The notes below the pieces were generated by a model that searched no databases, was not told the origin of the DNA, and worked only from the letters and a program-made list of their open reading frames with translations. Made by a program: the position numbers and the translations under genes. Of a stretch of DNA of 64,000 bases, positions 1 to 64,000 are shown one piece after another. Numbering within the stretch: position 1 is the stretch's first letter; every line of letters starts with the position of its first letter. The DNA comes from Actinomycetes bacterium (lineage in GTDB: Bacteria > Actinomycetota > Actinomycetes > Actinomycetales > Cellulomonadaceae), in the NCBI GenBank assembly GCA_021778635.1, contig JAJYCD010000004.1, forward strand, positions 17,210 through 81,209. The letters run 5' to 3'.

Positions 1-124
1 CGACGGAACGGGCGCGGGCAGCGACGTGCGGCATGGGACCTCCTGGCGGGACGGCGGTGTCCGAGCGCCACGAGCGGCGCGTCCGGACGACGGTACCTGC
101 CGTGAGCGCCCAGGCCAAGAGGTG

Positions 125-1420
125 TTACTCGGGAGTAACCACGGCCGCGGCGAGTGCGGGACCGACCAGCTCCGCCTGCCACGGTCGTGCCCCTCCGGCG
201 AGCAGCGCGGCGGTGATCGACTCCGCGTCCCAGGTCTGCGGGGGCGTCCAGCACAGTCGCCGAAGCAGGTCAGGCTGGAGCAGGTTCTCAGCCGGGACGT
301 GGTGGGCGTCGGACAGCTCGGAGATCGTGGCTCGCGCGGCGGCGAGGCGCGCAGCGGCGACCGGATCGCGGTCCGCCCAGGCGCGCGGCGGCGGGGGGGC
401 GTCCGACCGCGGGCCGCGGATCGACGGCAGCTGCGCCTCCGGTAGTGCGAGCGCGCGGTCGATGGCCTGCTGCCAGAGCACCGCACGGCGCCGGGTGCCC
501 TTGCCGGCGAACGCAGGAAGGTCGGTGAGAGCGGGCACCGAGCGTGGGAGCGCCTGGGCGGCGGCGACGATCGCGTGGTCCGGCAGCACCCGGCCGGGAG
601 CGATGTCACGCTTGCGGGCGTTCTCGTCGCGCGTGTGCCACAGCTCGCGCACGACGGCGACCCGGCGGGCGTCGCGAACGTTGTGCAGGCCGGACACCCG
701 CCGCCACGGGTCCACACGCGGCGGCGGCGGAGGGGCTAGCCGCACCGCCTCGAACTCCTGGGCCGCCCACTCTGCCTTCCCTGCGAGGGCGAGGCGCTCC
801 GCGATCACGGCGCGCAGCTCGATGAGGAGCTCGACGTCGAGCGCCGCGTACCGGAGCCACTCCTGCGGCAGCGGACGGGTGGACCAGTCGACCGACGAGT
901 GCTCCTTGGCGAGACCGAGCCCGAGGAGCTCGGCCACCACCGCGGCCAGACCGACCCGCTCGAGACCGAGCAGCCGGGCACCGAGCTCGGTGTCGAAGAT
1001 CCGGCCCGGCTTCAGGCCCTGCTCCGCGAGCCCCGGGAGGTCTTGGGACGCGGCGTGGAACACCCACTCGACCCCGACGAGGGCCTCCGAGAGCGCGGAC
1101 AGGTCCGGTAGTGCGATCGGATCGATCAGCACGGTGCCGGCGCCCTCGCGCCGGAGCTGGACGAGGTAGGTGCGCTGGCCGTACCGATACCCGGACGCCC
1201 GCTCGGCATCGACGGCGACGGGGCCCGTCGCATCGCCGAACGCGGCCACCACCTCCGCTAGCGCCTCCGTGGTGGCGACGACCGGCGGGATCCCATCCGC
1301 GGGTTCGACGAGTGGCACGACCTCCCGAGCGTCGACGCGGTCGGTGGCATCGCGGTCGGTGGCATCAGGCACGGGGCCCGCATCGGTCGGGGCGGGCGTG
1401 TCGTCGTGCATGACCACCAC
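125..1420 (-). CDS. rnd: Ribonuclease D (3'-5' exonuclease with HRDC domain)
   Basis: 431-aa ORF; DEDD-exonuclease-like motifs (VAVDAERASGYRYGQRTYLVQL; FDTELGARLLG; YAALDVELLIELR) followed by an HRDC-like C-terminus. Confidence 0.88.
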   Translation of the reverse strand: MVVMHDDTPAPTDAGPVPDATDRDATDRVDAREVVPLVEPADGIPPVVATTEALAEVVAAFGDATGPVAVDAERASGYRYGQRTYLVQLRREGAGTVLIDPIALPDLSALSEALVGVEWVFHAASQDLPGLAEQGLKPGRIFDTELGARLLGLERVGLAAVVAELLGLGLAKEHSSVDWSTRPLPQEWLRYAALDVELLIELRAVIAERLALAGKAEWAAQEFEAVRLAPPPPPRVDPWRRVSGLHNVRDARRVAVVRELWHTRDENARKRDIAPGRVLPDHAIVAAAQALPRSVPALTDLPAFAGKGTRRRAVLWQQAIDRALALPEAQLPSIRGPRSDAPPPPRAWADRDPVAAARLAAARATISELSDAHHVPAENLLQPDLLRRLCWTPPQTWDAESITAALLAGGARPWQAELVGPALAAAVVTPE

Positions 1421-1467
1421 GGTAGGCGCTGGCTGCGACGTCCCGGTGGAGGCGGAGCCGGAGACGG

Positions 1468-1965
1468 TCAGCCGAGAAGGCCGGCGCGCAGCGCGATGGC
1501 GACGAGCTCGGCCCGGTCGCCGGTTCCGAGCTTGCGGGAGATCCGGGCCAAGTGGCTCTTGACGGTCAGGGCGGACAGGCCCAGCTCGTCACCGATCATC
1601 CGGTTGCTCCGGCCCTCGGAGACGAGCCGGATCACGCCGATCTCGCGTGCGGTGAGGTCCAGCGGCTGCGGGCGCGAGGGCTCCGGTATGCGCGGACGTG
1701 GGACGGCCGCGGGAGAGGTCACGGGTCGCAGCTCGCTCACGACCGCGCCACGGAGCCCGCTCGCCAGGAGGGAGACGATCTCGCGCCGGTTCGCACGGCG
1801 CGCGAGCAGGACGACCTGAGGCGTGTCGCGACGACCGAGCCGACGGACGACGACCTGTCCGTCCCCGTCCTGCAGCTCTCCCACGACGACGCACAGGTGC
1901 CGCGAGGGCGCAGGCGTGCCCGGTGCACGAGCCGCCCGGACCTGCAGCAGCGGTTCGATCGACAC
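1468..1965 (-). CDS. LuxR-family transcriptional regulator (C-terminal HTH)
   Basis: C-terminal LTAREIGVIRLVSEGRSNRMIGDELGLSALTVKSHLARISRKLGTGDRAELVAIALR is a typical LuxR HTH; GTG start. Confidence 0.85.
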   Translation of the reverse strand: MSIEPLLQVRAARAPGTPAPSRHLCVVVGELQDGDGQVVVRRLGRRDTPQVVLLARRANRREIVSLLASGLRGAVVSELRPVTSPAAVPRPRIPEPSRPQPLDLTAREIGVIRLVSEGRSNRMIGDELGLSALTVKSHLARISRKLGTGDRAELVAIALRAGLLG

Positions 1966-2147
1966 GAGAGGCTCCTGGAGGTCGACGACGGTTGTCTACG
2001 TCATCGGCAGGAGCGGCGAGCTGCTTGAGCCAGGATCGGCGACACGCCGGCGCAACAGCATCGGACCGGTGGGAGCGCCGCCGACAGCAGGGGCGCGGGT
2101 CGTCGGGCGGACGGGACCGGGAGGTCGGCCGACGCCCCGGCGTGGCC

Positions 2148-2720
2148 TCAGTGGCGCGCGCCGAGCGAGACGACGCCGTCCGGGAGCGGCGGGAGGCCCG
2201 CGCTCGCGCACAGCAGCGCACCCCAGGCCTGCAGGTGCGGCCCGAGATCGGTGCCCTCCGCGGTCCATGACGCACGGATCTCGACCTCGACCTCGTCGGG
2301 GCGCGCGGCGAGCGTGCCGAAGCTCTGCGAGAGGACGCGCGTCACGGTGCCGCCGGTGGCGATCGGCGTGATCCCGGCGTCGTCGATCGCGTCGGAGAAC
2401 CAGGTCCATGCCACCCCGGCGAGCAGTCCGTCCGCGCCGAGCTCGGCCTCGAGGGTGGCGCGGACGAACGTGACGAGGCGAAACGTGCCCTCCCAGGCCT
2501 CCTGGCCGTCCGGGTCGTGCAGCACGACGAAGCGTCCGGAGGCGAGGTCCTCCGCGCTGCGCGGGGCGGAGACGTCACCCGTGAGCGCGGCGGTGAACGG
2601 CGCGATCCGGCCGGGACCGGGGACCTCCACGAGCCGGATCTCCGGGCGCAGCCGGGTGGCACGCAAGCTCCGCAGAGCCTCGAGGAAAGCGGCGGGGACC
2701 TCGCCCTGGCCTGCACTCAT
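2148..2720 (-). CDS. DUF3000-family protein
   Basis: 190 aa starting MSAGQGEVPAAFLEALRSLR; resembles actinobacterial DUF3000 proteins found near rnd. The upstream extension in the ORF track is non-coding in character. Confidence 0.75.
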   Translation of the reverse strand: MSAGQGEVPAAFLEALRSLRATRLRPEIRLVEVPGPGRIAPFTAALTGDVSAPRSAEDLASGRFVVLHDPDGQEAWEGTFRLVTFVRATLEAELGADGLLAGVAWTWFSDAIDDAGITPIATGGTVTRVLSQSFGTLAARPDEVEVEIRASWTAEGTDLGPHLQAWGALLCASAGLPPLPDGVVSLGARH

Positions 2721-2932
2721 CACGTCTCGGAGACTACGGCTCGGTGCCCGCCGTCTTGTGGTGTGGCACGCCGGGATGTCGGTCGGCCGTGCGCGACTAC
2801 CCTGAGGGCTCCGGGACCGGTGGCCTGTGCGGCACCGCCCCACGCGTCGGCGGCGCTGGTCGCTCGGGCCGACGACGGCACGGGTCAGCGCCTTGCGGCC
2901 CGCTGGTGACACGGTGAAGGAGCGCACGGCGT

Positions 2933-4387
2933 ATGTCTGGAGCAGCGGTGGGTCAGGTCGGCGTGGCGGAGATCGGCGTGACGGGTCTGGCGGTGATGGG
3001 ACGGAACCTCGCACGGAACTTCGCCCGGCACGGGTACACGGTCGCCCTGCACAACCGGTCGTTCGCCAAGACGCAGTCGCTCGTCGCGGACCACGGTGAC
3101 GAAGGGACGTTCGTCGCGTCGGAGACCATGGCGGACTTCGTGGCATCGCTCGCACGGCCGCGCAAGGTCGTGGTCATGGTCAAGGCGGGTGGCCCGACCG
3201 ACGCCGTGATCGACGAGCTCCTGCCCCTGCTCGACGAGGGCGACATCGTGATCGATGCCGGCAACGCCCACTTCCCGGACACCCGGCGCCGCGAGGAGAC
3301 GCTGCGCGCGCGCGGGCTGCACTTCGTCGGGTCCGGGGTCTCGGGTGGCGAGGAGGGCGCACTGAACGGGCCGAGCATCATGCCGGGTGGTTCGCGCGAG
3401 TCGTACGCCGTCCTCGGGCCGATCCTCGAGGACATCGCGGCGAAGGTCGACGGGGTGCCGTGCTGCACGTACGTCGGCTCCGACGGCGCCGGGCACTTCG
3501 TCAAGATGGTCCACAACGGCATCGAGTACGCGGACATGCAGCTGATCGCCGAGGCGTACGACCTCCTGAAGCAGGGGCTCGGGGCGTCGGCGGCCGAGAT
3601 CGCGACGATCTTCGCCGAGTGGAACGAGGGGGACCTCGAGTCGTTCCTCATCGAGATCACGGCGGACGTCCTCGCGCACGTCGACGCGGCCACCGGCGAG
3701 GCGTTCGTCGACGTCGTCCTCGACCAGGCCGAGCAGAAGGGCACCGGTCGCTGGACGGTACAGAACGCCTTGGACCTGGGCGTCCCGATCACCGGGATCG
3801 CCGAGGCCACGTTCGCCCGCGCGCTGTCGGGATCGGTGCCGCAGCGTGCAGCGGCGGCGGCGCTGCACGGTGAGGCGGGGGAGTGGGACGTCTCCGACCG
3901 CGCGGCGTTCGTCGAGGACGTGCGGCTGGCGCTGTACGCGTCGAAGGTCGTCGCCTACTCGCAGGGCTTCGACCAGATCGCCGCGGCGTCGGCCGAGTTC
4001 GGCTGGGACATCGACCGCGGCGCGATGGCGCGGATCTGGCGCGGCGGCTGCATCATCCGCGCCAGGTTCCTCAACCGGATCACCGAGGCCTACGAGCGCG
4101 ATGCCGACCTGCCGCTGCTGCTCGCCGACCCGTACTTCACCCAGGCCGTCGCCGCGGGCGTGCCGTCCTGGCGCCGGGTCGTGTCCCAGGCTGCGCTCAA
4201 CGGCGTCCCTGCTCCCGCGTTCTCCTCGTCGCTCGCGTACTACGACGGGGTCCGCGCGGCACGGCTCCCGGCCGCACTCATCCAGGCGCAGCGCGACTTT
4301 TTCGGTGCGCACACGTACCGGCGTACCGATCGCGACGGCACGTTCCACACGGAGTGGACGGGCGACCGGACCGAGACCGCGCTCTGA
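2933..4387 (+). CDS. gnd: 6-phosphogluconate dehydrogenase (decarboxylating)
   Basis: 484 aa; N-terminal GVTGLAVMGRNLARNFARHGYTVALHNRS, signature GSGVSGGEEGALNGPSIMPGG, SDGAGHFVKMVHNGIEY. Confidence 0.96.
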   Translation: MSGAAVGQVGVAEIGVTGLAVMGRNLARNFARHGYTVALHNRSFAKTQSLVADHGDEGTFVASETMADFVASLARPRKVVVMVKAGGPTDAVIDELLPLLDEGDIVIDAGNAHFPDTRRREETLRARGLHFVGSGVSGGEEGALNGPSIMPGGSRESYAVLGPILEDIAAKVDGVPCCTYVGSDGAGHFVKMVHNGIEYADMQLIAEAYDLLKQGLGASAAEIATIFAEWNEGDLESFLIEITADVLAHVDAATGEAFVDVVLDQAEQKGTGRWTVQNALDLGVPITGIAEATFARALSGSVPQRAAAAALHGEAGEWDVSDRAAFVEDVRLALYASKVVAYSQGFDQIAAASAEFGWDIDRGAMARIWRGGCIIRARFLNRITEAYERDADLPLLLADPYFTQAVAAGVPSWRRVVSQAALNGVPAPAFSSSLAYYDGVRAARLPAALIQAQRDFFGAHTYRRTDRDGTFHTEWTGDRTETAL

Positions 4388-4421
4388 GTCGACCGTCAGG
4401 CTGATGCGCCGAGCCGAGCCG

Positions 4422-4452
4422 CGCCGAGCCGAGCCCGGGGCCCGGCTCGGCG
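4422..4452. terminator. Probable bidirectional terminator hairpin between convergent gnd and the 4472 gene
   Basis: CGCCGAGCCG...CGGCTCGGCG perfect 10-bp arms in a convergent intergenic region; no T-tract, as is common in actinobacteria. Confidence 0.55.
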
Positions 4453-4471
4453 CGCCTCGTCGCGGGAACGG

Positions 4472-4957
4472 TCAGCCCAGCTCGCTCGTGCCCGAGTAGA
4501 GGTGCAGGACGGGGACCCGCAGCTCGTCGCGTGCACGGGACGCCCAGTCCCGGTGGAAGGTGTCGGCCACCGCGTGGGGGTACGTGATGACGGCGATCTC
4601 GCGGATCTCCAGGTCGGCGACCGCGGACCGGAGCGCGGGGAGCGGATCGTCGTCCACGACCTCGCCCGTCGCCTGCCGGCCGGCGGCCCGGAACGCCTCG
4701 AGGCTGCCGCGCAGCTGCTCCTCGGCATCGGCGCGGGCCTCGCGGGGCTCCGGTTCGCGGCCGAGCACGTCCTCCCAGGCGTCGCGGAGCTCGCCGAGGC
4801 TGAGGTGGTCGATCAGCGACGAGAGCACGTTGCGCTCGGTGTCCGCCGGGACGAGCACGTGGTACGCGAGGGTCTCGCCCTGGTGGAGCGAGAGCAGGTG
4901 GTCGATGTCGGCGGGGGCGAGGGTGTCCTCCGTGAGGACGAGGATCGTGTCGGTCAC
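4472..4957 (-). CDS. Conserved hypothetical protein, universal-stress-like fold
   Basis: 161 aa MTDTILVLTEDTLAPADIDHLLSLHQGETLAYHVLVPADTE...; codon-position GC and start context consistent with coding. Confidence 0.7.
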   Translation of the reverse strand: MTDTILVLTEDTLAPADIDHLLSLHQGETLAYHVLVPADTERNVLSSLIDHLSLGELRDAWEDVLGREPEPREARADAEEQLRGSLEAFRAAGRQATGEVVDDDPLPALRSAVADLEIREIAVITYPHAVADTFHRDWASRARDELRVPVLHLYSGTSELG

Positions 4958-4966
4958 GCGGCGAGC

Positions 4967-5812
4967 CTAGCCCGCGAGCGGGCCGGGGGACGACGCCGCG
5001 GACCCGGTGGCCGGGTCGAGGATCCATCGCCCCAGCAGGACCCCGGCCGAGTGGAGCAGGTGCGCCGGCCGCGCCGTGACGGCCGGTGCGAGCCAGCCGG
5101 TCGCATCGACGATGCGCGGTGCGGGGCCGGCGACGACAAGGGGGCTCCAGGTCAGGCAGAGCTCGTCGAGCAGGCCGGCGCGAGCCAGCTCGCCGACGAG
5201 GTGGGGGCCGCCCTCCGTGAGCACGCGCCGCAACCCGCGTGCGGCGAGCACGTCGAGGGCGCGGGCGAGGTCGATCGAGGCGCCGTCACCGACGAGCAGG
5301 ACCCGGTCGGCGCCGATCCGGCGCTGCAGAGCCACGAGGTCCGGCCGCGCCGTGGTCGTGATGACGAGCGGCCGGGGGTGGGCGTCGAGCAGACCGTCGG
5401 GGAGGGGGCCCGTCGCGCTGATCACTGCGAGCTCGAGCGTGTCCGACTGTCCGCGTGCGCGTCGCCCCGCGCGCAGCGCCGTCGGGACCTGGACGTCGGC
5501 GTAGCCCTCCGCGCGCGCCGTGCCGGCCCCGATCAGCACGACGTCGGCTACCGCGCGGAGGACCGCGAACACGCGGTGATCGGCCGCGTTGTTGATGGAC
5601 CCCGACACGCGGTCGGCCCCCGTCGCGGCGCCGTCGAGCGTGCTGACCATGTTCGCGCGGACGTGCACGGCGGGTCGGGACGTGCGCCCCGCCGTGCCGG
5701 ACCCGGGGTACGGAAAGAGCGCGACCAGCTCGTGCTCGTCGGCTGAGGGAGCGATGCGGTGGCCCGCACGACGCACGGGGAGCAGCACGTCGAGCGCCGG
5801 GTCCTCGACCAT
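4967..5812 (-). CDS. RibD C-terminal-domain (pyrimidine reductase family) protein
   Basis: 281 aa; VRANMVSTLDGAATGADRVSGSINNAADHRVFAVLRAVADVVLIGAGTARAEGY and VLTEGGPHLVGEL are RibD_C hallmarks. Confidence 0.85.
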   Translation of the reverse strand: MVEDPALDVLLPVRRAGHRIAPSADEHELVALFPYPGSGTAGRTSRPAVHVRANMVSTLDGAATGADRVSGSINNAADHRVFAVLRAVADVVLIGAGTARAEGYADVQVPTALRAGRRARGQSDTLELAVISATGPLPDGLLDAHPRPLVITTTARPDLVALQRRIGADRVLLVGDGASIDLARALDVLAARGLRRVLTEGGPHLVGELARAGLLDELCLTWSPLVVAGPAPRIVDATGWLAPAVTARPAHLLHSAGVLLGRWILDPATGSAASSPGPLAG

Positions 5813-5921
5813 ACGTCACCTCTCGCGCGTCGTCCTCCGGTCGGAGCACCGGGCGGTGGCCTCAGGCTAACCGGGGCGACGCGCGTCGACGCTGCGACCC
5901 GGCGTGTCGCGGACGCCCTGG

Positions 5922-6782
5922 TCAGGGGCGCAGCTCGGCCAGTCGCGCCTTCTCCGCGGTGACGTCGAAGTCAGCGGGTGGCCAGTCGAGATCGAGCGAC
6001 TCGAGCGTCTCGGTGAGCAGCTCCGTGACCGCGAGGCGCGCGAACCACTTCTTGTCGGCCGGGACGACGTGCCACGGTGCGACGTCCGTCGAGGTGCGGT
6101 CCAGGACGGCTTGGTAGGCCTCCTGGTACGCGGACCACAGGACACGTTCGTCGAGGTCGTCCGGGTTGTACTTCCAGTGCTTGTCCGGTCGGTCGAGCCG
6201 TTCGCGCAGGCGTGCGCGCTGCTCGTCCAACGACACGAGGAAGGCAACCTTGACGATCGCGGTGCCGGCGTCCGCGACCGACCTCTCGAACGCGTTGATC
6301 TCGTCGTAGCGGGCGTCCCAGACGTCGGGCGGCACGAGCCCGTGCACCCGGACGACCAGGACGTCCTCGTAGTGCGACCGGTCGAACACGCCCAGGTACC
6401 CGGGCGAGGGGAGCGCGTTGCGGATCCGCCAGAGGAACGGGTGCGAGCGCTCGGTCGTGGTCGGCACGCCGAACGACGTGTGCTGCACCCCTCCCGGGTC
6501 GACGAGCCCGACGACGTGGCGGACGATCCCGCCCTTGCCCGCGGTGTCCATGCCCTGCAGCACGAGAAGGACCGAGCGCCGCCCGCCGGACCGCCCGTGC
6601 GCGTACAGCTTCTCCTGCAGGTCGGAGAGATGCGCGGCCCGCCTCGCCAGGTGGTCCTCGGCGTCGTCCCTGTCGCCGCGCCAGCCCGGCGTGCCACCGG
6701 CATCGGCCGTGGCGAACCGGAAGCCGGGTTCCGGTCGCAGGACCTCGGAGGCCGGGGCGGACCAGCGCTCGCTCGTGGACAT
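5922..6782 (-). CDS. Polyphosphate kinase 2 family protein (PPK2)
   Basis: VLLVLQGMDTAGKGGIVRHVVGLVDPGGVQHTSFGVPT Walker A, YEDVLVVRVHGL, WKYNPDDLDER; matches PPK2. Confidence 0.9.
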   Translation of the reverse strand: MSTSERWSAPASEVLRPEPGFRFATADAGGTPGWRGDRDDAEDHLARRAAHLSDLQEKLYAHGRSGGRRSVLLVLQGMDTAGKGGIVRHVVGLVDPGGVQHTSFGVPTTTERSHPFLWRIRNALPSPGYLGVFDRSHYEDVLVVRVHGLVPPDVWDARYDEINAFERSVADAGTAIVKVAFLVSLDEQRARLRERLDRPDKHWKYNPDDLDERVLWSAYQEAYQAVLDRTSTDVAPWHVVPADKKWFARLAVTELLTETLESLDLDWPPADFDVTAEKARLAELRP

Positions 6783-6842
6783 CGTGTCTCCTCGCGTCGG
6801 GTGGGGTCAGGCTAGCCGCGTCCGGGCCGGACACCGTCCGCG

Positions 6843-8672
6843 TCAGGCGAGGACGGCGACGCTGCGCCCGGGCAGCACGACCGTGGCCTCCGAGCTGTCG
6901 GGTCCGGGCGGCGTCACGGTGCAGCCGGCCCAGGACGCCCGCACGTCGACCGGGCCGGTCAGTGTCACCGGGACCGTGCGGTCGCCCTCGGAGAGGTTCA
7001 CGACGACGCGGGCGGCTCCGCGGTGCACGACGATCCAGCCGCGCCACGGCACACCGGCCCCGCCCGCCTCGTGCGCGGCGAGCGCCTCGTCCGCGCGGAA
7101 CCGTACCGACGTCGCCGCGAGGTCACCCGAACCGAGGTCGGCGACGCTGCGGTGCAGGGCGATCAGCTGCCGGTACCAGTCCTGCAGGCGCCCGTGCTCC
7201 GGGTCGGCCGGCTCGGACCAGTCGAGCCGACTGTCGGCGAACGTCGCGGGGGACTGCGGGTCGGGTACCGTCACCTCGGACCCGTACAGCGCGGCCCAAC
7301 CGTGGTCCCCGAACTCGGCCTGGCGCCCCTCCCGGACGGCTCGGGCGAGCTCGGGCTCGGGGTGGTCGGTGAAGTACTGCCACCGGGTGCGCGCCCCCCA
7401 CTCCTCGCCCATGAAGAGCATCGGGGTGAACGGGGAGAGCAGCACGAGTGCCGCCTCGGCCGCCAGGGCGCCGGTGTCGAGGCGTTCGGACGGCCGATCG
7501 CCCAGGGCGCGGTTCCCGACCTGGTCGTGGTCGGAGGCGAACACCACGAAGCGATGCCCGTCGGTACCGGCGGGCACGGGGCGGCCCCACGGGCGCCCGC
7601 GGAACGTCGACCAGGCGCCGTCGTGCACGAACGCACCGGTCAACGCGATGCGCAGGACCTCGGGGGAGCCGAAGTCGACGTAGTACCCGTGGCGCTCGCC
7701 GGTGACCAGGGCGTGGATCGCGTGGTGGACGTCGTCGGCCCACTGGGCCGTCATCCCCCAGCCGCCGCGCGCCGTCGGGGTCACCGAGACCGGGTCGTTC
7801 AGGTCGGACTCGGCGATCAGGGAGAGCGGCCGACCGAGCCCCGCGGCGAGACGAGCGACCTCGTCGGCGAGCTGGGCGAGCAGGTGCCGTGGGGAGCCGT
7901 CGACCAGCGCGTGGACCGCGTCCAGCCGCAGCGCGTCGACGTGGAAGTCGCGGAACCACTGCAGCGCACTGTCGCAGATCCACCGGCGGACCTCGCGAGC
8001 CCCGTCGTCGTCGAGGTTGACGGCCGCCCCCCAGGGGGTCTGGTGCGCGTCGGTGAAGTACGGACCGAACGTCCCGAGATAGTTCCCGGAGGGGCCGAGG
8101 TGGTTGTGCACGACGTCGAGGCACACGGCGACACCCCGCGCGTGCGCGGCATCGACGAACGACTGCAGCCCGTGCGGGCCGCCGTACGGCTCGTGCACCG
8201 CGAACAGGCTGACGCCGTCGTACCCCCACCCGTGCGCGCCGTTGAACGCGGCGACGGGCATGAGCTCGACGAGGTCGACCCCGAGCTCGACCAGGTGGTC
8301 GAGGCGACCGATGGCCGCGGCGAAGGTGCCCTCGGGCGTGAACGTCCCGACGTGGAGCTCGTAGGTGACCGCGCCGCGGGCGTCCCGGCCGATCCAGCCG
8401 TCGTCGGTCCACCCGAACCGGTCCACGTCGAGCGCCCGGCTCGGGCCGTGCACCCCGTGCGGCTGCCAGCGGGAGCGCGGGTCCGGTCGCGGGTCTCCGC
8501 CGTCCACCGCGAAGGCGTAGTCCGTCCCGTGCGGAAGGCTGGTCTCGGCGACCCACCAGCTGCCGACGGAGCGCGACATGCCGATCCGTGCCTCGGTGCC
8601 GGCGTCTCCCGGGAGGACGAGCTCGACCGTCTCGGCCGAGGGCGCCCAGACGCGTGGGCTGACGTCGCTCAC
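6843..8672 (-). CDS. treZ: Malto-oligosyltrehalose trehalohydrolase
   Basis: GH13 protein; VWAPSAETVELVLPGD, DVVHNHLGPSGNYL, DALRLDAVHAL. GTG start (8672-8670) overlaps the treY stop by 4 bp, so preferred over the longer ORF-track start. Confidence 0.88.
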   Translation of the reverse strand: MSDVSPRVWAPSAETVELVLPGDAGTEARIGMSRSVGSWWVAETSLPHGTDYAFAVDGGDPRPDPRSRWQPHGVHGPSRALDVDRFGWTDDGWIGRDARGAVTYELHVGTFTPEGTFAAAIGRLDHLVELGVDLVELMPVAAFNGAHGWGYDGVSLFAVHEPYGGPHGLQSFVDAAHARGVAVCLDVVHNHLGPSGNYLGTFGPYFTDAHQTPWGAAVNLDDDGAREVRRWICDSALQWFRDFHVDALRLDAVHALVDGSPRHLLAQLADEVARLAAGLGRPLSLIAESDLNDPVSVTPTARGGWGMTAQWADDVHHAIHALVTGERHGYYVDFGSPEVLRIALTGAFVHDGAWSTFRGRPWGRPVPAGTDGHRFVVFASDHDQVGNRALGDRPSERLDTGALAAEAALVLLSPFTPMLFMGEEWGARTRWQYFTDHPEPELARAVREGRQAEFGDHGWAALYGSEVTVPDPQSPATFADSRLDWSEPADPEHGRLQDWYRQLIALHRSVADLGSGDLAATSVRFRADEALAAHEAGGAGVPWRGWIVVHRGAARVVVNLSEGDRTVPVTLTGPVDVRASWAGCTVTPPGPDSSEATVVLPGRSVAVLA

Positions 8673-11185
8673 GAGGTGGCCCTCACCAGGAGCGCGACCG
8701 GGAGTCGGTCGAGCAGCGGCCCGACGGGCTGGACGCCGCCCAGGGTCGCGCGACCGGTCAGGACGTCGTGCCACTCGCCGTCGGGCAGAGCGACCGTGTG
8801 CTCGCCCCACCCCCCGAGCCGATCGAGAGCGATCGCGAGCCGTGTCGCGACGACGACGACCCGGGCGTCCCCGGCCACCATGCGCGCGTAGGAGATCGTG
8901 TGACCCGACGAGTGCGCGAGGGCGACGAACCCGGCCTCCGCGCCGACGAAAGCCTCGGGACTGTCACGTCGGGTCCGCAGCGCACGGGAGGTGACGACCA
9001 GCTTCTCGTCCGCGAGGTCGCGGGGACCCGCGCCGTCGTCGAGGCGAGCGAGCCGGGCCGCGATCGCGGCGGTGTGCACCGGCCGTCGGTTGTCCGGGTC
9101 GACCAGGGCGATCGAGGTCACCTCGGTGCCCTGGTAGACGTCGGCGACCCCGGGGAGGGTGAGCTGGACCAGAGTGGTGCCGAGCGTCGCGGCGCGCACC
9201 GCATCGCGGGTGCGCTCCTCCCAGGCGGTCAGCAGGGCGACCACCGCGGGATCGGCGAGAGCGCGACGAGCCACGTCCAGGACGGCGGACTCGTACGCCG
9301 CGTCCGGTGCGGTCCAGGTCGTCCGTGCGCCGGCCTCGCGCGTCGCCTTGACGAGATACGCGGCGAGCCGCTCGCCCTCGACCGGCCCGTCCGAGCTCCA
9401 GGTCCCCACGAGGGTCTGCCACAGGAGGTTCTCGGTCCGCCCGTCCAGCAGCGCGCTCCGGTACGCGGCGGATGCGGTGCGCAGTCGGTCGACGAGTCGG
9501 GACCACTCGGTCGGTACCTCGGACAGGACGCCGAGGCGGGCACGCACGTCGCTGCTGCGCTTGGTGTCATGGGTCGACAGGGTCGTGAGGCCGAGGGGGG
9601 TCTGGGACTGCGCCCGCGCCGCCCAGGACGCGAGCTCGGTCGGGGTCAGCGCGAACCGCGCGGGTTCACCACCGACCTCGCACAGGCCGACGAGCTGCGT
9701 CCAGCGGTAGAACGCGGTGTCCTCGACGCCCTTGGCCATCACGGCGCCGCAGGTCTGCTGGAACCGCACCACGAGCTCGTCCCGCCGCGCGCTGCGGGTC
9801 CGGCCCGCGCTGCCGGCCTCGCGACCGAGGAGGAGGTCGACCAGCACGTCCATGGTCTCGGCGCGCTCGGGGGCGAGCCTCTCGCGAGCGATCCGCGCAG
9901 CGGTCTCGAGCGCGTCGACGGAGTCCGGGTGCACGGGCGCACCGGGGACGACGTACGCGCGGTAGCGGTCGAACGCGACGAGCAGCTCGACCAGGCAGTC
10001 GTGCAGCGAGCGCCAGGTGTGGTCCCGGAGGCGGAGGTCCTCGTGGCAGATGGTGGCGGCGAGCTCGGTGAGGCGGTACACCTCCGCGTACAGCGCGCCG
10101 TCGACGATCTCGCGCTTCGCCGCCTCGACGATCGACGGGAGCGCGTCGGAGGTGTCGCCGGTGAGGCGGTGCATCACGGAGCCGAGCACCGCGGCGCCGC
10201 TCGGGTCGACGAACGCCTGCTGGATGCGCCACAGGGCGTCGTAGCCGGTGGTCCCGGCGGTGTCCCAGTCGCCCGGGAGCTCCTCGTCGCCCTGCAGGAT
10301 CTTCTCGACGACGACCCACGCGCCGCCCGAGCGCTCCCGCAGGCGCGACAGGTAGCCGGCAGGGTCGGCGAGGCCGTCGGGGTGGTCGATCCGCAGCCCG
10401 TCGATGGTTCCGTCGGCGATCAGGTCGAGCACGAGCGCATGGGTCGCGTCGAACACGTCGGGGTCCTCGACGCGGATCGCGGCCAGGGTCTCGACGTCGA
10501 AGAACCGCCGGTAGTTGAGCTCCTCGTCGGCCACCCGCCAGTACGCGAGGCGGTAGTGCTGGCGCTCGACGAGCTCGCCGAGCGGCAGCTGCTCGGTTCC
10601 CGCCCGGACCGGGAACACGTGGTCGTGGTAGCGGAGGACCGTGCGCGGTGCATCCTCGCCGGGGATCGTCGCGACGTCGAGGACGAGCTCGTCCCGGGCG
10701 AGCACCGTGCCGATGCGGTCGCCGAGCACGGGCATGAGGACCGCGCCCGCGCCGGCCGACCAGTCGACGTCGAACCAGGCCGCGTACGGCGACTCGGGAC
10801 CGTCGGCCAGCACGGACCACAACGCGCGGTTGTGCCACGCCGGGGTCGGGACGGCCATGTGGTTGGGGACGATGTCCAGCACGAGCCCGAGACCGGCGGC
10901 GCGCGCCGTGGCGGCGAGCCGCCGCAGCGCCGGGAGACCGCCGAGGGCCGGTGCGATCTCCCGGTGGTCCACGACGTCGTACCCGTGGGTCGAGCCGGGC
11001 GCCGCCCGGAGCACGGGGGAGAGGTAGACGTGCGTGACGCCGAGGTCGGCCAGGTACGGCACGCGCGCGCCGACGTCGTCGAACGTGAGGTCCTCGCCGA
11101 GCTGGACCCGGTAGGTCGAGACCGGGACCGGTCGACCTGGTGCGGGCAGTCGCCGCGCCGGGGTCGTCGTCCGGGTGTCCGTCAC
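8669..11185 (-). CDS. treY: Malto-oligosyltrehalose synthase
   Basis: 838 aa; STYRVQLGEDLTFDDVGARVPYLADLGVTHVYLSPVLRAAPGSTHGYDVVDH, DIVPNHMA, GLRIDHPDGLADP; GTG start overlaps the glgX stop. Confidence 0.95.
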   Translation of the reverse strand: MTDTRTTTPARRLPAPGRPVPVSTYRVQLGEDLTFDDVGARVPYLADLGVTHVYLSPVLRAAPGSTHGYDVVDHREIAPALGGLPALRRLAATARAAGLGLVLDIVPNHMAVPTPAWHNRALWSVLADGPESPYAAWFDVDWSAGAGAVLMPVLGDRIGTVLARDELVLDVATIPGEDAPRTVLRYHDHVFPVRAGTEQLPLGELVERQHYRLAYWRVADEELNYRRFFDVETLAAIRVEDPDVFDATHALVLDLIADGTIDGLRIDHPDGLADPAGYLSRLRERSGGAWVVVEKILQGDEELPGDWDTAGTTGYDALWRIQQAFVDPSGAAVLGSVMHRLTGDTSDALPSIVEAAKREIVDGALYAEVYRLTELAATICHEDLRLRDHTWRSLHDCLVELLVAFDRYRAYVVPGAPVHPDSVDALETAARIARERLAPERAETMDVLVDLLLGREAGSAGRTRSARRDELVVRFQQTCGAVMAKGVEDTAFYRWTQLVGLCEVGGEPARFALTPTELASWAARAQSQTPLGLTTLSTHDTKRSSDVRARLGVLSEVPTEWSRLVDRLRTASAAYRSALLDGRTENLLWQTLVGTWSSDGPVEGERLAAYLVKATREAGARTTWTAPDAAYESAVLDVARRALADPAVVALLTAWEERTRDAVRAATLGTTLVQLTLPGVADVYQGTEVTSIALVDPDNRRPVHTAAIAARLARLDDGAGPRDLADEKLVVTSRALRTRRDSPEAFVGAEAGFVALAHSSGHTISYARMVAGDARVVVVATRLAIALDRLGGWGEHTVALPDGEWHDVLTGRATLGGVQPVGPLLDRLPVALLVRATS

Positions 11186-13428
11186 GAACGAGCCGTCTGC
11201 GCCGCGGTGGCCGCCGAGGCGTCCGGGAGAGTGTCCGCCGGGGAGGCGGCCGGAGTGTCCGCCGACGTCACGGCTGACGCCGGATCGGGAGCGGGGACCG
11301 ATGCGATCTCACGACGGAGCAGCGGCGGGCGCGTCAGGACGACGAGGGAGCGGTGCTCGAGAGCGACCTCGGCGCCCGCCCGGAACACGGTGCCCGGGGT
11401 GACCTGGGAGTCGGTGTCGAGCACCGCCGTCCACGTGACGCCGTACTCCTCGCCGGGCAGCGTGAACGGCAGCTTCTCCGCCTGCGCGTTGAACAGGACC
11501 AGGAAGCTGTCGTCGACGATCTCCTCGCCGCGCAGGTCCGGCTCCATGATCGCGTCGCCGTTGAGGAAGACCATCACCGCGCGGGCGTGGTCCTCGTGCC
11601 ACGCGGAGTCGGACATGTGCTGGCCGGTCGGCGTGAGCCAGGCGATGTCGCGCAGCTCGGACTCGCCGCCGTGCTCGGCCGATCCCGCGAAGAACCGACG
11701 CCGCCGGAAGACCGGGTGCTCGCGGCGCAGGTGGACCAGCGTGCGACTGAACTCGAGCAGCGCGGCCCGCGACGTGTCGATGTCCCAGTCGACCCACGAC
11801 AGGGCGTTGTCCTGGCAGTACACGTTGTTGTTGCCCTGCTGGGTGCGGCCGAGCTCGTCGCCGTGGGCGATCATCGGGACGCCCTGGGACAGCAGGAGCG
11901 TCGCCATGAAGTTGCGCTTCTGACGCGCGCGCAGCTTCATCACGTCCGGTGACGTCGTCGGACCCTCGACACCGCAGTTCCAGGACCGGTTGTGGCTCTC
12001 GCCGTCGTTGTTGCCCTCACCGTTGGACTCGTTGTGCTTCTCGTCGTACGAGACCAGGTCCGTCAGGGTGAAGCCGTCGTGCGCCGTGACGAAGTTCACC
12101 GACGCGATCGGGCGGCGGCCGGTGTGCTCGTAGAGGTCCGAGGAACCGGTGAGCCTGCTGGCGAACTCGCCGAGCGTCGACGGCTCGCCGCGCCAGAAGT
12201 CCCGGACGGTGTCGCGGTACTTCCCGTTCCACTCCGACCACAACGGGGGGAACCCGCCGACCTGGTAGCCGCCGTCGCCGAGGTCCCACGGCTCCGCGAT
12301 GAGCTTGACCTGGGAGATCACCGGGTCCTGCTGGACGATGTCGAAGAAGGCCGACAGCCGGTCGACCTCGTGGAACTGCCGGGCGAGGGTCGCCGCGAGG
12401 TCGAACCGGAACCCGTCGACGTGCATGTCCTGCACCCAGTAGCGCAGCGAGTCCATGATCAGCTGCAGCACGTGCGGCGACCGCATGAGCAGCGAGTTCC
12501 CGGTGCCGGTCGTGTCGAAGTAGTGCGCCTGGTCCTCGTCCACGAGCCGGTAGTAGTTCGCGTTGTCGATGCCGCGGAAGCCGAGCGTCGGGCCCAGGTG
12601 GTTGCCCTCGGCCGTGTGGTTGTACACGACGTCGAGGATCACCTCGATGTCGGCCGCGTGCAGGGCCTTGACCATGCTCTTGAACTCCTGGACCTGCTGG
12701 CCGCCGTCCGGGTACGCCGCGTAGCCGTTGTGCGGTGCGAAGAAGCCGATCGTGTTGTAGCCCCAGTAGTTGGACAGCCCCTTGGCCACGAGGGACGGGT
12801 CGTTGACGAACTGGTGGACCGGCATGAGCTCGACCGCGGTCACGCCGAGGGACGTGAGGTGCTCGATCACGGCCGGGTGGGCGAGCGCGGCGTAGGTGCC
12901 GCGCTGCTCCTCGGGGACACCCGGGTGCAGCTCGGTGAGACCGCGCACGTGCGCCTCGTAGATGACGCTGTTGTGGTACTCGTGCTGCGGCGGCCGGTCG
13001 TGGCCCCAGTCGAAGAACGGGTTGACGACGACGCACGTCATGGTGTGGCCGAGGGAGTCGTCGTCGTTGCGCTGGTTCTCGTCGCCGAACTCGTACGAGA
13101 AGAGCGACGGGTCACCGTCGACGCGACCGTCGATCGCCTTCGCGTACGGGTCGAGGAGCAGCTTCGACGGGTTGCAGCGCTGCCCGTTGGCCGGGTCGTA
13201 GGGACCGTGGACGCGGTACCCGTAGTGCTGGCCGGGCTGAAGCGCCGGGACGTACCCGTGCCACACGAAGGCGTCCACCTCCGGGAGGTCGATCCGCTCC
13301 TCGGTGCCGTCCGGTGCGATGAGGCACAGCTCGACACGCTCGGCCGCCTCGGAGAAGAGCGCGAAGTTCGTCCCGGTTCCGTCGTAGGTCGCTCCGAGCG
13401 GGTACGCACGTCCTGGCCAGATCTGCAT
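11182..13428 (-). CDS. glgX: Glycogen debranching protein GlgX
   Basis: 748 aa from MQIWPGRAYPLGATYDGTGTNFALFSEAAERVELCL; DVVYNHTAEGNHLGPTL, GFRFDLAATLAR; classic GlgX. Confidence 0.95.
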   Translation of the reverse strand: MQIWPGRAYPLGATYDGTGTNFALFSEAAERVELCLIAPDGTEERIDLPEVDAFVWHGYVPALQPGQHYGYRVHGPYDPANGQRCNPSKLLLDPYAKAIDGRVDGDPSLFSYEFGDENQRNDDDSLGHTMTCVVVNPFFDWGHDRPPQHEYHNSVIYEAHVRGLTELHPGVPEEQRGTYAALAHPAVIEHLTSLGVTAVELMPVHQFVNDPSLVAKGLSNYWGYNTIGFFAPHNGYAAYPDGGQQVQEFKSMVKALHAADIEVILDVVYNHTAEGNHLGPTLGFRGIDNANYYRLVDEDQAHYFDTTGTGNSLLMRSPHVLQLIMDSLRYWVQDMHVDGFRFDLAATLARQFHEVDRLSAFFDIVQQDPVISQVKLIAEPWDLGDGGYQVGGFPPLWSEWNGKYRDTVRDFWRGEPSTLGEFASRLTGSSDLYEHTGRRPIASVNFVTAHDGFTLTDLVSYDEKHNESNGEGNNDGESHNRSWNCGVEGPTTSPDVMKLRARQKRNFMATLLLSQGVPMIAHGDELGRTQQGNNNVYCQDNALSWVDWDIDTSRAALLEFSRTLVHLRREHPVFRRRRFFAGSAEHGGESELRDIAWLTPTGQHMSDSAWHEDHARAVMVFLNGDAIMEPDLRGEEIVDDSFLVLFNAQAEKLPFTLPGEEYGVTWTAVLDTDSQVTPGTVFRAGAEVALEHRSLVVLTRPPLLRREIASVPAPDPASAVTSADTPAASPADTLPDASAATAAQTARS

Positions 13429-13534
13429 GCGGACAAGACTGCCAGTCCGAGCGCCCCGCGTCGTCATCAACGGTGCGGTCAGCACGGTCGACCCGCGACT
13501 GCTCCTCGGTCGGACCGAGCCCCGCACCCGTGGC

Positions 13535-14200
13535 TCACGCCGCGGGGCTCGCGGTCGATCGAGCGGGTCTGTGCCGAGGTGCGCGCAGGTGCTGCAGCGC
13601 ATCGAGCAGGACCCGGTTGAAGGCGATCGGCGCGTGGGTGTTGACGTCGTGACCCGCACCCGGCACCACGGTCAGGAAGGTCCCGGGGCGGGCCGCGAGG
13701 AAGCGACGCTCCTCGAGCCGGAGCGGATCGAGACGGCCGTTGACGAGCCACACCGGGACGAGGATGCGGCGCAGGTCGCCGAGGACCGAGTGTCCGCTGA
13801 GTGCCGCGAGCATGTCCGTGACGACGTGCCAGGTTCCGCCGCGAGGACGCCGGAGCCGAGCGATCTGCTGCGACACGCGGCGGTAGGAGGTCAGCGGCTT
13901 GCCGCGGATCTCCGTCGAGCAGCCGGACACGAGGACTCCCGCGAGCTTGTCGTGATGGTCCGCCGCGTAGGCCAGCGCCGAGTAGCCGCCGAGCGAGAGA
14001 CCGACGAGGAGCGGAGGGCTCGCGCACCCGTCGACCGCGCGGTCGATCGTCTCGAGGGCACCGGCGAGCGTGAAGCGCTCCGACGTCCGGGCGCCGTGCC
14101 CGGGAAGGTCGACCGCGACGCAGTCATGGCCGGAGAGTCCCATCGCGACCACCTGGGCGGACCAGATGTCCGCGGACGTGCGTGTGCCGTGGACGAACAC
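13535..14200 (-). CDS. Alpha/beta hydrolase
   Basis: FVHGTRTSADIW oxyanion region, GLSLGGYSALAYA nucleophile elbow, PGAGHDVN catalytic His; start codon uncertain. Confidence 0.8.
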   Translation of the reverse strand: MFVHGTRTSADIWSAQVVAMGLSGHDCVAVDLPGHGARTSERFTLAGALETIDRAVDGCASPPLLVGLSLGGYSALAYAADHHDKLAGVLVSGCSTEIRGKPLTSYRRVSQQIARLRRPRGGTWHVVTDMLAALSGHSVLGDLRRILVPVWLVNGRLDPLRLEERRFLAARPGTFLTVVPGAGHDVNTHAPIAFNRVLLDALQHLRAPRHRPARSTASPAA

Positions 14201-14341
14201 GAGGGGGCGGTCGATGATGGACGTCCGTTCCGGGGGAGGCCACCAGGGTACGCGGTCAACCTGGGAGCGCCCCGATCGTCCGGTACCCGGCCGTGCCGCG
14301 CCCCGGCGCGCGCTGCGACTCCGCTCGACGGTCCCCGACCG

Positions 14342-16249
14342 TCACGCTGCCTGGTCGGCGAACTGGGTCCGGTAGAGCTCGGCGTACAACCCGCCGGCGG
14401 CGAGCAGCTCGTCGTGGGTACCGCGCTCGACGACGCGCCCGCGGTCGACGACGGCGATGACATCGGCTCGTCGGACGGTCGAGAGACGGTGCGCGATCAC
14501 GATCGACGTCCGTCCGGTCATCGCGGTGTCGAGTGCGTCCTGGACCGCGGCCTCGGACTCGGAGTCGAGGTGCGCGGTGGCCTCGTCCAGCACGATGACG
14601 CGCGGCGAGCGCAGGAGCAGGCGGGCGATCGCGATGCGCTGCTTCTCACCGCCGGACAGCCGATGACCTCGGTCCCCGACCATCGTGTCGAGGCCGTCGG
14701 GGAGCCGACGCACCAGGTCGTCGATGTGCGCCGCGGCGAGCGCGCGATGGAGCTGGGCGTCGTCCGCGCCCGGTTCGGCGTAGAGCAGGTTGTTCCGCAC
14801 GGTGTCGTGGAACAGGTGCGCGTCCTGGCTCACCATCCCCACCGCGACGTGCAGGGAGGCCTGGGTGATCGTGCGGAGGTCGTGGCCGCCGATCCGCACG
14901 CTGCCGCTGGTCGGGTCGTAGAGGCGCAGGACGAGGCCGCCGAGGGTCGTCTTCCCCGCACCGCTCGGCCCGACGAGGGCGAGCATCCGACCCGGCTCCA
15001 CCGCCAGCGTGACGTCGTCGATGACGTCGGCGTCGTCCGGGCGGCGGTCGGCGTCCTCGGCGACGAGGTCCTCCGCGGCGCCGCCGGGCCGTTGCTCCAT
15101 CGACGCCAGGGACACGCGGGAGATCGTCGGGTAGCGGAACGAGACGCCGCTCAGCTCGACGCCGAGCGGCCCGTCCGGCAGCGGCACGGCATCGGGCGCG
15201 TCGGAGACCAGTGGTTCGAGGTCGAGCACCTCGAAGACGCGCTCGAAGGAGACGAGCGCCGTCATGATGTCGACCTGGACGTTGCTCAGGGCGGTGACCG
15301 GCCCGTACAGCCGTCCGAGCAGGCCGGCGAACGCGACGAGGGTGCCGATCGTGACGCTCCCGCTGATCGCCAGCCACCCGCCGACGCCGTAGACGAACGC
15401 CGTCGCGATCGACGCCATCGCTCCCAGCGCGGCGAAGAAGACGCGGTTGCTCATCGCGATCCTCACGCCGATGTCGCGGACCCGACCCGCGCGCTCGGTG
15501 AACTCGGCGCTCTCCCGCTCCGGGGTGCCGAACAGCGTCACGAGCAGCGCACCGGCGACGTTGAACCGCTCGGTCATGCGGTTGCCGAGCTCGGCGTTGA
15601 GCTGCATGCCCTCGCGCGTGAGGCCGGCCAGACGGCGCCCGACGCGGCGTGCCGGCAGCAGGAGCACCGGGACGATGAGCAGCGCGCAGACCGTGATCTG
15701 CCACGACAGCGCGAGCATGGTCGTCAGCACCACGACGACGGACACGACGTTCGAGACGACGCCCGAGAGCGTCGAGGTGAACGCCTGCTGCGCGCCGATG
15801 ACGTCGGAGTTCAGCCGCGTGACGAGCGAGCCCGTCTGGGTGCGGGTGAAGAACGCGATCGACTGCTTCTGGACGTGGGTGAAGACGTCCGTCCGCAGGT
15901 CGAAGATGAGGCCCTCGCCGATGCGCGAGGAGTACCACCGCTGGAGGAGGTTCAGTCCGGCCTCGGCGATCGCCACGACCGCCACGAGCGAGGCGAGGAC
16001 GACCACGAGCCGGCGATCGCGACCGCCGACACCCTCGTCGACGATGCGTTGGAGGAGCAGCGGCGTCGCGACGACCAGCAGCGAGGCGACGACCACCAGC
16101 ACGAGGAAGACGGCGACCTGCACCCGGTACGGACGGGCGTAGGCGAGGATGCGACGCGAGGTCCCGGGGGCCAGGCGGTGACCGGTGACGCGGGCGTCCT
16201 GGCGGTAGGAGCGGAGCGAGGACAACTCGCTCCGGTGGCTCATGGACAT
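14342..16249 (-). CDS. ABC transporter, fused permease and ATP-binding (ABCB-like exporter)
   Basis: 635 aa; TM domain then LALVGPSGAGKTTLGGLVLRLYDP Walker A, LSGGEKQRIAIARLLLRSPRVIVLDEATAHLD signature and Walker B. Confidence 0.92.
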   Translation of the reverse strand: MSMSHRSELSSLRSYRQDARVTGHRLAPGTSRRILAYARPYRVQVAVFLVLVVVASLLVVATPLLLQRIVDEGVGGRDRRLVVVLASLVAVVAIAEAGLNLLQRWYSSRIGEGLIFDLRTDVFTHVQKQSIAFFTRTQTGSLVTRLNSDVIGAQQAFTSTLSGVVSNVVSVVVVLTTMLALSWQITVCALLIVPVLLLPARRVGRRLAGLTREGMQLNAELGNRMTERFNVAGALLVTLFGTPERESAEFTERAGRVRDIGVRIAMSNRVFFAALGAMASIATAFVYGVGGWLAISGSVTIGTLVAFAGLLGRLYGPVTALSNVQVDIMTALVSFERVFEVLDLEPLVSDAPDAVPLPDGPLGVELSGVSFRYPTISRVSLASMEQRPGGAAEDLVAEDADRRPDDADVIDDVTLAVEPGRMLALVGPSGAGKTTLGGLVLRLYDPTSGSVRIGGHDLRTITQASLHVAVGMVSQDAHLFHDTVRNNLLYAEPGADDAQLHRALAAAHIDDLVRRLPDGLDTMVGDRGHRLSGGEKQRIAIARLLLRSPRVIVLDEATAHLDSESEAAVQDALDTAMTGRTSIVIAHRLSTVRRADVIAVVDRGRVVERGTHDELLAAGGLYAELYRTQFADQAA

Positions 16250-16322
16250 GACCTGATCCTCACACCCTTCCGAGCGCGGGCCGGCATCGGTGCGCGTCGG
16301 GCCGCGCCGTGGGCGACAGCTC

Positions 16323-17609
16323 TCAGACGCGACCGGTCGTCATGTCCAGGAGTCGCGGCAGGATCGTGTCCCCGGCGACCCGGAGCCCGTCGTGGAGGAA
16401 CTCGTTCGTGACCCAGACCCGGGCGTTCCCGACGGCCTTCGCGGTCTGCGTCGCGAGGTCGAGGTCGACGTACGGGTCGTCGACGTACTGGACCGCCGCG
16501 ACCGGGACCTCGTTGGCGGCCAGGCGCGCGGCGTCGTAGACGCGGGGCCACTCCGTGCGCGCCGCGAGCAGCTCAGCCGCAGCTCGGAACGGCCGCAGCG
16601 CCCGGTACTGCTCGAACATCCACGGGAACATCATCTCGCCGGTGAGCTGCAGCGGCCGGGCGTCGGTCGCCAGCTCGGGGCGCTCGTCGCGGACCCGCTG
16701 CGCGGCCCACCCGGACGGTCCGGCGCCCTGCTGGTAGATGCTCTCCTGCAGCACCGCGTAGAGCGGGTTGTCGTCGAATCCGGTCGCCTCCTGGACCGCC
16801 GAGGTGAAGCCGTCGGACAGGGTCGGTTCGATCGTCGCCGACCACGCGGTGTCGAGGAGCCAGTGCAGCTGCTCGAAGCCCGTGCTCATCCCGAACCTCA
16901 TGCCGAGGGTCTGGAGCCGCTCGACCGTGAACGGGTCGCCGTTCGGGAGCCGGACACCGCCGTCGGCGAGATGGTCGGCGATCGACGCGAGACGTTCCTG
17001 GTCCTGCGGGTAGCGGTGGTGGTACGCGGCGTTCCGGTGCGCCATGTGGGGATAGGTGCGCCGGTAGACGGTCTCCGCGTCGGCGTCGATCCCGATCAGG
17101 CCACCGGTGACGTAGCACGCGGTCAGCGCCTCGGGGGCGCTCGACAGGTACGCGAGCGTGAGGAAACCGCCGTAGCTCTGGCCGAGCGTCGCCCATCGAG
17201 CACCGCCGTACACGGTGCGTCGCACGTGCTCGGCGTCCGCGACGATCGCGTCCTGACGGAAGCAGGCCAGCACGTCGGCCTGGTCCTCGGCCGAGCCGAC
17301 CGTGGTGATCCAGTGGCCGTCGACGCGCGAGCTGCGACCCGTCCCGCGCTGGTCGAGCAGCACGACGCGATGGGTCTCGAGCGCCGTGGACCACCAGCCC
17401 GAGGCCGTCGGGCGCGGGCCCTCGCCGCCCGGGCCGCCCTGGAGGAACAGCAGCAGGGGGAGGTCCTCGCTCGCGCGCGCCGGGTCGACGATCTCGCGGA
17501 CGAAGACCGTCAGCGTGGGCGAGCCGTCGGGCCGGTCCCATCGCAGGGGCACCGAGACCTCGTGCTCGCGGACGTGGATGCCGGGGATCGTGTACTCGGC
17601 GACGAGCAT
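16323..17609 (-). CDS. Alpha/beta-fold hydrolase, proline iminopeptidase-like
   Basis: LLLFLQGGPGGEGPRP, VVLLDQRGTGRSS, LGQSYGGFLTLAYL; ATG at 17609-17607 (MLVAEYTIPGIHVREHEVSVPL). Confidence 0.85.
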   Translation of the reverse strand: MLVAEYTIPGIHVREHEVSVPLRWDRPDGSPTLTVFVREIVDPARASEDLPLLLFLQGGPGGEGPRPTASGWWSTALETHRVVLLDQRGTGRSSRVDGHWITTVGSAEDQADVLACFRQDAIVADAEHVRRTVYGGARWATLGQSYGGFLTLAYLSSAPEALTACYVTGGLIGIDADAETVYRRTYPHMAHRNAAYHHRYPQDQERLASIADHLADGGVRLPNGDPFTVERLQTLGMRFGMSTGFEQLHWLLDTAWSATIEPTLSDGFTSAVQEATGFDDNPLYAVLQESIYQQGAGPSGWAAQRVRDERPELATDARPLQLTGEMMFPWMFEQYRALRPFRAAAELLAARTEWPRVYDAARLAANEVPVAAVQYVDDPYVDLDLATQTAKAVGNARVWVTNEFLHDGLRVAGDTILPRLLDMTTGRV

Positions 17610-17633
17610 GGGACGTCGGCCTTCTCTCGTGGG

Positions 17634-17681
17634 GTCGGACGGTCGTGGGGTCGGACGGTCGTGGGGTCGGACGGTCGTGTG
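17634..17681. repeat. 3 x 16-bp tandem repeat (GTCGGACGGTCGTGGG), third copy with one mismatch
   Basis: Copies at 17634-17649, 17650-17665 and 17666-17681, directly upstream of the 17609 start codon. Confidence 0.9.
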
Positions 17682-17779
17682 GTCCGGCGTGGTGTGGTCC
17701 GGAAGGGTGCGGTGACGGTCCGAGGGGCACGGAGGTCGCACGGACGCGTCCCGCACCGCCGACCCGGGTGGTGACCAGG

Positions 17780-18583
17780 TCACGTGCCCGGCACCGGGTC
17801 ACCCTCCGCTGCGACGATCGGTGGCCGCCCCGACGTCGCGCGGTCGGCACTGCCCGACGTCGCGCGGTCGGCGCTGCCCGACGTCCCGCCGCGGCGCTGT
17901 GCCACGACCCCGGAGGCGATCAGCGCCTGTCCGACGACGTAGGTGAGCATGACCCAGAATCCGTGCTGGGGCACCGCGTACCAGGACGTGAACGCGTGCA
18001 GGGCGATCAGCGAGTCCGATACGAGGAAGATCGCGCCACCGAGGGCGACGCGTCCGTTCACCCCGGTCGCGAGCGCTGCCATCGAGACCAGGCAGACGCC
18101 GTAGACGACGGTCGGGATGAGGAGCGACCCCGCGCCCGGCGCGCACGCCACGACGAGGGCGACGAGAGCGCCGCCGTACGCGACCGCACCGGCCGGACGC
18201 CACCGAGGACGCGCGGACGAGCCGGGGCGCGGCGACCTCACCGCCGAGCGCGCTCGGAAGGGCCAGAACGCCGCGATGTAGCAGAGCTGCGCGCACAGGA
18301 AGAACCCGACCATCACGAGGAAGCTCGAGCTCGAGGGGACGAGGTCGGGGACCGTGTCGCCGAGCCAGGACGCCGCCAGGGCCGCGAGGGTCAGGCGCAC
18401 GAGCCGCCCACGAGGTCGGGCGGAGGCCGCGGCGAGGACCCAGCCGGCAAGGAGCGGCATGAGGAACCACTGGGTGACGTCCGCGAGCCGGATCGAGGAC
18501 GTCACCAGGGCGCCGAGCTGCACCGCGGACGTCGCGACGAGCAGCCCGGCGAGGACGCGGGTCGACCGTGACGACGTCAGCAC
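17780..18583 (-). CDS. Lysoplasmalogenase (YhhN family) membrane protein
   Basis: Multi-TM protein with PLLAGWVLAAASARPRGRLVRLTLAALAASWLGDTVPDL and FLVSDSLIALHAF, YhhN-like. Confidence 0.75.
   Translation of the reverse strand: MLTSSRSTRVLAGLLVATSAVQLGALVTSSIRLADVTQWFLMPLLAGWVLAAASARPRGRLVRLTLAALAASWLGDTVPDLVPSSSSFLVMVGFFLCAQLCYIAAFWPFRARSAVRSPRPGSSARPRWRPAGAVAYGGALVALVVACAPGAGSLLIPTVVYGVCLVSMAALATGVNGRVALGGAIFLVSDSLIALHAFTSWYAVPQHGFWVMLTYVVGQALIASGVVAQRRGGTSGSADRATSGSADRATSGRPPIVAAEGDPVPGT
17831..17885. repeat. 24-bp in-frame tandem repeat encoding GSADRATS in the lysoplasmalogenase tail
   Basis: CGACGTCGCGCGGTCGGCACTGCC at 17831-17854 and 17855-17878, then a partial third copy. Confidence 0.85.
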
Positions 18584-18676
18584 CCCACGGACCTCTCTGC
18601 CAGGGTCACCCCGGCGCCACGGGGCCGTGACGACGTCGGGACGACGCGGTTCGAGCGTGCGGCCGTCGACCGCAGG

Positions 18677-20188
18677 TCACCAGTCTGCAGGCTGGTAGTC
18701 CTTGAGGAAACACCCGACGAGGTCCTCGCCCGCCTCGCCCCGGACGATCGGGTCGTAGACGCGTGCTGCCCCGTCGACCAGGTCGAGCGGGGCGTGGAAC
18801 CCCTCCTCGGCCAGACGCACCTTGGTCGGGTGCGGGCGCTCGTCGGTGATCCACCCGGTGTCGACGCTCGTCATGAGGATGCCGTCCTCGGCGAGCTCCG
18901 CGGCACTCGTCCGGGTGAGCATGTTGACGGCGGCCTTGGCCATGTTGGTGTGCGGGTGACCCGGTCCCTTGTAGCCGCGCGAGAAGACGCCCTCCATGGC
19001 GGAGACGTTGACGACATAGGTGCGACGGGCGGTGGACGCCCGCATCGCCCCGCGCAGGCGACTGACCAGGATGAACGGCGCCGTCTGGTTGCAGAGCTGG
19101 ACCTCGAGCAGCTCCATCGGGTCGACCTCGTCGACGGTCGCGACCCAGCTGTTGGTGTGGTGCGTGTCGGGGACGAGGCCGCCCGCGTCGATCGACGTGC
19201 CGGCCACGAGTCGGCTCAGTGAGGCGGCCTCGGCGGTCAGTGCCTGAGCCGTCACCTCGTGCGCCGCCTCGATCGCGAGCGACGGGCTCGTGAGGGTGGT
19301 CACCGAGCCTGCGAGTGCGCGGGGGTGCGCGTCGCTGGTGCGTCCCAGGTTCGTGATCTGCGGCAACGGGCCGTCAGGGAGCGGGGTGAGCTCGGCGTCC
19401 ACGAGCCGTGCGTACGATCCGGGCGACCGGCGCACCGTCTGCGCGGCGTTGTTGATCAGGATGTCGAGCGGTCCGGCCGCAGCCACGGCGTCCGCGAGGG
19501 CGACGACCTGCGTCGGGTCGCGCAGGTCGATGCCCACGATCGACAGCCGGTCGAGCCACTCCGGGCTGTCGGCGAGGGCGGCGAACCGACGCGCGGCGTC
19601 GCGCGGGAACCGCGTGGTGATCGTCAGCTGCGCGCCGTCGCGCAGGAGCCGCAGCGCGATGTACATGCCGATCTTGGCCCGTCCGCCGGTGAGCAGGCCT
19701 CGGCGGCCGGTGAGGTCGGTGCGTGCCTCGCGCTTCGCGTGGTTGAACGCCGCGCAGGTCGGGCACAGCTGGTGGTAGAACGCATCGACCTCGGTGTAGA
19801 GCTGCTTGCAGATGTAGCACGGGCGTGCGCGCATCAGCGTCCCGGCGGTCGCCCCGCGTGCGGAGGAGACGAGCGGGATCCCCTGGGTCTCGTCGTCGAT
19901 CCGACCCGGGCTGCCGGTGGCGGTGGCCGCGACCACCGCGCGGTCGGCGCTGCTCACGGTCTCCCGCTTCTCGGTGCGACGCTGCTTCTTGACCGCCTTG
20001 AAGAGCCCCGACGTCGCGCGCCGCGCCACCGCGTGGTGCGGGTGGTCGTGCGGGAGCTCGACGAGGGCGTCGACGACCCGCAGGAACGTGGCGAGATCGG
20101 CCGGGTCGATGCCGGTCGCGGGCTCGGGCCCCTCCGACGGGGCGCCGTCGACGGCGTCGAGAGGGGCGCGCGCCTGCGTGGGTGTCAT
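18677..20188 (-). CDS. SDR-family oxidoreductase with N-terminal four-Cys zinc-ribbon-like segment
   Basis: RPCYICKQLYTEVDAFYHQLCPTCAAFNHAKREARTDLTGRRGLLTGGRAKIGMYIALRLLRDGA...LDILINNAAQT; SDR NAD-binding and NNA motifs. Confidence 0.82.
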   Translation of the reverse strand: MTPTQARAPLDAVDGAPSEGPEPATGIDPADLATFLRVVDALVELPHDHPHHAVARRATSGLFKAVKKQRRTEKRETVSSADRAVVAATATGSPGRIDDETQGIPLVSSARGATAGTLMRARPCYICKQLYTEVDAFYHQLCPTCAAFNHAKREARTDLTGRRGLLTGGRAKIGMYIALRLLRDGAQLTITTRFPRDAARRFAALADSPEWLDRLSIVGIDLRDPTQVVALADAVAAAGPLDILINNAAQTVRRSPGSYARLVDAELTPLPDGPLPQITNLGRTSDAHPRALAGSVTTLTSPSLAIEAAHEVTAQALTAEAASLSRLVAGTSIDAGGLVPDTHHTNSWVATVDEVDPMELLEVQLCNQTAPFILVSRLRGAMRASTARRTYVVNVSAMEGVFSRGYKGPGHPHTNMAKAAVNMLTRTSAAELAEDGILMTSVDTGWITDERPHPTKVRLAEEGFHAPLDLVDGAARVYDPIVRGEAGEDLVGCFLKDYQPADW

Positions 20189-20386
20189 GTGTCCTGCTTC
20201 TTCCGACGTCGTCCGACCTCGTCCGATGAGCGTTCGCCGGTACGCACCGGCTCGGCGAGGTCCACGGGCGGGTGCGGGGGAGCGAGCGGGACGGGCGGGA
20301 GGTGTTCCCGTGTCGTCGCGCGCTCGGTGCCGGTGCCCAGACTACCGTCGGGTCCCGGACAGCGGGTTCTCGGTGGAAGGAACGAC

Positions 20387-21010
20387 ATGAGTCTGCTCGA
20401 CCTCGTGGGCTGGGTGGGTTCGGCGATCCTGGTGTGGTCCCTGCTCCAGACCCGGATCCTGCGACTGAGGCTCATCAACCTCGTCGGATCGCTGATCCTC
20501 GTCGCGTTCAACATCGGTGTCGGCGTGTGGCCGATGGTCGGCCTCAACACGGTGCTCGTCGGGATCAACCTGTTCTACCTTCGCGCCCTGCTGCGATCCC
20601 GGCACTCGACGACCTCGTACGCGGTCGTCGAGGTCGAGCCCGACGACGCGTACCTCGGATACCTGCTCGGCCGCCACGCGACCGACATCCGTGAGTTCTC
20701 CGCCGACTTCAGGCCGGACGCGCCTCGGACCGGTGAGGCCTACCTGATCCTGCGTGACGAGGAGACGGTCGGGTACGTGCTGCTGCACGACGCGGGGTCC
20801 GGCGTGGCTCAGATCGACCTCGACTACGTGACGGCGCGCTACCGCGACTTCACACCCGGCGAGTTCGTGTTCCGGACGAGCAGGCTCCTCGTCGACAAGG
20901 GGTACACGCGCGTCGTCAGCGCACCCGGCGCGGAGGGTGCGTACTACGCAGGGATCGGGTTCGAGCGCGTCGGCGACCGCTATCGGCTGGATCTCGCGGC
21001 GTCGACCTGA
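20387..21010 (+). CDS. Membrane protein with YgjV-like N-terminus and GNAT-like soluble C-terminus
   Basis: MSLLDLVGWVGSAILVWSLLQTRILRLRLINLVGSLILVAFN...; C-terminal segment ends GAYYAGIGFERVGDRYRLDL. Confidence 0.75.
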   Translation: MSLLDLVGWVGSAILVWSLLQTRILRLRLINLVGSLILVAFNIGVGVWPMVGLNTVLVGINLFYLRALLRSRHSTTSYAVVEVEPDDAYLGYLLGRHATDIREFSADFRPDAPRTGEAYLILRDEETVGYVLLHDAGSGVAQIDLDYVTARYRDFTPGEFVFRTSRLLVDKGYTRVVSAPGAEGAYYAGIGFERVGDRYRLDLAAST

Positions 21011-21066
21011 GCGAGCCGGTTGGCGCCGGCCCCGCAGAGGGGGAATAGTGCGGTCACGAGACCGTT

Positions 21067-21082
21067 ATACCCCCGAGGGTAT
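21067..21082. promoter_or_regulatory. CstR/CsoR-family operator-like palindrome, site 1 (ATACCCCCGAGGGTAT)
   Basis: 16-bp near-palindrome 22 bp upstream of the trxA ATG; shares ATACCC...GGGTAT with three other sites in the window. Confidence 0.8.
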
Positions 21083-21104
21083 TTGCCGACCGTGAGGAGC
21101 CAGC

Positions 21105-21473
21105 ATGTCCACCGTCAACCTGACCGAGAGCGTCTTCGAGAAGACGGTCGTCGACAACGAGATCGTTCTCGTCGACTTCTGGGCCGCGTGGTGCGGGCCG
21201 TGCCGGATGTTCGCACCGGTGTTCGAGAAGGCGTCCGAGACGCACACGGACATCGTGTTCGCGAAGGTCGACACCGAGGCCGAGCGGTCGCTCGCCGCGC
21301 AGGCGGGCATCTCCTCGATCCCGACGCTGATGGCGTTCCGCGACGGGATCCTCGTGTTCTCGCAGCCGGGAGCTCTCCCGGGCGAGTCTCTCGAGCAGCT
21401 CATCACGGGGATCCGCGGTCTCGACATGGACGACGTCCGGGCCAAGGTCGCCGCCCACAGCGCGGCGTCCTGA
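21105..21473 (+). CDS. trxA: Thioredoxin
   Basis: 122 aa; VLVDFWAAWCGPCRMFAPVFEKAS with WCGPC active site and ISSIPTLMAFRDG cis-Pro. Confidence 0.95.
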   Translation: MSTVNLTESVFEKTVVDNEIVLVDFWAAWCGPCRMFAPVFEKASETHTDIVFAKVDTEAERSLAAQAGISSIPTLMAFRDGILVFSQPGALPGESLEQLITGIRGLDMDDVRAKVAAHSAAS

Positions 21474-21577
21474 CCGATGGGCAGCTCCCAGGACCGCGCA
21501 CCCGTGACCGGAGTCTCACAGTGATCCAGCTGACCGACGGGGTATCCTTCGCGAGCGACGCGTTGAAGGGAGTCGGC

Positions 21578-21841
21578 ATGGAGCTCGACCCGGCCGAGAT
21601 GGGCAAGGTCATCAACCGGCTCAAGAGAGCGCAGGGTCAGCTCGGCGCCGTTCTTCGCATGCTCGAGGAGGGCAGGAACTGCGAGGACATCGTCACGCAG
21701 CTCTCGGCGGTGAGCCGCGCCCTGGACCGCGCCGGCTTCGCGATCATCGCGACCGGCATGCGTCAGTGCCTCATCGAGTCGGACGGCCAGGAGACGCTGG
21801 ACGTCCAGAAGCTCGAGAAGCTCTTCCTCTCGTTGGCGTGA
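21578..21841 (+). CDS. cstR: CsoR/CstR-family (DUF156) transcriptional repressor, CstR-like
   Basis: 87 aa; INRLKRAQGQLGAVLRMLEEGRNCEDIVTQLSAVSRALDRAGFAIIATGMRQCL; two Cys 29 residues apart, with Gly where Cu(I)-CsoR has its ligand His. Confidence 0.82.
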   Translation: MELDPAEMGKVINRLKRAQGQLGAVLRMLEEGRNCEDIVTQLSAVSRALDRAGFAIIATGMRQCLIESDGQETLDVQKLEKLFLSLA

Positions 21842-22470
21842 CGCAGCCGAGCCGATCCATGGACTCCGCCGGTTGGGATGCCCGCTACGCGGGCACGGAT
21901 CTCGTCTGGTCGCCCGAGCCGAACGTCTGGGCGGTCGAGGTTCTCGGCGGCCGTGCGCCCGGAGCGGCTCTCGATCTCGGTACCGGTGAGGGGCGCCACG
22001 CCCTGTGGCTCGCCCAGCACGGCTGGGACGTGACGGCGGTCGACTTCTCCGGCGAGGCGATCCGCAAGGCGAAGGCCGTGCAGGCCGATCGTGCGCCGCA
22101 GACCGCGGGACGCATCACCTGGCTCCAGGAGGACGTCGTCCGCTACGTCCCTCCGGCGCGAGCGAGCGCGGCCGTCATGATGATGTACCTGCACCTGGAC
22201 GCCGTGTCGCGCCGGGTCGTCGTGCGCAACGCCGCGTCGGCCCTCGCGGTCGGCGGGGTGCTCCTGGTCGTCGGGCACGACGCCACGAACCCGACCGAGG
22301 GCTCGGGGGGTCCGTCGAACCCGGACGTGCTCTTCAGCGCAGCAGACGTCGTGGTCGATCTCGCCGGGCTCCCGGGCCTGACGGTCACGCGCGCCGAGCG
22401 GGTGCGGCGTGCCGTCGGAGCGGGTCGGCCGGCTCTGGACGCGCTGGTCGAGGTCATCCGCACCGCATGA
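21838..22470 (+). CDS. Class I SAM-dependent methyltransferase
   Basis: ALDLGTGEGRHALWLAQHGWDVTAVDFS motif I and following motifs; GTG start overlaps the repressor stop (GTGA). Confidence 0.85.
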   Translation: MTQPSRSMDSAGWDARYAGTDLVWSPEPNVWAVEVLGGRAPGAALDLGTGEGRHALWLAQHGWDVTAVDFSGEAIRKAKAVQADRAPQTAGRITWLQEDVVRYVPPARASAAVMMMYLHLDAVSRRVVVRNAASALAVGGVLLVVGHDATNPTEGSGGPSNPDVLFSAADVVVDLAGLPGLTVTRAERVRRAVGAGRPALDALVEVIRTA

Positions 22471-22555
22471 TCCGGCGTGCGTCGACGAGCCCGTCGGCGT
22501 GCCGAGTACAGGAGGCTCCCAGGCGGTCCGACAGGCGGACACGACTGGCGATCGG

Positions 22556-22571
22556 ATACCCCCCGGGGTAT
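22556..22571. promoter_or_regulatory. CstR/CsoR-family operator-like palindrome, site 2 (ATACCCCCCGGGGTAT)
   Basis: 16-bp near-perfect palindrome 37 bp upstream of the miniprotein ATG at 22609. Confidence 0.8.
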
Positions 22572-22608
22572 GCTTGGACCATCAGACACCACCACTGAGG
22601 AGTGAGCT

Positions 22609-22725
22609 ATGTGTAGTCCGGCCCGTTGCAGCCGCTGTGGCAAGGTCACCTGGTCCGGCTGCGGGATGCACGTCGACGCCGTGATGGCGAACGTCGAGCC
22701 GTCGCAGCGTTGCACCTGCCGCTGA
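22609..22725 (+). CDS. 38-aa Cys-rich miniprotein (six Cys), MCSPARCSRCGKVTWSGCGMHVDAVMANVEPSQRCTCR
   Basis: ATG preceded by GAGGAGTGAG RBS-like sequence, downstream of operator site 2; below the ORF-track size cut-off; resembles small conserved CxxCGKxTWxGCGxHV proteins I recall from other actinobacteria. Confidence 0.75.
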   Translation: MCSPARCSRCGKVTWSGCGMHVDAVMANVEPSQRCTCR

Positions 22726-22775
22726 TCCACCGGCGGTCCGTCGGCGCCCCGGGTGCCGTCACGGACCCGAGTTCG

Positions 22776-23180
22776 GTGCTGACCGGACGCGAGGCGTTCC
22801 TGGCGAAGCTCCAGGAGCGCGAGCAGATGGCCCGTGAGCGGCTCAGCGCCGCCACGGGCCATCTGTCTCTCTGCCGGGTCCCGGCCGCGGCGGGTGATGT
22901 CAACGGCGTGCGCGGCGTCGACGGGCCCGGCGCGCCGGGCGTCGAGGCGCGCAGCGCGAAGTACCACGAGGGCGCGGCGGTCGCGCTGGCCGACGTGCGC
23001 CGCGCCGTCCGGTCGAGGCAGGACGACGAGGTCCGCTCGGCGATCGCCGCAGTTCGGTCGACCTGGCGCGCGCAGGTCGACCTGCCCGGCCGTCGTTCGA
23101 CGGCCTGGGTCGACTATCTCGAGGGCGGCCGCGACGCCCTCGACCGGCTCGACGAGCTCGAGGACAAGGACATGTCATGA
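22776..23180 (+). CDS. Hypothetical protein (start uncertain)
   Basis: GTG-initiated frame ending in a 4-bp overlap with the next CDS; C-terminal part (YHEGAAVALADVRRAVRS...WRAQVDLPGRRSTAWVDYLEGGRDALDRLDELE) looks coding. Confidence 0.5.
   Translation: MLTGREAFLAKLQEREQMARERLSAATGHLSLCRVPAAAGDVNGVRGVDGPGAPGVEARSAKYHEGAAVALADVRRAVRSRQDDEVRSAIAAVRSTWRAQVDLPGRRSTAWVDYLEGGRDALDRLDELEDKDMS
22824..22865 (+). other. Strong RNA hairpin, possible terminator/attenuator after the Cys-rich miniprotein
   Basis: CAGATGGCCCGTG-a-GCGGC-TCAGC-GCCGC-CACGGGCCATCTG: 13 + 5 bp perfect stem with one bulged A and 5-nt loop, followed by TCTCT. Confidence 0.65.
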
Positions 23181-23599
23181 ACCCGCTGCAGACCGCGCCG
23201 CGCCCGGTGCCGCCACGGCGCCTCGTCGTCGCCGGCAGGTGGCCGCGCCGCCGGCTGCTCGCGGGCCTCGTCGCCGCGCCCGTCGTGGGTGCGGCGCTGA
23301 TCGCCGTGGGCGGCGGGCTGCCCGGTCCGGTCGGGTGGACGGTCCTCGTCGGTGTGGCCGCCGTCATCGGCGCCGCGACGCTCGCCAGCTACGTGCCGAT
23401 GCGGGGGGCGGGTCGGCGCCTGGACATCGGCTGCACCCCGTGCGCCGTCGTCGCCGCACTGACCCTCGTGGGCGCCGCGGGGGTCCTCGGTGGATCGGCG
23501 CACGACGTCGCGTCCGCCGGGCTCGCCGTGGGCATCGTCGCATTCGGCCTCCTGCAGCGCATGACCGACCCGGAGACGTGCCCCGTCCCGCCTCGCTGA
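23177..23599 (+). CDS. Hypothetical integral membrane protein
   Basis: 140 aa, about 4 hydrophobic segments; ATG overlaps the preceding stop (ATGA). Confidence 0.65.
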   Translation: MNPLQTAPRPVPPRRLVVAGRWPRRRLLAGLVAAPVVGAALIAVGGGLPGPVGWTVLVGVAAVIGAATLASYVPMRGAGRRLDIGCTPCAVVAALTLVGAAGVLGGSAHDVASAGLAVGIVAFGLLQRMTDPETCPVPPR

Positions 23600-23640
23600 A
23601 CCCGCCCGGGGCATGCCGTGGAGAGCGACCCGACCGTCGG

Positions 23641-23709
23641 CCGCCCCGCCGTGACCGGCCGAACCGCCCCGCCGTGACCGGCCGAACCGCCCCGCCGTGA
23701 CCGGGCGAA
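23641..23709. repeat. 3 x 23-bp tandem repeat (CCGCCCCGCCGTGACCGGCCGAA)
   Basis: Copies at 23641-23663, 23664-23686 and 23687-23709 (last with one mismatch), in a convergent intergenic region. Confidence 0.9.
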
Positions 23710-23763
23710 CGGCGGAGCGGCCGCGCGGAACCGGTCACCCGGTCCGCGCAGCCGCCCCGGTCC

Positions 23764-25509
23764 TCACAGGCCCTGGTGGACGGCCTGGAGCGTGAGCCAC
23801 CCGCCCGACAGGTTGCGGGCCTTGAAGCCCTCACCCAGCAGGATCCTGGTGGCGAGATAGGACCGTACGCCGCTTGCGCAGTGCACGCTGACGTCGCGAC
23901 CGGCGGCAGCCGCTCGCACCTCCGCGAGCCGCTCCCGCAGCTCGGTGTGCGGGATGTTGAGCACGCCGTCGAGATGCCCGTGCGCGTACTCGCCCCGGGA
24001 CCGGACGTCGAGGATGAGCGTGTTCTCGGTCGCGTCCTCGAGATCCCAGGCCTGCCACTGCGGCATCGTGCCGTCGAGCGCGTTCTGCGCCACGAACCCG
24101 AGCATGTTGACCGGGTCCTTCGCCGACCCGTACGGCGGGGCATAGGCCAGCTCGAGCTCGGCGAGGTCCTCGGCCGTCATCCCGGCCCGGATCGCTGTCG
24201 CGAGCACGTCGATCCGCTTGTCCACCCCCGCGCGCCCGACGGCCTGAGCCCCGAGGAGCGTGCCGTCAGGGGCGAAGCTGGCGACCAGGTGGACCTGCTC
24301 GGACCCCGGGTAGTACCCGGCGTGGTCGCCGGGGTGGATGTGGACGACCTCGTGGGCGAGACCCGCACGGCGCAGCGTCGCCTGGTTCGCCCCCGTCGTG
24401 GCGGCCGTGAGGCCGAAGACCCGGACGATCGCGGTGCTGAGCACGGACGCCTGGCGGATGGTGGTGTGCCCGCACATCGAGTCGGCGGCTCGCCGGCCCT
24501 GCCGGTTCGCAGGACCCGCGAGCGGGACCGGACCGGTCGCACCGGTGATCGCGTGCGTGATCTCGACCGCGTCGCCGACCGCCCAGATGTGCGGGTCGGA
24601 GGTCCGCTGGTCCGCGTCCACCCGGATGGCGCCGGTCGGACCGAGGTCGAGCCCGGCGTCGCGCGCCAGAGCGCTCGCCGGCCGGACGCCGACATTGACG
24701 ACGACGAGGTCGGCCGGCAGCTCGGTGCCGTCCGACAGCCTCACGACCACGGCACCGCTCGAGCTCTTGCCGTCCCACTCGTGCGCGGACTCGATCGGTG
24801 CGATCGACTGCGCGGAGACGCCGAGGTGCAGGTCGACGCCATGGGCGTCGAGCTCTGCGGAGAGCAAGGGGGCGAGCTCGGCGTCGATCGGCGGGAGGAC
24901 GTGGTCGGCCAGCTCGACGAGGTGCACGGTGACCCCGCGCGAGGTGAGTGCCTCGACCGCCTCGAGTCCGATGAAGCCCGCACCGACGACGACCGCGTGC
25001 GGGGGTTCCTCGGGTGTCCGGGTCGCGAGCATCGCGTGGACGCTGTCGCGCACCGCGTCGACGTCCGGGATGGTGCGGAGCGAGTGGACGGCCGGGTGGT
25101 CGAGCCCCTCGATGGGGGGGCGGACCCCCACGGCCCCGGGCGAGAGGAGCAGGGCGTCGTAGGGGAGCGTGTACGAGTCCTGCTCCGTCTGCACGGTGAC
25201 CTGCCGGGCCTCGCGATCGATCGCGCTGACCCGGTGCCCGGTGCGCACGTCGAGGTTGAGCGTGGACGCGAGCGAGGCGGCGGTGTGCAGCAGCAGCGAC
25301 TCGCGCTTCACGATCTCACCCGCGAGGTGGTACGGCAGCCCGCAGTTCGCGAACGACACGTAGTCGCCCTGCTCGAGGACGACGATCTGCGCCCGCTCGT
25401 CGAGGCGTCGCGCACGCGCGGCGGCGCTCATGCCGCCGGCGACGCCGCCGACGATCACGATCCGCCGGGGGTCCGCCGTGCTGGGCGTGGTCACGGTCGG
25501 CACGCTCAT
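23764..25509 (-). CDS. FAD-dependent CoA-disulfide reductase / persulfide reductase with C-terminal rhodanese domain
   Basis: RIVIVGGVAGGMSAAARARRLDE...YVSFANCGLPYHLAGEI single active Cys; C-terminal LILDVRSRGEYAHGHLDG...VHCASGVRSYLA rhodanese. Confidence 0.9.
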   Translation of the reverse strand: MSVPTVTTPSTADPRRIVIVGGVAGGMSAAARARRLDERAQIVVLEQGDYVSFANCGLPYHLAGEIVKRESLLLHTAASLASTLNLDVRTGHRVSAIDREARQVTVQTEQDSYTLPYDALLLSPGAVGVRPPIEGLDHPAVHSLRTIPDVDAVRDSVHAMLATRTPEEPPHAVVVGAGFIGLEAVEALTSRGVTVHLVELADHVLPPIDAELAPLLSAELDAHGVDLHLGVSAQSIAPIESAHEWDGKSSSGAVVVRLSDGTELPADLVVVNVGVRPASALARDAGLDLGPTGAIRVDADQRTSDPHIWAVGDAVEITHAITGATGPVPLAGPANRQGRRAADSMCGHTTIRQASVLSTAIVRVFGLTAATTGANQATLRRAGLAHEVVHIHPGDHAGYYPGSEQVHLVASFAPDGTLLGAQAVGRAGVDKRIDVLATAIRAGMTAEDLAELELAYAPPYGSAKDPVNMLGFVAQNALDGTMPQWQAWDLEDATENTLILDVRSRGEYAHGHLDGVLNIPHTELRERLAEVRAAAAGRDVSVHCASGVRSYLATRILLGEGFKARNLSGGWLTLQAVHQGL

Positions 25510-25898
25510 CGGCGCACGTCTCCACCGGCGCGCTGCCAGGCGGCCATCCCGCCCGAGACGCTCGTCGCGTCGAAGCCGAGGGTGCGCAGGTGCTTCGTCG
25601 CGGTGCGGGAGCGCATGCCGCTCGCACACACGACGACGACGGTGCGTCCCTTGTGCAGGCGCTTGGGGGCCTGGTCGATGTTCCCGAGGGCGATGTGGAT
25701 GGCGCCCGGCGCGTGCCCGGTCTTCCACTCAGCGGTCTCGCGGACGTCGAGCATCGTCGCGCCGTCGCGCACGAGCTCGATGGCGCGTGCGGCGTTCACG
25801 GTCGGCTTGACGCGACCGTCGTCCCCGCCGCCGCCGAAGAGGCTCTTGATGCGGTCGAGGAAGGACGGGGCAGGGGCCGGGCTGGGTGAGGTGGTCAA
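25506..25898 (-). CDS. Rhodanese-like domain protein
   Basis: TTG start preceded by GGAGA; MLDVRETAEWKTGHAPGAIHI...VVCASGMRSRTATKHL; stop overlaps the downstream CDS start. Confidence 0.85.
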   Translation of the reverse strand: MTTSPSPAPAPSFLDRIKSLFGGGGDDGRVKPTVNAARAIELVRDGATMLDVRETAEWKTGHAPGAIHIALGNIDQAPKRLHKGRTVVVVCASGMRSRTATKHLRTLGFDATSVSGGMAAWQRAGGDVRR

Positions 25899-25925
25899 GG
25901 TGATCTCCAATCGTCGCTCGATACA

Positions 25926-25941
25926 ATACCCAGGGGGGTAT
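25926..25941. promoter_or_regulatory. CstR/CsoR-family operator-like palindrome, site 3 (ATACCCAGGGGGGTAT)
   Basis: 27 bp upstream of the TTG start of the rhodanese at 25898 (minus strand). Confidence 0.78.
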
Positions 25942-25995
25942 CTGCTATTCCCGACGAAGGTCCTGAGCAGCATGGCGGGAGCGCCGACTCGGCCC

Positions 25996-26499
25996 TCACG
26001 ACGTCCGGTGCGCGGGTGGCACCGTGGTCGCGAGACCTCGACCCCAGGATCGTGCCCGCTCGAGCTCGCCCGGTGCGGGCGGGCCCTCTCGGCCGGTGAC
26101 GAAGAAGCTCTCGGGTGGTGCGACGACCTCGAAATCGAGACGAGCGAGGCGTCGCCGCGCCGCGCGGGCCGCGGAGCCTGGGACCTTGGGACTGTTGATG
26201 CGCGTGTCGAAGGCAGCCGCCGAGACGCCGGCGCGCACAGGACCGAGGCCGTCGAGCCACTCCCGCAAGCCCCTGCCGGCGTGCGAGAGCGGATCGCGTC
26301 CGGTGTCGGCGAGCCTCGGGCCGTGGGCCCGCGTCGGTCCGCCGACCACGAGGAGGTCGAGATCCGCCGGGAGCTCTGCCGGACCCTCGTCGACGTCCTG
26401 GACCTGGACCTCGGCACCCCTCGCGAGTCCCTCAGCGATCGCCTCGGCGACCTCGCGCATGCTCCCGGACGGTGTCTCGACGATCACCAGAGCGCGCAC
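25996..26499 (-). CDS. Flavodoxin family protein
   Basis: VRALVIVETPSGSMREVAEAIAEGLARGAEVQVQDVDEG, VVGGPTRAHG; flavodoxin-like fold. Confidence 0.8.
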   Translation of the reverse strand: MRALVIVETPSGSMREVAEAIAEGLARGAEVQVQDVDEGPAELPADLDLLVVGGPTRAHGPRLADTGRDPLSHAGRGLREWLDGLGPVRAGVSAAAFDTRINSPKVPGSAARAARRRLARLDFEVVAPPESFFVTGREGPPAPGELERARSWGRGLATTVPPAHRTS

Positions 26500-26593
26500 C
26501 AGACCCACCTCCCGTGGCGATGACCTGTCCTCAGCGTCGAGCGACTCCGTGCGCCGCCGCCAGGGCCGAAGGACCCATCGGCGATGCCGTCCC

Positions 26594-27370
26594 TCAGGCC
26601 GGCGCGTCGGTCCGTGATGCCCGAGGGCCGACGGGCGAGCTCGACCGGGATCGGTGATCGTCGGTCTCGTGAGGTGGGTCCAGCCTGTGGAGGAAGTCTG
26701 CCAGCGAGGAGGCGACCGCCTCGGGCTGCTCGAGGAAGACGCCATGTCCGGCGTCCTCGATGAGGACGAGCTCGGCGCCCGGGACCGCCCGGGCGATCTC
26801 CTCGCCTCTCTCGACCGGGACGAGGCGATCATCCGTCCCGTGGATCACCATCGTCGGGCAGCTGATGGTCGAGAGAAGCCCTCGCGCATCGGCCCGGTCC
26901 ATGACGGCTCGCTGCTGGCGGAGGAAGGCCTCGGCTCCGACCGCGCGCGCCATGGCTCGCCAGACGCCGAGCAGCTCCGGGTCCGTCTCGTGCTGCTCTG
27001 CGACGACGCCAGGGAAGGCCAGCTCGACGAGCCGGTCGAACTCTCCGGCCTCGACCAGACGTGACTGGTGCTCCCGCGCCGCCCGTTCCTCGGGCGTGTC
27101 CCGTCGGGCCGACGTGCTGACCAGTGCGAGCGCACGGACTCGGTCCGGCGCCTGCCGAACGACGTCGAGCGCGACGTAGCCGCCCATGCTCGTGCCGAGG
27201 AGCGCGAACTCCTCGGGTGCGTCGCGCAGGAGACGCGCAGCCATGCCGGCGACGGTGTCGTCATGACGGGTGTCGGCGAGAGTCACGGAACCGCGTGCCC
27301 AGGCCACGTCGAGGATGGGGCCGTACACGAGTGGTGAGCACAACAGGGGCGGAACCAGGATCGTCTGCAT
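26594..27370 (-). CDS. Alpha/beta hydrolase
   Basis: MQTILVPPLLCSPLVYGPILDVAW; LLGTSMGGYVALDV nucleophile elbow; IEDAGHGVFLEQPEAV His; ATG at 27370-27368. Confidence 0.85.
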   Translation of the reverse strand: MQTILVPPLLCSPLVYGPILDVAWARGSVTLADTRHDDTVAGMAARLLRDAPEEFALLGTSMGGYVALDVVRQAPDRVRALALVSTSARRDTPEERAAREHQSRLVEAGEFDRLVELAFPGVVAEQHETDPELLGVWRAMARAVGAEAFLRQQRAVMDRADARGLLSTISCPTMVIHGTDDRLVPVERGEEIARAVPGAELVLIEDAGHGVFLEQPEAVASSLADFLHRLDPPHETDDHRSRSSSPVGPRASRTDAPA

Positions 27371-27496
27371 GCCACCATCGTCGTCGTGAGCACCGACATC
27401 GTTGCCGTCTCCACGCGCCGCAGGCGGTGCCGCGCCCGTGCGTCGTCCTGGACGGGCGCGCGTCGTCGAGCGGACTCTGGTGTCTAGTGTGGGTCG

Positions 27497-28933
27497 ATGA
27501 GACACGTCGCCCCGCGACGACTGGTCGCTCCCGTGCTGGCCGCGCTCGCGCTCGTCCTCGCCGGGTGCACGACCCCGTCGAGGGTGGACGGGGGGACGAC
27601 GTCGCCGAGCCCGGGTCGTCCGTCGCCGAGCCCGACCCCGTCGTCGAGCTCGTCCGGCAGCCCGGCTCCGGCCGGATCGGGTGCGTCGGACTGGCCGACC
27701 TACCATCGCACCCTCGACCGCGCCGGCGCGGCGACCGGTCTCCCGGCGGTGCACCGGCTCGGTGCGGCATGGACCGCCGGTCTGGACGGTGCCGTCTACG
27801 GGCAGCCGATCGTCGTCGGAGGGCTCGTGGTGGCGGCCACCGAGGCCGACACGGTCTACGGCCTCGACCGCACCACCGGCGCCGTCCGCTGGATGCACCG
27901 GCTGGGTGACCCGGTGCCGGTGCGCGACCTCCCGTGCGGTGACGTCGACCCGCTCGGGATCACAGGAACGCCTGCCTATGACCCGAGCACGGGCTCGGTG
28001 TTCGTCGTCGCCGAGACGACGGGTGGGAGTCACACGCTCGTCGCGCTCGATCTCGCCACGGGCGAGGAGCGCTGGCGACGCTCCCTCGACGTGACGTCGC
28101 GGGACCGGGTCGCCGAGCAGCAACGAGGCGCACTCGCGGTGGCGAACGGCCGGGTCTACGTGCCGTTCGGAGGGCTCTACGGCGACTGCGGCGACTATGT
28201 GGGGTACGTCACCGCGACGCCGGTCGACGGTCACGGGCCGACGACGTCGTACGTCGTCCCCGCACGCCGGGAAGCGGGGATCTGGGCACCGTCCGGTGTG
28301 GCCGTGGGTGCCGGTGGTGACGTGTGGGTCGCGGTCGGCAACGGAGCGTCGACCGGCGGCACGTACGACGGCAGCGACTCCGTGCTGCGGCTCGCGCCGG
28401 ACCTGTCGGGCCGGCTCGACCTCTTCGCCCCGACGTCCTGGGGCTCGCAGAACGCCCGCGACCGGGACCTCGGGAGTACCGGGCCGGTCCTCCTCGACGG
28501 CGATCGGGTGCTCGTCTCCGGGAAGGACGCGGTGGTCTACCTCCTGGATGCGCAGCACCTGGGCGGGATCGGCGGTCAGCTCGCGACGCTCACCGGGTGC
28601 GCCGGCTACGGCGGCATCGCCTGGGACGCGTCCGCGCAGGCGGCCTTCGTCCCGTGCACGGACGGGCTGCTCCGCGTCGGCGTCGGTGCGACGACGCTGG
28701 ATCGCGGCTGGAAGGCGCCCGCGCACATCGCCGGCTCGCCCGTCGTCGGCGACGGCGCCGTCTGGTCCGTGGACGCCTCCGGCGGGCGGCTATACGCGCT
28801 CGACGAGGCGACCGGGACGGTGCTGACCGAGGCCGCGGTGGGGACGACGAGCCGGTTCGCGTCACCGGTGCTCACCGGCCGGATCGTCCTCGTCCCCACC
28901 CTGACGGGGGTCGTTGCGCTGACGGTGACCTGA
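27497..28933 (+). CDS. PQQ-like beta-propeller lipoprotein
   Basis: Lipobox VLAALALVLAGC; repeated GTVYGLDRTTGAVRW / LVALDLATGEERWRR repeats. Confidence 0.85.
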   Translation: MRHVAPRRLVAPVLAALALVLAGCTTPSRVDGGTTSPSPGRPSPSPTPSSSSSGSPAPAGSGASDWPTYHRTLDRAGAATGLPAVHRLGAAWTAGLDGAVYGQPIVVGGLVVAATEADTVYGLDRTTGAVRWMHRLGDPVPVRDLPCGDVDPLGITGTPAYDPSTGSVFVVAETTGGSHTLVALDLATGEERWRRSLDVTSRDRVAEQQRGALAVANGRVYVPFGGLYGDCGDYVGYVTATPVDGHGPTTSYVVPARREAGIWAPSGVAVGAGGDVWVAVGNGASTGGTYDGSDSVLRLAPDLSGRLDLFAPTSWGSQNARDRDLGSTGPVLLDGDRVLVSGKDAVVYLLDAQHLGGIGGQLATLTGCAGYGGIAWDASAQAAFVPCTDGLLRVGVGATTLDRGWKAPAHIAGSPVVGDGAVWSVDASGGRLYALDEATGTVLTEAAVGTTSRFASPVLTGRIVLVPTLTGVVALTVT

Positions 28934-29019
28934 GCCCCGGGGAAGCGGCCGGCGCCTGCCTCGCGCCGAGCCCCGACGCCCGAGCCAGCCGATGCCGGCG
29001 TGGCCACCGCGGCTGCTGC

Positions 29020-29934
29020 TCAGGAGCCGGGGGCGTACAGGTCGCCGAGGTCGGCGAGACGCGCGAGAACCTCGTCGGCGGTGAGCTGCCGCAGCTCCGG
29101 GTCGTCGAGCTCGTCCCAGGTTCGTGGGGCGGCGACCGTGGGGCGGGCCTTCCCGCGGAGCGAGTAGGGCGTGATGGTGGTCTTGGCGGGGTGGTTCTGG
29201 GACCAGTCGAGAAGGACGCGATCATGCCGGAGGTCTGTACGCATCACCGCGACGACGTGGGCCGGGTCGGCATCGGCGAGCTCGTGCGCGAGGTCGCGCA
29301 CGTACTGCCTCACCTGCATCGCCGTCCTCGTCCCGTCGAGACCGGCGTAGAGCTGGAGGCCCTTGCTGCCCGAGGTGACCGGCCGTGGGTCGAGCCCGTC
29401 CGCGCGGAGCCGGGCCGCGACGGTCCGCGCGACCGCCGCGCACGCCACGAGTCCGGCGGGCGGTCCGGGGTCGAGGTCGATCACCAGGCGGTCGGGACGG
29501 CGGACCCCGCCACGAGGGCCGACCGTCCACTGCGGGGTGTGGAGCTCGAGGACTCCGAGATTCGCTGCCCAGACCAGCCCGGGGACGTCGTCGAGGAACG
29601 GCAGGTCGACGAGAGTCCCCTCGTCGGGTCCACCAGGGGCGGCGCGAAGGAGCCGGTGCCGGAGCCAGTCGGGGGCCCCGCGCGGCGTGTTCTTCTCGAA
29701 GAACCTCTCACCTCCCACCCCGTGCGGGAAACGTACGCGCGTGACCGGACGGTCGCGGAGCTGGCCGAGCAGGGCCGGTGCGACGCCCGTGTAGTACGCG
29801 ACGACGTCGGCCTTCGTCATGCCCGCCTCCGGGTACATCACCCGCTCGGGGTGGCTCACCCGGACCTCGCGCGGGGCGGCCGTGCGACGCGCGGTCGATG
29901 CCGACGCCCCGGCCGGTCGTGCGCGCCCGGCCAT
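29020..29934 (-). CDS. Stand-alone LigD-type polymerase/primase domain protein
   Basis: VSHPERVMYPEAGMTKADVVAYYTGVAPALLGQLRDRPVTRVRFPHGVGGERFFEKNTPRGAPDWL, LVIDLDPG, SGSKGLQLYAGL; LigD PolDom signatures. Confidence 0.88.
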   Translation of the reverse strand: MAGRARPAGASASTARRTAAPREVRVSHPERVMYPEAGMTKADVVAYYTGVAPALLGQLRDRPVTRVRFPHGVGGERFFEKNTPRGAPDWLRHRLLRAAPGGPDEGTLVDLPFLDDVPGLVWAANLGVLELHTPQWTVGPRGGVRRPDRLVIDLDPGPPAGLVACAAVARTVAARLRADGLDPRPVTSGSKGLQLYAGLDGTRTAMQVRQYVRDLAHELADADPAHVVAVMRTDLRHDRVLLDWSQNHPAKTTITPYSLRGKARPTVAAPRTWDELDDPELRQLTADEVLARLADLGDLYAPGS

Positions 29935-30152
29935 CAGCCCGCCCGGTCCTCGGCGACGACCATGTGCCCGTGGGTCTGGTGCACCGCGACCGTCCGCTCG
30001 ATCGTGTCCCGACGGTCCGGCACGGCGGCGAGCTCCGCGCGGACCCTGTCCGGGTGCCGCCACAGCCGATCGAGGCCCCGCTCCACGTCCCGGTCTCCCG
30101 AGCGCGCGGGCGTCGCGCAGTCGCCCCGGTCGCGGATCGGCGTCGTCGTCAT
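29934..30152 (-). CDS. Small hypothetical protein coupled to the LigD-like gene
   Basis: 72 aa; stop overlaps the downstream ATG (ATGA). Confidence 0.5.
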   Translation of the reverse strand: MTTTPIRDRGDCATPARSGDRDVERGLDRLWRHPDRVRAELAAVPDRRDTIERTVAVHQTHGHMVVAEDRAG

Positions 30153-30237
30153 GACGTCAGCATGGCTCGCACGTCACGGCAGCGTCCAGGGTGCTGTCGG
30201 GGCCGCGTCGACGACTGCGACCCGGGTGCGTTCGACG

Positions 30238-31458
30238 TCACGCGCGGGACGACGCTCCGGTCGTGGCGAGCACGGCGGTACGACCACCGCGGGACGCGCG
30301 TCGGTGCACGTCAGCCGGAACCGTGGGCCCCGGGGGCATCGTGCGTCCCGCCGACACCGCGGATGCGCCCGCGCTCGAGGTCAGTGGGTGCGGGGCCGTC
30401 GACGGCGGTGCGGTGGGCAGCACCGCGGGTGCGTCCGCGAGGTCGACCCTGAAGCGGTCCCGGCCGTCGGACTTCGCGCGGTAGAGCGCGGCGTCCGCCG
30501 CCGCGAGGACCGCGGCGGCGGTCCGCGTGCCGTCGACCATCGCGAGACCGGCCGAGAACGTCACGCCGGTCCCGGCCGCGCCCCACTCGGCGCGGAGGGA
30601 CGTGAGGGCAGCCAGGGCCTGAGCAGGCTCGGTCCGTGCCAGGACGAAGGCGAACTCCTCGCCACCGAAGCGCGCCGCGTAGTCGCGACGGCGCAGGTGC
30701 TGGGTCACGGTGGCGCCGAACAGACCGAGAACCGCGTCGCCGGCGGCGTGACCACGGGTGTCGTTGACTGCCTTGAAGTGGTCGAGGTCGCAGATCACGA
30801 CGCAGTCACCCGGCGTCATTGTGGTGAGCCGGGCGTCGAGCCCGCGACGGTTGCCGAGGGTCGTGAGCGGGTCCGTCAGCGCGGCAGCCTCCAGGCGGTC
30901 GGTCACGGCGCGCTGCTGCTCGATCATGAACGACATGAGCGCGGCGACGGCAAGCCAGACGGTGCCGTACACCAGCAGGCGCACCGCCGTGTTCGCGGTG
31001 AGCGTGCCCACCATCGTGACGTAGGTGACCGACGCGAGCGGGAGGACGAGGGCGGCGGACCGTGCACCGTGGAAGATCCCGATGTACACGAACAGCAGGG
31101 GGATCACGCCGACGTAGGCGTCGGCGATCCCGGTGGTCGTCAGCCCGATCGCGGCGAGTGCGGCCAGGGTCGTGATCGGGAACACCAGCGTGGCCCAGTG
31201 CGGCAGCGCGGCCCACGACACCCACAGGCTCGCGCCCTCGACGAGCAGCAGGATGCCGCACACGGCCGCGAGGGGGTGCCCGACGGCACCGGACCCGGTC
31301 AGCAGCGGTGCGGTGGCGAGCGCCATCCCCCCGGTGGCGAGGAGCAGGAGCTGGCCGGTCTCGACGGCGAGGTCGTCGGTGCGCAGCCACGCCGGGACGA
31401 GCCGACGGAGCACGGCGGCTCGTGCAGGCCTGGTGGCGGGTGCGGGTCGGGCGGTCAC
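30238..31458 (-). CDS. Membrane-bound GGDEF diguanylate cyclase
   Basis: N-terminal TM region; ALTDPLTTLGNRRGLDARL...RFGGEEFAFVLA (GGEEF active motif). Confidence 0.9.
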   Translation of the reverse strand: MTARPAPATRPARAAVLRRLVPAWLRTDDLAVETGQLLLLATGGMALATAPLLTGSGAVGHPLAAVCGILLLVEGASLWVSWAALPHWATLVFPITTLAALAAIGLTTTGIADAYVGVIPLLFVYIGIFHGARSAALVLPLASVTYVTMVGTLTANTAVRLLVYGTVWLAVAALMSFMIEQQRAVTDRLEAAALTDPLTTLGNRRGLDARLTTMTPGDCVVICDLDHFKAVNDTRGHAAGDAVLGLFGATVTQHLRRRDYAARFGGEEFAFVLARTEPAQALAALTSLRAEWGAAGTGVTFSAGLAMVDGTRTAAAVLAAADAALYRAKSDGRDRFRVDLADAPAVLPTAPPSTAPHPLTSSAGASAVSAGRTMPPGPTVPADVHRRASRGGRTAVLATTGASSRA

Positions 31459-31550
31459 CCCCTCACCATCGTCCGGGACGCGCCTGTCGCAAGGAGAATC
31501 GGGCGATCGGTACGACGTCGGGCCCGGTCGATGCCCGGTCCGACCGCAGG

Positions 31551-32594
31551 TCAGCGGGCCAGCCTCTCGACGACGGCCCCGAACAGCCAGGGCGTGGCCC
31601 GTGCGACCGGGACCACGGCCCGGCGCGCCGGAGACGTCGCCCACGCGACCAGTCCGCTCGTGAGGACGCGGTAGTCACGCGTGGCCGCGAGCCACGCGCG
31701 CTCGTAGGCGGCGACGTCGTCCAGGTGGGCGATCGCTGCCCGCGCCTGCGCGAAACCGACCCGCAGACCCTCGCCGGTCAGGGCGTCGACGTAGCCCGAC
31801 GCGTCGCCCACGAGCCGGACCCGGCCGGTCGCGCGGGCCCTCGTCCGCTGCCGCAGGGGACCGGCCCCGCGGACCGTCGTCGTCGGTTCGATGCCGTCGA
31901 GCCGACGAGACAGGTCGGCGAACGAGGCGAGGGCGGTGGTGAGGTCCGTGCCGCTCGGCCCGAGGACCGCGACACCGACCTCGTGGTCCCCCACCGGGGT
32001 GACGTAGGCCTCGGCCTCCGGTCCCCAGTGCACCTCGACCAGGTCCGTCCACGGGGCGATCGCGAAGTGCCGACGCAGCCCGAACCGCCGCGGGTGCGCG
32101 CGACCCGAGAACCGGGTCGCCGCCGTCTCGAGCCCGACCAGCCGACGCACCGGCGAGTGCAGCCCGTCGCACGCGAGGAGCCACCGGGCGCTGACACCCG
32201 CGGCCTCGACGTGTGTCGATCCGTTGTCGACGTCCGTCACGCGGGCGGCGACCCGGTCGACGCCGAGGCCCGCGCAGCGGTCCAGCAGTGCCGCGTGCAG
32301 GTCGGTCCGTCGCACGCCCCGACCGGGCGCACCCCGGAAGACGTGGTCGACGTGGCTGCGGTGATCCCGGTACCTGATGCCCGTCAAGGGACGCCCGGCC
32401 GGGTCCACGCCGAGCCGGGTCAGCGCGGCGAGCGCGCCCGGCATCAGGCCCTCGCCGCAGGCCTTGTCGATCACGCCGACCCTCGGCTCGACGACGACCA
32501 CCGACAACCCGGCGAGCCGCGCCTCGATCGCGGTCGCGAGCCCCACCGGGCCGCCACCGACGACGAGAACATCCGCGTCGACCTCGGCGCTCAC
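31551..32594 (-). CDS. FAD-dependent oxidoreductase (SrsC-like flavoprotein hydroxylase / geranylgeranyl reductase-like)
   Basis: VSAEVDADVLVVGGGPVGLATAIEARLAGLSVVVVEPR, LVGDASGYVDALTGEGLRVGFAQA; start overlaps the upstream methyltransferase stop. Confidence 0.85.
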   Translation of the reverse strand: MSAEVDADVLVVGGGPVGLATAIEARLAGLSVVVVEPRVGVIDKACGEGLMPGALAALTRLGVDPAGRPLTGIRYRDHRSHVDHVFRGAPGRGVRRTDLHAALLDRCAGLGVDRVAARVTDVDNGSTHVEAAGVSARWLLACDGLHSPVRRLVGLETAATRFSGRAHPRRFGLRRHFAIAPWTDLVEVHWGPEAEAYVTPVGDHEVGVAVLGPSGTDLTTALASFADLSRRLDGIEPTTTVRGAGPLRQRTRARATGRVRLVGDASGYVDALTGEGLRVGFAQARAAIAHLDDVAAYERAWLAATRDYRVLTSGLVAWATSPARRAVVPVARATPWLFGAVVERLAR

Positions 32595-33139
32595 GAGCGC
32601 GCGTCCCGGTGCGGTGACCGCCCGAGCGCGAGTGCGAGCGCGCGTTCCTCGGCGGGGATCCGGTACCGCAGCAGCAGCACGGCGTTCAGCAGCGTGAAGA
32701 CGAGTGCCGTGACCCAGGCGGTGTGCACGAGCGGAAGAGCCAGCCCCTCGGCGACGACCGCGACGTAGTTCGGGTGCCGCAGCACGCGGTACGGACCCGC
32801 GGTCACGAGCGGGAGGCCGGGGACGACGATCACACGCGTGTTCCACCGCGGCCCGAGCGCCGCGATGCACCACCAGCGCAGCACCTGGCTCGCAAGGGCC
32901 ACCACCAGAGCCGGCCAGCCGAGCGCCGGGACGAACGGGCGACCGGCCACCACGACCTCCCCGGCGCACGCGATCAGGAGGGCGCTGTGCAGCGCCACCA
33001 TCGCGGGGAAGTGGCCGCGGCCGTGCTCCGTCCCGCCCCGCGCGAACGACCAGGCGGCGTGGCGTGCCGAGATCACGAGCTCGACGAGCCGTTCGAGGGC
33101 GACGGCGCCGACGAGCAGCAGGTAGACCGTCGCCGACAC
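32591..33139 (-). CDS. Isoprenylcysteine carboxyl methyltransferase-like membrane methyltransferase (SrsB-like)
   Basis: RWNTRVIVVPGLPLVTAGPYRVLRHPNYVAVVAEGLALPL is the ICMT-like signature; multi-TM. Confidence 0.85.
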   Translation of the reverse strand: MSATVYLLLVGAVALERLVELVISARHAAWSFARGGTEHGRGHFPAMVALHSALLIACAGEVVVAGRPFVPALGWPALVVALASQVLRWWCIAALGPRWNTRVIVVPGLPLVTAGPYRVLRHPNYVAVVAEGLALPLVHTAWVTALVFTLLNAVLLLRYRIPAEERALALALGRSPHRDARS

Positions 33140-33142
33140 CTG

Positions 33143-34213
33143 TCAGACCTCCTCGGGTCGCCGGAGGAGGACGACCTCCGCGCTGACGCCGGGACCGAAC
33201 GCGAACAGGACGGCGAGACCTCCGGGTGGTGGCGAGCCGTCGGCGAGCGTGTCGGCGAGGACGTGCAGCACCGAGGAGGACGAGAGGTTGCCGACCGCGG
33301 CGAGCGAGCGTCGGCTGCGGTCGAGCGCGTGCTCCCCGAGCGTGAGCGCTGTCGCCGCGGCGTCGAGGATCCGCGGTCCGCCGGGGTGGGCGACCCACGC
33401 GGCCACGTCTGCGACGCGAGCTCCGTGAGGTGCCAGGAGCGTCTCCACGTCGGCCCGCAGCCGCGCCTCGACCACATCGGCCAGGCCGGCGCCCAGGACG
33501 ATCCGGAAGCCGCTGCCGCCGACGTCCCAGCCGAGCATGCCCGTCGTGTCCGGATGGACGCGGCTGCGCGTCCCGAGGACGTCCACGCCGTCCAGACCGG
33601 CGGCCCGGCGATCGCCGACCATGACCACGGCGGCCGCTCCGTCGCCGAACAGCCCGCTCGAGACGAGGTTGGCCGTGGAGTCGTCGCCGTGCTGGATCGT
33701 CAGGGAGCACAGCTCGACGGAGAGCACGAGAGCGACGTCGTCCGGGTGCCCCACCAGGTAGTCGTGCACGCGCGCGATCCCGCTCGCCCCCGCGACGCAG
33801 CCGAGACCGAACGACGGCAGGCGCTTGACGTCCGGTCGCAACCCGAGCCGTTCGACCAGCTGCGCGTCGATCGACGGGGCGCCGACACCGGTGACCGTGG
33901 TGAAGAGCAGGAAGTCGACGTCGGCCGGTGACAGGTCCACCGCGGTCAGAGCGGCGCGCACGGCCTCCTCGGCGAGATCCGCCCCGATGGTCAGGAACAC
34001 GTCGTTCGCGTCGCCGAAGCGGCGCAGACCGGCGTAGCGCTCGAGCGGCAGCGCGAGGTGGCGCGCGAGGACCCCGCTCGCCGCGTGGAAGCGGGCGAGC
34101 GCCGCGAGCCGACCCGGGTCGGCGGACAGCAGGGGGCCGATGTGCGTCGTGATCTCGGCCTGCTCGTAGCGGTGACCGGCGAGCACCGGTGAGACAGCGA
34201 CGACGCGGGACAT
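33143..34213 (-). CDS. Type III polyketide synthase (SrsA-like)
   Basis: 356 aa; PSFGLGCVAGASGIARVHDYLVGHPDDVALVLSVELCSLT active-site Cys, SGLFGDGAAAVVMVG, WVAHPGGPRILDA His, SSSSVLHVLAD Asn-loop equivalent. Confidence 0.88.
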   Translation of the reverse strand: MSRVVAVSPVLAGHRYEQAEITTHIGPLLSADPGRLAALARFHAASGVLARHLALPLERYAGLRRFGDANDVFLTIGADLAEEAVRAALTAVDLSPADVDFLLFTTVTGVGAPSIDAQLVERLGLRPDVKRLPSFGLGCVAGASGIARVHDYLVGHPDDVALVLSVELCSLTIQHGDDSTANLVSSGLFGDGAAAVVMVGDRRAAGLDGVDVLGTRSRVHPDTTGMLGWDVGGSGFRIVLGAGLADVVEARLRADVETLLAPHGARVADVAAWVAHPGGPRILDAAATALTLGEHALDRSRRSLAAVGNLSSSSVLHVLADTLADGSPPPGGLAVLFAFGPGVSAEVVLLRRPEEV

Positions 34214-34324
34214 CCGCGCATCGTGTCATGCGATGGTCGATCCGGCTCGGCGCCTTGCTAGTGTCGGCCGCCAGGCGACAGGCGGTGGCACCTGTGCGGG
34301 GTGCGCCGCGAGGGTGGGGGTCCG

Positions 34325-35188
34325 ATGCGCACGACGACGGTCTCGCCGTGGGGGCTCGTCCTGGCGTCGCACCCGGGTCCCACGGTCGTCGTCACCGCGC
34401 TCGCCACCGGTCTCGCGATCGGGGTCGGATCGACGCCCGGGACGAGTCTGCTCGTCGCGGGCGGGGTGCTGACGGGTCAGCTGTCGGTGGGCTGGTCGAA
34501 CGACTGGCTCGACGCCGCGCGGGATCGCGCGGTCGGCCGGGCGGGCAAGCCGGTCGTGAGCGGGCTCGTCAGCGCGACGGCGCTGCGAACGGGCGCGCTG
34601 GGGGCGGTCGTCGCGTGCGCGGTGCTGTCGGTCGCCACCGGGGTGGCCCCGGGGGCGGCGCACCTGGTCGCCGTCGCGAGCGCCTGGGCGTACAACCTCC
34701 GCCTCAAGGCCACCGCGGTGTCGTGGCTGCCCTACGCCGTGTCGTTCAGCCTCCTCCTGCTCTTCGTGGTGCTGGCGCAGCCCGGCCGACCGGAGCCGAC
34801 GTGGTGGGGGCTGCTCGCCGCGGCCCTGCTCGGCGTCGGGGCGCACCTCGCCAACGTGCTGCCGGACCTGGAGGACGACCGTGCGACCGGGGTACGGGGC
34901 TTCCCGCACCGCCTCGGCCGGGTGCGTGCGACGGGGGTCGCGCTCCTCGCCCTCGTCGCGGCGACGGCCGTGGTCGTGCTCGGCCCGTCTGCTCCACCGT
35001 CGGGTCCCGCCCTCCTCGGCGGGGGAGCCGCGGTCGTCCTCGCGGTCCTCGGTGCGGCCGTCGCCCTCGCACGACCGCGGAGCGTGTGGCCGTTCCGGCT
35101 GAGCATGGCGGTGGCCGCGGTGTGCGTCGTCCTGCTGGTGATGGCCGGACCCGAGCTCGTGATGGTCCGCTCCGCCGTCACGCCCTGA
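34325..35188 (+). CDS. UbiA-family prenyltransferase
   Basis: SNDWLDAARDRAVGRAGKPVVSG first Asp-rich motif and DLEDDRATGVRGFPHRLG second motif; multi-TM. Confidence 0.85.
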   Translation: MRTTTVSPWGLVLASHPGPTVVVTALATGLAIGVGSTPGTSLLVAGGVLTGQLSVGWSNDWLDAARDRAVGRAGKPVVSGLVSATALRTGALGAVVACAVLSVATGVAPGAAHLVAVASAWAYNLRLKATAVSWLPYAVSFSLLLLFVVLAQPGRPEPTWWGLLAAALLGVGAHLANVLPDLEDDRATGVRGFPHRLGRVRATGVALLALVAATAVVVLGPSAPPSGPALLGGGAAVVLAVLGAAVALARPRSVWPFRLSMAVAAVCVVLLVMAGPELVMVRSAVTP

Positions 35189-36794
35189 CCGTGAGGTCGA
35201 TCGTGTCCCACCCGGTCGCGCCGTCCGGGACGACGTCCGCGACCGTGCCGGTCTGCACGCCGTCGACCGCGTCGGTGGCACGGACGGCCAGGGTGTGCGT
35301 CCCGGGTGTCGCGTCCCAGGTCCACGACCACTGCCGCCACGTGTCGACGGTGTCCTCGGCCGCGAGCGTGACGTCGGTCCAGGCTCCGTCGTCGACCCTG
35401 ACCTGGACCGCGGTGACGCCGCGGTGCTGCGCCCACGCGGTACCGCCGACCGCGACGGGACCGGGGCGCACGACCGTGCCGGAGCGCGGCACCTCGATGC
35501 GGGACGAGGTCTTGACCGGACCCCGGGGCGACCACCCTCGCTCGGTCCAGTAGGCGGTGCGGTCGGCGAACCGGGTGACCTCGAGGTCGACGACCCACTT
35601 CGTCGCCGAGACGTAGCCGTACAGGCCGGGCACGACCATCCTGACCGGGAACCCGTGCGCGAGCGGCAGCGGCTCTCCGTTCATGCCGACGGCGAGCAGC
35701 GCGTCGCGGCCGTCGGTCAGCACGGACAGCGGAGTCGACGCGGTGAAGCCGTCGACGCTCGTCGAGAGCACCATGTCCGCGGTCGGGTCGGGGACCGCCC
35801 GGCTGAGCACCTCCCGGATCGGCAGGCCCAGCCAGCGGGCGTTGCCGATCAGGTCGCCACCGACCGGGTTGGAGACGCACGTGAGCGTGACGTCGGCCTC
35901 GACGAGGTCCGCCGCGAGGAGCTCCGCGAACGTGAGCGTGACCTCGTGCGCGACGAGGCCGTGCACCCGGAGCGTCCAGGTGGACGGATCGACATCCGGC
36001 ACCACGAGTGCCGTGTCGATGCGGTAGAAGTCCTGGTTCGGCGTCAGGAACGGGACGACACCCGGGGTCGCGGACTGGGCCCCGGCCGGGACCGCGGGCG
36101 CCGGGCGTGCGGCTCGAGGGAGCACCACGGCGGCCCGCGCCGCGGCGGCGGCCCGTCCCACGGATCCGAGTGCGCTCCCGATCGCCGCACTCACCGCCGC
36201 GAGCACGGTGACGCCCCCGGCGGCGCGGAGGAAGGCCCGTCGGTCGAGGCCCGACCCCGCGGCGTCGGCGGGGTCGTCGCCGACCGTGGAGCCGAGCCGT
36301 CGACCCAGTGCGCGCAGGGCGACGACGCCCGCCGCCGTGCCGACGGCGCTCGGGAGGAACGCGGCGGCGCCGGCGGCGGCTCGAGAGACGGCGGCCGCCG
36401 CGCCCGCGGCGCCGAGGGCGACGACGAGCAGCGCTGCCGTGTGTGGTGATCGCCGGGCGACCACCCCGACGCCGGCGGCGATCCCCGTGAGGACGACCGC
36501 GAGGCCGACGAACAGGGCGGTCTTGTCATGCGTGCCGAACGCACGGATCGCGAGCTCCTTCAGCCACTGCGGCGTGTGGTCGACGACGACGCCGCCGACC
36601 GCGACGACGGGGGACGATCCCGGTCCGACGAACCCCGCGACCAGATGGCCGACCGCGACGGCGAGCGCGGCAGCCAGGACACCGGCGACGGCTGCGAACC
36701 CGCGACGGGACGGACGAGCATCTCGGGTCGGCGGGGTCGCGGGTCCCGGCTCGTCGCCCGTTCCCGGGTCGTCAGGCATCAGGTCCGGCGGCAT
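35178..36794 (-). CDS. Molybdopterin-dependent oxidoreductase (sulfite-oxidase-like) with N-terminal TM domain
   Basis: TPNQDFYRIDTALVVPDVDPSTWTLRVHGLV, VTLTCVSNPVGGDLIGNARWLGLPI (Moco-binding Cys), HGFPVRMVVPGLYGYVSATKWVVDLEV. Confidence 0.9.
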   Translation of the reverse strand: MPPDLMPDDPGTGDEPGPATPPTRDARPSRRGFAAVAGVLAAALAVAVGHLVAGFVGPGSSPVVAVGGVVVDHTPQWLKELAIRAFGTHDKTALFVGLAVVLTGIAAGVGVVARRSPHTAALLVVALGAAGAAAAVSRAAAGAAAFLPSAVGTAAGVVALRALGRRLGSTVGDDPADAAGSGLDRRAFLRAAGGVTVLAAVSAAIGSALGSVGRAAAAARAAVVLPRAARPAPAVPAGAQSATPGVVPFLTPNQDFYRIDTALVVPDVDPSTWTLRVHGLVAHEVTLTFAELLAADLVEADVTLTCVSNPVGGDLIGNARWLGLPIREVLSRAVPDPTADMVLSTSVDGFTASTPLSVLTDGRDALLAVGMNGEPLPLAHGFPVRMVVPGLYGYVSATKWVVDLEVTRFADRTAYWTERGWSPRGPVKTSSRIEVPRSGTVVRPGPVAVGGTAWAQHRGVTAVQVRVDDGAWTDVTLAAEDTVDTWRQWSWTWDATPGTHTLAVRATDAVDGVQTGTVADVVPDGATGWDTIDLTVRA

Positions 36795-39700
36795 GGCGGA
36801 TCCGTCCCTCTCCGCCCTCGAGGTCGGCGAGGTCGTCCTCGACGAGCCGGCTCGCGAGCAGCGTGTCGACCGCGGAGGGCGGTCCGGGGCGGGCGAGCAG
36901 GAAGCCCTGCAGCACGTCGGCGCCCAGGTCCGTCACCCCGTCGCGCTGCTCAGCCGTCTCGACGCCCTCCGCGACGACCGTGAGATCGAGGGCGCGGCCG
37001 AGGTTGATCACGCTCGCGATCAGCGCGGCCCCGGTGGTCCCGGTGCCGATCTCCGCGACGTAGCTCGCGTCCACCTTGAGCGCGGAGACCGGCAGACGAC
37101 GCAGGTAGTCGAGGCCTGCGTAACCGGTGCCGAAGTCGTCGATCGCGAGCCGGACCCCGAGCTCGGGCAGGGCGTCGAGATCGTGCAGGGCCGAGTGCGC
37201 GGTGCTCAGCGCCTGACGCTCGGTGAGCTCGAGGCAGAGCCGGTCCGCAGGGAGCCCGGTGTCCTCGAGCGCGTCCGCCACCGACGCGGCGAAGCCGTTG
37301 CGCCCGAGCTGTCGGGTGGACACGTTGACCCACACCTCCGGGGCCCGAGGGCCGTACCTCGCCACCCAGGCGGACGCCTGTGCGCACGCGGTCTGCAGCA
37401 CCCACAGGCCGAGCGGCACCATCAGGGCACGATCCTCGGCGACGTCGAGGAACTCACCGGGGCTCAGGGGGCCGCGGGTCGGGTGGTCCCAGCGCAGCAG
37501 AGCCTCGACGGCCACCATCCGGTGCGACCGGGAGTCGAAGCAGGGTTGGTACGCGAGTCGCAGCTGGTCGCGGGTCCCGGGAGGTCTGGTGGACGCGCCG
37601 AGAAGAAGCGGCGCTCCGGTCCAGCTCGTCGCGAGCGGCGCGGACTGGTGCTCCAACGCCTCGCGGAGGTCGGACTCGAGCTCGAGCTGGCGGATCGCCC
37701 GGACCTGGAGCTCCGGGTCCGGGTGCTCGTAGCGCGCGCGACCGTTCCCCTTGGCGCGGTACATCGCGATGTCCGCGATGCGCAGCAGGTCCTCGGGGCG
37801 GTCGGTCGGGTTCGTCGAGTGGGCGATCCCGATGCTCGCCGAGATCGTGACGAGACGCCCGGCGACCGGGAGCTGGACGGCGAGGGCACGCGTGACGCGA
37901 TCGGCGACCGCCGTGACCTCGTCGAGGCGGGCGAGGTCCTCGCAGATCACGACGAACTCGTCGCCACCGAGGCGACCCGCGGTGTCGGAGTCGCGCATGC
38001 ACGACGTGAGCCGCAGCGCGATCGCGACGAGGAGCTCGTCGCCCGCGGCGTGCCCGAGCGAGTCGTTCACGTCCTTGAAGTTGTCCAGGTCGATGTACAG
38101 GACCCCGACACCAGTACCGGTGCGCTCGGCACGCGCCTGCGCCCGCGCGAGGCTCTCCATGAGGAGCATCCGGTTGGGGAGGCCCGTCAGGGTGTCGTGC
38201 AGCGCGTTGTGGGTGAGCTCGGCCTCGGCCCGCTTGCGTTCGGTGACGTCGGCGACCTGGGCCACGAAGTAGTCGGCCATGCCGCCGGCGTCGCGCACGA
38301 GCGAGAGGCTCACGTTGGCCCAGACGTCCCGACCCGAGACGTGGCTGTACCGGTGCTCGAGGCGCGAGCTGCCCACGGTCCCGTCCGCCAGAAGACCCAG
38401 GGTCGAGACCACCTCGGGGAGGTCCTCGAGATGGGTGATGCTCTGGACGGTCGCCCCGAGGAGCTCGCGCTCGGGGTAGCCCAGCAGCTCGACCAGCGCA
38501 GCGTTGACCTGGAGGTAGCGGCCGAGCGACCCCGGGCGTGCGCTCACGAGGGCGACGCCGACAGGAGCGTTGTCGAAGGCGAGCCGGAAGCGCGCCTCGC
38601 TCGACTCGAGCTCCTTCTCCTGGCGGAGCCGGGCCGTCTGGTCCGTCGCGACGATGATCAGGCCGCTCGGTCCGGACTCCCCGTGGCGCACGGTGATCGA
38701 CACCAGCACGGACCTGCGGTCGCCCGCACGGGTCTGCATCGTCGCGGGTCGGGTGGCAGCGATCCCCGAGCCGACCAGGTCGCGGACCCGGTTCGCGAGT
38801 GGGAGGCGTGGGTCCAGGCCCCACGCGGTGGTCGCGGCGTCGTCCGGGTGCACGAACCTCGACACCGGCGTACCGATCACCTCGTCCGCGTTCCAGCCGA
38901 GCAGCCGCTCGGCGCCGCGGCTGAAGAGCTCGATCGTCCCGTCGAGGCCGACGGCGATGACGGCCTGCTCGGTCGCGGCGCCGAGGATGTCCGACATGAG
39001 GTCGTGCGTCGCGCGCAGGCGGTGCGCGGTCCGTCGTGACTCGGTCACGTCCCGCACGGACGCCACGACCACGGGTCCGGAGGACAGGTCCACGGCCGCG
39101 AGGTTCACCTCCACCGGCACGAGGGTGCCGTCCTTCCGGCGACCGGTGATGCCGGGCCCGGTGATCATCGGTGCCGCGTGCGGCGTCGCGACGAAGGTCG
39201 ACCGGTGCCAGCTGTGCGCGGCGGACTGGGCGTCCGGGACCAAGATCTCGATCGGCTGCCCGACGAGCTCCTCCGCCCGGTAGCCGAAGAGGACGCCGAC
39301 CTGGTCGTTGACCTCGACGATCGTGCCGTCGTGCGCGCACACCACGATCGCGTCCGGGATGGCGCGCAGCAGCCCGGCGGCCCGTTCCTCTCGGGCGGTG
39401 AGGTCGGCGAGCTCGTCCTCCCGCAGGGTCTGGTCCACGACGACGGCGACGAGACGGCGCGGCCCGCCCTCGGGGGCCCGCACGAGGGAGACGGTCGTCA
39501 GGCCGGCGAGGTGCGTGCTGCCCCGCCCGAGGTACCGGGCGGTCAGCTGACGACTGGTCGTGCGACCCGCGGCGAGGTCGTCCACCGCGGCGCGGACCGC
39601 CTCCCGGTCCGTCGGTACCACGAGCTCCTCGAGCCGACGGCCGGTCGGACTGCCGTCGGGTGAGAGTGCTGCCGCCGCAGGGTTCGCGTGATGGACCACG

Positions 39701-40338
39701 CCGTCAGGTCCGAGCTCGACGATCGCGACGGTGGCGTCCGCCAGGAGGGCGGCGACCTGCCCCTCGGGTGGCGCCTCGTGGTCGACCTGGGTCGCGCGCG
39801 CGCCGACGAGCGAGGCGACGTGGTCGGCGACGGAGGCGAGCAGCACGTCCGGATCGGCGGCGAGCGGGTGCGAGCGTGACCCGGTCACGCCGAGGGCACC
39901 GAGGATCTCGCCGTGGGGACCGACGACGGCGACAGCGGAGACGGTCGGCCCGCCGTCGTCCCGCCGACGGACGACCGCCGACGGTGCAGCGTCTGCCACG
40001 AGATGGGCGCGCTCTCGCGCGTCGGAGGCGGAAGCGCGGTCGGTGTCATCGCTGCCCTGGACGATCTGCCGGCAGCGGGCAAGGACGTCACGAACGGACC
40101 GGAGCGTGCCGGTGTGGGAGACGACCTCGAGCGTGCCGTCCCGCGTCAGGCACAGGGCTGCGCCGTCCGCGCGGCAGAGCCGGGCGGCGAGCGACGCGAT
40201 GGCGACCAGCGTCGCGCGAACGCCGGCGTCGGTGTCGAACCGGCGTGAGCTCGAGTCGCCAACGGTCACGGGCACCCCCCACTCCCCGCGCCGGGGCCGT
40301 GACGTCGGCCCGTGAACCGCGACGCGCGGTCGGTCCAT
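36772..40338 (-). CDS. Multi-PAS GGDEF-EAL protein (start uncertain)
   Basis: PAS repeats, DTLTGLPNRMLLMESLARAQ...RLGGDEFVVICEDL (GGDEF), VEALLRWDHPTRG...IDDFGTGYAGLDYLRRLP (EAL). Confidence 0.93.
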   Translation of the reverse strand: MDRPRVAVHGPTSRPRRGEWGVPVTVGDSSSRRFDTDAGVRATLVAIASLAARLCRADGAALCLTRDGTLEVVSHTGTLRSVRDVLARCRQIVQGSDDTDRASASDARERAHLVADAAPSAVVRRRDDGGPTVSAVAVVGPHGEILGALGVTGSRSHPLAADPDVLLASVADHVASLVGARATQVDHEAPPEGQVAALLADATVAIVELGPDGVVHHANPAAAALSPDGSPTGRRLEELVVPTDREAVRAAVDDLAAGRTTSRQLTARYLGRGSTHLAGLTTVSLVRAPEGGPRRLVAVVVDQTLREDELADLTAREERAAGLLRAIPDAIVVCAHDGTIVEVNDQVGVLFGYRAEELVGQPIEILVPDAQSAAHSWHRSTFVATPHAAPMITGPGITGRRKDGTLVPVEVNLAAVDLSSGPVVVASVRDVTESRRTAHRLRATHDLMSDILGAATEQAVIAVGLDGTIELFSRGAERLLGWNADEVIGTPVSRFVHPDDAATTAWGLDPRLPLANRVRDLVGSGIAATRPATMQTRAGDRRSVLVSITVRHGESGPSGLIIVATDQTARLRQEKELESSEARFRLAFDNAPVGVALVSARPGSLGRYLQVNAALVELLGYPERELLGATVQSITHLEDLPEVVSTLGLLADGTVGSSRLEHRYSHVSGRDVWANVSLSLVRDAGGMADYFVAQVADVTERKRAEAELTHNALHDTLTGLPNRMLLMESLARAQARAERTGTGVGVLYIDLDNFKDVNDSLGHAAGDELLVAIALRLTSCMRDSDTAGRLGGDEFVVICEDLARLDEVTAVADRVTRALAVQLPVAGRLVTISASIGIAHSTNPTDRPEDLLRIADIAMYRAKGNGRARYEHPDPELQVRAIRQLELESDLREALEHQSAPLATSWTGAPLLLGASTRPPGTRDQLRLAYQPCFDSRSHRMVAVEALLRWDHPTRGPLSPGEFLDVAEDRALMVPLGLWVLQTACAQASAWVARYGPRAPEVWVNVSTRQLGRNGFAASVADALEDTGLPADRLCLELTERQALSTAHSALHDLDALPELGVRLAIDDFGTGYAGLDYLRRLPVSALKVDASYVAEIGTGTTGAALIASVINLGRALDLTVVAEGVETAEQRDGVTDLGADVLQGFLLARPGPPSAVDTLLASRLVEDDLADLEGGEGRIRHAAGPDA

Positions 40339-40350
40339 TCTGGCAGCATT

Positions 40351-40372
40351 TTCACCGGTATGCTCCGGGTGA
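40351..40372. promoter_or_regulatory. Imperfect inverted repeat upstream of the PAS-GGDEF-EAL gene
   Basis: TTCACCGG-TATGCT-CCGGGTGAA in an unusually AT-rich stretch. Confidence 0.4.
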
Positions 40373-40471
40373 ATTCACGTCGGGGCGTCCCTCGCGGTCG
40401 GCGGGCCTGCGAGCGTGCGAGCGTGCACCAGCACCCACCAGGATCGAGACCGCGAGCGGACCCGGTCCGGA

Positions 40472-41332
40472 TCAGGACGACCAGGCGAGACCGAGCACGG
40501 ACGAGATCGTCCGGACGACCCCGTTCTCGACGTTCGACGGGGCCCGGAAGCGGGCGCGTTCGCGCAGCAGGGGATGCGCGTTGTCCATCGCGAAGGAGTA
40601 GTCCGCGGCGTCCATCATCTCGAGGTCGTTGAGGAAGTCCCCGAACACCATGGTCTGAGCCGGGCCCACGCCGAGCGCGCGCTGCAGTGCCCGGATCCCC
40701 GCTCCCTTGTTGGCGGTCGGGCTCATCACGTCCAACCAGTGCTGACCCGAGACGACGACCTGGTGGGTCGAACGGAACGACTCGAACGCCGGGGCGGTCG
40801 TCGCCTCGGCGGACCCGAAGTCGAAGACCGCGACCTTGAGCACGTCGTCGTCGACCCGGGTGAGGTCGTCGATCACCTCGAGGCTGAGGTAGTACTTGTC
40901 GACCTCGGCCCGGAAGAGCGGGTCCGTCCGCTCGATGTGCGCCGCCCGCTTGCCGCACACGACGACACCGATGTCCGGCCCCCGAGCAGCGAGCTCGCGT
41001 GCGGTCTCCACCAGGCGGCGGACGTCCTCGAGACCGACGCCGTCCGAGCTCACCTCGTGGCCGTCACGGATCACGTAGGCGCCGTTCTCGGCGATGAAGA
41101 CGACGGAGCCGGTGACGTCCTCGAACCTGGCGCGCAGGTTCTCGTACTGGCGCCCGCTCGCCGGGCAGAACATGATCCCCCGGCGGTGCAGCTCGCCGAT
41201 CAGCGGCCAGAGGTGCTCGTGAAGCTCGTCGTCGTCGTCCAGCAGCGTGCCGTCCATGTCCGCCGCGATCAGACGGATGTCGGGGATCGGGTCGAACACC
41301 GGAGGAGTGACCGGGGCCGGAGAGGACGTCAC
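40472..41332 (-). CDS. HAD-IIB (Cof-type) hydrolase
   Basis: IRLIAADMDGTLLDDDDELHEHLWPLIGEL...FGDFLNDLEMMDAADYSFAMDNA; GTG start 41332. Confidence 0.9.
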   Translation of the reverse strand: MTSSPAPVTPPVFDPIPDIRLIAADMDGTLLDDDDELHEHLWPLIGELHRRGIMFCPASGRQYENLRARFEDVTGSVVFIAENGAYVIRDGHEVSSDGVGLEDVRRLVETARELAARGPDIGVVVCGKRAAHIERTDPLFRAEVDKYYLSLEVIDDLTRVDDDVLKVAVFDFGSAEATTAPAFESFRSTHQVVVSGQHWLDVMSPTANKGAGIRALQRALGVGPAQTMVFGDFLNDLEMMDAADYSFAMDNAHPLLRERARFRAPSNVENGVVRTISSVLGLAWSS

Positions 41333-41473
41333 CGGACCAGTCTCCCAGGTCGGCACGGGAGGGTGACGGCACCCGTCGTCCGCCGGTCGTCGCCGGTCGG
41401 GCCCGGCGGCGCGACGGGCGGTCCCAGGCGCCGCGACGCGCCCGGATCCGTGCACCGGATCCGAGCGCGTCGT

Positions 41474-41569
41474 AGCCCGTCAACCGCCGAGCCCGTCAAC
41501 CGCCGAGCCCGTCAACCGCCGAGCCCGTCAACCGCCGAGCCCGTCAACCGCCGAGCCCGTCAACCGCCG
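41474..41569. repeat. 6 x 16-bp perfect tandem repeat (AGCCCGTCAACCGCCG)
   Basis: Six uninterrupted copies; the last contains the stop codon and terminal Gly-Gly codons of the DUF2202 gene. Confidence 0.95.
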
Positions 41570-42315
41570 AACGCGGCCAGGTGCTGCTCCGAACCCGCGA
41601 GCAGGTGGGTGTACACCGCGCTCACGTCGGGGGCCTCCAGGGACGACATCGCGGACTTCAGGTCGGCGATGTCCGTGGACTCGACGGTCCGTGCGGCCGT
41701 GTACGCGGCCTCCACGTTCGCCGACCCGGACGCCAGCAGCTCCTTGTACAGCGACTGCGTGCTGGTCGACGCGAACGTCCCCGCGGCCAGCCCGTCGGTC
41801 GGGTCGGCGATGCCGTAGCGGTCGAGCACGAAGCGCACCTCGGTCAGGTGTCGGGTCTCGGCCGACGCGATCTGCGTGAACGACCGGGTGCCGAACGCCT
41901 CGCCGAACGCGACGTAGAGGTCGTGCGCGAGCTTCTCCTCCTCGGCCATCGCGGCGAGCTCCGACTTCTGGGCGTCGGTCAGCGTGCCGCTCGCGAGCGT
42001 GCTCAGCGCGGCGGTCGAGCCTGCGCCGGCTCCCGTGCCGCCGGCGCCGGAGCCACGGTTCTGGGCGCCTGAGCCGCGGTACTGCGCGCCCGTCCCGACG
42101 CCGGTTCCGTCGCAGGTGCCGTCCTGAAGGCGTGTGCGCGACGTCGTCGCGTCACCGGCCCCGGTGGTCGTCTGCTGCGCGACGCGCCAGCCGTGGCCGA
42201 CGGTGTCGCCGTTGGACGCGTCGTTCATGGTCGCCGCGAGGCTCGGGGTGGCGATGAGCGCGGCGGCGAGGGCCCCGGTGGCGATCCCGGTGGCGATCCT
42301 GGTCCTGGTGCGCAT
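41560..42315 (-). CDS. DUF2202 (ferritin-like) secreted protein
   Basis: Signal peptide; LAAMAEEEKLAHDLYVAFGEAFGTRSFTQIASAETRHLTEVRFVLDRYGI is typical DUF2202. Confidence 0.88.
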   Translation of the reverse strand: MRTRTRIATGIATGALAAALIATPSLAATMNDASNGDTVGHGWRVAQQTTTGAGDATTSRTRLQDGTCDGTGVGTGAQYRGSGAQNRGSGAGGTGAGAGSTAALSTLASGTLTDAQKSELAAMAEEEKLAHDLYVAFGEAFGTRSFTQIASAETRHLTEVRFVLDRYGIADPTDGLAAGTFASTSTQSLYKELLASGSANVEAAYTAARTVESTDIADLKSAMSSLEAPDVSAVYTHLLAGSEQHLAAFGG

Positions 42316-42477
42316 GATGATCTCCTTCTCGTGTTGGTCCTTCGGTACGACCCACCCTGTGTCGCGCGTCTGCAGGGCATCTGCCGTCGATGTGCAGACG
42401 GGATGGAGATTGCGGCCGTCCGCCGGATCGGGGGTCGCTACCCGACCGGGGCGACGTGGGACGCGTCATGATCAGGT

Positions 42478-43173
42478 ATGCCCACCGTGCTGGTCGTCGA
42501 GGACGAACGTGAGATCCGCGAGCTGCTCCGTCGGTACCTGGAGCGCGCGGGGCTGGCCGTGCTGACGACGGGCAGCGGCGCCGAGGCCGTCTCGCTCCTG
42601 GCGACGAGCGCACCGGACCTGATCGTGCTGGACCTCGGACTGCCGGACGTCGACGGCCTCGAGGTGCTGCGCGAGGCGCGCGACGGGCGTCGGGTACCGG
42701 TGCTCGTGCTGACCGCGCGCAGCACGGTCGACGACCGCATCCGCGGCCTCGAGCTCGGCGCCGACGACTACGTCACCAAGCCGTTCAGCCCGCACGAGGT
42801 CGTCCTGCGGGTGCAGGCGGTGCTGGCCCGCAGCGGCGGGTCGCCCGTCACGGCCGCGCAGGCCACCTACGGTGGCGGGCGTCTGCGCATCGACGAGCCT
42901 CGCCACGAGGCCTGGCTCGACGGTCGTGTCCTCGACCTGACCCCGACCGAGTGGGGGCTGCTCGCGGCCGTCGCCTCGGCACCGGGCCGCGTCTTCTCCC
43001 GGTACGAGCTGGTCAACCGGGTCCGGGGGTACGAGTACGCCGGTTACGAGCGAACGATCGACTCGCACGTGCGCAACCTCCGACGCAAGCTCGGTGACAC
43101 CGGCGCGGAGGTGGTCGAGACCGTGCTGGGAGTGGGGTACCGACTCGGCCTGCGACGGGACGAGGAGCGATGA
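42478..43173 (+). CDS. OmpR-family response regulator
   Basis: VLVVEDEREIRELLRRYLE...DLIVLDLGLPDVDGLEVL...KPFSPHEVVLRV; C-terminal winged helix. Confidence 0.95.
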   Translation: MPTVLVVEDEREIRELLRRYLERAGLAVLTTGSGAEAVSLLATSAPDLIVLDLGLPDVDGLEVLREARDGRRVPVLVLTARSTVDDRIRGLELGADDYVTKPFSPHEVVLRVQAVLARSGGSPVTAAQATYGGGRLRIDEPRHEAWLDGRVLDLTPTEWGLLAAVASAPGRVFSRYELVNRVRGYEYAGYERTIDSHVRNLRRKLGDTGAEVVETVLGVGYRLGLRRDEER

Positions 43174-44678
43174 GCGCCGGCAGTCCCGGCCGGTCTGCCG
43201 GCAGGGTCACCGGGAGGGCAGCGGGGAGGGTTCCCGGAGTCGGCCCGTTGGGGCGGTGGATGCTCCTGGCCTTCGTCCTGGTGGCGGTGTCGTCCGTCGT
43301 CGTCCTCACCGTCGCCGCACTCATCGGCGTCGGGCAGGGCGTCGAGGCGGTCCAGCAGTCCGAGAGGGTGCAGAAGGCGACGGCGGCGGCGGGTGCCGCC
43401 GGTGCGGCCTATCAGGCCGCGGGCGGCTGGGACGGTGCGGACCTGACGGGCAGCAGCGCGATCGCGCAGGCGGCCGGTGCGCGCCTGTTCGTGCTCGACC
43501 AGGACGGCAGGTCCGTCCGGGTCGGTGCCGGGATGGGTCAGGGCGCAGGCGGGCCGGGCCCGGGTGCCCAAGGCGGTGCCTCCGGAGGTGCGCAGAGCAG
43601 CGCGCAAGGCGCCGTGACCGCGCCCGTGGTGGTCGACGGCGTGACCGTCGGCACCGTGCGCCTGATGTTCGGGGCGTCGTCGGGCACGCGTGCGCGTGAC
43701 ATCGCCTGGTCCTGGATCGCCGTGGCCGCGGCGGTCGCGCTCGTCGTGGCGGTGGTCGCGAGCTGGTGGGTGACGCGGGTGCTGACCAGGCCGATCGACG
43801 CGATGACGACGGCGGCGCGGCAGTTCGCCGCGGGTGACCGCGAGGCGCGCACGCGCGAGAGCGGACCGGGCGAGCTCGGTGAGCTCGCGCACGCGTTCAA
43901 CGGCATGGCCGACACGGTCGCTCGTTCCGAGCGGGACCGCCGCAACCTGACCGCGGACGTCGCTCACGAGCTCCGCACCCCGCTGGCCGTGCTGCAGGCC
44001 GGCCTCGAGGAGCTCCGCGACGGACTCGTCGAACCGACGTCGGAGGGGCTCGCGCGGCTCCACGACCAGTCGCTCCGGCTCGGCCGGATCGTGCAGGACC
44101 TCGCCGAGCTCTCCGCCGCGGAGGAGCTCTCCGCGGCCGCCGAGTCGAGCGCGAAGCGCGAGGAGGTCGACCTGAGCCGAGTCGTCGCCGATGCGCTCGC
44201 GGGGCACGATCCCCAGCTGCGAGCCGCCGGTCTCGTCGTCGTGCGCGAGCTGGCCGGTCCGGCCCTGGTGCGCGCCGACTCCGACCGGCTGCACCAGGCG
44301 GTCGGCAACCTGCTGTCGAACGTCGCGCGCTACTGCCGTCCAGGTGACGAGGCCCGGGTCACGGTACGGCGCGACGGAAGCGACGTCGTGCTCGTGGTGG
44401 CCGACACCGGTCCCGGGCTCGCGGCGGACGAGGTTCCGCATGTCTTCGACCGGCTGTGGCGCGGGCACGGCACCGAGCACATCGCCGGCAACGGCATCGG
44501 CCTGGCGGTGGTCCGGGAGATCGTGGTCGCGCACGGCGGGACCATCGACGCGCACGCGCCCGCCGGCGGCGGGCTGACGGTCACGATCCGGCTGCCGGCC
44601 GCTCCGGTGCAGGGCTCTTCGCGCCGACGGGGCACAGGGTCTGACCGCGCAGCCGGAACACCAGCGCACCGGCCGTGA
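43170..44678 (+). CDS. Sensor histidine kinase (HAMP)
   Basis: HAMP region, LTADVAHELRTPLAVLQAGLEEL H-box, DTGPGLAADEVPHVFDRLWRGHG N/G boxes; overlaps the response regulator by 4 bp. Confidence 0.93.
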   Translation: MSAGSPGRSAGRVTGRAAGRVPGVGPLGRWMLLAFVLVAVSSVVVLTVAALIGVGQGVEAVQQSERVQKATAAAGAAGAAYQAAGGWDGADLTGSSAIAQAAGARLFVLDQDGRSVRVGAGMGQGAGGPGPGAQGGASGGAQSSAQGAVTAPVVVDGVTVGTVRLMFGASSGTRARDIAWSWIAVAAAVALVVAVVASWWVTRVLTRPIDAMTTAARQFAAGDREARTRESGPGELGELAHAFNGMADTVARSERDRRNLTADVAHELRTPLAVLQAGLEELRDGLVEPTSEGLARLHDQSLRLGRIVQDLAELSAAEELSAAAESSAKREEVDLSRVVADALAGHDPQLRAAGLVVVRELAGPALVRADSDRLHQAVGNLLSNVARYCRPGDEARVTVRRDGSDVVLVVADTGPGLAADEVPHVFDRLWRGHGTEHIAGNGIGLAVVREIVVAHGGTIDAHAPAGGGLTVTIRLPAAPVQGSSRRRGTGSDRAAGTPAHRP

Positions 44679-45138
44679 GCGCGACGGCGGCGGCCGCCAG
44701 GAACGGCTGCACGGGAGCGAACCAGGTGAGGGCCCCGGAGTACCCGAGTGCAAGAAGGGCGAGCTTGTTGCACACCGGGCACCCGACGGCGAACCAGGTG
44801 AGGACGCCACCGGCGATCCCGAACCGGCTCGGGGCCGCCGCGGCGGCGTCGAGCTCCTCGGGTGCGTCGTCCGTGCGGGCGCGCACGTACGTGGCCGCGA
44901 GCATGCCCGCGAGCAGCGACGAGACGATCCACACGGGGTAGCTCCAGGCCGTGACAGGTACCTCGCGGCCGAACACCGGGTTCGGGATGAGCACCGTCGG
45001 GATGCCGATGAGCAGCGCGAAGCCGATGCTGAAGCCTGCGGCGGCGACGTACTGGCGCGTGGTCCAGGACCGCAGCGCCTGCATGCTCGCGTCGAGCGAT
45101 CGTCGTGGCTCGGCACGGGCAGGGGCGAGCGGGATCAT
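44581..45138 (-). CDS. Integral membrane protein with CPVCNK motif
   Basis: 185 aa, about 4 TM segments, FAVGCPVCNKLALLALGYSGALTWFAP; divergent from the rhodanese operon. Confidence 0.75.
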   Translation of the reverse strand: MIPLAPARAEPRRSLDASMQALRSWTTRQYVAAAGFSIGFALLIGIPTVLIPNPVFGREVPVTAWSYPVWIVSSLLAGMLAATYVRARTDDAPEELDAAAAAPSRFGIAGGVLTWFAVGCPVCNKLALLALGYSGALTWFAPVQPFLAAAAVALTAGALVFRLRGQTLCPVGAKSPAPERPAAGS

Positions 45139-45242
45139 GCGACCTCCAGAGCGGTGGGGCGGGGGCGACGCAAGGGGCTGCTGTCCGGTGTCCCGGGTCC
45201 GTCCGGAATGCGGGCGGTCGGTTCGTGCTTGTACTCTCCAAG

Positions 45243-45258
45243 ATACCCCAGGGGGTAT
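45243..45258. promoter_or_regulatory. CstR/CsoR-family operator-like palindrome, site 4 (ATACCCCAGGGGGTAT)
   Basis: 26 bp upstream of the rhodanese ATG at 45285, within a divergent intergenic region. Confidence 0.82.
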
Positions 45259-45284
45259 ACACGCGAACCCAAGGAGCCAGATCC

Positions 45285-45608
45285 ATGTCTGAAGTCGTCG
45301 TTGACGCGTTCGCCGCGGCCCACGCGGACGGGGCATTCGTCCTCGATGTCCGCGAGCCCTACGAGTACGTCGGTGGCCACGTCCCCGGTGCTCGCCTCGT
45401 GCCGGTCGGCCAGGTGCCGGCACGGCTGCAGGAGATCCCGCGCAACGAGCGCGTCTACGTCGTGTGCGCGAGCGGGAACCGCAGCCGCGGGGTGACGGAC
45501 CTGCTCCGGAGCGCGGGCTTCGACGCCTACTCCGTGATCGGCGGCACGAGCGCGTGGATCGGCTCCGGGCGTCCCGTGGTGGCCGGTCAGCACCCGAACG
45601 CCGCCTGA
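45285..45608 (+). CDS. Single-domain rhodanese
   Basis: FVLDVREPYEYVGGHVPGARLVPVGQVP...VYVVCASGNRSRGVTDLLRSAGFDAYSVIGGTSAW. Confidence 0.9.
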   Translation: MSEVVVDAFAAAHADGAFVLDVREPYEYVGGHVPGARLVPVGQVPARLQEIPRNERVYVVCASGNRSRGVTDLLRSAGFDAYSVIGGTSAWIGSGRPVVAGQHPNAA

Positions 45609-45692
45609 CCGCACGGCCGCGCGGCGCACCGTCGACCTGTGTCCGTCGCGATCCCCTCACGATCCCTCCCGTCTGAGAAGGAACACGTCCTC

Positions 45693-47069
45693 ATGAGCCC
45701 CAGCATCATCGTGATCGACACGCCGTCCCTCGGCGACCGCAGCTACCTCGTGCACGACGGCCAGGTCGGGTTCGTCGTCGACCCCCAGCGGGACACCGAC
45801 CGGGTCCTCGCCGCCGCTGCCGACGCCGGCATCCGGATCACCCATGTCCTCGAGACGCACATCCACAACGACTACGTCACCGGTGGGTACGCCCTCGCCC
45901 AGCAGACGGGCGCGGAGTACCTGGTCAACGCCGACGACGTCGTCTCGTTCGACCGGGTGCCGGTGCACGACGGCGACCTGATCGACGTCAGCCCGACGCT
46001 GCAGGTGCGCGTGATCCACACGCCCGGTCACACGTTCACCCACCTCTCGTACGCCCTCGAAGGGTCCGAGCCGGTCGTGTTCTCCGGTGGGTCGCTGCTC
46101 TACGGCTCCACCGGGCGTCCCGACCTGCTCGGCGCGTCCCACACGCACGAGCTCGCCCACCACCAGTACGCCTCGGCGCACCGGCTCGCCCACGAGCTCC
46201 CGGACGAGACGCAGGTCATGCCGACCCACGGGTTCGGCAGCTTCTGCTCGGCGACCACGACCACCGCCGGTGCCACCGGGTCCACGATCGGCCAGGAGAA
46301 GCTGTTCAACCCGGCACTGAGCAAGGACGAGGAGGCGTACGTCGCCGAGATCGTGGCCGGGCTCGACGCGTACCCGGCCTACTACGTCCACATGGGTCCC
46401 GCGAACTCCGCCGGACCCGTCGCAGCCGACCTCAGCGCGCCGCAGCAGGCCGACAAGACCGAGCTCCGGCGTCGACTCGACGCGGGGGAGTGGCTCGTCG
46501 ACCTCCGCACCCGGACCGCCTTCGCCGCCGGTCACGTGCCGGGGACGTTCAACGTCGGCCTCGACGGGCAGTTCTCGACCTACCTCGGATGGCTGATCCC
46601 GTGGGGCACCCCGGTCACGCTGCTCGGTGACACGCCGGAGCAGGTGGCGGAGGCCCAGCGCGAGCTGGTGCGGATCGGCATCGACTCGCCGGCCGCCGCA
46701 GCGACCGGCGCGCCCGAGGACTGGACGGACGGCCCGCTCGGGCAGCTCCAGCTCGCGAGCTTCGCCGATCTGGAGCAGGTGCGGCACCACCGCGAGGTCG
46801 TCGTGCTCGACGTGCGGCGCCTGAGCGAGTGGCGCGAGTCGCACATCGACGGGGCGGTCCACATCCCGCTGCACTCGCTGCTCGAACGTCTGGCCGACGT
46901 CCCGCGAGCAGAGATCTGGATCCACTGCGCGGGTGGCTACCGGGCCTCGATCGCCGCGTCGTTCCTCCTGGCGAACGGGCACCACGTCGTCTCGGTCAAC
47001 GGGTCGTTCGCCGAGAGCGCCGCTGCGGCGGGTCTCCCTCTGGTGTCGGAGCTGGTCGCCCAGGCCTGA
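45693..47069 (+). CDS. Persulfide dioxygenase (MBL-fold) fused to two rhodanese domains (CstB-like)
   Basis: HVLETHIHNDYVTGGYALAQQTGAEYLV; HTPGHTFTHLSY; first rhodanese domain lacks the Cys loop, second has WIHCAGGYRASIAASFLLANGHHVVSVNGSF. Confidence 0.9.
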   Translation: MSPSIIVIDTPSLGDRSYLVHDGQVGFVVDPQRDTDRVLAAAADAGIRITHVLETHIHNDYVTGGYALAQQTGAEYLVNADDVVSFDRVPVHDGDLIDVSPTLQVRVIHTPGHTFTHLSYALEGSEPVVFSGGSLLYGSTGRPDLLGASHTHELAHHQYASAHRLAHELPDETQVMPTHGFGSFCSATTTTAGATGSTIGQEKLFNPALSKDEEAYVAEIVAGLDAYPAYYVHMGPANSAGPVAADLSAPQQADKTELRRRLDAGEWLVDLRTRTAFAAGHVPGTFNVGLDGQFSTYLGWLIPWGTPVTLLGDTPEQVAEAQRELVRIGIDSPAAAATGAPEDWTDGPLGQLQLASFADLEQVRHHREVVVLDVRRLSEWRESHIDGAVHIPLHSLLERLADVPRAEIWIHCAGGYRASIAASFLLANGHHVVSVNGSFAESAAAAGLPLVSELVAQA

Positions 47070-47149
47070 ACCCCCGCGACCTCCCGCCCGATCCCACCGC
47101 GGGCGGCGCCGTCCCGGCGCCGTCCGCACCCCCACAGCAAGGACTCCAC

Positions 47150-47971
47150 GTGCTCGCGCTCGTCATCCCCGTCGGTCTGCTCATCGGTCTCAGCCTCGGT
47201 GCGCTCGGTGGCGGAGGGTCGATCCTCGCCGTGCCGGCGTTGGTCTACCTCTTCGGCCAGAGCTCGCACGCGGCGACGACGGGCTCGTTGCTCATCGTGG
47301 GGACGACGTCGCTCGTCGGGGCGCTGCCGCACCGTCGGGCCGGGCGGGTCAGCCTTGCCAAGGGGGTGGTGTTCGGCTTCCTCGGCATCGTGGGGTCCTA
47401 CATCGGGTCACGGTTCTCCACCGCGGTTCCCCAGGACGTCCTGCTCGCCGCCTTCTCGGTGCTGATCCTGTTCGTGGCGATCCTGATGATCCGGCGCCAG
47501 CGCCGGCAGACCGTCCCGGCGGACCGACCGGCGGCGGACCGGACCGTCACGGAGGCCCCAGCGGTCGCCTTCCGCCCTCGCCTCACGTGCGACTGCCGCC
47601 GCGTGGCCAGGATCGTGCTCACGGCGACGACCGTCGGCCTCCTCACCGGCTTCTTCGGGGTCGGCGGCGGCTTCGCCGTGGTCCCCGCGCTCGTGCTCGC
47701 GCTCGGGCTGTCGATGCCGGTGGCCGTCGGCACGTCGCTGCTCGTGATCGGCATCAACAGCGTCACGGCGCTCGCGTTCCGGCTGGACCAGGGCTTCGAC
47801 CTGGACTGGACGGTGATCGGGCTCTTCACCGCCGCTGCCGTGCTCGGCGGACTGCTGGGCAACCGGGTGGTCTCCCGGGTCAACCCGGCACGGCTGAGCC
47901 AGGCGTTCGCGATCCTCCTGGTGGGCGTCGCGCTGTACACCGCTGCGAGGAGCGTCCCGCAGCTGTTCTGA
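47150..47971 (+). CDS. TauE/SafE-family sulfite exporter
   Basis: IPVGLLIGLSLGALGGGGSILAVPALVYLFGQSSHAATTGSLLIVG...GFFGVGGGFAVVPALVLALGLSMPVAVGTSLLVIGINS. Confidence 0.88.
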   Translation: MLALVIPVGLLIGLSLGALGGGGSILAVPALVYLFGQSSHAATTGSLLIVGTTSLVGALPHRRAGRVSLAKGVVFGFLGIVGSYIGSRFSTAVPQDVLLAAFSVLILFVAILMIRRQRRQTVPADRPAADRTVTEAPAVAFRPRLTCDCRRVARIVLTATTVGLLTGFFGVGGGFAVVPALVLALGLSMPVAVGTSLLVIGINSVTALAFRLDQGFDLDWTVIGLFTAAAVLGGLLGNRVVSRVNPARLSQAFAILLVGVALYTAARSVPQLF

Positions 47972-47990
47972 GCCGTTGTCCCGGACCGGT

Positions 47991-48032
47991 CGTCCCGGCT
48001 CGGCTGTCCCGGCTCGCCTGCCCCGGCTCGGC
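47991..48032. repeat. 3 x 14-bp degenerate tandem repeat (TGTCCCGGCTCGGC)
   Basis: CGTCCCGGCTCGGC / TGTCCCGGCTCGCC / TGCCCCGGCTCGGC directly after the exporter stop codon. Confidence 0.75.
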
Positions 48033-48210
48033 GTGCTGGCGCGAGGGCGGCCCGTCGGCTGACCGGCGGGTTCGCTTCCGTCGCCACCGACGAGTGTGCG
48101 ACGCTGCTGCCGCGGGTCGGCCGGGCGTTCCGGTCGCGGCGCGGGTCGTGGCGGTGTGCCACGGATCAGGTCGCGTGCGACGCCCGCGTCGACGACGGAG
48201 GGCTGGGGCC

Positions 48211-49716
48211 ATGGCACACGGCGGACGCGGACCGCGCGACGGCGTTCAGCTGATCGCGTACGCGGACAGGTTCGGTGGGACGCTGGCCGCGCTCCGTGGT
48301 GTCCTGGACGGGCAGCTCGCCGGTGTGTTCGCCGGGGTGCACGTGCTGCCGTTCTTCACGCCGTACGACGGGGCCGACGCGGGGTTCGACCCGGTGGACC
48401 ACACCCAGGTCGATCCCCGGCTCGGCACGTGGGACGACCTGCGGTCGCTGGGCGACGAGTATGCCGTGATGGTGGACCTGATCGTCAACCACGTCTCGGC
48501 CGACTCGGCCGAGTTCCGTGACGTGTGCGCGCGTGGTGACGCCTCTCCGCACGCGGCGATGTTCCTGACGATGGCGGACGTGTACCCGGACGGTGCCGAC
48601 GAGGCCGAGCTCGTGGGCATCTACCGCCCGCGACCCGGTCTGCCGTTCACGGTCATGACGCTCGGTGGACGGCGTCGGCTGGTGTGGACCACGTTCACGA
48701 GCCAGCAGATCGACCTGAACCTCGGCTCGGCGGCGGGCCGCGGGTATCTGGACCGGGTGCTGTCGACCCTCGCCGAGGGTGGGGTGTCGATGGTGCGCCT
48801 GGACGCGGTCGGGTACGCGATCAAGACCGCGGGCACGTCGTCGTTCATGACGCCGGAGACGTTCGCGTTCATCGACGAGCTGACCACCCAGGCGCGCGGG
48901 CTCGGTGTGGAGGTTCTCGTCGAGATCCACGCGCACTTCGAGCGGCAGATCGCGATCGGCTCGGTGGTCGACCGGGTGTACGACTTCGCGCTGCCGCCGC
49001 TGCTGCTGCACGGGCTCTACACCGGAGACGTCGCGCCGCTGCGGCGGTGGCTCGACGTGCGCCCGATGAATGCGGTGACCGTCCTGGACACGCACGACGG
49101 CATCGGGGTGGTCGACGTCGGCCCGGACCAGCTGGGCGATCGTCGTCCGGGCCTGCTGACCCCGGAGCAGGTGCACGACCTCGTCGAGGGGATCCACACG
49201 CACTCCGGCGGGCAGTCCCGGCAGGCCACCGGATGGGCCGCGTCGAACCTGGACGTCTACCAGGTCAACTGCACCTACTACGACGCGCTGGGACGGGACG
49301 ACGGCGCGTACCTGCTCGCGCGCGCGATCCAGCTCTTCACTCCCGGCATCCCGCAGATCTACTACGTCGGGCTGCTCGCCGGTGCGAACGACATGGACCT
49401 GCTCGCGCGTTCAGGCGTCGGTCGCGACATCAACCGGCATCGCTACACGGTGGCCGAGATCCTGGCCGAGCTCGACCGCCCCGTCGTCGCGGCGCTGGTC
49501 GGACTGATCCGGTTCCGCAACACGCACCCGGCGTTCGGTGGCGCGGCGAGCATCGGCGGTGACGGGTCCGAGCTCGTCCTCACGTGGACGTCGGGCGACC
49601 AGTCGGCGACCTTGACCGCCGACCTGGCCTCTCGCCGCGCGGTGCTGACGTGGACCGACGTCGACGGGTCCGTCCGGACCCGCACCGACCTTCTCGAGTT
49701 CGCCACGACGCCCTGA
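48211..49716 (+). CDS. Sucrose phosphorylase-family GH13 enzyme
   Basis: VQLIAYADRFGGTL...GVHVLPFFTPYDGADAGFDPVDHTQVDPRLGTWDD, SMVRLDAVGYAIKTAGTSSFMTPETF, VDRVYDFALPPLLLHGLYTG, NAVTVLDTHDGIGVVDVG; very close to Bifidobacterium-type sucrose phosphorylase. Confidence 0.92.
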   Translation: MAHGGRGPRDGVQLIAYADRFGGTLAALRGVLDGQLAGVFAGVHVLPFFTPYDGADAGFDPVDHTQVDPRLGTWDDLRSLGDEYAVMVDLIVNHVSADSAEFRDVCARGDASPHAAMFLTMADVYPDGADEAELVGIYRPRPGLPFTVMTLGGRRRLVWTTFTSQQIDLNLGSAAGRGYLDRVLSTLAEGGVSMVRLDAVGYAIKTAGTSSFMTPETFAFIDELTTQARGLGVEVLVEIHAHFERQIAIGSVVDRVYDFALPPLLLHGLYTGDVAPLRRWLDVRPMNAVTVLDTHDGIGVVDVGPDQLGDRRPGLLTPEQVHDLVEGIHTHSGGQSRQATGWAASNLDVYQVNCTYYDALGRDDGAYLLARAIQLFTPGIPQIYYVGLLAGANDMDLLARSGVGRDINRHRYTVAEILAELDRPVVAALVGLIRFRNTHPAFGGAASIGGDGSELVLTWTSGDQSATLTADLASRRAVLTWTDVDGSVRTRTDLLEFATTP

Positions 49717-49733
49717 CCGCCGTCGGCGGGTGC

Positions 49734-50681
49734 TCACGTGACGGTGATGGTGCGGGAGTCGCTCATCGGCGTCCCGCCCTCGCCGTCGGAGAGGTCCTCC
49801 TCGGTGACGACGACCGTGTAGGAGCCGGGGTCGAGCGGCACGGCGAACGAGTACGGCGCGAACGTCTGACCTTCCGACGTCATGGTGAAGCCCGAGCGGA
49901 CCGTCGCACCGCCCGCGTCGAGGACGGCCCACGCGAGGGTCGCCTCGAAGACCGCCGCGTCGCCGGACACGGTGACCGGTGACGCGCTCACGGTCCCCTC
50001 GGTCGGTCGGTCGATCTGGACCAGCAGCCGGACGTCGAGCGGGTCGGCGCGTGTGACCGGAGCGTCCCACGCGACGGCTCCCCAGAGCTCGCCGGCCGGG
50101 CTCCCGTCGATCGTCAGCATCACCGGCGCCGCTGGCTGGCCGGCCGCGTCGGTGACGGTGTAGACGAGCTGCTGGATCATCAACGCGGCACCCGCCGAGC
50201 CGACCTGCGCGGTCCGCGCATCGGCGGACAGGTCGACGACGATGGTCCCGGAGCTCTGGTGCACATCGAGCACCGTGGTCGACCGGTTCCAGGTGCCGGC
50301 GTAGTCGGGGTCGGTCGGCCCGGCGATCATCGCCTCGACGGCAGAGCGGACCGGGTCGGCCGTCCGCACCGCGCGGAGCTCGCGCGCGAGCCGGAAGCCG
50401 GTTCGGGTGTCGACCAGGAAGTAGGCCGGCACGTCGACCGGCGGACCTGTCGGCGTCGCGGTGGAGGGCGTCGTCGCGGTGGAGGTCGGCGTCGGGACGG
50501 TCGCCGTGGGGCGAGCCGAGGTCGCGGGTGACGCGCTCGGCTCACTCGTCGAGCACCCGGCCAGCACGGTGATCGCGACGGTCAGCGCCGCGATCACGAG
50601 AAGCCGGCCGACACGGTACGGCGAGCGTACGTGGTACTTCCTTGTCGGCATTCGCAGCCCGATGTCGCGCATGAGGCACAT
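49734..50681 (-). CDS. GerMN / Gmad2-type lipoprotein
   Basis: VITVLAGCSTSEPSA lipobox, Thr/Pro-rich linker, sporulation/spore germination-like middle and Gmad2-like C-terminal Ig-like domain. Confidence 0.75.
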   Translation of the reverse strand: MCLMRDIGLRMPTRKYHVRSPYRVGRLLVIAALTVAITVLAGCSTSEPSASPATSARPTATVPTPTSTATTPSTATPTGPPVDVPAYFLVDTRTGFRLARELRAVRTADPVRSAVEAMIAGPTDPDYAGTWNRSTTVLDVHQSSGTIVVDLSADARTAQVGSAGAALMIQQLVYTVTDAAGQPAAPVMLTIDGSPAGELWGAVAWDAPVTRADPLDVRLLVQIDRPTEGTVSASPVTVSGDAAVFEATLAWAVLDAGGATVRSGFTMTSEGQTFAPYSFAVPLDPGSYTVVVTEEDLSDGEGGTPMSDSRTITVT

Positions 50682-50772
50682 CCCGTGGGCTGCCCCGACC
50701 GGGACGCTCCTGGTGACGGGTCGCCCTCACCTCAGTCTGGCACCGTCACGTGCTCGCGGCCATGCGGACCGC

Positions 50773-52239
50773 TCAGGTCTGCGGAGCCAGCAGCCAGTCC
50801 ATCGCCTGCCGTGCCGTCCACCCGTGCGGGTGCAGCTCCGCGAGGCGGCGTGCGCCGTCGAGGTCGGCACCGAGCGTGATGAGCGCCTCCTCGGTGTAGC
50901 CGTCCGTACGCGTCTGGCCGAGGCCGATGTTCGCCGTCAACGAGTTGCACAGGCAGGCCCGACCGTCGGTGTCCGCCGCGGTGCCGCCCTTGCGCACGTG
51001 CAGGTGCACGGGCTCGGCGGGGCAGCGGTAGCCGACGGACCCGGTGTCGCGGACGAACGCTGTCCGCAGGTAGCCGAGGTCGCACAGCCGCGGACGGTCG
51101 GCGCTCGTGGTCGCGTCGGAGAGCGTGCCGGGGAGCTGCGCGACCTTGAACGGGAACCCGGTCGGTGACGCCAACGGATCGGTGCGCACCTCGAGCGTGC
51201 CGGCCCGCAGGAGCTCACGGAGCTGGGAACGCAGGGCCGGCGTGAGACCGGACTCGTCGGCCAGCGCGAAGAGCGTGCCGATCTGGACGCCGACGGCGCC
51301 GCTCGCCCGGGCCGCGGCGATCCCCTCGGGCGTGCCGTAGGACCCGGCGAGCCAGAACGGCAGCCCGACCTCGGCGACCTTGGCGAGGTCGGCCGCGTCG
51401 CGGGGGCCGAAGACCGGTTGCCCGAGGTCGTCGAACGTGGGGCGCCCTCGCGGGGGAGCGTTGTGGCCGCCGGCGCCGGGGCCCTCGACGACGAATCCCT
51501 CGGGGCGGATCTGGGCGTCGCGCGCGAGGTACGCGGCCAGGGCGTGGGCCGAGACGATCGCGACGAAGGCCGGGCGCCGGATCGTCGGGAGGTCCGGCCC
51601 GAGGAGCGCGTGCGGGTCGAGGTCCACCGTGTGCGTGCCCGCGTCGGCTCCGGTCACGTCGATCGCGAGGCGCACCGGACGATGCTCTGACAGCTCGTCC
51701 AGCAGGCGCGGGATGTCGCGCGGGATGCCGGCACCCATGAGGACGACGTCGACCCCGGCCAGCATCGCGCCGTAGGCGGCCGCCGGGGTGGCCATCTGGA
51801 CCTTCTCGAGGAAGTTGATCCCGACCGGGCCGGTGTGTCCCTGCTTCGCGAGCCACACCTCGACGAAGTTCGCGACCACCGCGAGCTCCTGCGCCGCCTG
51901 GTTCTGACGGAGTGCGAGGCGCGGGACGGGGGAGTACGGGGTCCCGTCGGGTCGGCCGCCGGAGCGGTAGTAGCGCTCGAGCACCCGCGCGGCTGTCGCA
52001 GGGACCGGGAAGGCCCCGAGCGCACGTCGGACGGCGCCGTCGAGATCGCCGTCCTGCAGGCGGCGCGCGACCACGAGATCGAGAGCGGTTCCGGAGACGA
52101 CGCCGAGGTTCCCGCTGCGAGCAACCTCCGCGGCGAGGCGCCACGAGGAGACGCCGACGCCCATGCCGCCCTGGATCACGACGGGAAGGGGGAGGACGGG
52201 GAGGCGGGTCGTGCGGGACGTGACGGTGGCGGCTGTCAT
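50773..52239 (-). CDS. Nitronate monooxygenase family protein
   Basis: PVVIQGGMGVGVSSWRLAAEVARSGNLGVVSGTALDLVVARRLQDGD, VEGPGAGGHNAPPRG, GVQIGTLFAL; FMN-binding NMO features. Confidence 0.88.
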   Translation of the reverse strand: MTAATVTSRTTRLPVLPLPVVIQGGMGVGVSSWRLAAEVARSGNLGVVSGTALDLVVARRLQDGDLDGAVRRALGAFPVPATAARVLERYYRSGGRPDGTPYSPVPRLALRQNQAAQELAVVANFVEVWLAKQGHTGPVGINFLEKVQMATPAAAYGAMLAGVDVVLMGAGIPRDIPRLLDELSEHRPVRLAIDVTGADAGTHTVDLDPHALLGPDLPTIRRPAFVAIVSAHALAAYLARDAQIRPEGFVVEGPGAGGHNAPPRGRPTFDDLGQPVFGPRDAADLAKVAEVGLPFWLAGSYGTPEGIAAARASGAVGVQIGTLFALADESGLTPALRSQLRELLRAGTLEVRTDPLASPTGFPFKVAQLPGTLSDATTSADRPRLCDLGYLRTAFVRDTGSVGYRCPAEPVHLHVRKGGTAADTDGRACLCNSLTANIGLGQTRTDGYTEEALITLGADLDGARRLAELHPHGWTARQAMDWLLAPQT

Positions 52240-52251
52240 GCGAGCACCCTC

Positions 52252-52797
52252 TCATTTCCTACGGTGGCGTAGGTTACTGAACCGTAGGTTACGTTCGCGC
52301 GAGCCCACCCGGGACCAAAGTCCTAGGTGCACCGTAGCGCTTGCGTTCGTGCTGGTCAGGGCCTCGGCGTCCTGACCGCTCGCGCCCGGGGCGATCGCGG
52401 CGGCCACGTCGCCGTACCCGACCGGGGGCCGATCGTGCACGAGCCGTGCCGTCGCCGCGAGCACCCGACGGGCGGCGACATCGACCGTGGCGGCGAACGC
52501 CGGGTCGGAGCGCGCACGTCGCACCACCGCGGCGACCTTCTCGGGTAGGACGGCGGGAGTGCCGGAGGCGAGAGCGATGTCGTACCCGGCGTCGATGGTC
52601 CTGACGGCGCGGGCGCCAGGTGACCAGCCGGTGACCGGCGTCGTCGCCGAGAGGGCGTCGGTGACCACCAGTCCGTCGAACCCGAGAGCGTCGCGCAGCA
52701 GGCCCGGCAGAGGGCGCGCGGGGGGTCGGGAGGCGATCGGGCGCCGGCCGAGCGGGGATGGGTGAAGGCCCAGGTCGGATGGGTATGTTGCCCTCAT
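52252..52797 (-). pseudogene. Truncated GH3-family (NagZ-like) glycosidase remnant
   Basis: LLRDALGFDGLVVTDALSATTPVTGWSPGARAVRTIDAGYDIALASG...VDVAARRVLAATARLVHD matches only the C-terminal part of GH3 beta-N-acetylglucosaminidases; most of the catalytic barrel is missing. Confidence 0.65.
52258..52292. promoter_or_regulatory. Palindrome plus direct-repeat cluster upstream of the nitronate monooxygenase gene
   Basis: CCTACG-GTGG-CGTAGG (52258-52273) and two CGTAGGTTAC copies (52268-52277, 52283-52292) 15 bp apart. Confidence 0.6.
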
Positions 52798-52890
52798 GTC
52801 ACGTCAACCCGCGAGGGAACGGCGGTGCCGCGCCGGCGCGAACGAGCGCGCCGCCGAGCCGGCAGCGGCGCCCCTCTCGCGAGGCTCGGC

Positions 52891-55536
52891 ATGAGGCGTC
52901 TCGGTCGTCGCCGACGGTGGGCCCTCGTCGCCCTCGGTGCGGTCGTCGTCGCCGGTGCGGCCGCGGCGGTCTCGGTGACCAGGTCGCCGACCGTCGTCAC
53001 CCGGGACCGGATGGTCGCCGGGACGCCGGAGTCGGGAGCACCGGTCGAGCTCGACACGACGCTGTACCTCCCAGCACGCACGCCGGCCCCCGCGGTGCTG
53101 CTCGCCCACGGGTTCGGCGGGTCGAAGACGGACCTCGGTCCCGAGGCGCGCTCGCTCGCCGAGCACGGCTACGTCGTCCTCACCTACACCGCGCGCGGCT
53201 TCGGTCGGTCCGGGGGCCTGATCCACCTGGACTCCCCGGCGTACGAGGTCGCGGACGCGAAGGACCTGGTGTCCTACCTCGCGACGTTGCCCCAGGTGCT
53301 CACCGACGCCGCAGGTGACCCACGGGTCGGGGTGGCGGGCTCGTCCTACGGCGGGGCGCTCGCCCTCCTGCTCGGCGCCGCCGATCCTCGCGTGGACGCG
53401 ATCGGGGCCGACATCACGTGGAGCGACCTCACGCAGGCGCTCTTCCCGAACGCGGTCGTCGCTGCCCGCACGGACGTCACGGGCGGGCCGGGCACGGGCG
53501 CGGTGTCCGCGGGAGACGTCTCCGGGGGCGGCGTGTTCAAGAAGATGTGGGCCTCCGAGCTCTTCGCGTCGGCCTCGGTGGCGTCCTCACCGGCATCACC
53601 GGCGTCGTCCTTGGAGGCGCAGGCCGGCCCGTGCGGGCGGTTCGCACCCGATCTCTGCGCGGGGTACCAGCAGGCCGCGCAGACCGGCGAGCCCGGACCG
53701 GGCCTGGTGGCACTCCTGCGCGCCTCGAGCCCGGCAGGCGTCCTCGGCCGCATCACCGCGCCGACGTTGCTCAGCCAGGGGGAGGACGACTCGTTGTTCA
53801 CCCTCTCCCAGGCCGACGAGAACGCGGCCGGGATCGCGGCGCACGGGACGCCGGTGCGCATGGTGTGGCGCTCGGGTGGGCACGACGGCGGCACGTCGAC
53901 CGACGAGCTGGTGACCTCGCTCGAGGGGTGGTTCGACCCGGTTCTCCTGCACGGGACGCGGCCGACGAGCTCGTTCACCATCACGGTGCCGGGCACCGGC
54001 ATCTCCGCAGCGACCGGTCGTGCGGTCGCCCAGACCCTCCAGGCGGCCGACGGGTACCCGAGCAGCCGCACGATCCACGTGCCGGTCGCCGGACCCCCGC
54101 AGACGGTCCAGGCGCCGGCAGGTGGGAGCCCGGCGGCGATCAGCTCGGTCCCCGGCGTCGGAGGACTGCTCGCCGCAGCGGCGTCGACGGGTGTGCCGTC
54201 AGGGTTGTCGGCGGTCCCGGGTCAGGTCGCCCGATTCGCGTCGGCGCCGCTCCCGACCGCGCTGCTCCTCGCGGGCGGGTCCACGATCTCGCTCGAGATC
54301 ACCGCGTCCGACGCACGCGATGCCACGCTGTTCGCCTCCGTGCATGTCGTGGGCGCCGGGGGGACGGACGTGCTGCCGGCCGGGCTGGTCGCGCCGGTCC
54401 GCCTCGTCGGGCTCACCCCGGGTGCCCCGCGGGCGGTGACGATCCGCCTGCCGGCGGTCGTCAGCAGCGTCCCCGCGGGGGATCGGCTCGTGGTGGAGAT
54501 CGGCACGACCGACCTCGCCTACGCGCTCCCCACCGCGCCGCGCGCCTACACGATCGCGCTGACCGACGGCGTGCTCGCTGCCGCGACCGTCGACGGGCGG
54601 ATCCTGCGCGGCGGGCAGCCATGGACGTGGCTGATCGTCGGTCTCGTGGCGATCACGGTGCTCGTCGTCGGACTGGCGGCGGCGTCGGCCGGTCGGCGGC
54701 GCCGGCGAACGCTCGTGGCTGAGCTCGGCGGCGTGCCGGTGGCGGTCGACGCCCTCACGAAGCAGTACGGCGACGGCTACCGGGCGGTCGACGGGGTGAC
54801 GTTCCGGGTCGAGGCCGGGCAGGTGGTCGGACTCCTCGGCCCGAACGGCGCCGGGAAGACGACGACCCTGCGCGTGCTCATGGGGCTGATCCGACCCACG
54901 TCGGGCACCGTGCGCGTGTTCGGCGAGCTCGTCGAGGCGGGCGCGCCGGTGCTCTCGCGGATCGGGTCGTTCGTCGAGGGGCCGGGGCTGCTGCCGCACC
55001 TGTCGGGGCGGGACAACCTGCGCCTGTACTGGGCGGCCACCGGCCGGCCGACGGCGGACTCCGAGCTCGACACCGCGCTCGAGATCGCCGGCCTCGGGGG
55101 CTCGGTCGACCGGCTCGTGAAGACCTACAGCCAGGGGATGCGGCAACGGCTCGCGATCGCCCAGGCGATGCTCGGCCTGCCGGAGCTCCTGGTGCTCGAC
55201 GAACCGACGAACGGCCTCGACCCCCTGCAGATCGCGGAGATGCGCGAGGTGCTTCGGCGCTACGCGGCGACCGGGCGCACCGTCGTGATCTCGAGCCACC
55301 TGCTGGCCGAGGTCGAGCAGACGTGCACGCACGTGGTCGTGATGCACAAGGGCCGGCTGGTCGCCGTCGGGTCGGTCGCCGAGATCGCCGCTGCGGGTCG
55401 CAGGCAGCTCGCGGTCGAGGACCCGGATCGCGCCATGGCGATCCTCGCGGCCGCCGGGGTCTCGGCGCAGGCGGTTCCCGCCCGGCGATCCCTCGAGGAC
55501 ATCTTCATCGAGATGGTGGGCGAGGATCGTGACTGA
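52891..55536 (+). CDS. Fusion protein: extracytoplasmic S15/CocE-like alpha/beta hydrolase + TM + ABC ATPase
   Basis: 881 aa in one frame: N-terminal TM, VLLAHGFGGSKTDLG, VGVAGSSYGGALALLLGAADPRVDAIG, GGHDGG; then TM WLIVGLVAITVLVVGLAAASAGRRRRR; then VVGLLGPNGAGKTTTLRVLMGLIRPTSG...YSQGMRQRLAIAQAMLGLPELLVLDEPTNGLDP. Confidence 0.88.
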   Translation: MRRLGRRRRWALVALGAVVVAGAAAAVSVTRSPTVVTRDRMVAGTPESGAPVELDTTLYLPARTPAPAVLLAHGFGGSKTDLGPEARSLAEHGYVVLTYTARGFGRSGGLIHLDSPAYEVADAKDLVSYLATLPQVLTDAAGDPRVGVAGSSYGGALALLLGAADPRVDAIGADITWSDLTQALFPNAVVAARTDVTGGPGTGAVSAGDVSGGGVFKKMWASELFASASVASSPASPASSLEAQAGPCGRFAPDLCAGYQQAAQTGEPGPGLVALLRASSPAGVLGRITAPTLLSQGEDDSLFTLSQADENAAGIAAHGTPVRMVWRSGGHDGGTSTDELVTSLEGWFDPVLLHGTRPTSSFTITVPGTGISAATGRAVAQTLQAADGYPSSRTIHVPVAGPPQTVQAPAGGSPAAISSVPGVGGLLAAAASTGVPSGLSAVPGQVARFASAPLPTALLLAGGSTISLEITASDARDATLFASVHVVGAGGTDVLPAGLVAPVRLVGLTPGAPRAVTIRLPAVVSSVPAGDRLVVEIGTTDLAYALPTAPRAYTIALTDGVLAAATVDGRILRGGQPWTWLIVGLVAITVLVVGLAAASAGRRRRRTLVAELGGVPVAVDALTKQYGDGYRAVDGVTFRVEAGQVVGLLGPNGAGKTTTLRVLMGLIRPTSGTVRVFGELVEAGAPVLSRIGSFVEGPGLLPHLSGRDNLRLYWAATGRPTADSELDTALEIAGLGGSVDRLVKTYSQGMRQRLAIAQAMLGLPELLVLDEPTNGLDPLQIAEMREVLRRYAATGRTVVISSHLLAEVEQTCTHVVVMHKGRLVAVGSVAEIAAAGRRQLAVEDPDRAMAILAAAGVSAQAVPARRSLEDIFIEMVGEDRD

Positions 55537-56485
55537 ACCGGAGGCCCAGGTCGGCGAGTCGACGGACCGACCCGCGCCGACGCGACGTGGGGTCCACGAC
55601 CGACTCGCGCGGATGGCGGGCGTGCACGACAACGGCTTCCGGCCCGGACGGACGTTGCGCCTGCGGGTCGAGTTCACCCGGCAGCTCCGCCGTCGGCGCA
55701 CCCAGCTCGCGGCGGCAGTCCTCCTGGTGCTGCCGGTGGTCATCGCCGTCGCGTTCCGCGTCAGCTCGTCGTCGGGGTCGTCGGGTGGCGGGGCGCGGCC
55801 CGGGGGAGGCTCCGGCTCGGCTCTCGTGACGCTCGCGACGACGGGTGCGACGAACTTCGCGCTGTTCACCGAGTTCGCCTCGGCCGGCTTCCTCCTGGTG
55901 GTGGTCGTGGCGCTGTTCTGCGGTGACACGGTCGCGAGCGAGGCGAGCTGGTCGTCGCTGCGCTACCTGCTCGCGATCCCGGTCCCGCGGTCGCGGCTGC
56001 TGCGGCAGAAGCTCGCGGTCGGTCTGACGCTGAGCGTCGGCGCGAACGTGCTGCTGCCGGCGTGGTCGTTCCTCGTCGGCGGGGCGTTCTTCGGGTGGGC
56101 GCCGGGTCGCTCTCCGCTCGGCGGCACCTTCACCGCCGGGGTCGCGCTGCAGCGGCTGGCGGTCGTCGTCGCGTACGCGAGCGTGCAGGCGCTCGTCGTG
56201 GCGGCGCTGGCGTTCCTGCTGAGCGTGGTGACGGATGCGCCGCTCGGTGCCGTCGGCGGGGCGACGATGCTCGTGGTGGTGTCGAACATCCTCGACTCGA
56301 TCAGCGCGCTCGACCCGTACCGCCAGTACCTGCCGACCCACTTCCAGTACTCGTGGCTCGACGCGCTCGGTCCGACGATCGTCTGGGACGACATGATGCG
56401 CGGGACGGGTGCGGCGCTGGTCTACGCGTCCGTGTTCTTCGCGGCGGCGTGGTGGGCGTTCCAGCGCAAGGACGTCGTCAGCTGA
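55529..56485 (+). CDS. ABC-2 type permease
   Basis: Multi-TM; overlaps the ATPase gene by 8 bp; LFCGDTVASEASWSSLRYLLAIPVPRSRLLRQKL typical ABC-2 permease. Confidence 0.85.
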   Translation: MTEPEAQVGESTDRPAPTRRGVHDRLARMAGVHDNGFRPGRTLRLRVEFTRQLRRRRTQLAAAVLLVLPVVIAVAFRVSSSSGSSGGGARPGGGSGSALVTLATTGATNFALFTEFASAGFLLVVVVALFCGDTVASEASWSSLRYLLAIPVPRSRLLRQKLAVGLTLSVGANVLLPAWSFLVGGAFFGWAPGRSPLGGTFTAGVALQRLAVVVAYASVQALVVAALAFLLSVVTDAPLGAVGGATMLVVVSNILDSISALDPYRQYLPTHFQYSWLDALGPTIVWDDMMRGTGAALVYASVFFAAAWWAFQRKDVVS

Positions 56486-56699
56486 TGGTCGGCCCGGTCG
56501 GGGCGAGCAGGCCCTCCCCGCGTGCGCGTCGGACGTGCGCACCACGGCTGCGCCGCGCCGGCCGCGACCCGGCCTCCCGGCGTGCGTCGCCGGAGGACGA
56601 TGGGTGCGTGCCTCCTGCCACGCGTCCAGGGCGATCGACCATCGGCGGCGTCGCCGCGGCGCCGTGGCTGCGCTCGCCCGTCGCGGCGGGGAGCCCGAC

Positions 56700-57872
56700 G
56701 TGACCTTCGCCCTGCTCGCGTTGATCTGCCTGGCGGGCATCGCCGGGCCGCTGCTGGCGGTCTCCCGTCGGTGGGGGCTGCCCGTCGTCGTCGGCGAGCT
56801 CGCGGTCGGCATCGCGCTCGGCCCGATGGGCGCCGGGGCCGTGGACGCGACCGAGCCCACGTTCGCCTTCATGGCGACGATCGGCTTCGCGCTGGTCATG
56901 TTCGTCACCGGCTCGCACGTGCCGGTCGCGGACGCCCGGCTGCGTCAGGCGTTGCCCGGCGGTCTCCTCCGCGCGGTGGTCGTCGGCGTCGCATCGGTCC
57001 CGCTCGCGATGCTCCTCGCGGACGTGTTCGACACCGGCCATGCGGCCCTGTACGCGGTGCTGCTGGCGTCATCCTCCGCGGCGCTGATCCTGCCGATCGT
57101 GGACGCGCTGCACCTCACGGGCGGTTCGGTCCTGCGGCTGCTGCCCCAGGTGGCCATCGCCGACACCGCGTGCATCGTGGCGGTCCCCCTCGCGATCGAG
57201 CCCGCCCACGCCGGGCGGGCCGCTCTCGGTGCCGTGGTCGTCGTGGCCTGCGCGGGCGTCCTGTTCCTCGCGCTGCGTGCCGCCGAGCGCCGGGGCTGGC
57301 GGGTCGCGCTCCATCGGCTCTCCGACCGCCGCAAGTTCGCGCTCGAGCTGCGGATCAGTCTCGCGGCTCTGTTCGGGCTGGCGGCCGTCGCTCAGGCCAG
57401 CGCGGTGTCGGTGATGCTCGCGGGCTTCGCGTGCGGCCTCGCGGTCGCGGCCGTCGGCGAGCCGAGGCGGCTGGCCCGGCAGCTCTTCGCGATCACCGAA
57501 GGGTTCTTCGGCCCCCTGTTCTTCATCTGGCTCGGTGCTTCGCTGGATCTGCACGCCCTTGCGCACCGGCCGGCGCTGATCGGACTGGGTCTCGCCCTCG
57601 GGGTCGGCGCGGTGCTCACCCACCTCGTGCCGCGCGCGTTCGGGCAGCCGGTCGCGATGGGCGGGCTCGCCGCCGCGCAGCTCGGGGTCCCGGTCGGTGC
57701 GGCCGCGCTCGGGACGCAGCTGCACCTGCTGACCGACGGCGAACCCGCGGCACTTCTCCTGGGGGCCCTGGTGACGATCGCCGTCGCCGCCGCCGCGGCG
57801 GGCCACGCCGGCCACGTCCAGGCCGGGGCCGTCGGACCGGACGGTTCGGTGGCGGGCTCGCCCTCGGCGTGA
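56700..57872 (+). CDS. Cation:proton antiporter (CPA2-like)
   Basis: GLPVVVGELAVGIALGPMG, multi-TM, GFFGPLFFIWLGASLDL; GTG start. Confidence 0.85.
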   Translation: MTFALLALICLAGIAGPLLAVSRRWGLPVVVGELAVGIALGPMGAGAVDATEPTFAFMATIGFALVMFVTGSHVPVADARLRQALPGGLLRAVVVGVASVPLAMLLADVFDTGHAALYAVLLASSSAALILPIVDALHLTGGSVLRLLPQVAIADTACIVAVPLAIEPAHAGRAALGAVVVVACAGVLFLALRAAERRGWRVALHRLSDRRKFALELRISLAALFGLAAVAQASAVSVMLAGFACGLAVAAVGEPRRLARQLFAITEGFFGPLFFIWLGASLDLHALAHRPALIGLGLALGVGAVLTHLVPRAFGQPVAMGGLAAAQLGVPVGAAALGTQLHLLTDGEPAALLLGALVTIAVAAAAAGHAGHVQAGAVGPDGSVAGSPSA

Positions 57873-58054
57873 CCGTGGAACCGCAGTGGGCCGGCGGTCC
57901 GGGGGACGGGGGCCTCGGTGGCTGGGACGAAGGTCCCAGATTTGGATGCGTGAGGTCGGGCGCGCCATACCCCGAAGCGTCGATCACCCGCTACTGTCTC
58001 GATGTCAACACAGTCCGCCCGGCTCGGACGAGCTGGGCGTGAACGAGGGGTTCA

Positions 58055-58681
58055 ATGATGAGCAACGACGTTCAAGGCACTCGTGGTACGACGACCGTTC
58101 AGGCACCAGCCGCAGCACCGGTTCCCTTCGCGGACCCGGGCGCTCTCGGGCTCGGTGCGTTCGCGCTGACGACGTTCGTCCTCAGCTTCGTCAATGCCGG
58201 GCTCGTGCCGGCGACCGTCGAGCCCGTGGTGTTCGGGCTCGCGCTGTTCTACGGCGGGCTCGCGCAGTTCGCCGCCGGGATCTGGGAGTTCGCGAACCGC
58301 AACGTCTTCGGTGCCACCGCCTTCTGCTCGTACGGTGCGTTCTGGATGGCGTTCTGGTTCCTGGCCCGGTTCACGGACCTCAAGGCGGCGGGCGCGGACG
58401 CCGGCAAGGGCGTCGCGGTGTTCCTGCTCGCGTGGGGCATCTTCACGCTCTACATGACGTTCGCGGCACGGCGGACGACCACGGTGATCTTCCTCGTGTT
58501 CGTGGTCCTCACCCTGACGTTCTTCGCGCTCGCGCTCGGTGACTACACGGGGACGACCACGTACACGCGCGTCGGCGGCGTCCTCGGTATCGTGACAGCG
58601 CTGCTGGCCTGGTACGGGTCGTTCGCCGTCGTGATGAACTCGACCCACAAGCGGGTGGTCCTGCCGGTCGGACCGCAGTAG
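58055..58681 (+). CDS. Acetate uptake transporter, GPR1/FUN34/YaaH family
   Basis: FADPGALGLGAFALTTFVLSFVNAGL, FYGGLAQFAAGIWEFANRNVFGATAFCSYGAFWMAFW. Confidence 0.93.
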   Translation: MMSNDVQGTRGTTTVQAPAAAPVPFADPGALGLGAFALTTFVLSFVNAGLVPATVEPVVFGLALFYGGLAQFAAGIWEFANRNVFGATAFCSYGAFWMAFWFLARFTDLKAAGADAGKGVAVFLLAWGIFTLYMTFAARRTTTVIFLVFVVLTLTFFALALGDYTGTTTYTRVGGVLGIVTALLAWYGSFAVVMNSTHKRVVLPVGPQ

Positions 58682-58717
58682 CAGCACTCCGGTGAGAGCC
58701 GGTGACGGCACTCCCGG

Positions 58718-59509
58718 GTGAGCGGTCCCGGGACGGGCGGAGAGGACGGCGCCGTGGTGGCAGCGACAGTGGCGACCACGGCGCCGTCGTCGTCCGGCGG
58801 GCCTCGGTACCGCGCTCTCGTGGTGGACGACGAGCCGGCGCTCGTCCGCGTCGTCGCGGCGTACCTCGAGCGCGACGGGTTCGAGGTCGACACCGCGACG
58901 GACGGGACCGGGGCCCTCCGGCTTGCCGCCGACCGGAACCCCGACGTCGTGGTTCTCGACGTGATGATGCCCGGTGTCGACGGCGTCGAGGTGTGCCGAC
59001 AGCTGCGCACGTTCAGCGACGCGTACGTGCTCATGCTCACGGCCCGTGCCGAGGAGATCGACGTGCTGGTGGGGCTCTCGGTCGGGGCGGACGACTACCT
59101 CACCAAACCGTTCTCGTCCCGGGTGCTCGTGGCGCGGATCCGGAGCATGCTGCGTCGCCCGCGCACCAGCGGCGGGTCGGAGCCCGCGCGAGCCGCCGCG
59201 GGCGAGCCTCCGCGCCGGTTCGGGGCGCTCGAGATCGACACCGAGGCCCGCGAGGTCACCGTCGACGGGCGATCGGTGTCCCTGACCCCGCTCGAGTTCG
59301 ACCTGCTCGCGGTGCTCTCCTCGCGTCCGGGCACGGCGTTCAGCCGCGCGCGGCTGCGTGAGGAGGTGTGGGGGCCGGGGTGGTTCGGTGACGACCGGGT
59401 CGTGGCGATCCACGTCGGGCACCTGCGGCGGAAGCTGGGGGACGATGTCAGCGAGCCCCGGTACGTCCGGACGGTGCGCGGGGTCGGTTACCGGATGGGG
59501 AGCGGATGA
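58718..59509 (+). CDS. OmpR-family response regulator
   Basis: ALVVDDEPALVRVVAAYLERDGFEV...VVVLDVMMPGVDGVEVCRQLR...KPFSSRVLVARIRSMLRR; C-terminal winged helix. Confidence 0.94.
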   Translation: MSGPGTGGEDGAVVAATVATTAPSSSGGPRYRALVVDDEPALVRVVAAYLERDGFEVDTATDGTGALRLAADRNPDVVVLDVMMPGVDGVEVCRQLRTFSDAYVLMLTARAEEIDVLVGLSVGADDYLTKPFSSRVLVARIRSMLRRPRTSGGSEPARAAAGEPPRRFGALEIDTEAREVTVDGRSVSLTPLEFDLLAVLSSRPGTAFSRARLREEVWGPGWFGDDRVVAIHVGHLRRKLGDDVSEPRYVRTVRGVGYRMGSG

Positions 59510-60651
59510 GGGCACGGCGCAGGGCGGACGGTGCTCCGTTGGGTTTCGCGTGGCGTCTGGGCGCGTCCCTCGGGCTGGTCGTGCTCGCGGGGGGAGTCAC
59601 CCTGCTGGTCGTCGCGCTCGTCATCGCTCCGCAGCTCTTCCAGTCGCACCTGCGGATGGCCGAGGGCCCGCGGATCGAGCCGGCCGTCCAGAGCCATGTC
59701 GACGAGGCCTTCGCGAGTGCGATCCTCACGGCGCTGGGGATCGCGGTCCCGGTCGCCCTGGTCACCTCGTGGCTGGTCACCTGGATCGTGGCCCGGCGCC
59801 TCGGCCGATCGGTGGCGATGGTCTCGAACGCTGCGGACCGGATCGCCCGGGGCCATCTCGACGCGAGGATCGCCACTCCCGCGATCGGGCCCGAGTTCAC
59901 CCAGCTCACCGAGTCCTTCAACGCGATGGCAGCGCGGCTCGCCGAGACCGAGACGATGCGGCGGCAGCTGATCGGTGACCTCGCGCACGAGCTCCGGACG
60001 CCCCTCGCGGCGCTCGACGCCACCGTGACCGCTGTGGCCGACGGCGTGCTCCCGGTCGACGGCACGACGCTCGACACACTCACCGGTCAGACCCGCCGCC
60101 TGCAGCACCTGGTGGCGGACATGTCCGCGGTCTCGCGGGCGGAGGAGCGTCAGCTGGACCTGCACCCTCGCCTCGTGGACCTCACGTCGATCGCCCGCGA
60201 GGCGGTCGCGTCGAGCACGGCACGGTTCGTCGCGGCCGGAGTTCGGCTGGGTCTCGACGTGATCGGACCGTCGCCCGTCGTGGCCGTCGACCCGCAGCGA
60301 CTCGCCGAAGCCGTGGCGAACCTCCTGGACAACGCGCTCCGACACACCTCGGACGGCGGGGACGTCCGCGTGATCGTCCGATCGGAACCGGCGGGGGCCG
60401 CGCTCGAGGTCGTCGACACGGGGGAGGGGTTCGATCCGGCCGACTCGGCCCGGATCTTCGAGCGGTTCTTCCGTGGCGACGCGTCGCGCACCCGGAGCAG
60501 CGCAGGGACGGGCGTCGGACTCACGATCGCCCGCGCGATCGTGAACGCCCACGGCGGGACGTTGACGGCGTCCAGCAGCGGCCCGGGAACGGGGGCGTCG
60601 TTCGTGATGGTGCTGCCGGCACGATCGCCCGGCGGTGAGGGCGCGACCTGA
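59506..60651 (+). CDS. Sensor histidine kinase (HAMP)
   Basis: RRQLIGDLAHELRTPLAALDATVTAVADG; ANLLDNALRHTSDGGDV; GTGVGLTIARAIVNAHGG; 4-bp overlap with the response regulator. Confidence 0.94.
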   Translation: MRARRRADGAPLGFAWRLGASLGLVVLAGGVTLLVVALVIAPQLFQSHLRMAEGPRIEPAVQSHVDEAFASAILTALGIAVPVALVTSWLVTWIVARRLGRSVAMVSNAADRIARGHLDARIATPAIGPEFTQLTESFNAMAARLAETETMRRQLIGDLAHELRTPLAALDATVTAVADGVLPVDGTTLDTLTGQTRRLQHLVADMSAVSRAEERQLDLHPRLVDLTSIAREAVASSTARFVAAGVRLGLDVIGPSPVVAVDPQRLAEAVANLLDNALRHTSDGGDVRVIVRSEPAGAALEVVDTGEGFDPADSARIFERFFRGDASRTRSSAGTGVGLTIARAIVNAHGGTLTASSSGPGTGASFVMVLPARSPGGEGAT

Positions 60652-60777
60652 GCCGAGGTCCGTCCCGAACGGCCGGCGCGCCTTCGTCGAATCTTTGTCG
60701 TTCCGCGCGGGTATCGACGCGCGCGAGCGTCAGGCTGGAGTCGACAGCAGGGGGCGGACCGAGCGAGGGAGCTGGAC

Positions 60778-61074
60778 ATGATGGGCTGGTACGGCGGAGG
60801 TATGGCAGGTGGCGCATGGGTCTTCATGGGCCTGTTCTGGATCGTCCTGATCGCGGCGATCATCTGGCTCGTCGTCAGGTTGCTGCCGTCCGGGAACCAC
60901 GGGCACGCGGCACCCGTCCCGACGGCGCCCGTCGCGGCGCCTCCGGTGCCGGGCCCGCGGGCTGAGTCGCCGTTGGAGATCCTCGACCGACGGCTCGCTC
61001 TCGGCGAGATCGACCTCGAGACGTACCAGGCCCATCGTGCCGCGATCATCGCGTCACGCGGAGGGGTGCAGTGA
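60778..61074 (+). CDS. Small membrane protein with SHOCT domain
   Basis: One TM segment; C-terminal SPLEILDRRLALGEIDLETYQAHRAAI. Confidence 0.8.
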   Translation: MMGWYGGGMAGGAWVFMGLFWIVLIAAIIWLVVRLLPSGNHGHAAPVPTAPVAAPPVPGPRAESPLEILDRRLALGEIDLETYQAHRAAIIASRGGVQ

Positions 61075-61667
61075 CCCGACCCGTGCGACGCGGGTGGCTC
61101 GTCGGGGCTCTGGTGCTGACCGTGGGGCTCCTGGTCGGATCCGTCGCCTGGGTCGCGGCGAACGGCGGACGCCCGGGGGACGGAGTGGCGGCGACGAGCG
61201 TGTCACGAGCCGGGGGACACCTGCGCGGGACCTCCTCGGAGGTGCCCGACCTCCCGGGTGCCGTCGTGCACGTCACGCTCTCGGACATGGGTGGCGGCAT
61301 GATGGGTGGCCGCCGCGCAGCCATGGGCGGCGCGATGTGGTTGCGCACCGACACCTCCGCCGTCCCGGCGGGCACCGTGTCGTTCGTCGCGGCGAACCTC
61401 GGGACCGAGGACCACGAGCTCGTGGTGCTCCCGCTCGCGCCCGGTCAGGACGCGGGAGCCCGTGCCGTCCAGGCTGACGGCACCGTCGACGAGACGGGCA
61501 GCCTCGGGGAGGCGTCGCGGTCGGACGGCGCCGGTGCCGGCGACGGCATCGAACCGGGCACCTCCGGCTGGGTCACGCTGAACCTCGCACCGGGACGGTA
61601 CGAGGTCGTCTGCAACGTCGCCGGTCACTATGCGGCCGGGATGTATGCGGAGGTCACGGTCGCCTGA
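61071..61667 (+). CDS. Membrane-anchored cupredoxin-like protein
   Basis: NLGTEDHELVVLPL ... LNLAPGRYEVVCNVAGHYAAGMYAEVTV (H...C-x4-H-x4-M type 1 Cu ligand pattern). Confidence 0.8.
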   Translation: MTRPVRRGWLVGALVLTVGLLVGSVAWVAANGGRPGDGVAATSVSRAGGHLRGTSSEVPDLPGAVVHVTLSDMGGGMMGGRRAAMGGAMWLRTDTSAVPAGTVSFVAANLGTEDHELVVLPLAPGQDAGARAVQADGTVDETGSLGEASRSDGAGAGDGIEPGTSGWVTLNLAPGRYEVVCNVAGHYAAGMYAEVTVA

Positions 61668-61896
61668 CGGCTCCCCGGGGCGCCACTCGGCGTGTCCGGG
61701 GCCCGCCGTGCGGCCGCGCCGCGCACGGGTCGGGGAGGCCGGGCTGCCCGGACCGTCCGGGGGGTGACACGGATGCGTCGAGCGAGGACTCGCTCACTAC
61801 CCTGGTGCCGCAGGAACGCGGCCGTGGCGGCGCGTACCGGCCTGGCGGCATCAACCATCCCTGAGTCGCGTCGGCGCTCGACAGAAGGAGCCTCGC

Positions 61897-64000
61897 GTGT
61901 CGGTCGACGACCGCCCCGAGCTGTCCCCGGACGACCTCTCCTCGCGCGAGGACCTCGCCGGCGCGCTGACCGCGTTGCGGGAACGACGGGGCATGACCGT
62001 GCGCGACGTCGCGCACGCGGCGGGCCTCCCGGTCGCCACGGTCGGCGGCTATCTCAGCGGTCGCCATCTGCCGCCGTTGGCGACGGTGGGCCAGTTCACC
62101 CGCGTCCTGACGTCGCTCGGGGTCGGGACCGACGAGCTCCCGGCCTGGGTCGCCGCGGTCAACCGCCTGCGACGCGCACCGGGCCGACGCTCGGCCGCGA
62201 CGCCGGCGCCGTACCGCGGCCTCGCCGCCTACCAGCCGGAGGACGCGGGACTGTTCTTCGGGCGCGAGGGGCTGACGGACGCGCTCGTCGCGAGAGTGAC
62301 CGGCGTCCCGACGACGCCGCTCGTGGTCATCGGGTCCTCCGGTTCGGGGAAGTCGTCGGTGCTCCGTGCGGGGCTTGCGGCACGGCTCGGCGACCGGGGT
62401 GTCCCGGTCGTGGTCGTCACGCCGGGTGCGCACCCGCTGGAGACGCTCGAGCAGCTGCGCGGCACGGGAGGGCTGAGCGACCGTGCGGTCCTCGTCGTCG
62501 ACCAGTTCGAGGAGGTCTTCGCGACCGAGAGCACGTCGCCGCAGACGGTGACGTTCCTCGACCGGCTCGACGCGATCCATCGCGACGGTGCGGTGGTGGT
62601 CATCGGCCTGCGCGCGGACTTCTTCGACCGGGCCCTCGAGCTCGACCGGCTGGCGCACTGGCTCGGGGAGAACCAGCTGCTCGTCGGTCCGCTGTCGCTC
62701 GAGGCGCTGCGGCGGGTCGTGGTCGAGCCGGCGCGCGCGGTGGGCATCGAGGTCGAGGACGCGCTGCTCGAGGTGCTGCTCTCCGACGCGACCGCAGGCT
62801 CGTCCTCGCCGACCGGAGCCGGGTTGGACCCGGGCGTGCTCCCGCTGCTCTCGCACGCGCTGTACGTCACGTGGCTGACGTCCTCGGGGAGACGCCTCAC
62901 CCTCGCGCACTACCGCGAGGCGGGTGGGCTCGCCGGCGCGATCGCGAAGACCGCGGAGGAGGTCTACGAGTCGCTCACCGACGAGCAGCGAGACGCCGCT
63001 CGACGCACGCTCCTGCGCCTGGTCCGGGTTCGCGACGGCGCTCCCGACACGCGCCGGCCAGCCGATCGCGCCGAGTTCACCGCGCAGGCGTCACTCGACG
63101 TCGTCGCGGCCTGCGTCGAGGCCCGGCTGCTGACGTCGGACCGCGGGCACGTCCAGCTCGCGCACGAGGCGCTCATCAATGCGTGGCCCCGCTTGCGGGT
63201 GTGGCTCGCGGCCGACCGGGAAGGACTCCGCATCCACGGTCGGCTCACCGAAGCGGTGGACCACTGGGTGACGGCCGGCCGCGACCCGGACCTGCTCTAC
63301 CGGGGTTCCGCCCTCGAGGTCGCGCAGTCGTGGGTTGCCGGGATCGACGAGCACGACGAGCTGACTGCGCTCGAACGGGAGTTCGTCGAGCAGAGCAGCG
63401 CTGTCGAGACGGCGCGAATCCTGTCGCGGCGACGGTCGACGCTTCGGCTGCGCGGCCTGGCAGCCGCGCTCGGGGTCCTCGCGCTGAGCACCGGAGGGCT
63501 GGCCACGGCGACGGTCGTACAGAACCGGACGGTCGGCCGCGAGCGTGATGTGGCCGTCTCGCGACAGCTGGCGGTGACGTCCCAGTCGCTGACCGGGACC
63601 GACACCGCGCTCGCGGGGCAGGTTGCCGTGTCCGCGTACCGGACCGCCGACACGGTGGAGGCCCGCTCGGCTCTTCTGAGCGCGTCGGGCCGTACCCAGG
63701 TGGCGCGGCTCGCCCAGACGCAGGGCATCGTCAACTCGCTCGACGTGAGCCCCGACGGCAGCGTCGTCGCGCTGGCGACCGACGCGTCGTCGCTCGTCCT
63801 GTGGTCGACCGGTGCGCCTGCGCACGCGATCGCCTCCGTGACGGTGCCCGACAAGGCGCTGTACGCGGCGAGCTTCAGTGCGGTGGGTCACCTGGTCGCC
63901 GCCGGCGGCGACGGTGGCCGTCTCGAGGTCTGGTCGGTCGCGGACCCCCGGCAGCCGGTGAGCCTCGCCGTGACAGGCGCCGAGGTGGGCGGGACGATCT
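61897..64000 (+). CDS. HTH-nSTAND NTPase-WD40 protein, 3'-truncated by the window end
   Basis: GTG start after AGAAGGAG; XRE-like HTH (RERRGMTVRDVAHAAGLPVATVGGYLSGRHLPP), PYRGLAAYQPEDAGLFFGRE and VVIGSSGSGKSSVLRAGL (nSTAND1), C-terminal WD40-like repeats; open to the end of the window and absent from the ORF track. Confidence 0.88.
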   Translation, partial: MSVDDRPELSPDDLSSREDLAGALTALRERRGMTVRDVAHAAGLPVATVGGYLSGRHLPPLATVGQFTRVLTSLGVGTDELPAWVAAVNRLRRAPGRRSAATPAPYRGLAAYQPEDAGLFFGREGLTDALVARVTGVPTTPLVVIGSSGSGKSSVLRAGLAARLGDRGVPVVVVTPGAHPLETLEQLRGTGGLSDRAVLVVDQFEEVFATESTSPQTVTFLDRLDAIHRDGAVVVIGLRADFFDRALELDRLAHWLGENQLLVGPLSLEALRRVVVEPARAVGIEVEDALLEVLLSDATAGSSSPTGAGLDPGVLPLLSHALYVTWLTSSGRRLTLAHYREAGGLAGAIAKTAEEVYESLTDEQRDAARRTLLRLVRVRDGAPDTRRPADRAEFTAQASLDVVAACVEARLLTSDRGHVQLAHEALINAWPRLRVWLAADREGLRIHGRLTEAVDHWVTAGRDPDLLYRGSALEVAQSWVAGIDEHDELTALEREFVEQSSAVETARILSRRRSTLRLRGLAAALGVLALSTGGLATATVVQNRTVGRERDVAVSRQLAVTSQSLTGTDTALAGQVAVSAYRTADTVEARSALLSASGRTQVARLAQTQGIVNSLDVSPDGSVVALATDASSLVLWSTGAPAHAIASVTVPDKALYAASFSAVGHLVAAGGDGGRLEVWSVADPRQPVSLAVTGAEVGGTI

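Follow-up and report, generated by a model that had tools for sequence, protein, structure and literature searches.

CstR and ScCsoR are known to release their operators once their cysteines have been modified by sulfane sulfur. The persulfide regulons under these regulators, namely cst of Staphylococcus aureus and the sco0620 circuit of Streptomyces coelicolor, are the described systems most like the locus presented here, with which they have in common the operator ATACC-N6-GGTAT, experimentally defined as the sulfane-sulfur operator of ScCsoR in S. coelicolor (PMC7533328), a regulator devoid of the copper-ligand histidine, and a gene content of rhodanese, dioxygenase and TauE. Nonetheless, the published S. 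coelicolor circuit, which contains a PDO, a rhodanese and a sulfite transporter, comprises four genes and no microprotein (PMC7533328).

Very small cysteine-rich proteins have also been described under CsoR-family repressors, as is the case of MymT under RicR in Mycobacterium tuberculosis (PMC10470581); however, RicR governs a copper regulon, MymT binds Cu(I) via its many cysteines, and the microprotein described below gives no family match to it and is accompanied by a regulator with different residues. TusA/CstA-type carriers, which pass sulfane sulfur between rhodanese-type enzymes, are alike in the proposed role only, their sequences being unrelated. TusA is also larger and zinc-free. In this sense, no Pfam match assigns the microprotein to the TusA-type carriers, although a carrier-like function is possible despite this. 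A further likeness is confined to the C-terminal tail of many family members (e.g., GFFARLFGR), which resembles the membrane tag of MinD (KGFLKRLFGG; PMC5471200) and the lipid-binding segment of FtsY (EGFFARLKRSLLKT; PMC3189734); unlike in those proteins, the tail sits here on a zinc-knuckle microprotein, its membrane binding is predicted, and the short form encoded in the window lacks it.

The persulfide regulon and its enzymes are thus already known, and the microprotein family, absent from the family libraries searched, appears to be a new component of it. Persulfide regulons have so far been studied via their enzymes, and the microprotein would represent an unstudied component of them in a very large phylum, in which the small size of a coherent protein family has let it slip past both gene callers and family libraries. 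Its candidate cysteine and histidine residues are few. Should it carry sulfane sulfur, this would help to explain how persulfide sulfur is transferred from rhodanese and the CoA-disulfide-reductase-like flavoprotein (CoADR) to the dioxygenase. The window referred to throughout is a 64,000-nucleotide stretch of a Cellulomonadaceae genome; its relevant features are collected in Table 1.

Table 1. Operators, genes and signals of the locus and of the other operator sites in the genome
Feature	Position	Strand	Evidence or remark
Exact operator before thioredoxin-CstR-methyltransferase	21067..21082		
Thioredoxin	21105..21473	+	PF00085
CsoR-family regulator, CstR type (two Cys, no copper-ligand His)	21578..21841	+	PF02583, E 2.8e-23; residues
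SAM-dependent methyltransferase (TehB-like), adjoining CstR	21859..22470	+	
Exact CstR-type operator ATACC-N6-GGTAT before the microprotein	22556..22571		ATACCCCCCGGGGTAT, perfect inverted repeat
Shine-Dalgarno-like GAGGAG	22597..22602	+	6 nt before the microprotein ATG
38-aa six-Cys microprotein gene (short form)	22609..22725	+	Translation, homologues, dN/dS
Small ORF between microprotein and membrane protein	22827..23180	+	No Pfam; start GTG 22776 or ATG 22827
Hydrophobic membrane-type protein, conserved GC[ST]PC or GCGPC	23177..23599	+	
CoADR-like flavoprotein fused to rhodanese (CoADR-rhodanese)	23764..25509	-	TIGR03385, below its cut-off
Standalone rhodanese, N-terminal amphipathic segment SFLDRIKSLFGG	25506..25898	-	PF00581; probable TTG start 25898
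Exact operator before rhodanese-CoADR (- strand genes)	25926..25941		
Hydrophobic protein with GCPVC, divergent from the 45243 operator unit	44581..45660	-	
Exact operator before rhodanese / MBL-rhodanese (persulfide-dioxygenase-like) / TauE	45243..45258		
Fourth window operator with its rhodanese, MBL-rhodanese fusion and TauE exporter	45243..47971		
Fifth exact operator, other contig (locus L167; G000 contig C112)	~7777		Between rhodanese and YgaP-like TM gene

The microprotein gene and its operator

Translation from the ATG at 22609 (MCSPARCSRCGKVTWSGCGMHVDAVMANVEPSQRCTCR) coincides exactly with the 38-residue, six-cysteine frame put forward in the preliminary description, with cysteines at positions 2, 7, 10, 18, 35 and 37 and a C-terminus reading RCTCR in this short form. 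The ribosome-binding-like sequence and the operator 37 bp ahead of the gene, both of which had been claimed, were likewise found in place. Two genomes of the same genus encode an identical microprotein and have kept its leader, and the DNA further upstream has diverged. By contrast, the strong hairpin announced downstream did not withstand comparison with shuffled sequences: the region 22716-22810 folds at -48.3 kcal/mol vs -42.7 +/- 3.4 for shuffles, which is not significant (z -1.64), and neither a T-tract nor a terminator-like site was found in it. A role of this hairpin as terminator was ruled out by the same figures.

The operator is an exact site of the CstR type named in the preliminary description, and one of only five in the 3.56 Mb genome, every one of which precedes sulfur genes; a reversed control pattern gave 0 sites in the same genome. 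Its 3' half continues into a -10-like TATGCT (TATACT in both same-genus relatives), and a bound repressor would therefore cover the microprotein promoter. With this operator in its promoter, a CstR-type regulator close by and the company of rhodanese, CoADR, dioxygenase and TauE, the microprotein can be assigned to the CstR regulon with high confidence. At the fifth operator, on another contig, the rhodanese has a lipoprotein-like N-terminus and its partner is a YgaP-like transmembrane protein.

Distribution and conservation of the family

Relatives of the microprotein were found by tblastn in 69 of 99 related genomes and by profile search in 49 of 398 genomes sampled across the phylum, and a pattern and alignment scan of the GTDB genomes confirmed at least 584 places, which bears out the statement that similar small proteins occur in other actinobacteria. 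The 80 GTDB matches listed are actinobacterial, one or two metagenome bins excepted, and include the genera Cellulomonas, Actinotalea, Cryobacterium, Arthrobacter, Mycobacterium, Gordonia, Dietzia and Corynebacterium. One family with genomes of 6-10 Mb gave zero matches in the phylum sample, which indicates that the gene is not universal.

Conservation lies far above chance, since C2, C7, C10, W15, G17, C18, G19, H21 and C35 are invariant in 75 sequences, and dN (0.14-0.20) stays below dS (0.46-0.92) against ten Cellulomonadaceae-like orthologues. The homologues in 69/99 related genomes, together with dN < dS, rule out a chance reading frame and bear out the claim of an overlooked gene, whose reality we regard as practically certain. 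The microprotein thus represents an actinobacterial family, so far without a name, which is large and strongly conserved and whose members tend to be missed by gene finders. Neither Pfam nor NCBIfam (up to E 10) contains a matching model, a PDB sequence search returned nothing significant, and text searches found no paper describing the family from its motifs (most subscription papers lay outside their scope) and no paper linking small proteins to polysulfide.

Cysteine-rich leader ORFs are known ahead of mycobacterial sulfur genes, and the microprotein gene is the first of its own unit; translation of the frame, and not its product, might accordingly control the genes downstream. Several observations speak against such a leader peptide, which is disfavoured and to our judgement hardly credible: the spacing of the cysteines is fixed and CC pairs are absent (0/116 homologues), residues other than cysteine are conserved and dN is lower than dS, the gene often sits after CstR, CoADR or rhodanese, and the hairpin is not significant.

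Gene company across homologues

The association with sulfur genes recurs in other genomes, and two of the grounds on which the preliminary description would have fallen, poor conservation and missing sulfur-gene company, are thereby countered. Among 116 homologues in fetched loci, in counts that treat related loci as independent, a CsoR-family gene lies within 5 kb of 73 and CoADR near 56; as genomes carry about two CsoR-family genes each, only an estimated 0.5% or so would be expected within 5 kb by chance. The exact operator is present within 250 bp upstream in 41/116 homologues vs 5/465 (1%) random 250-bp windows from the same loci. At least one of CsoR-family gene, CoADR or operator accompanies 91 homologues, and the 25 with neither operator, CstR nor CoADR nearby come mostly from outside the order. 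In a set of 81 loci (80 named genome loci and the window), which is likewise uncorrected for relatedness and overlaps the former set in some species, 63 were linked within 3 kb or by an operator. Furthermore, genomes that encode the microprotein tend to contain a second CsoR paralogue (odds ratio of 15.6; p = 2.7e-8, with no correction for the tree), and clustering of the neighbours yielded mostly CoADR, CstR and shadow frames of both. In Rhodococcus jostii RHA1, the copy (RHA1_RS51140, WP_085996134.1) is placed within a sulfur cluster of the plasmid pRHL3.

A small cysteine-rich protein under a CsoR-family operator could also be a copper metallothionein comparable to MymT, whose controlling repressor RicR is a CsoR-family copper sensor (PMC10470581), and among the NCBIfam models it is that of RicR which scores best for the regulator in the window, far below the cut-off of the model. 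Against this, the window regulator reads C, G at the position of the copper-ligand histidine, and C; the histidine is missing, as in CstR, from 72 of the 73 aligned regulators near homologues; the genes behind the operator sites are those of persulfide enzymes rather than copper genes; and no metallothionein model matches the microprotein (Pfam, NCBIfam up to E 10). A copper metallothionein is therefore disfavoured as well, and very improbable.

The hydrophobic membrane-type protein encoded at 23177-23599 (+) gave no Pfam or NCBIfam match and adjoins the microprotein in 11 loci; it is possibly a further unnamed member of the regulon.

Candidate ligands and predicted fold

Across the family alignment, C2, C7, C10, C18, H21 and C35 are invariant, and the seventh Cys/His position is cysteine or histidine in every homologue, the 114 unique sequences reading CxC (61), CxGH (48) or CxGxH (5) at this last ligand position. 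Such an exchange resembles a zinc ligand and not a disulfide partner, and four Cys/His residues in two conserved pairs (C7xxC10, and C35 with C/H) correspond to the pattern of zinc knuckles or zinc ribbons. The zinc binding suggested in the preliminary description gains support from this exchange, and judging from the sequences the microprotein probably holds zinc.

AlphaFold2 predicted a beta hairpin (residues 3-6 and 13-16) followed by a helix from residue 22 in both the short and the long form (mean pLDDT 83 and 75; pTM 0.47-0.49), and a fold search with the model gave no significant match, the best in the PDB having an E of 1.5. The turn of the predicted hairpin carries C7 and C10, and its open end brings C2 and C18 close together. 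Taken together with conservation, this layout would assign C7, C10, C35 and C(H)37 to one zinc and C2, C18 and H21 to a possible reactive group.

These residues can also be read as those of a zinc buffer or chaperone, which would hold the zinc freed when persulfides attack zinc-thiolate sites and would move no sulfur. Seven conserved Cys/His positions with Cys/His exchange at the last would suit such a protein, whose induction would be expected under thiol-attacking stress; yet the conserved W15, G17, G19, V25 and V29 and the predicted fold seem more than a mere metal sponge would need, the neighbours are sulfur enzymes, and zinc transporters are found behind none of the five operator sites. 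We consider a zinc buffer rather unlikely.

The membrane-type tail

Most homologues are long forms, in which a variable linker is followed by the MinD/FtsY-like amphipathic tail that is missing from the microprotein of the window. The pattern [FLW][FLW]x[RKSN][LIV][FLRW] occurs in the last 14 residues of 59/91 long forms vs 16/1263 other ORFs. The amphipathic moment of the tails is not separable from that of shuffles (about 31% of which reach the mean), and the argument for the tail thus depends on the conserved motif. On the other hand, in loci with the short form it is the standalone rhodanese that often begins with a tail-like segment, SFLDRIKSLFGG in the window and, elsewhere, MIDRLRRLFTR, LVTRLRALFSR or LGDRMRRLLGR. 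The strict motif was found in 11 of 42 rhodanese domains from short-form loci vs 0 of 20 from long-form loci, a difference to be taken as a lead and not as a test, because the motif was picked after viewing the sequences and the positives come from related lineages. Five further rhodaneses of short-form loci look similar by eye and fall outside the strict motif. Tail-like rhodaneses were noted at ten loci besides the window. The tether may accordingly be a swappable module, borne either by the tail of the microprotein or by a partner rhodanese, a lead that comes from sequence patterns.

A tail of this kind, present in most members, would also be appropriate for an adaptor or regulator, built on a zinc knuckle, whose task would be to bind CstR, CoADR or rhodanese or to recruit them to the membrane and which would carry no sulfur. 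Its small size and zinc-knuckle pattern point in the same direction, and in 38/116 loci the gene directly adjoins CstR, CoADR or rhodanese. However, the homologues with neither CstR nor CoADR nearby argue against any single obligatory partner, and C2, C18 and H21 are invariant beyond the four ligands that one zinc requires. An adaptor seems unlikely on this balance.

Proposed role in sulfane-sulfur handling

Our tentative preference, at slightly less than an even chance, is for a zinc-knuckle microprotein of the CstR regulon whose leftover conserved thiols handle sulfane sulfur together with the co-regulated enzymes. In the source genome, sulfane sulfur would modify the cysteines of CstR, which would then leave the operator overlapping the -10 box, and the microprotein would be made together with the detoxifying enzymes, as the common operators and the neighbourhood suggest. 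Based on conservation and predicted secondary structure, C7 and C10 with C35 and C/H37 may hold one zinc, and C2, C18 and H21, gathered at the open end of the hairpin, would constitute the candidate reactive site. Such a cytoplasmic protein could accept or hand on sulfane sulfur near the membrane, to which it would be tethered by its own MinD/FtsY-like tail in most homologues or, for the short form, by a tail-bearing rhodanese; its partners would be the co-regulated rhodanese, CoADR-rhodanese, thioredoxin and dioxygenase.

The separate parts of this proposal differ in strength. Since its control and neighbourhood are common with those of the enzymes of reactive-sulfur disposal, the microprotein very probably forms a part of this defence that had been missing. 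That it handles sulfane sulfur directly could well be the case, with somewhat less than even confidence, and if so the site would probably be the membrane; co-regulation is not proof of sulfur chemistry, given that zinc buffering or a protein-protein role would fit it equally. The broadest version, in which zinc-knuckle microproteins are the core sulfane-sulfur carrier at the membrane throughout the phylum and the tether swaps to rhodanese in Cellulomonas-like short-form lineages, is speculative and doubtful.

Paralogues and possibly mobile copies

Some genomes (G135 and G455) have three or four paralogues of the microprotein, several of them with neither CstR nor CoADR nearby (loci L149 and L150), for which a role outside the regulon is possible. 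A homologue with 60% identity over 35 residues is encoded at 19139-19243 of MT835623.1, an unannotated phage-like scaffold from the human gut that is marked UNVERIFIED and may be host DNA.

Plasmids gave 83 matches, the organism names shown being likewise actinobacterial; in the PLSDB table, itself incomplete, most of these copies either lack an annotation or are called "hypothetical protein". Besides the Rhodococcus copy, plasmid pVL1 of Clavibacter michiganensis carries the microprotein gene beside a CsoR-family regulator, a rhodanese and an FAD oxidoreductase. The pVL1 module adjoins recombinase and Mu-type transposase genes, which suggests that it may move between replicons.
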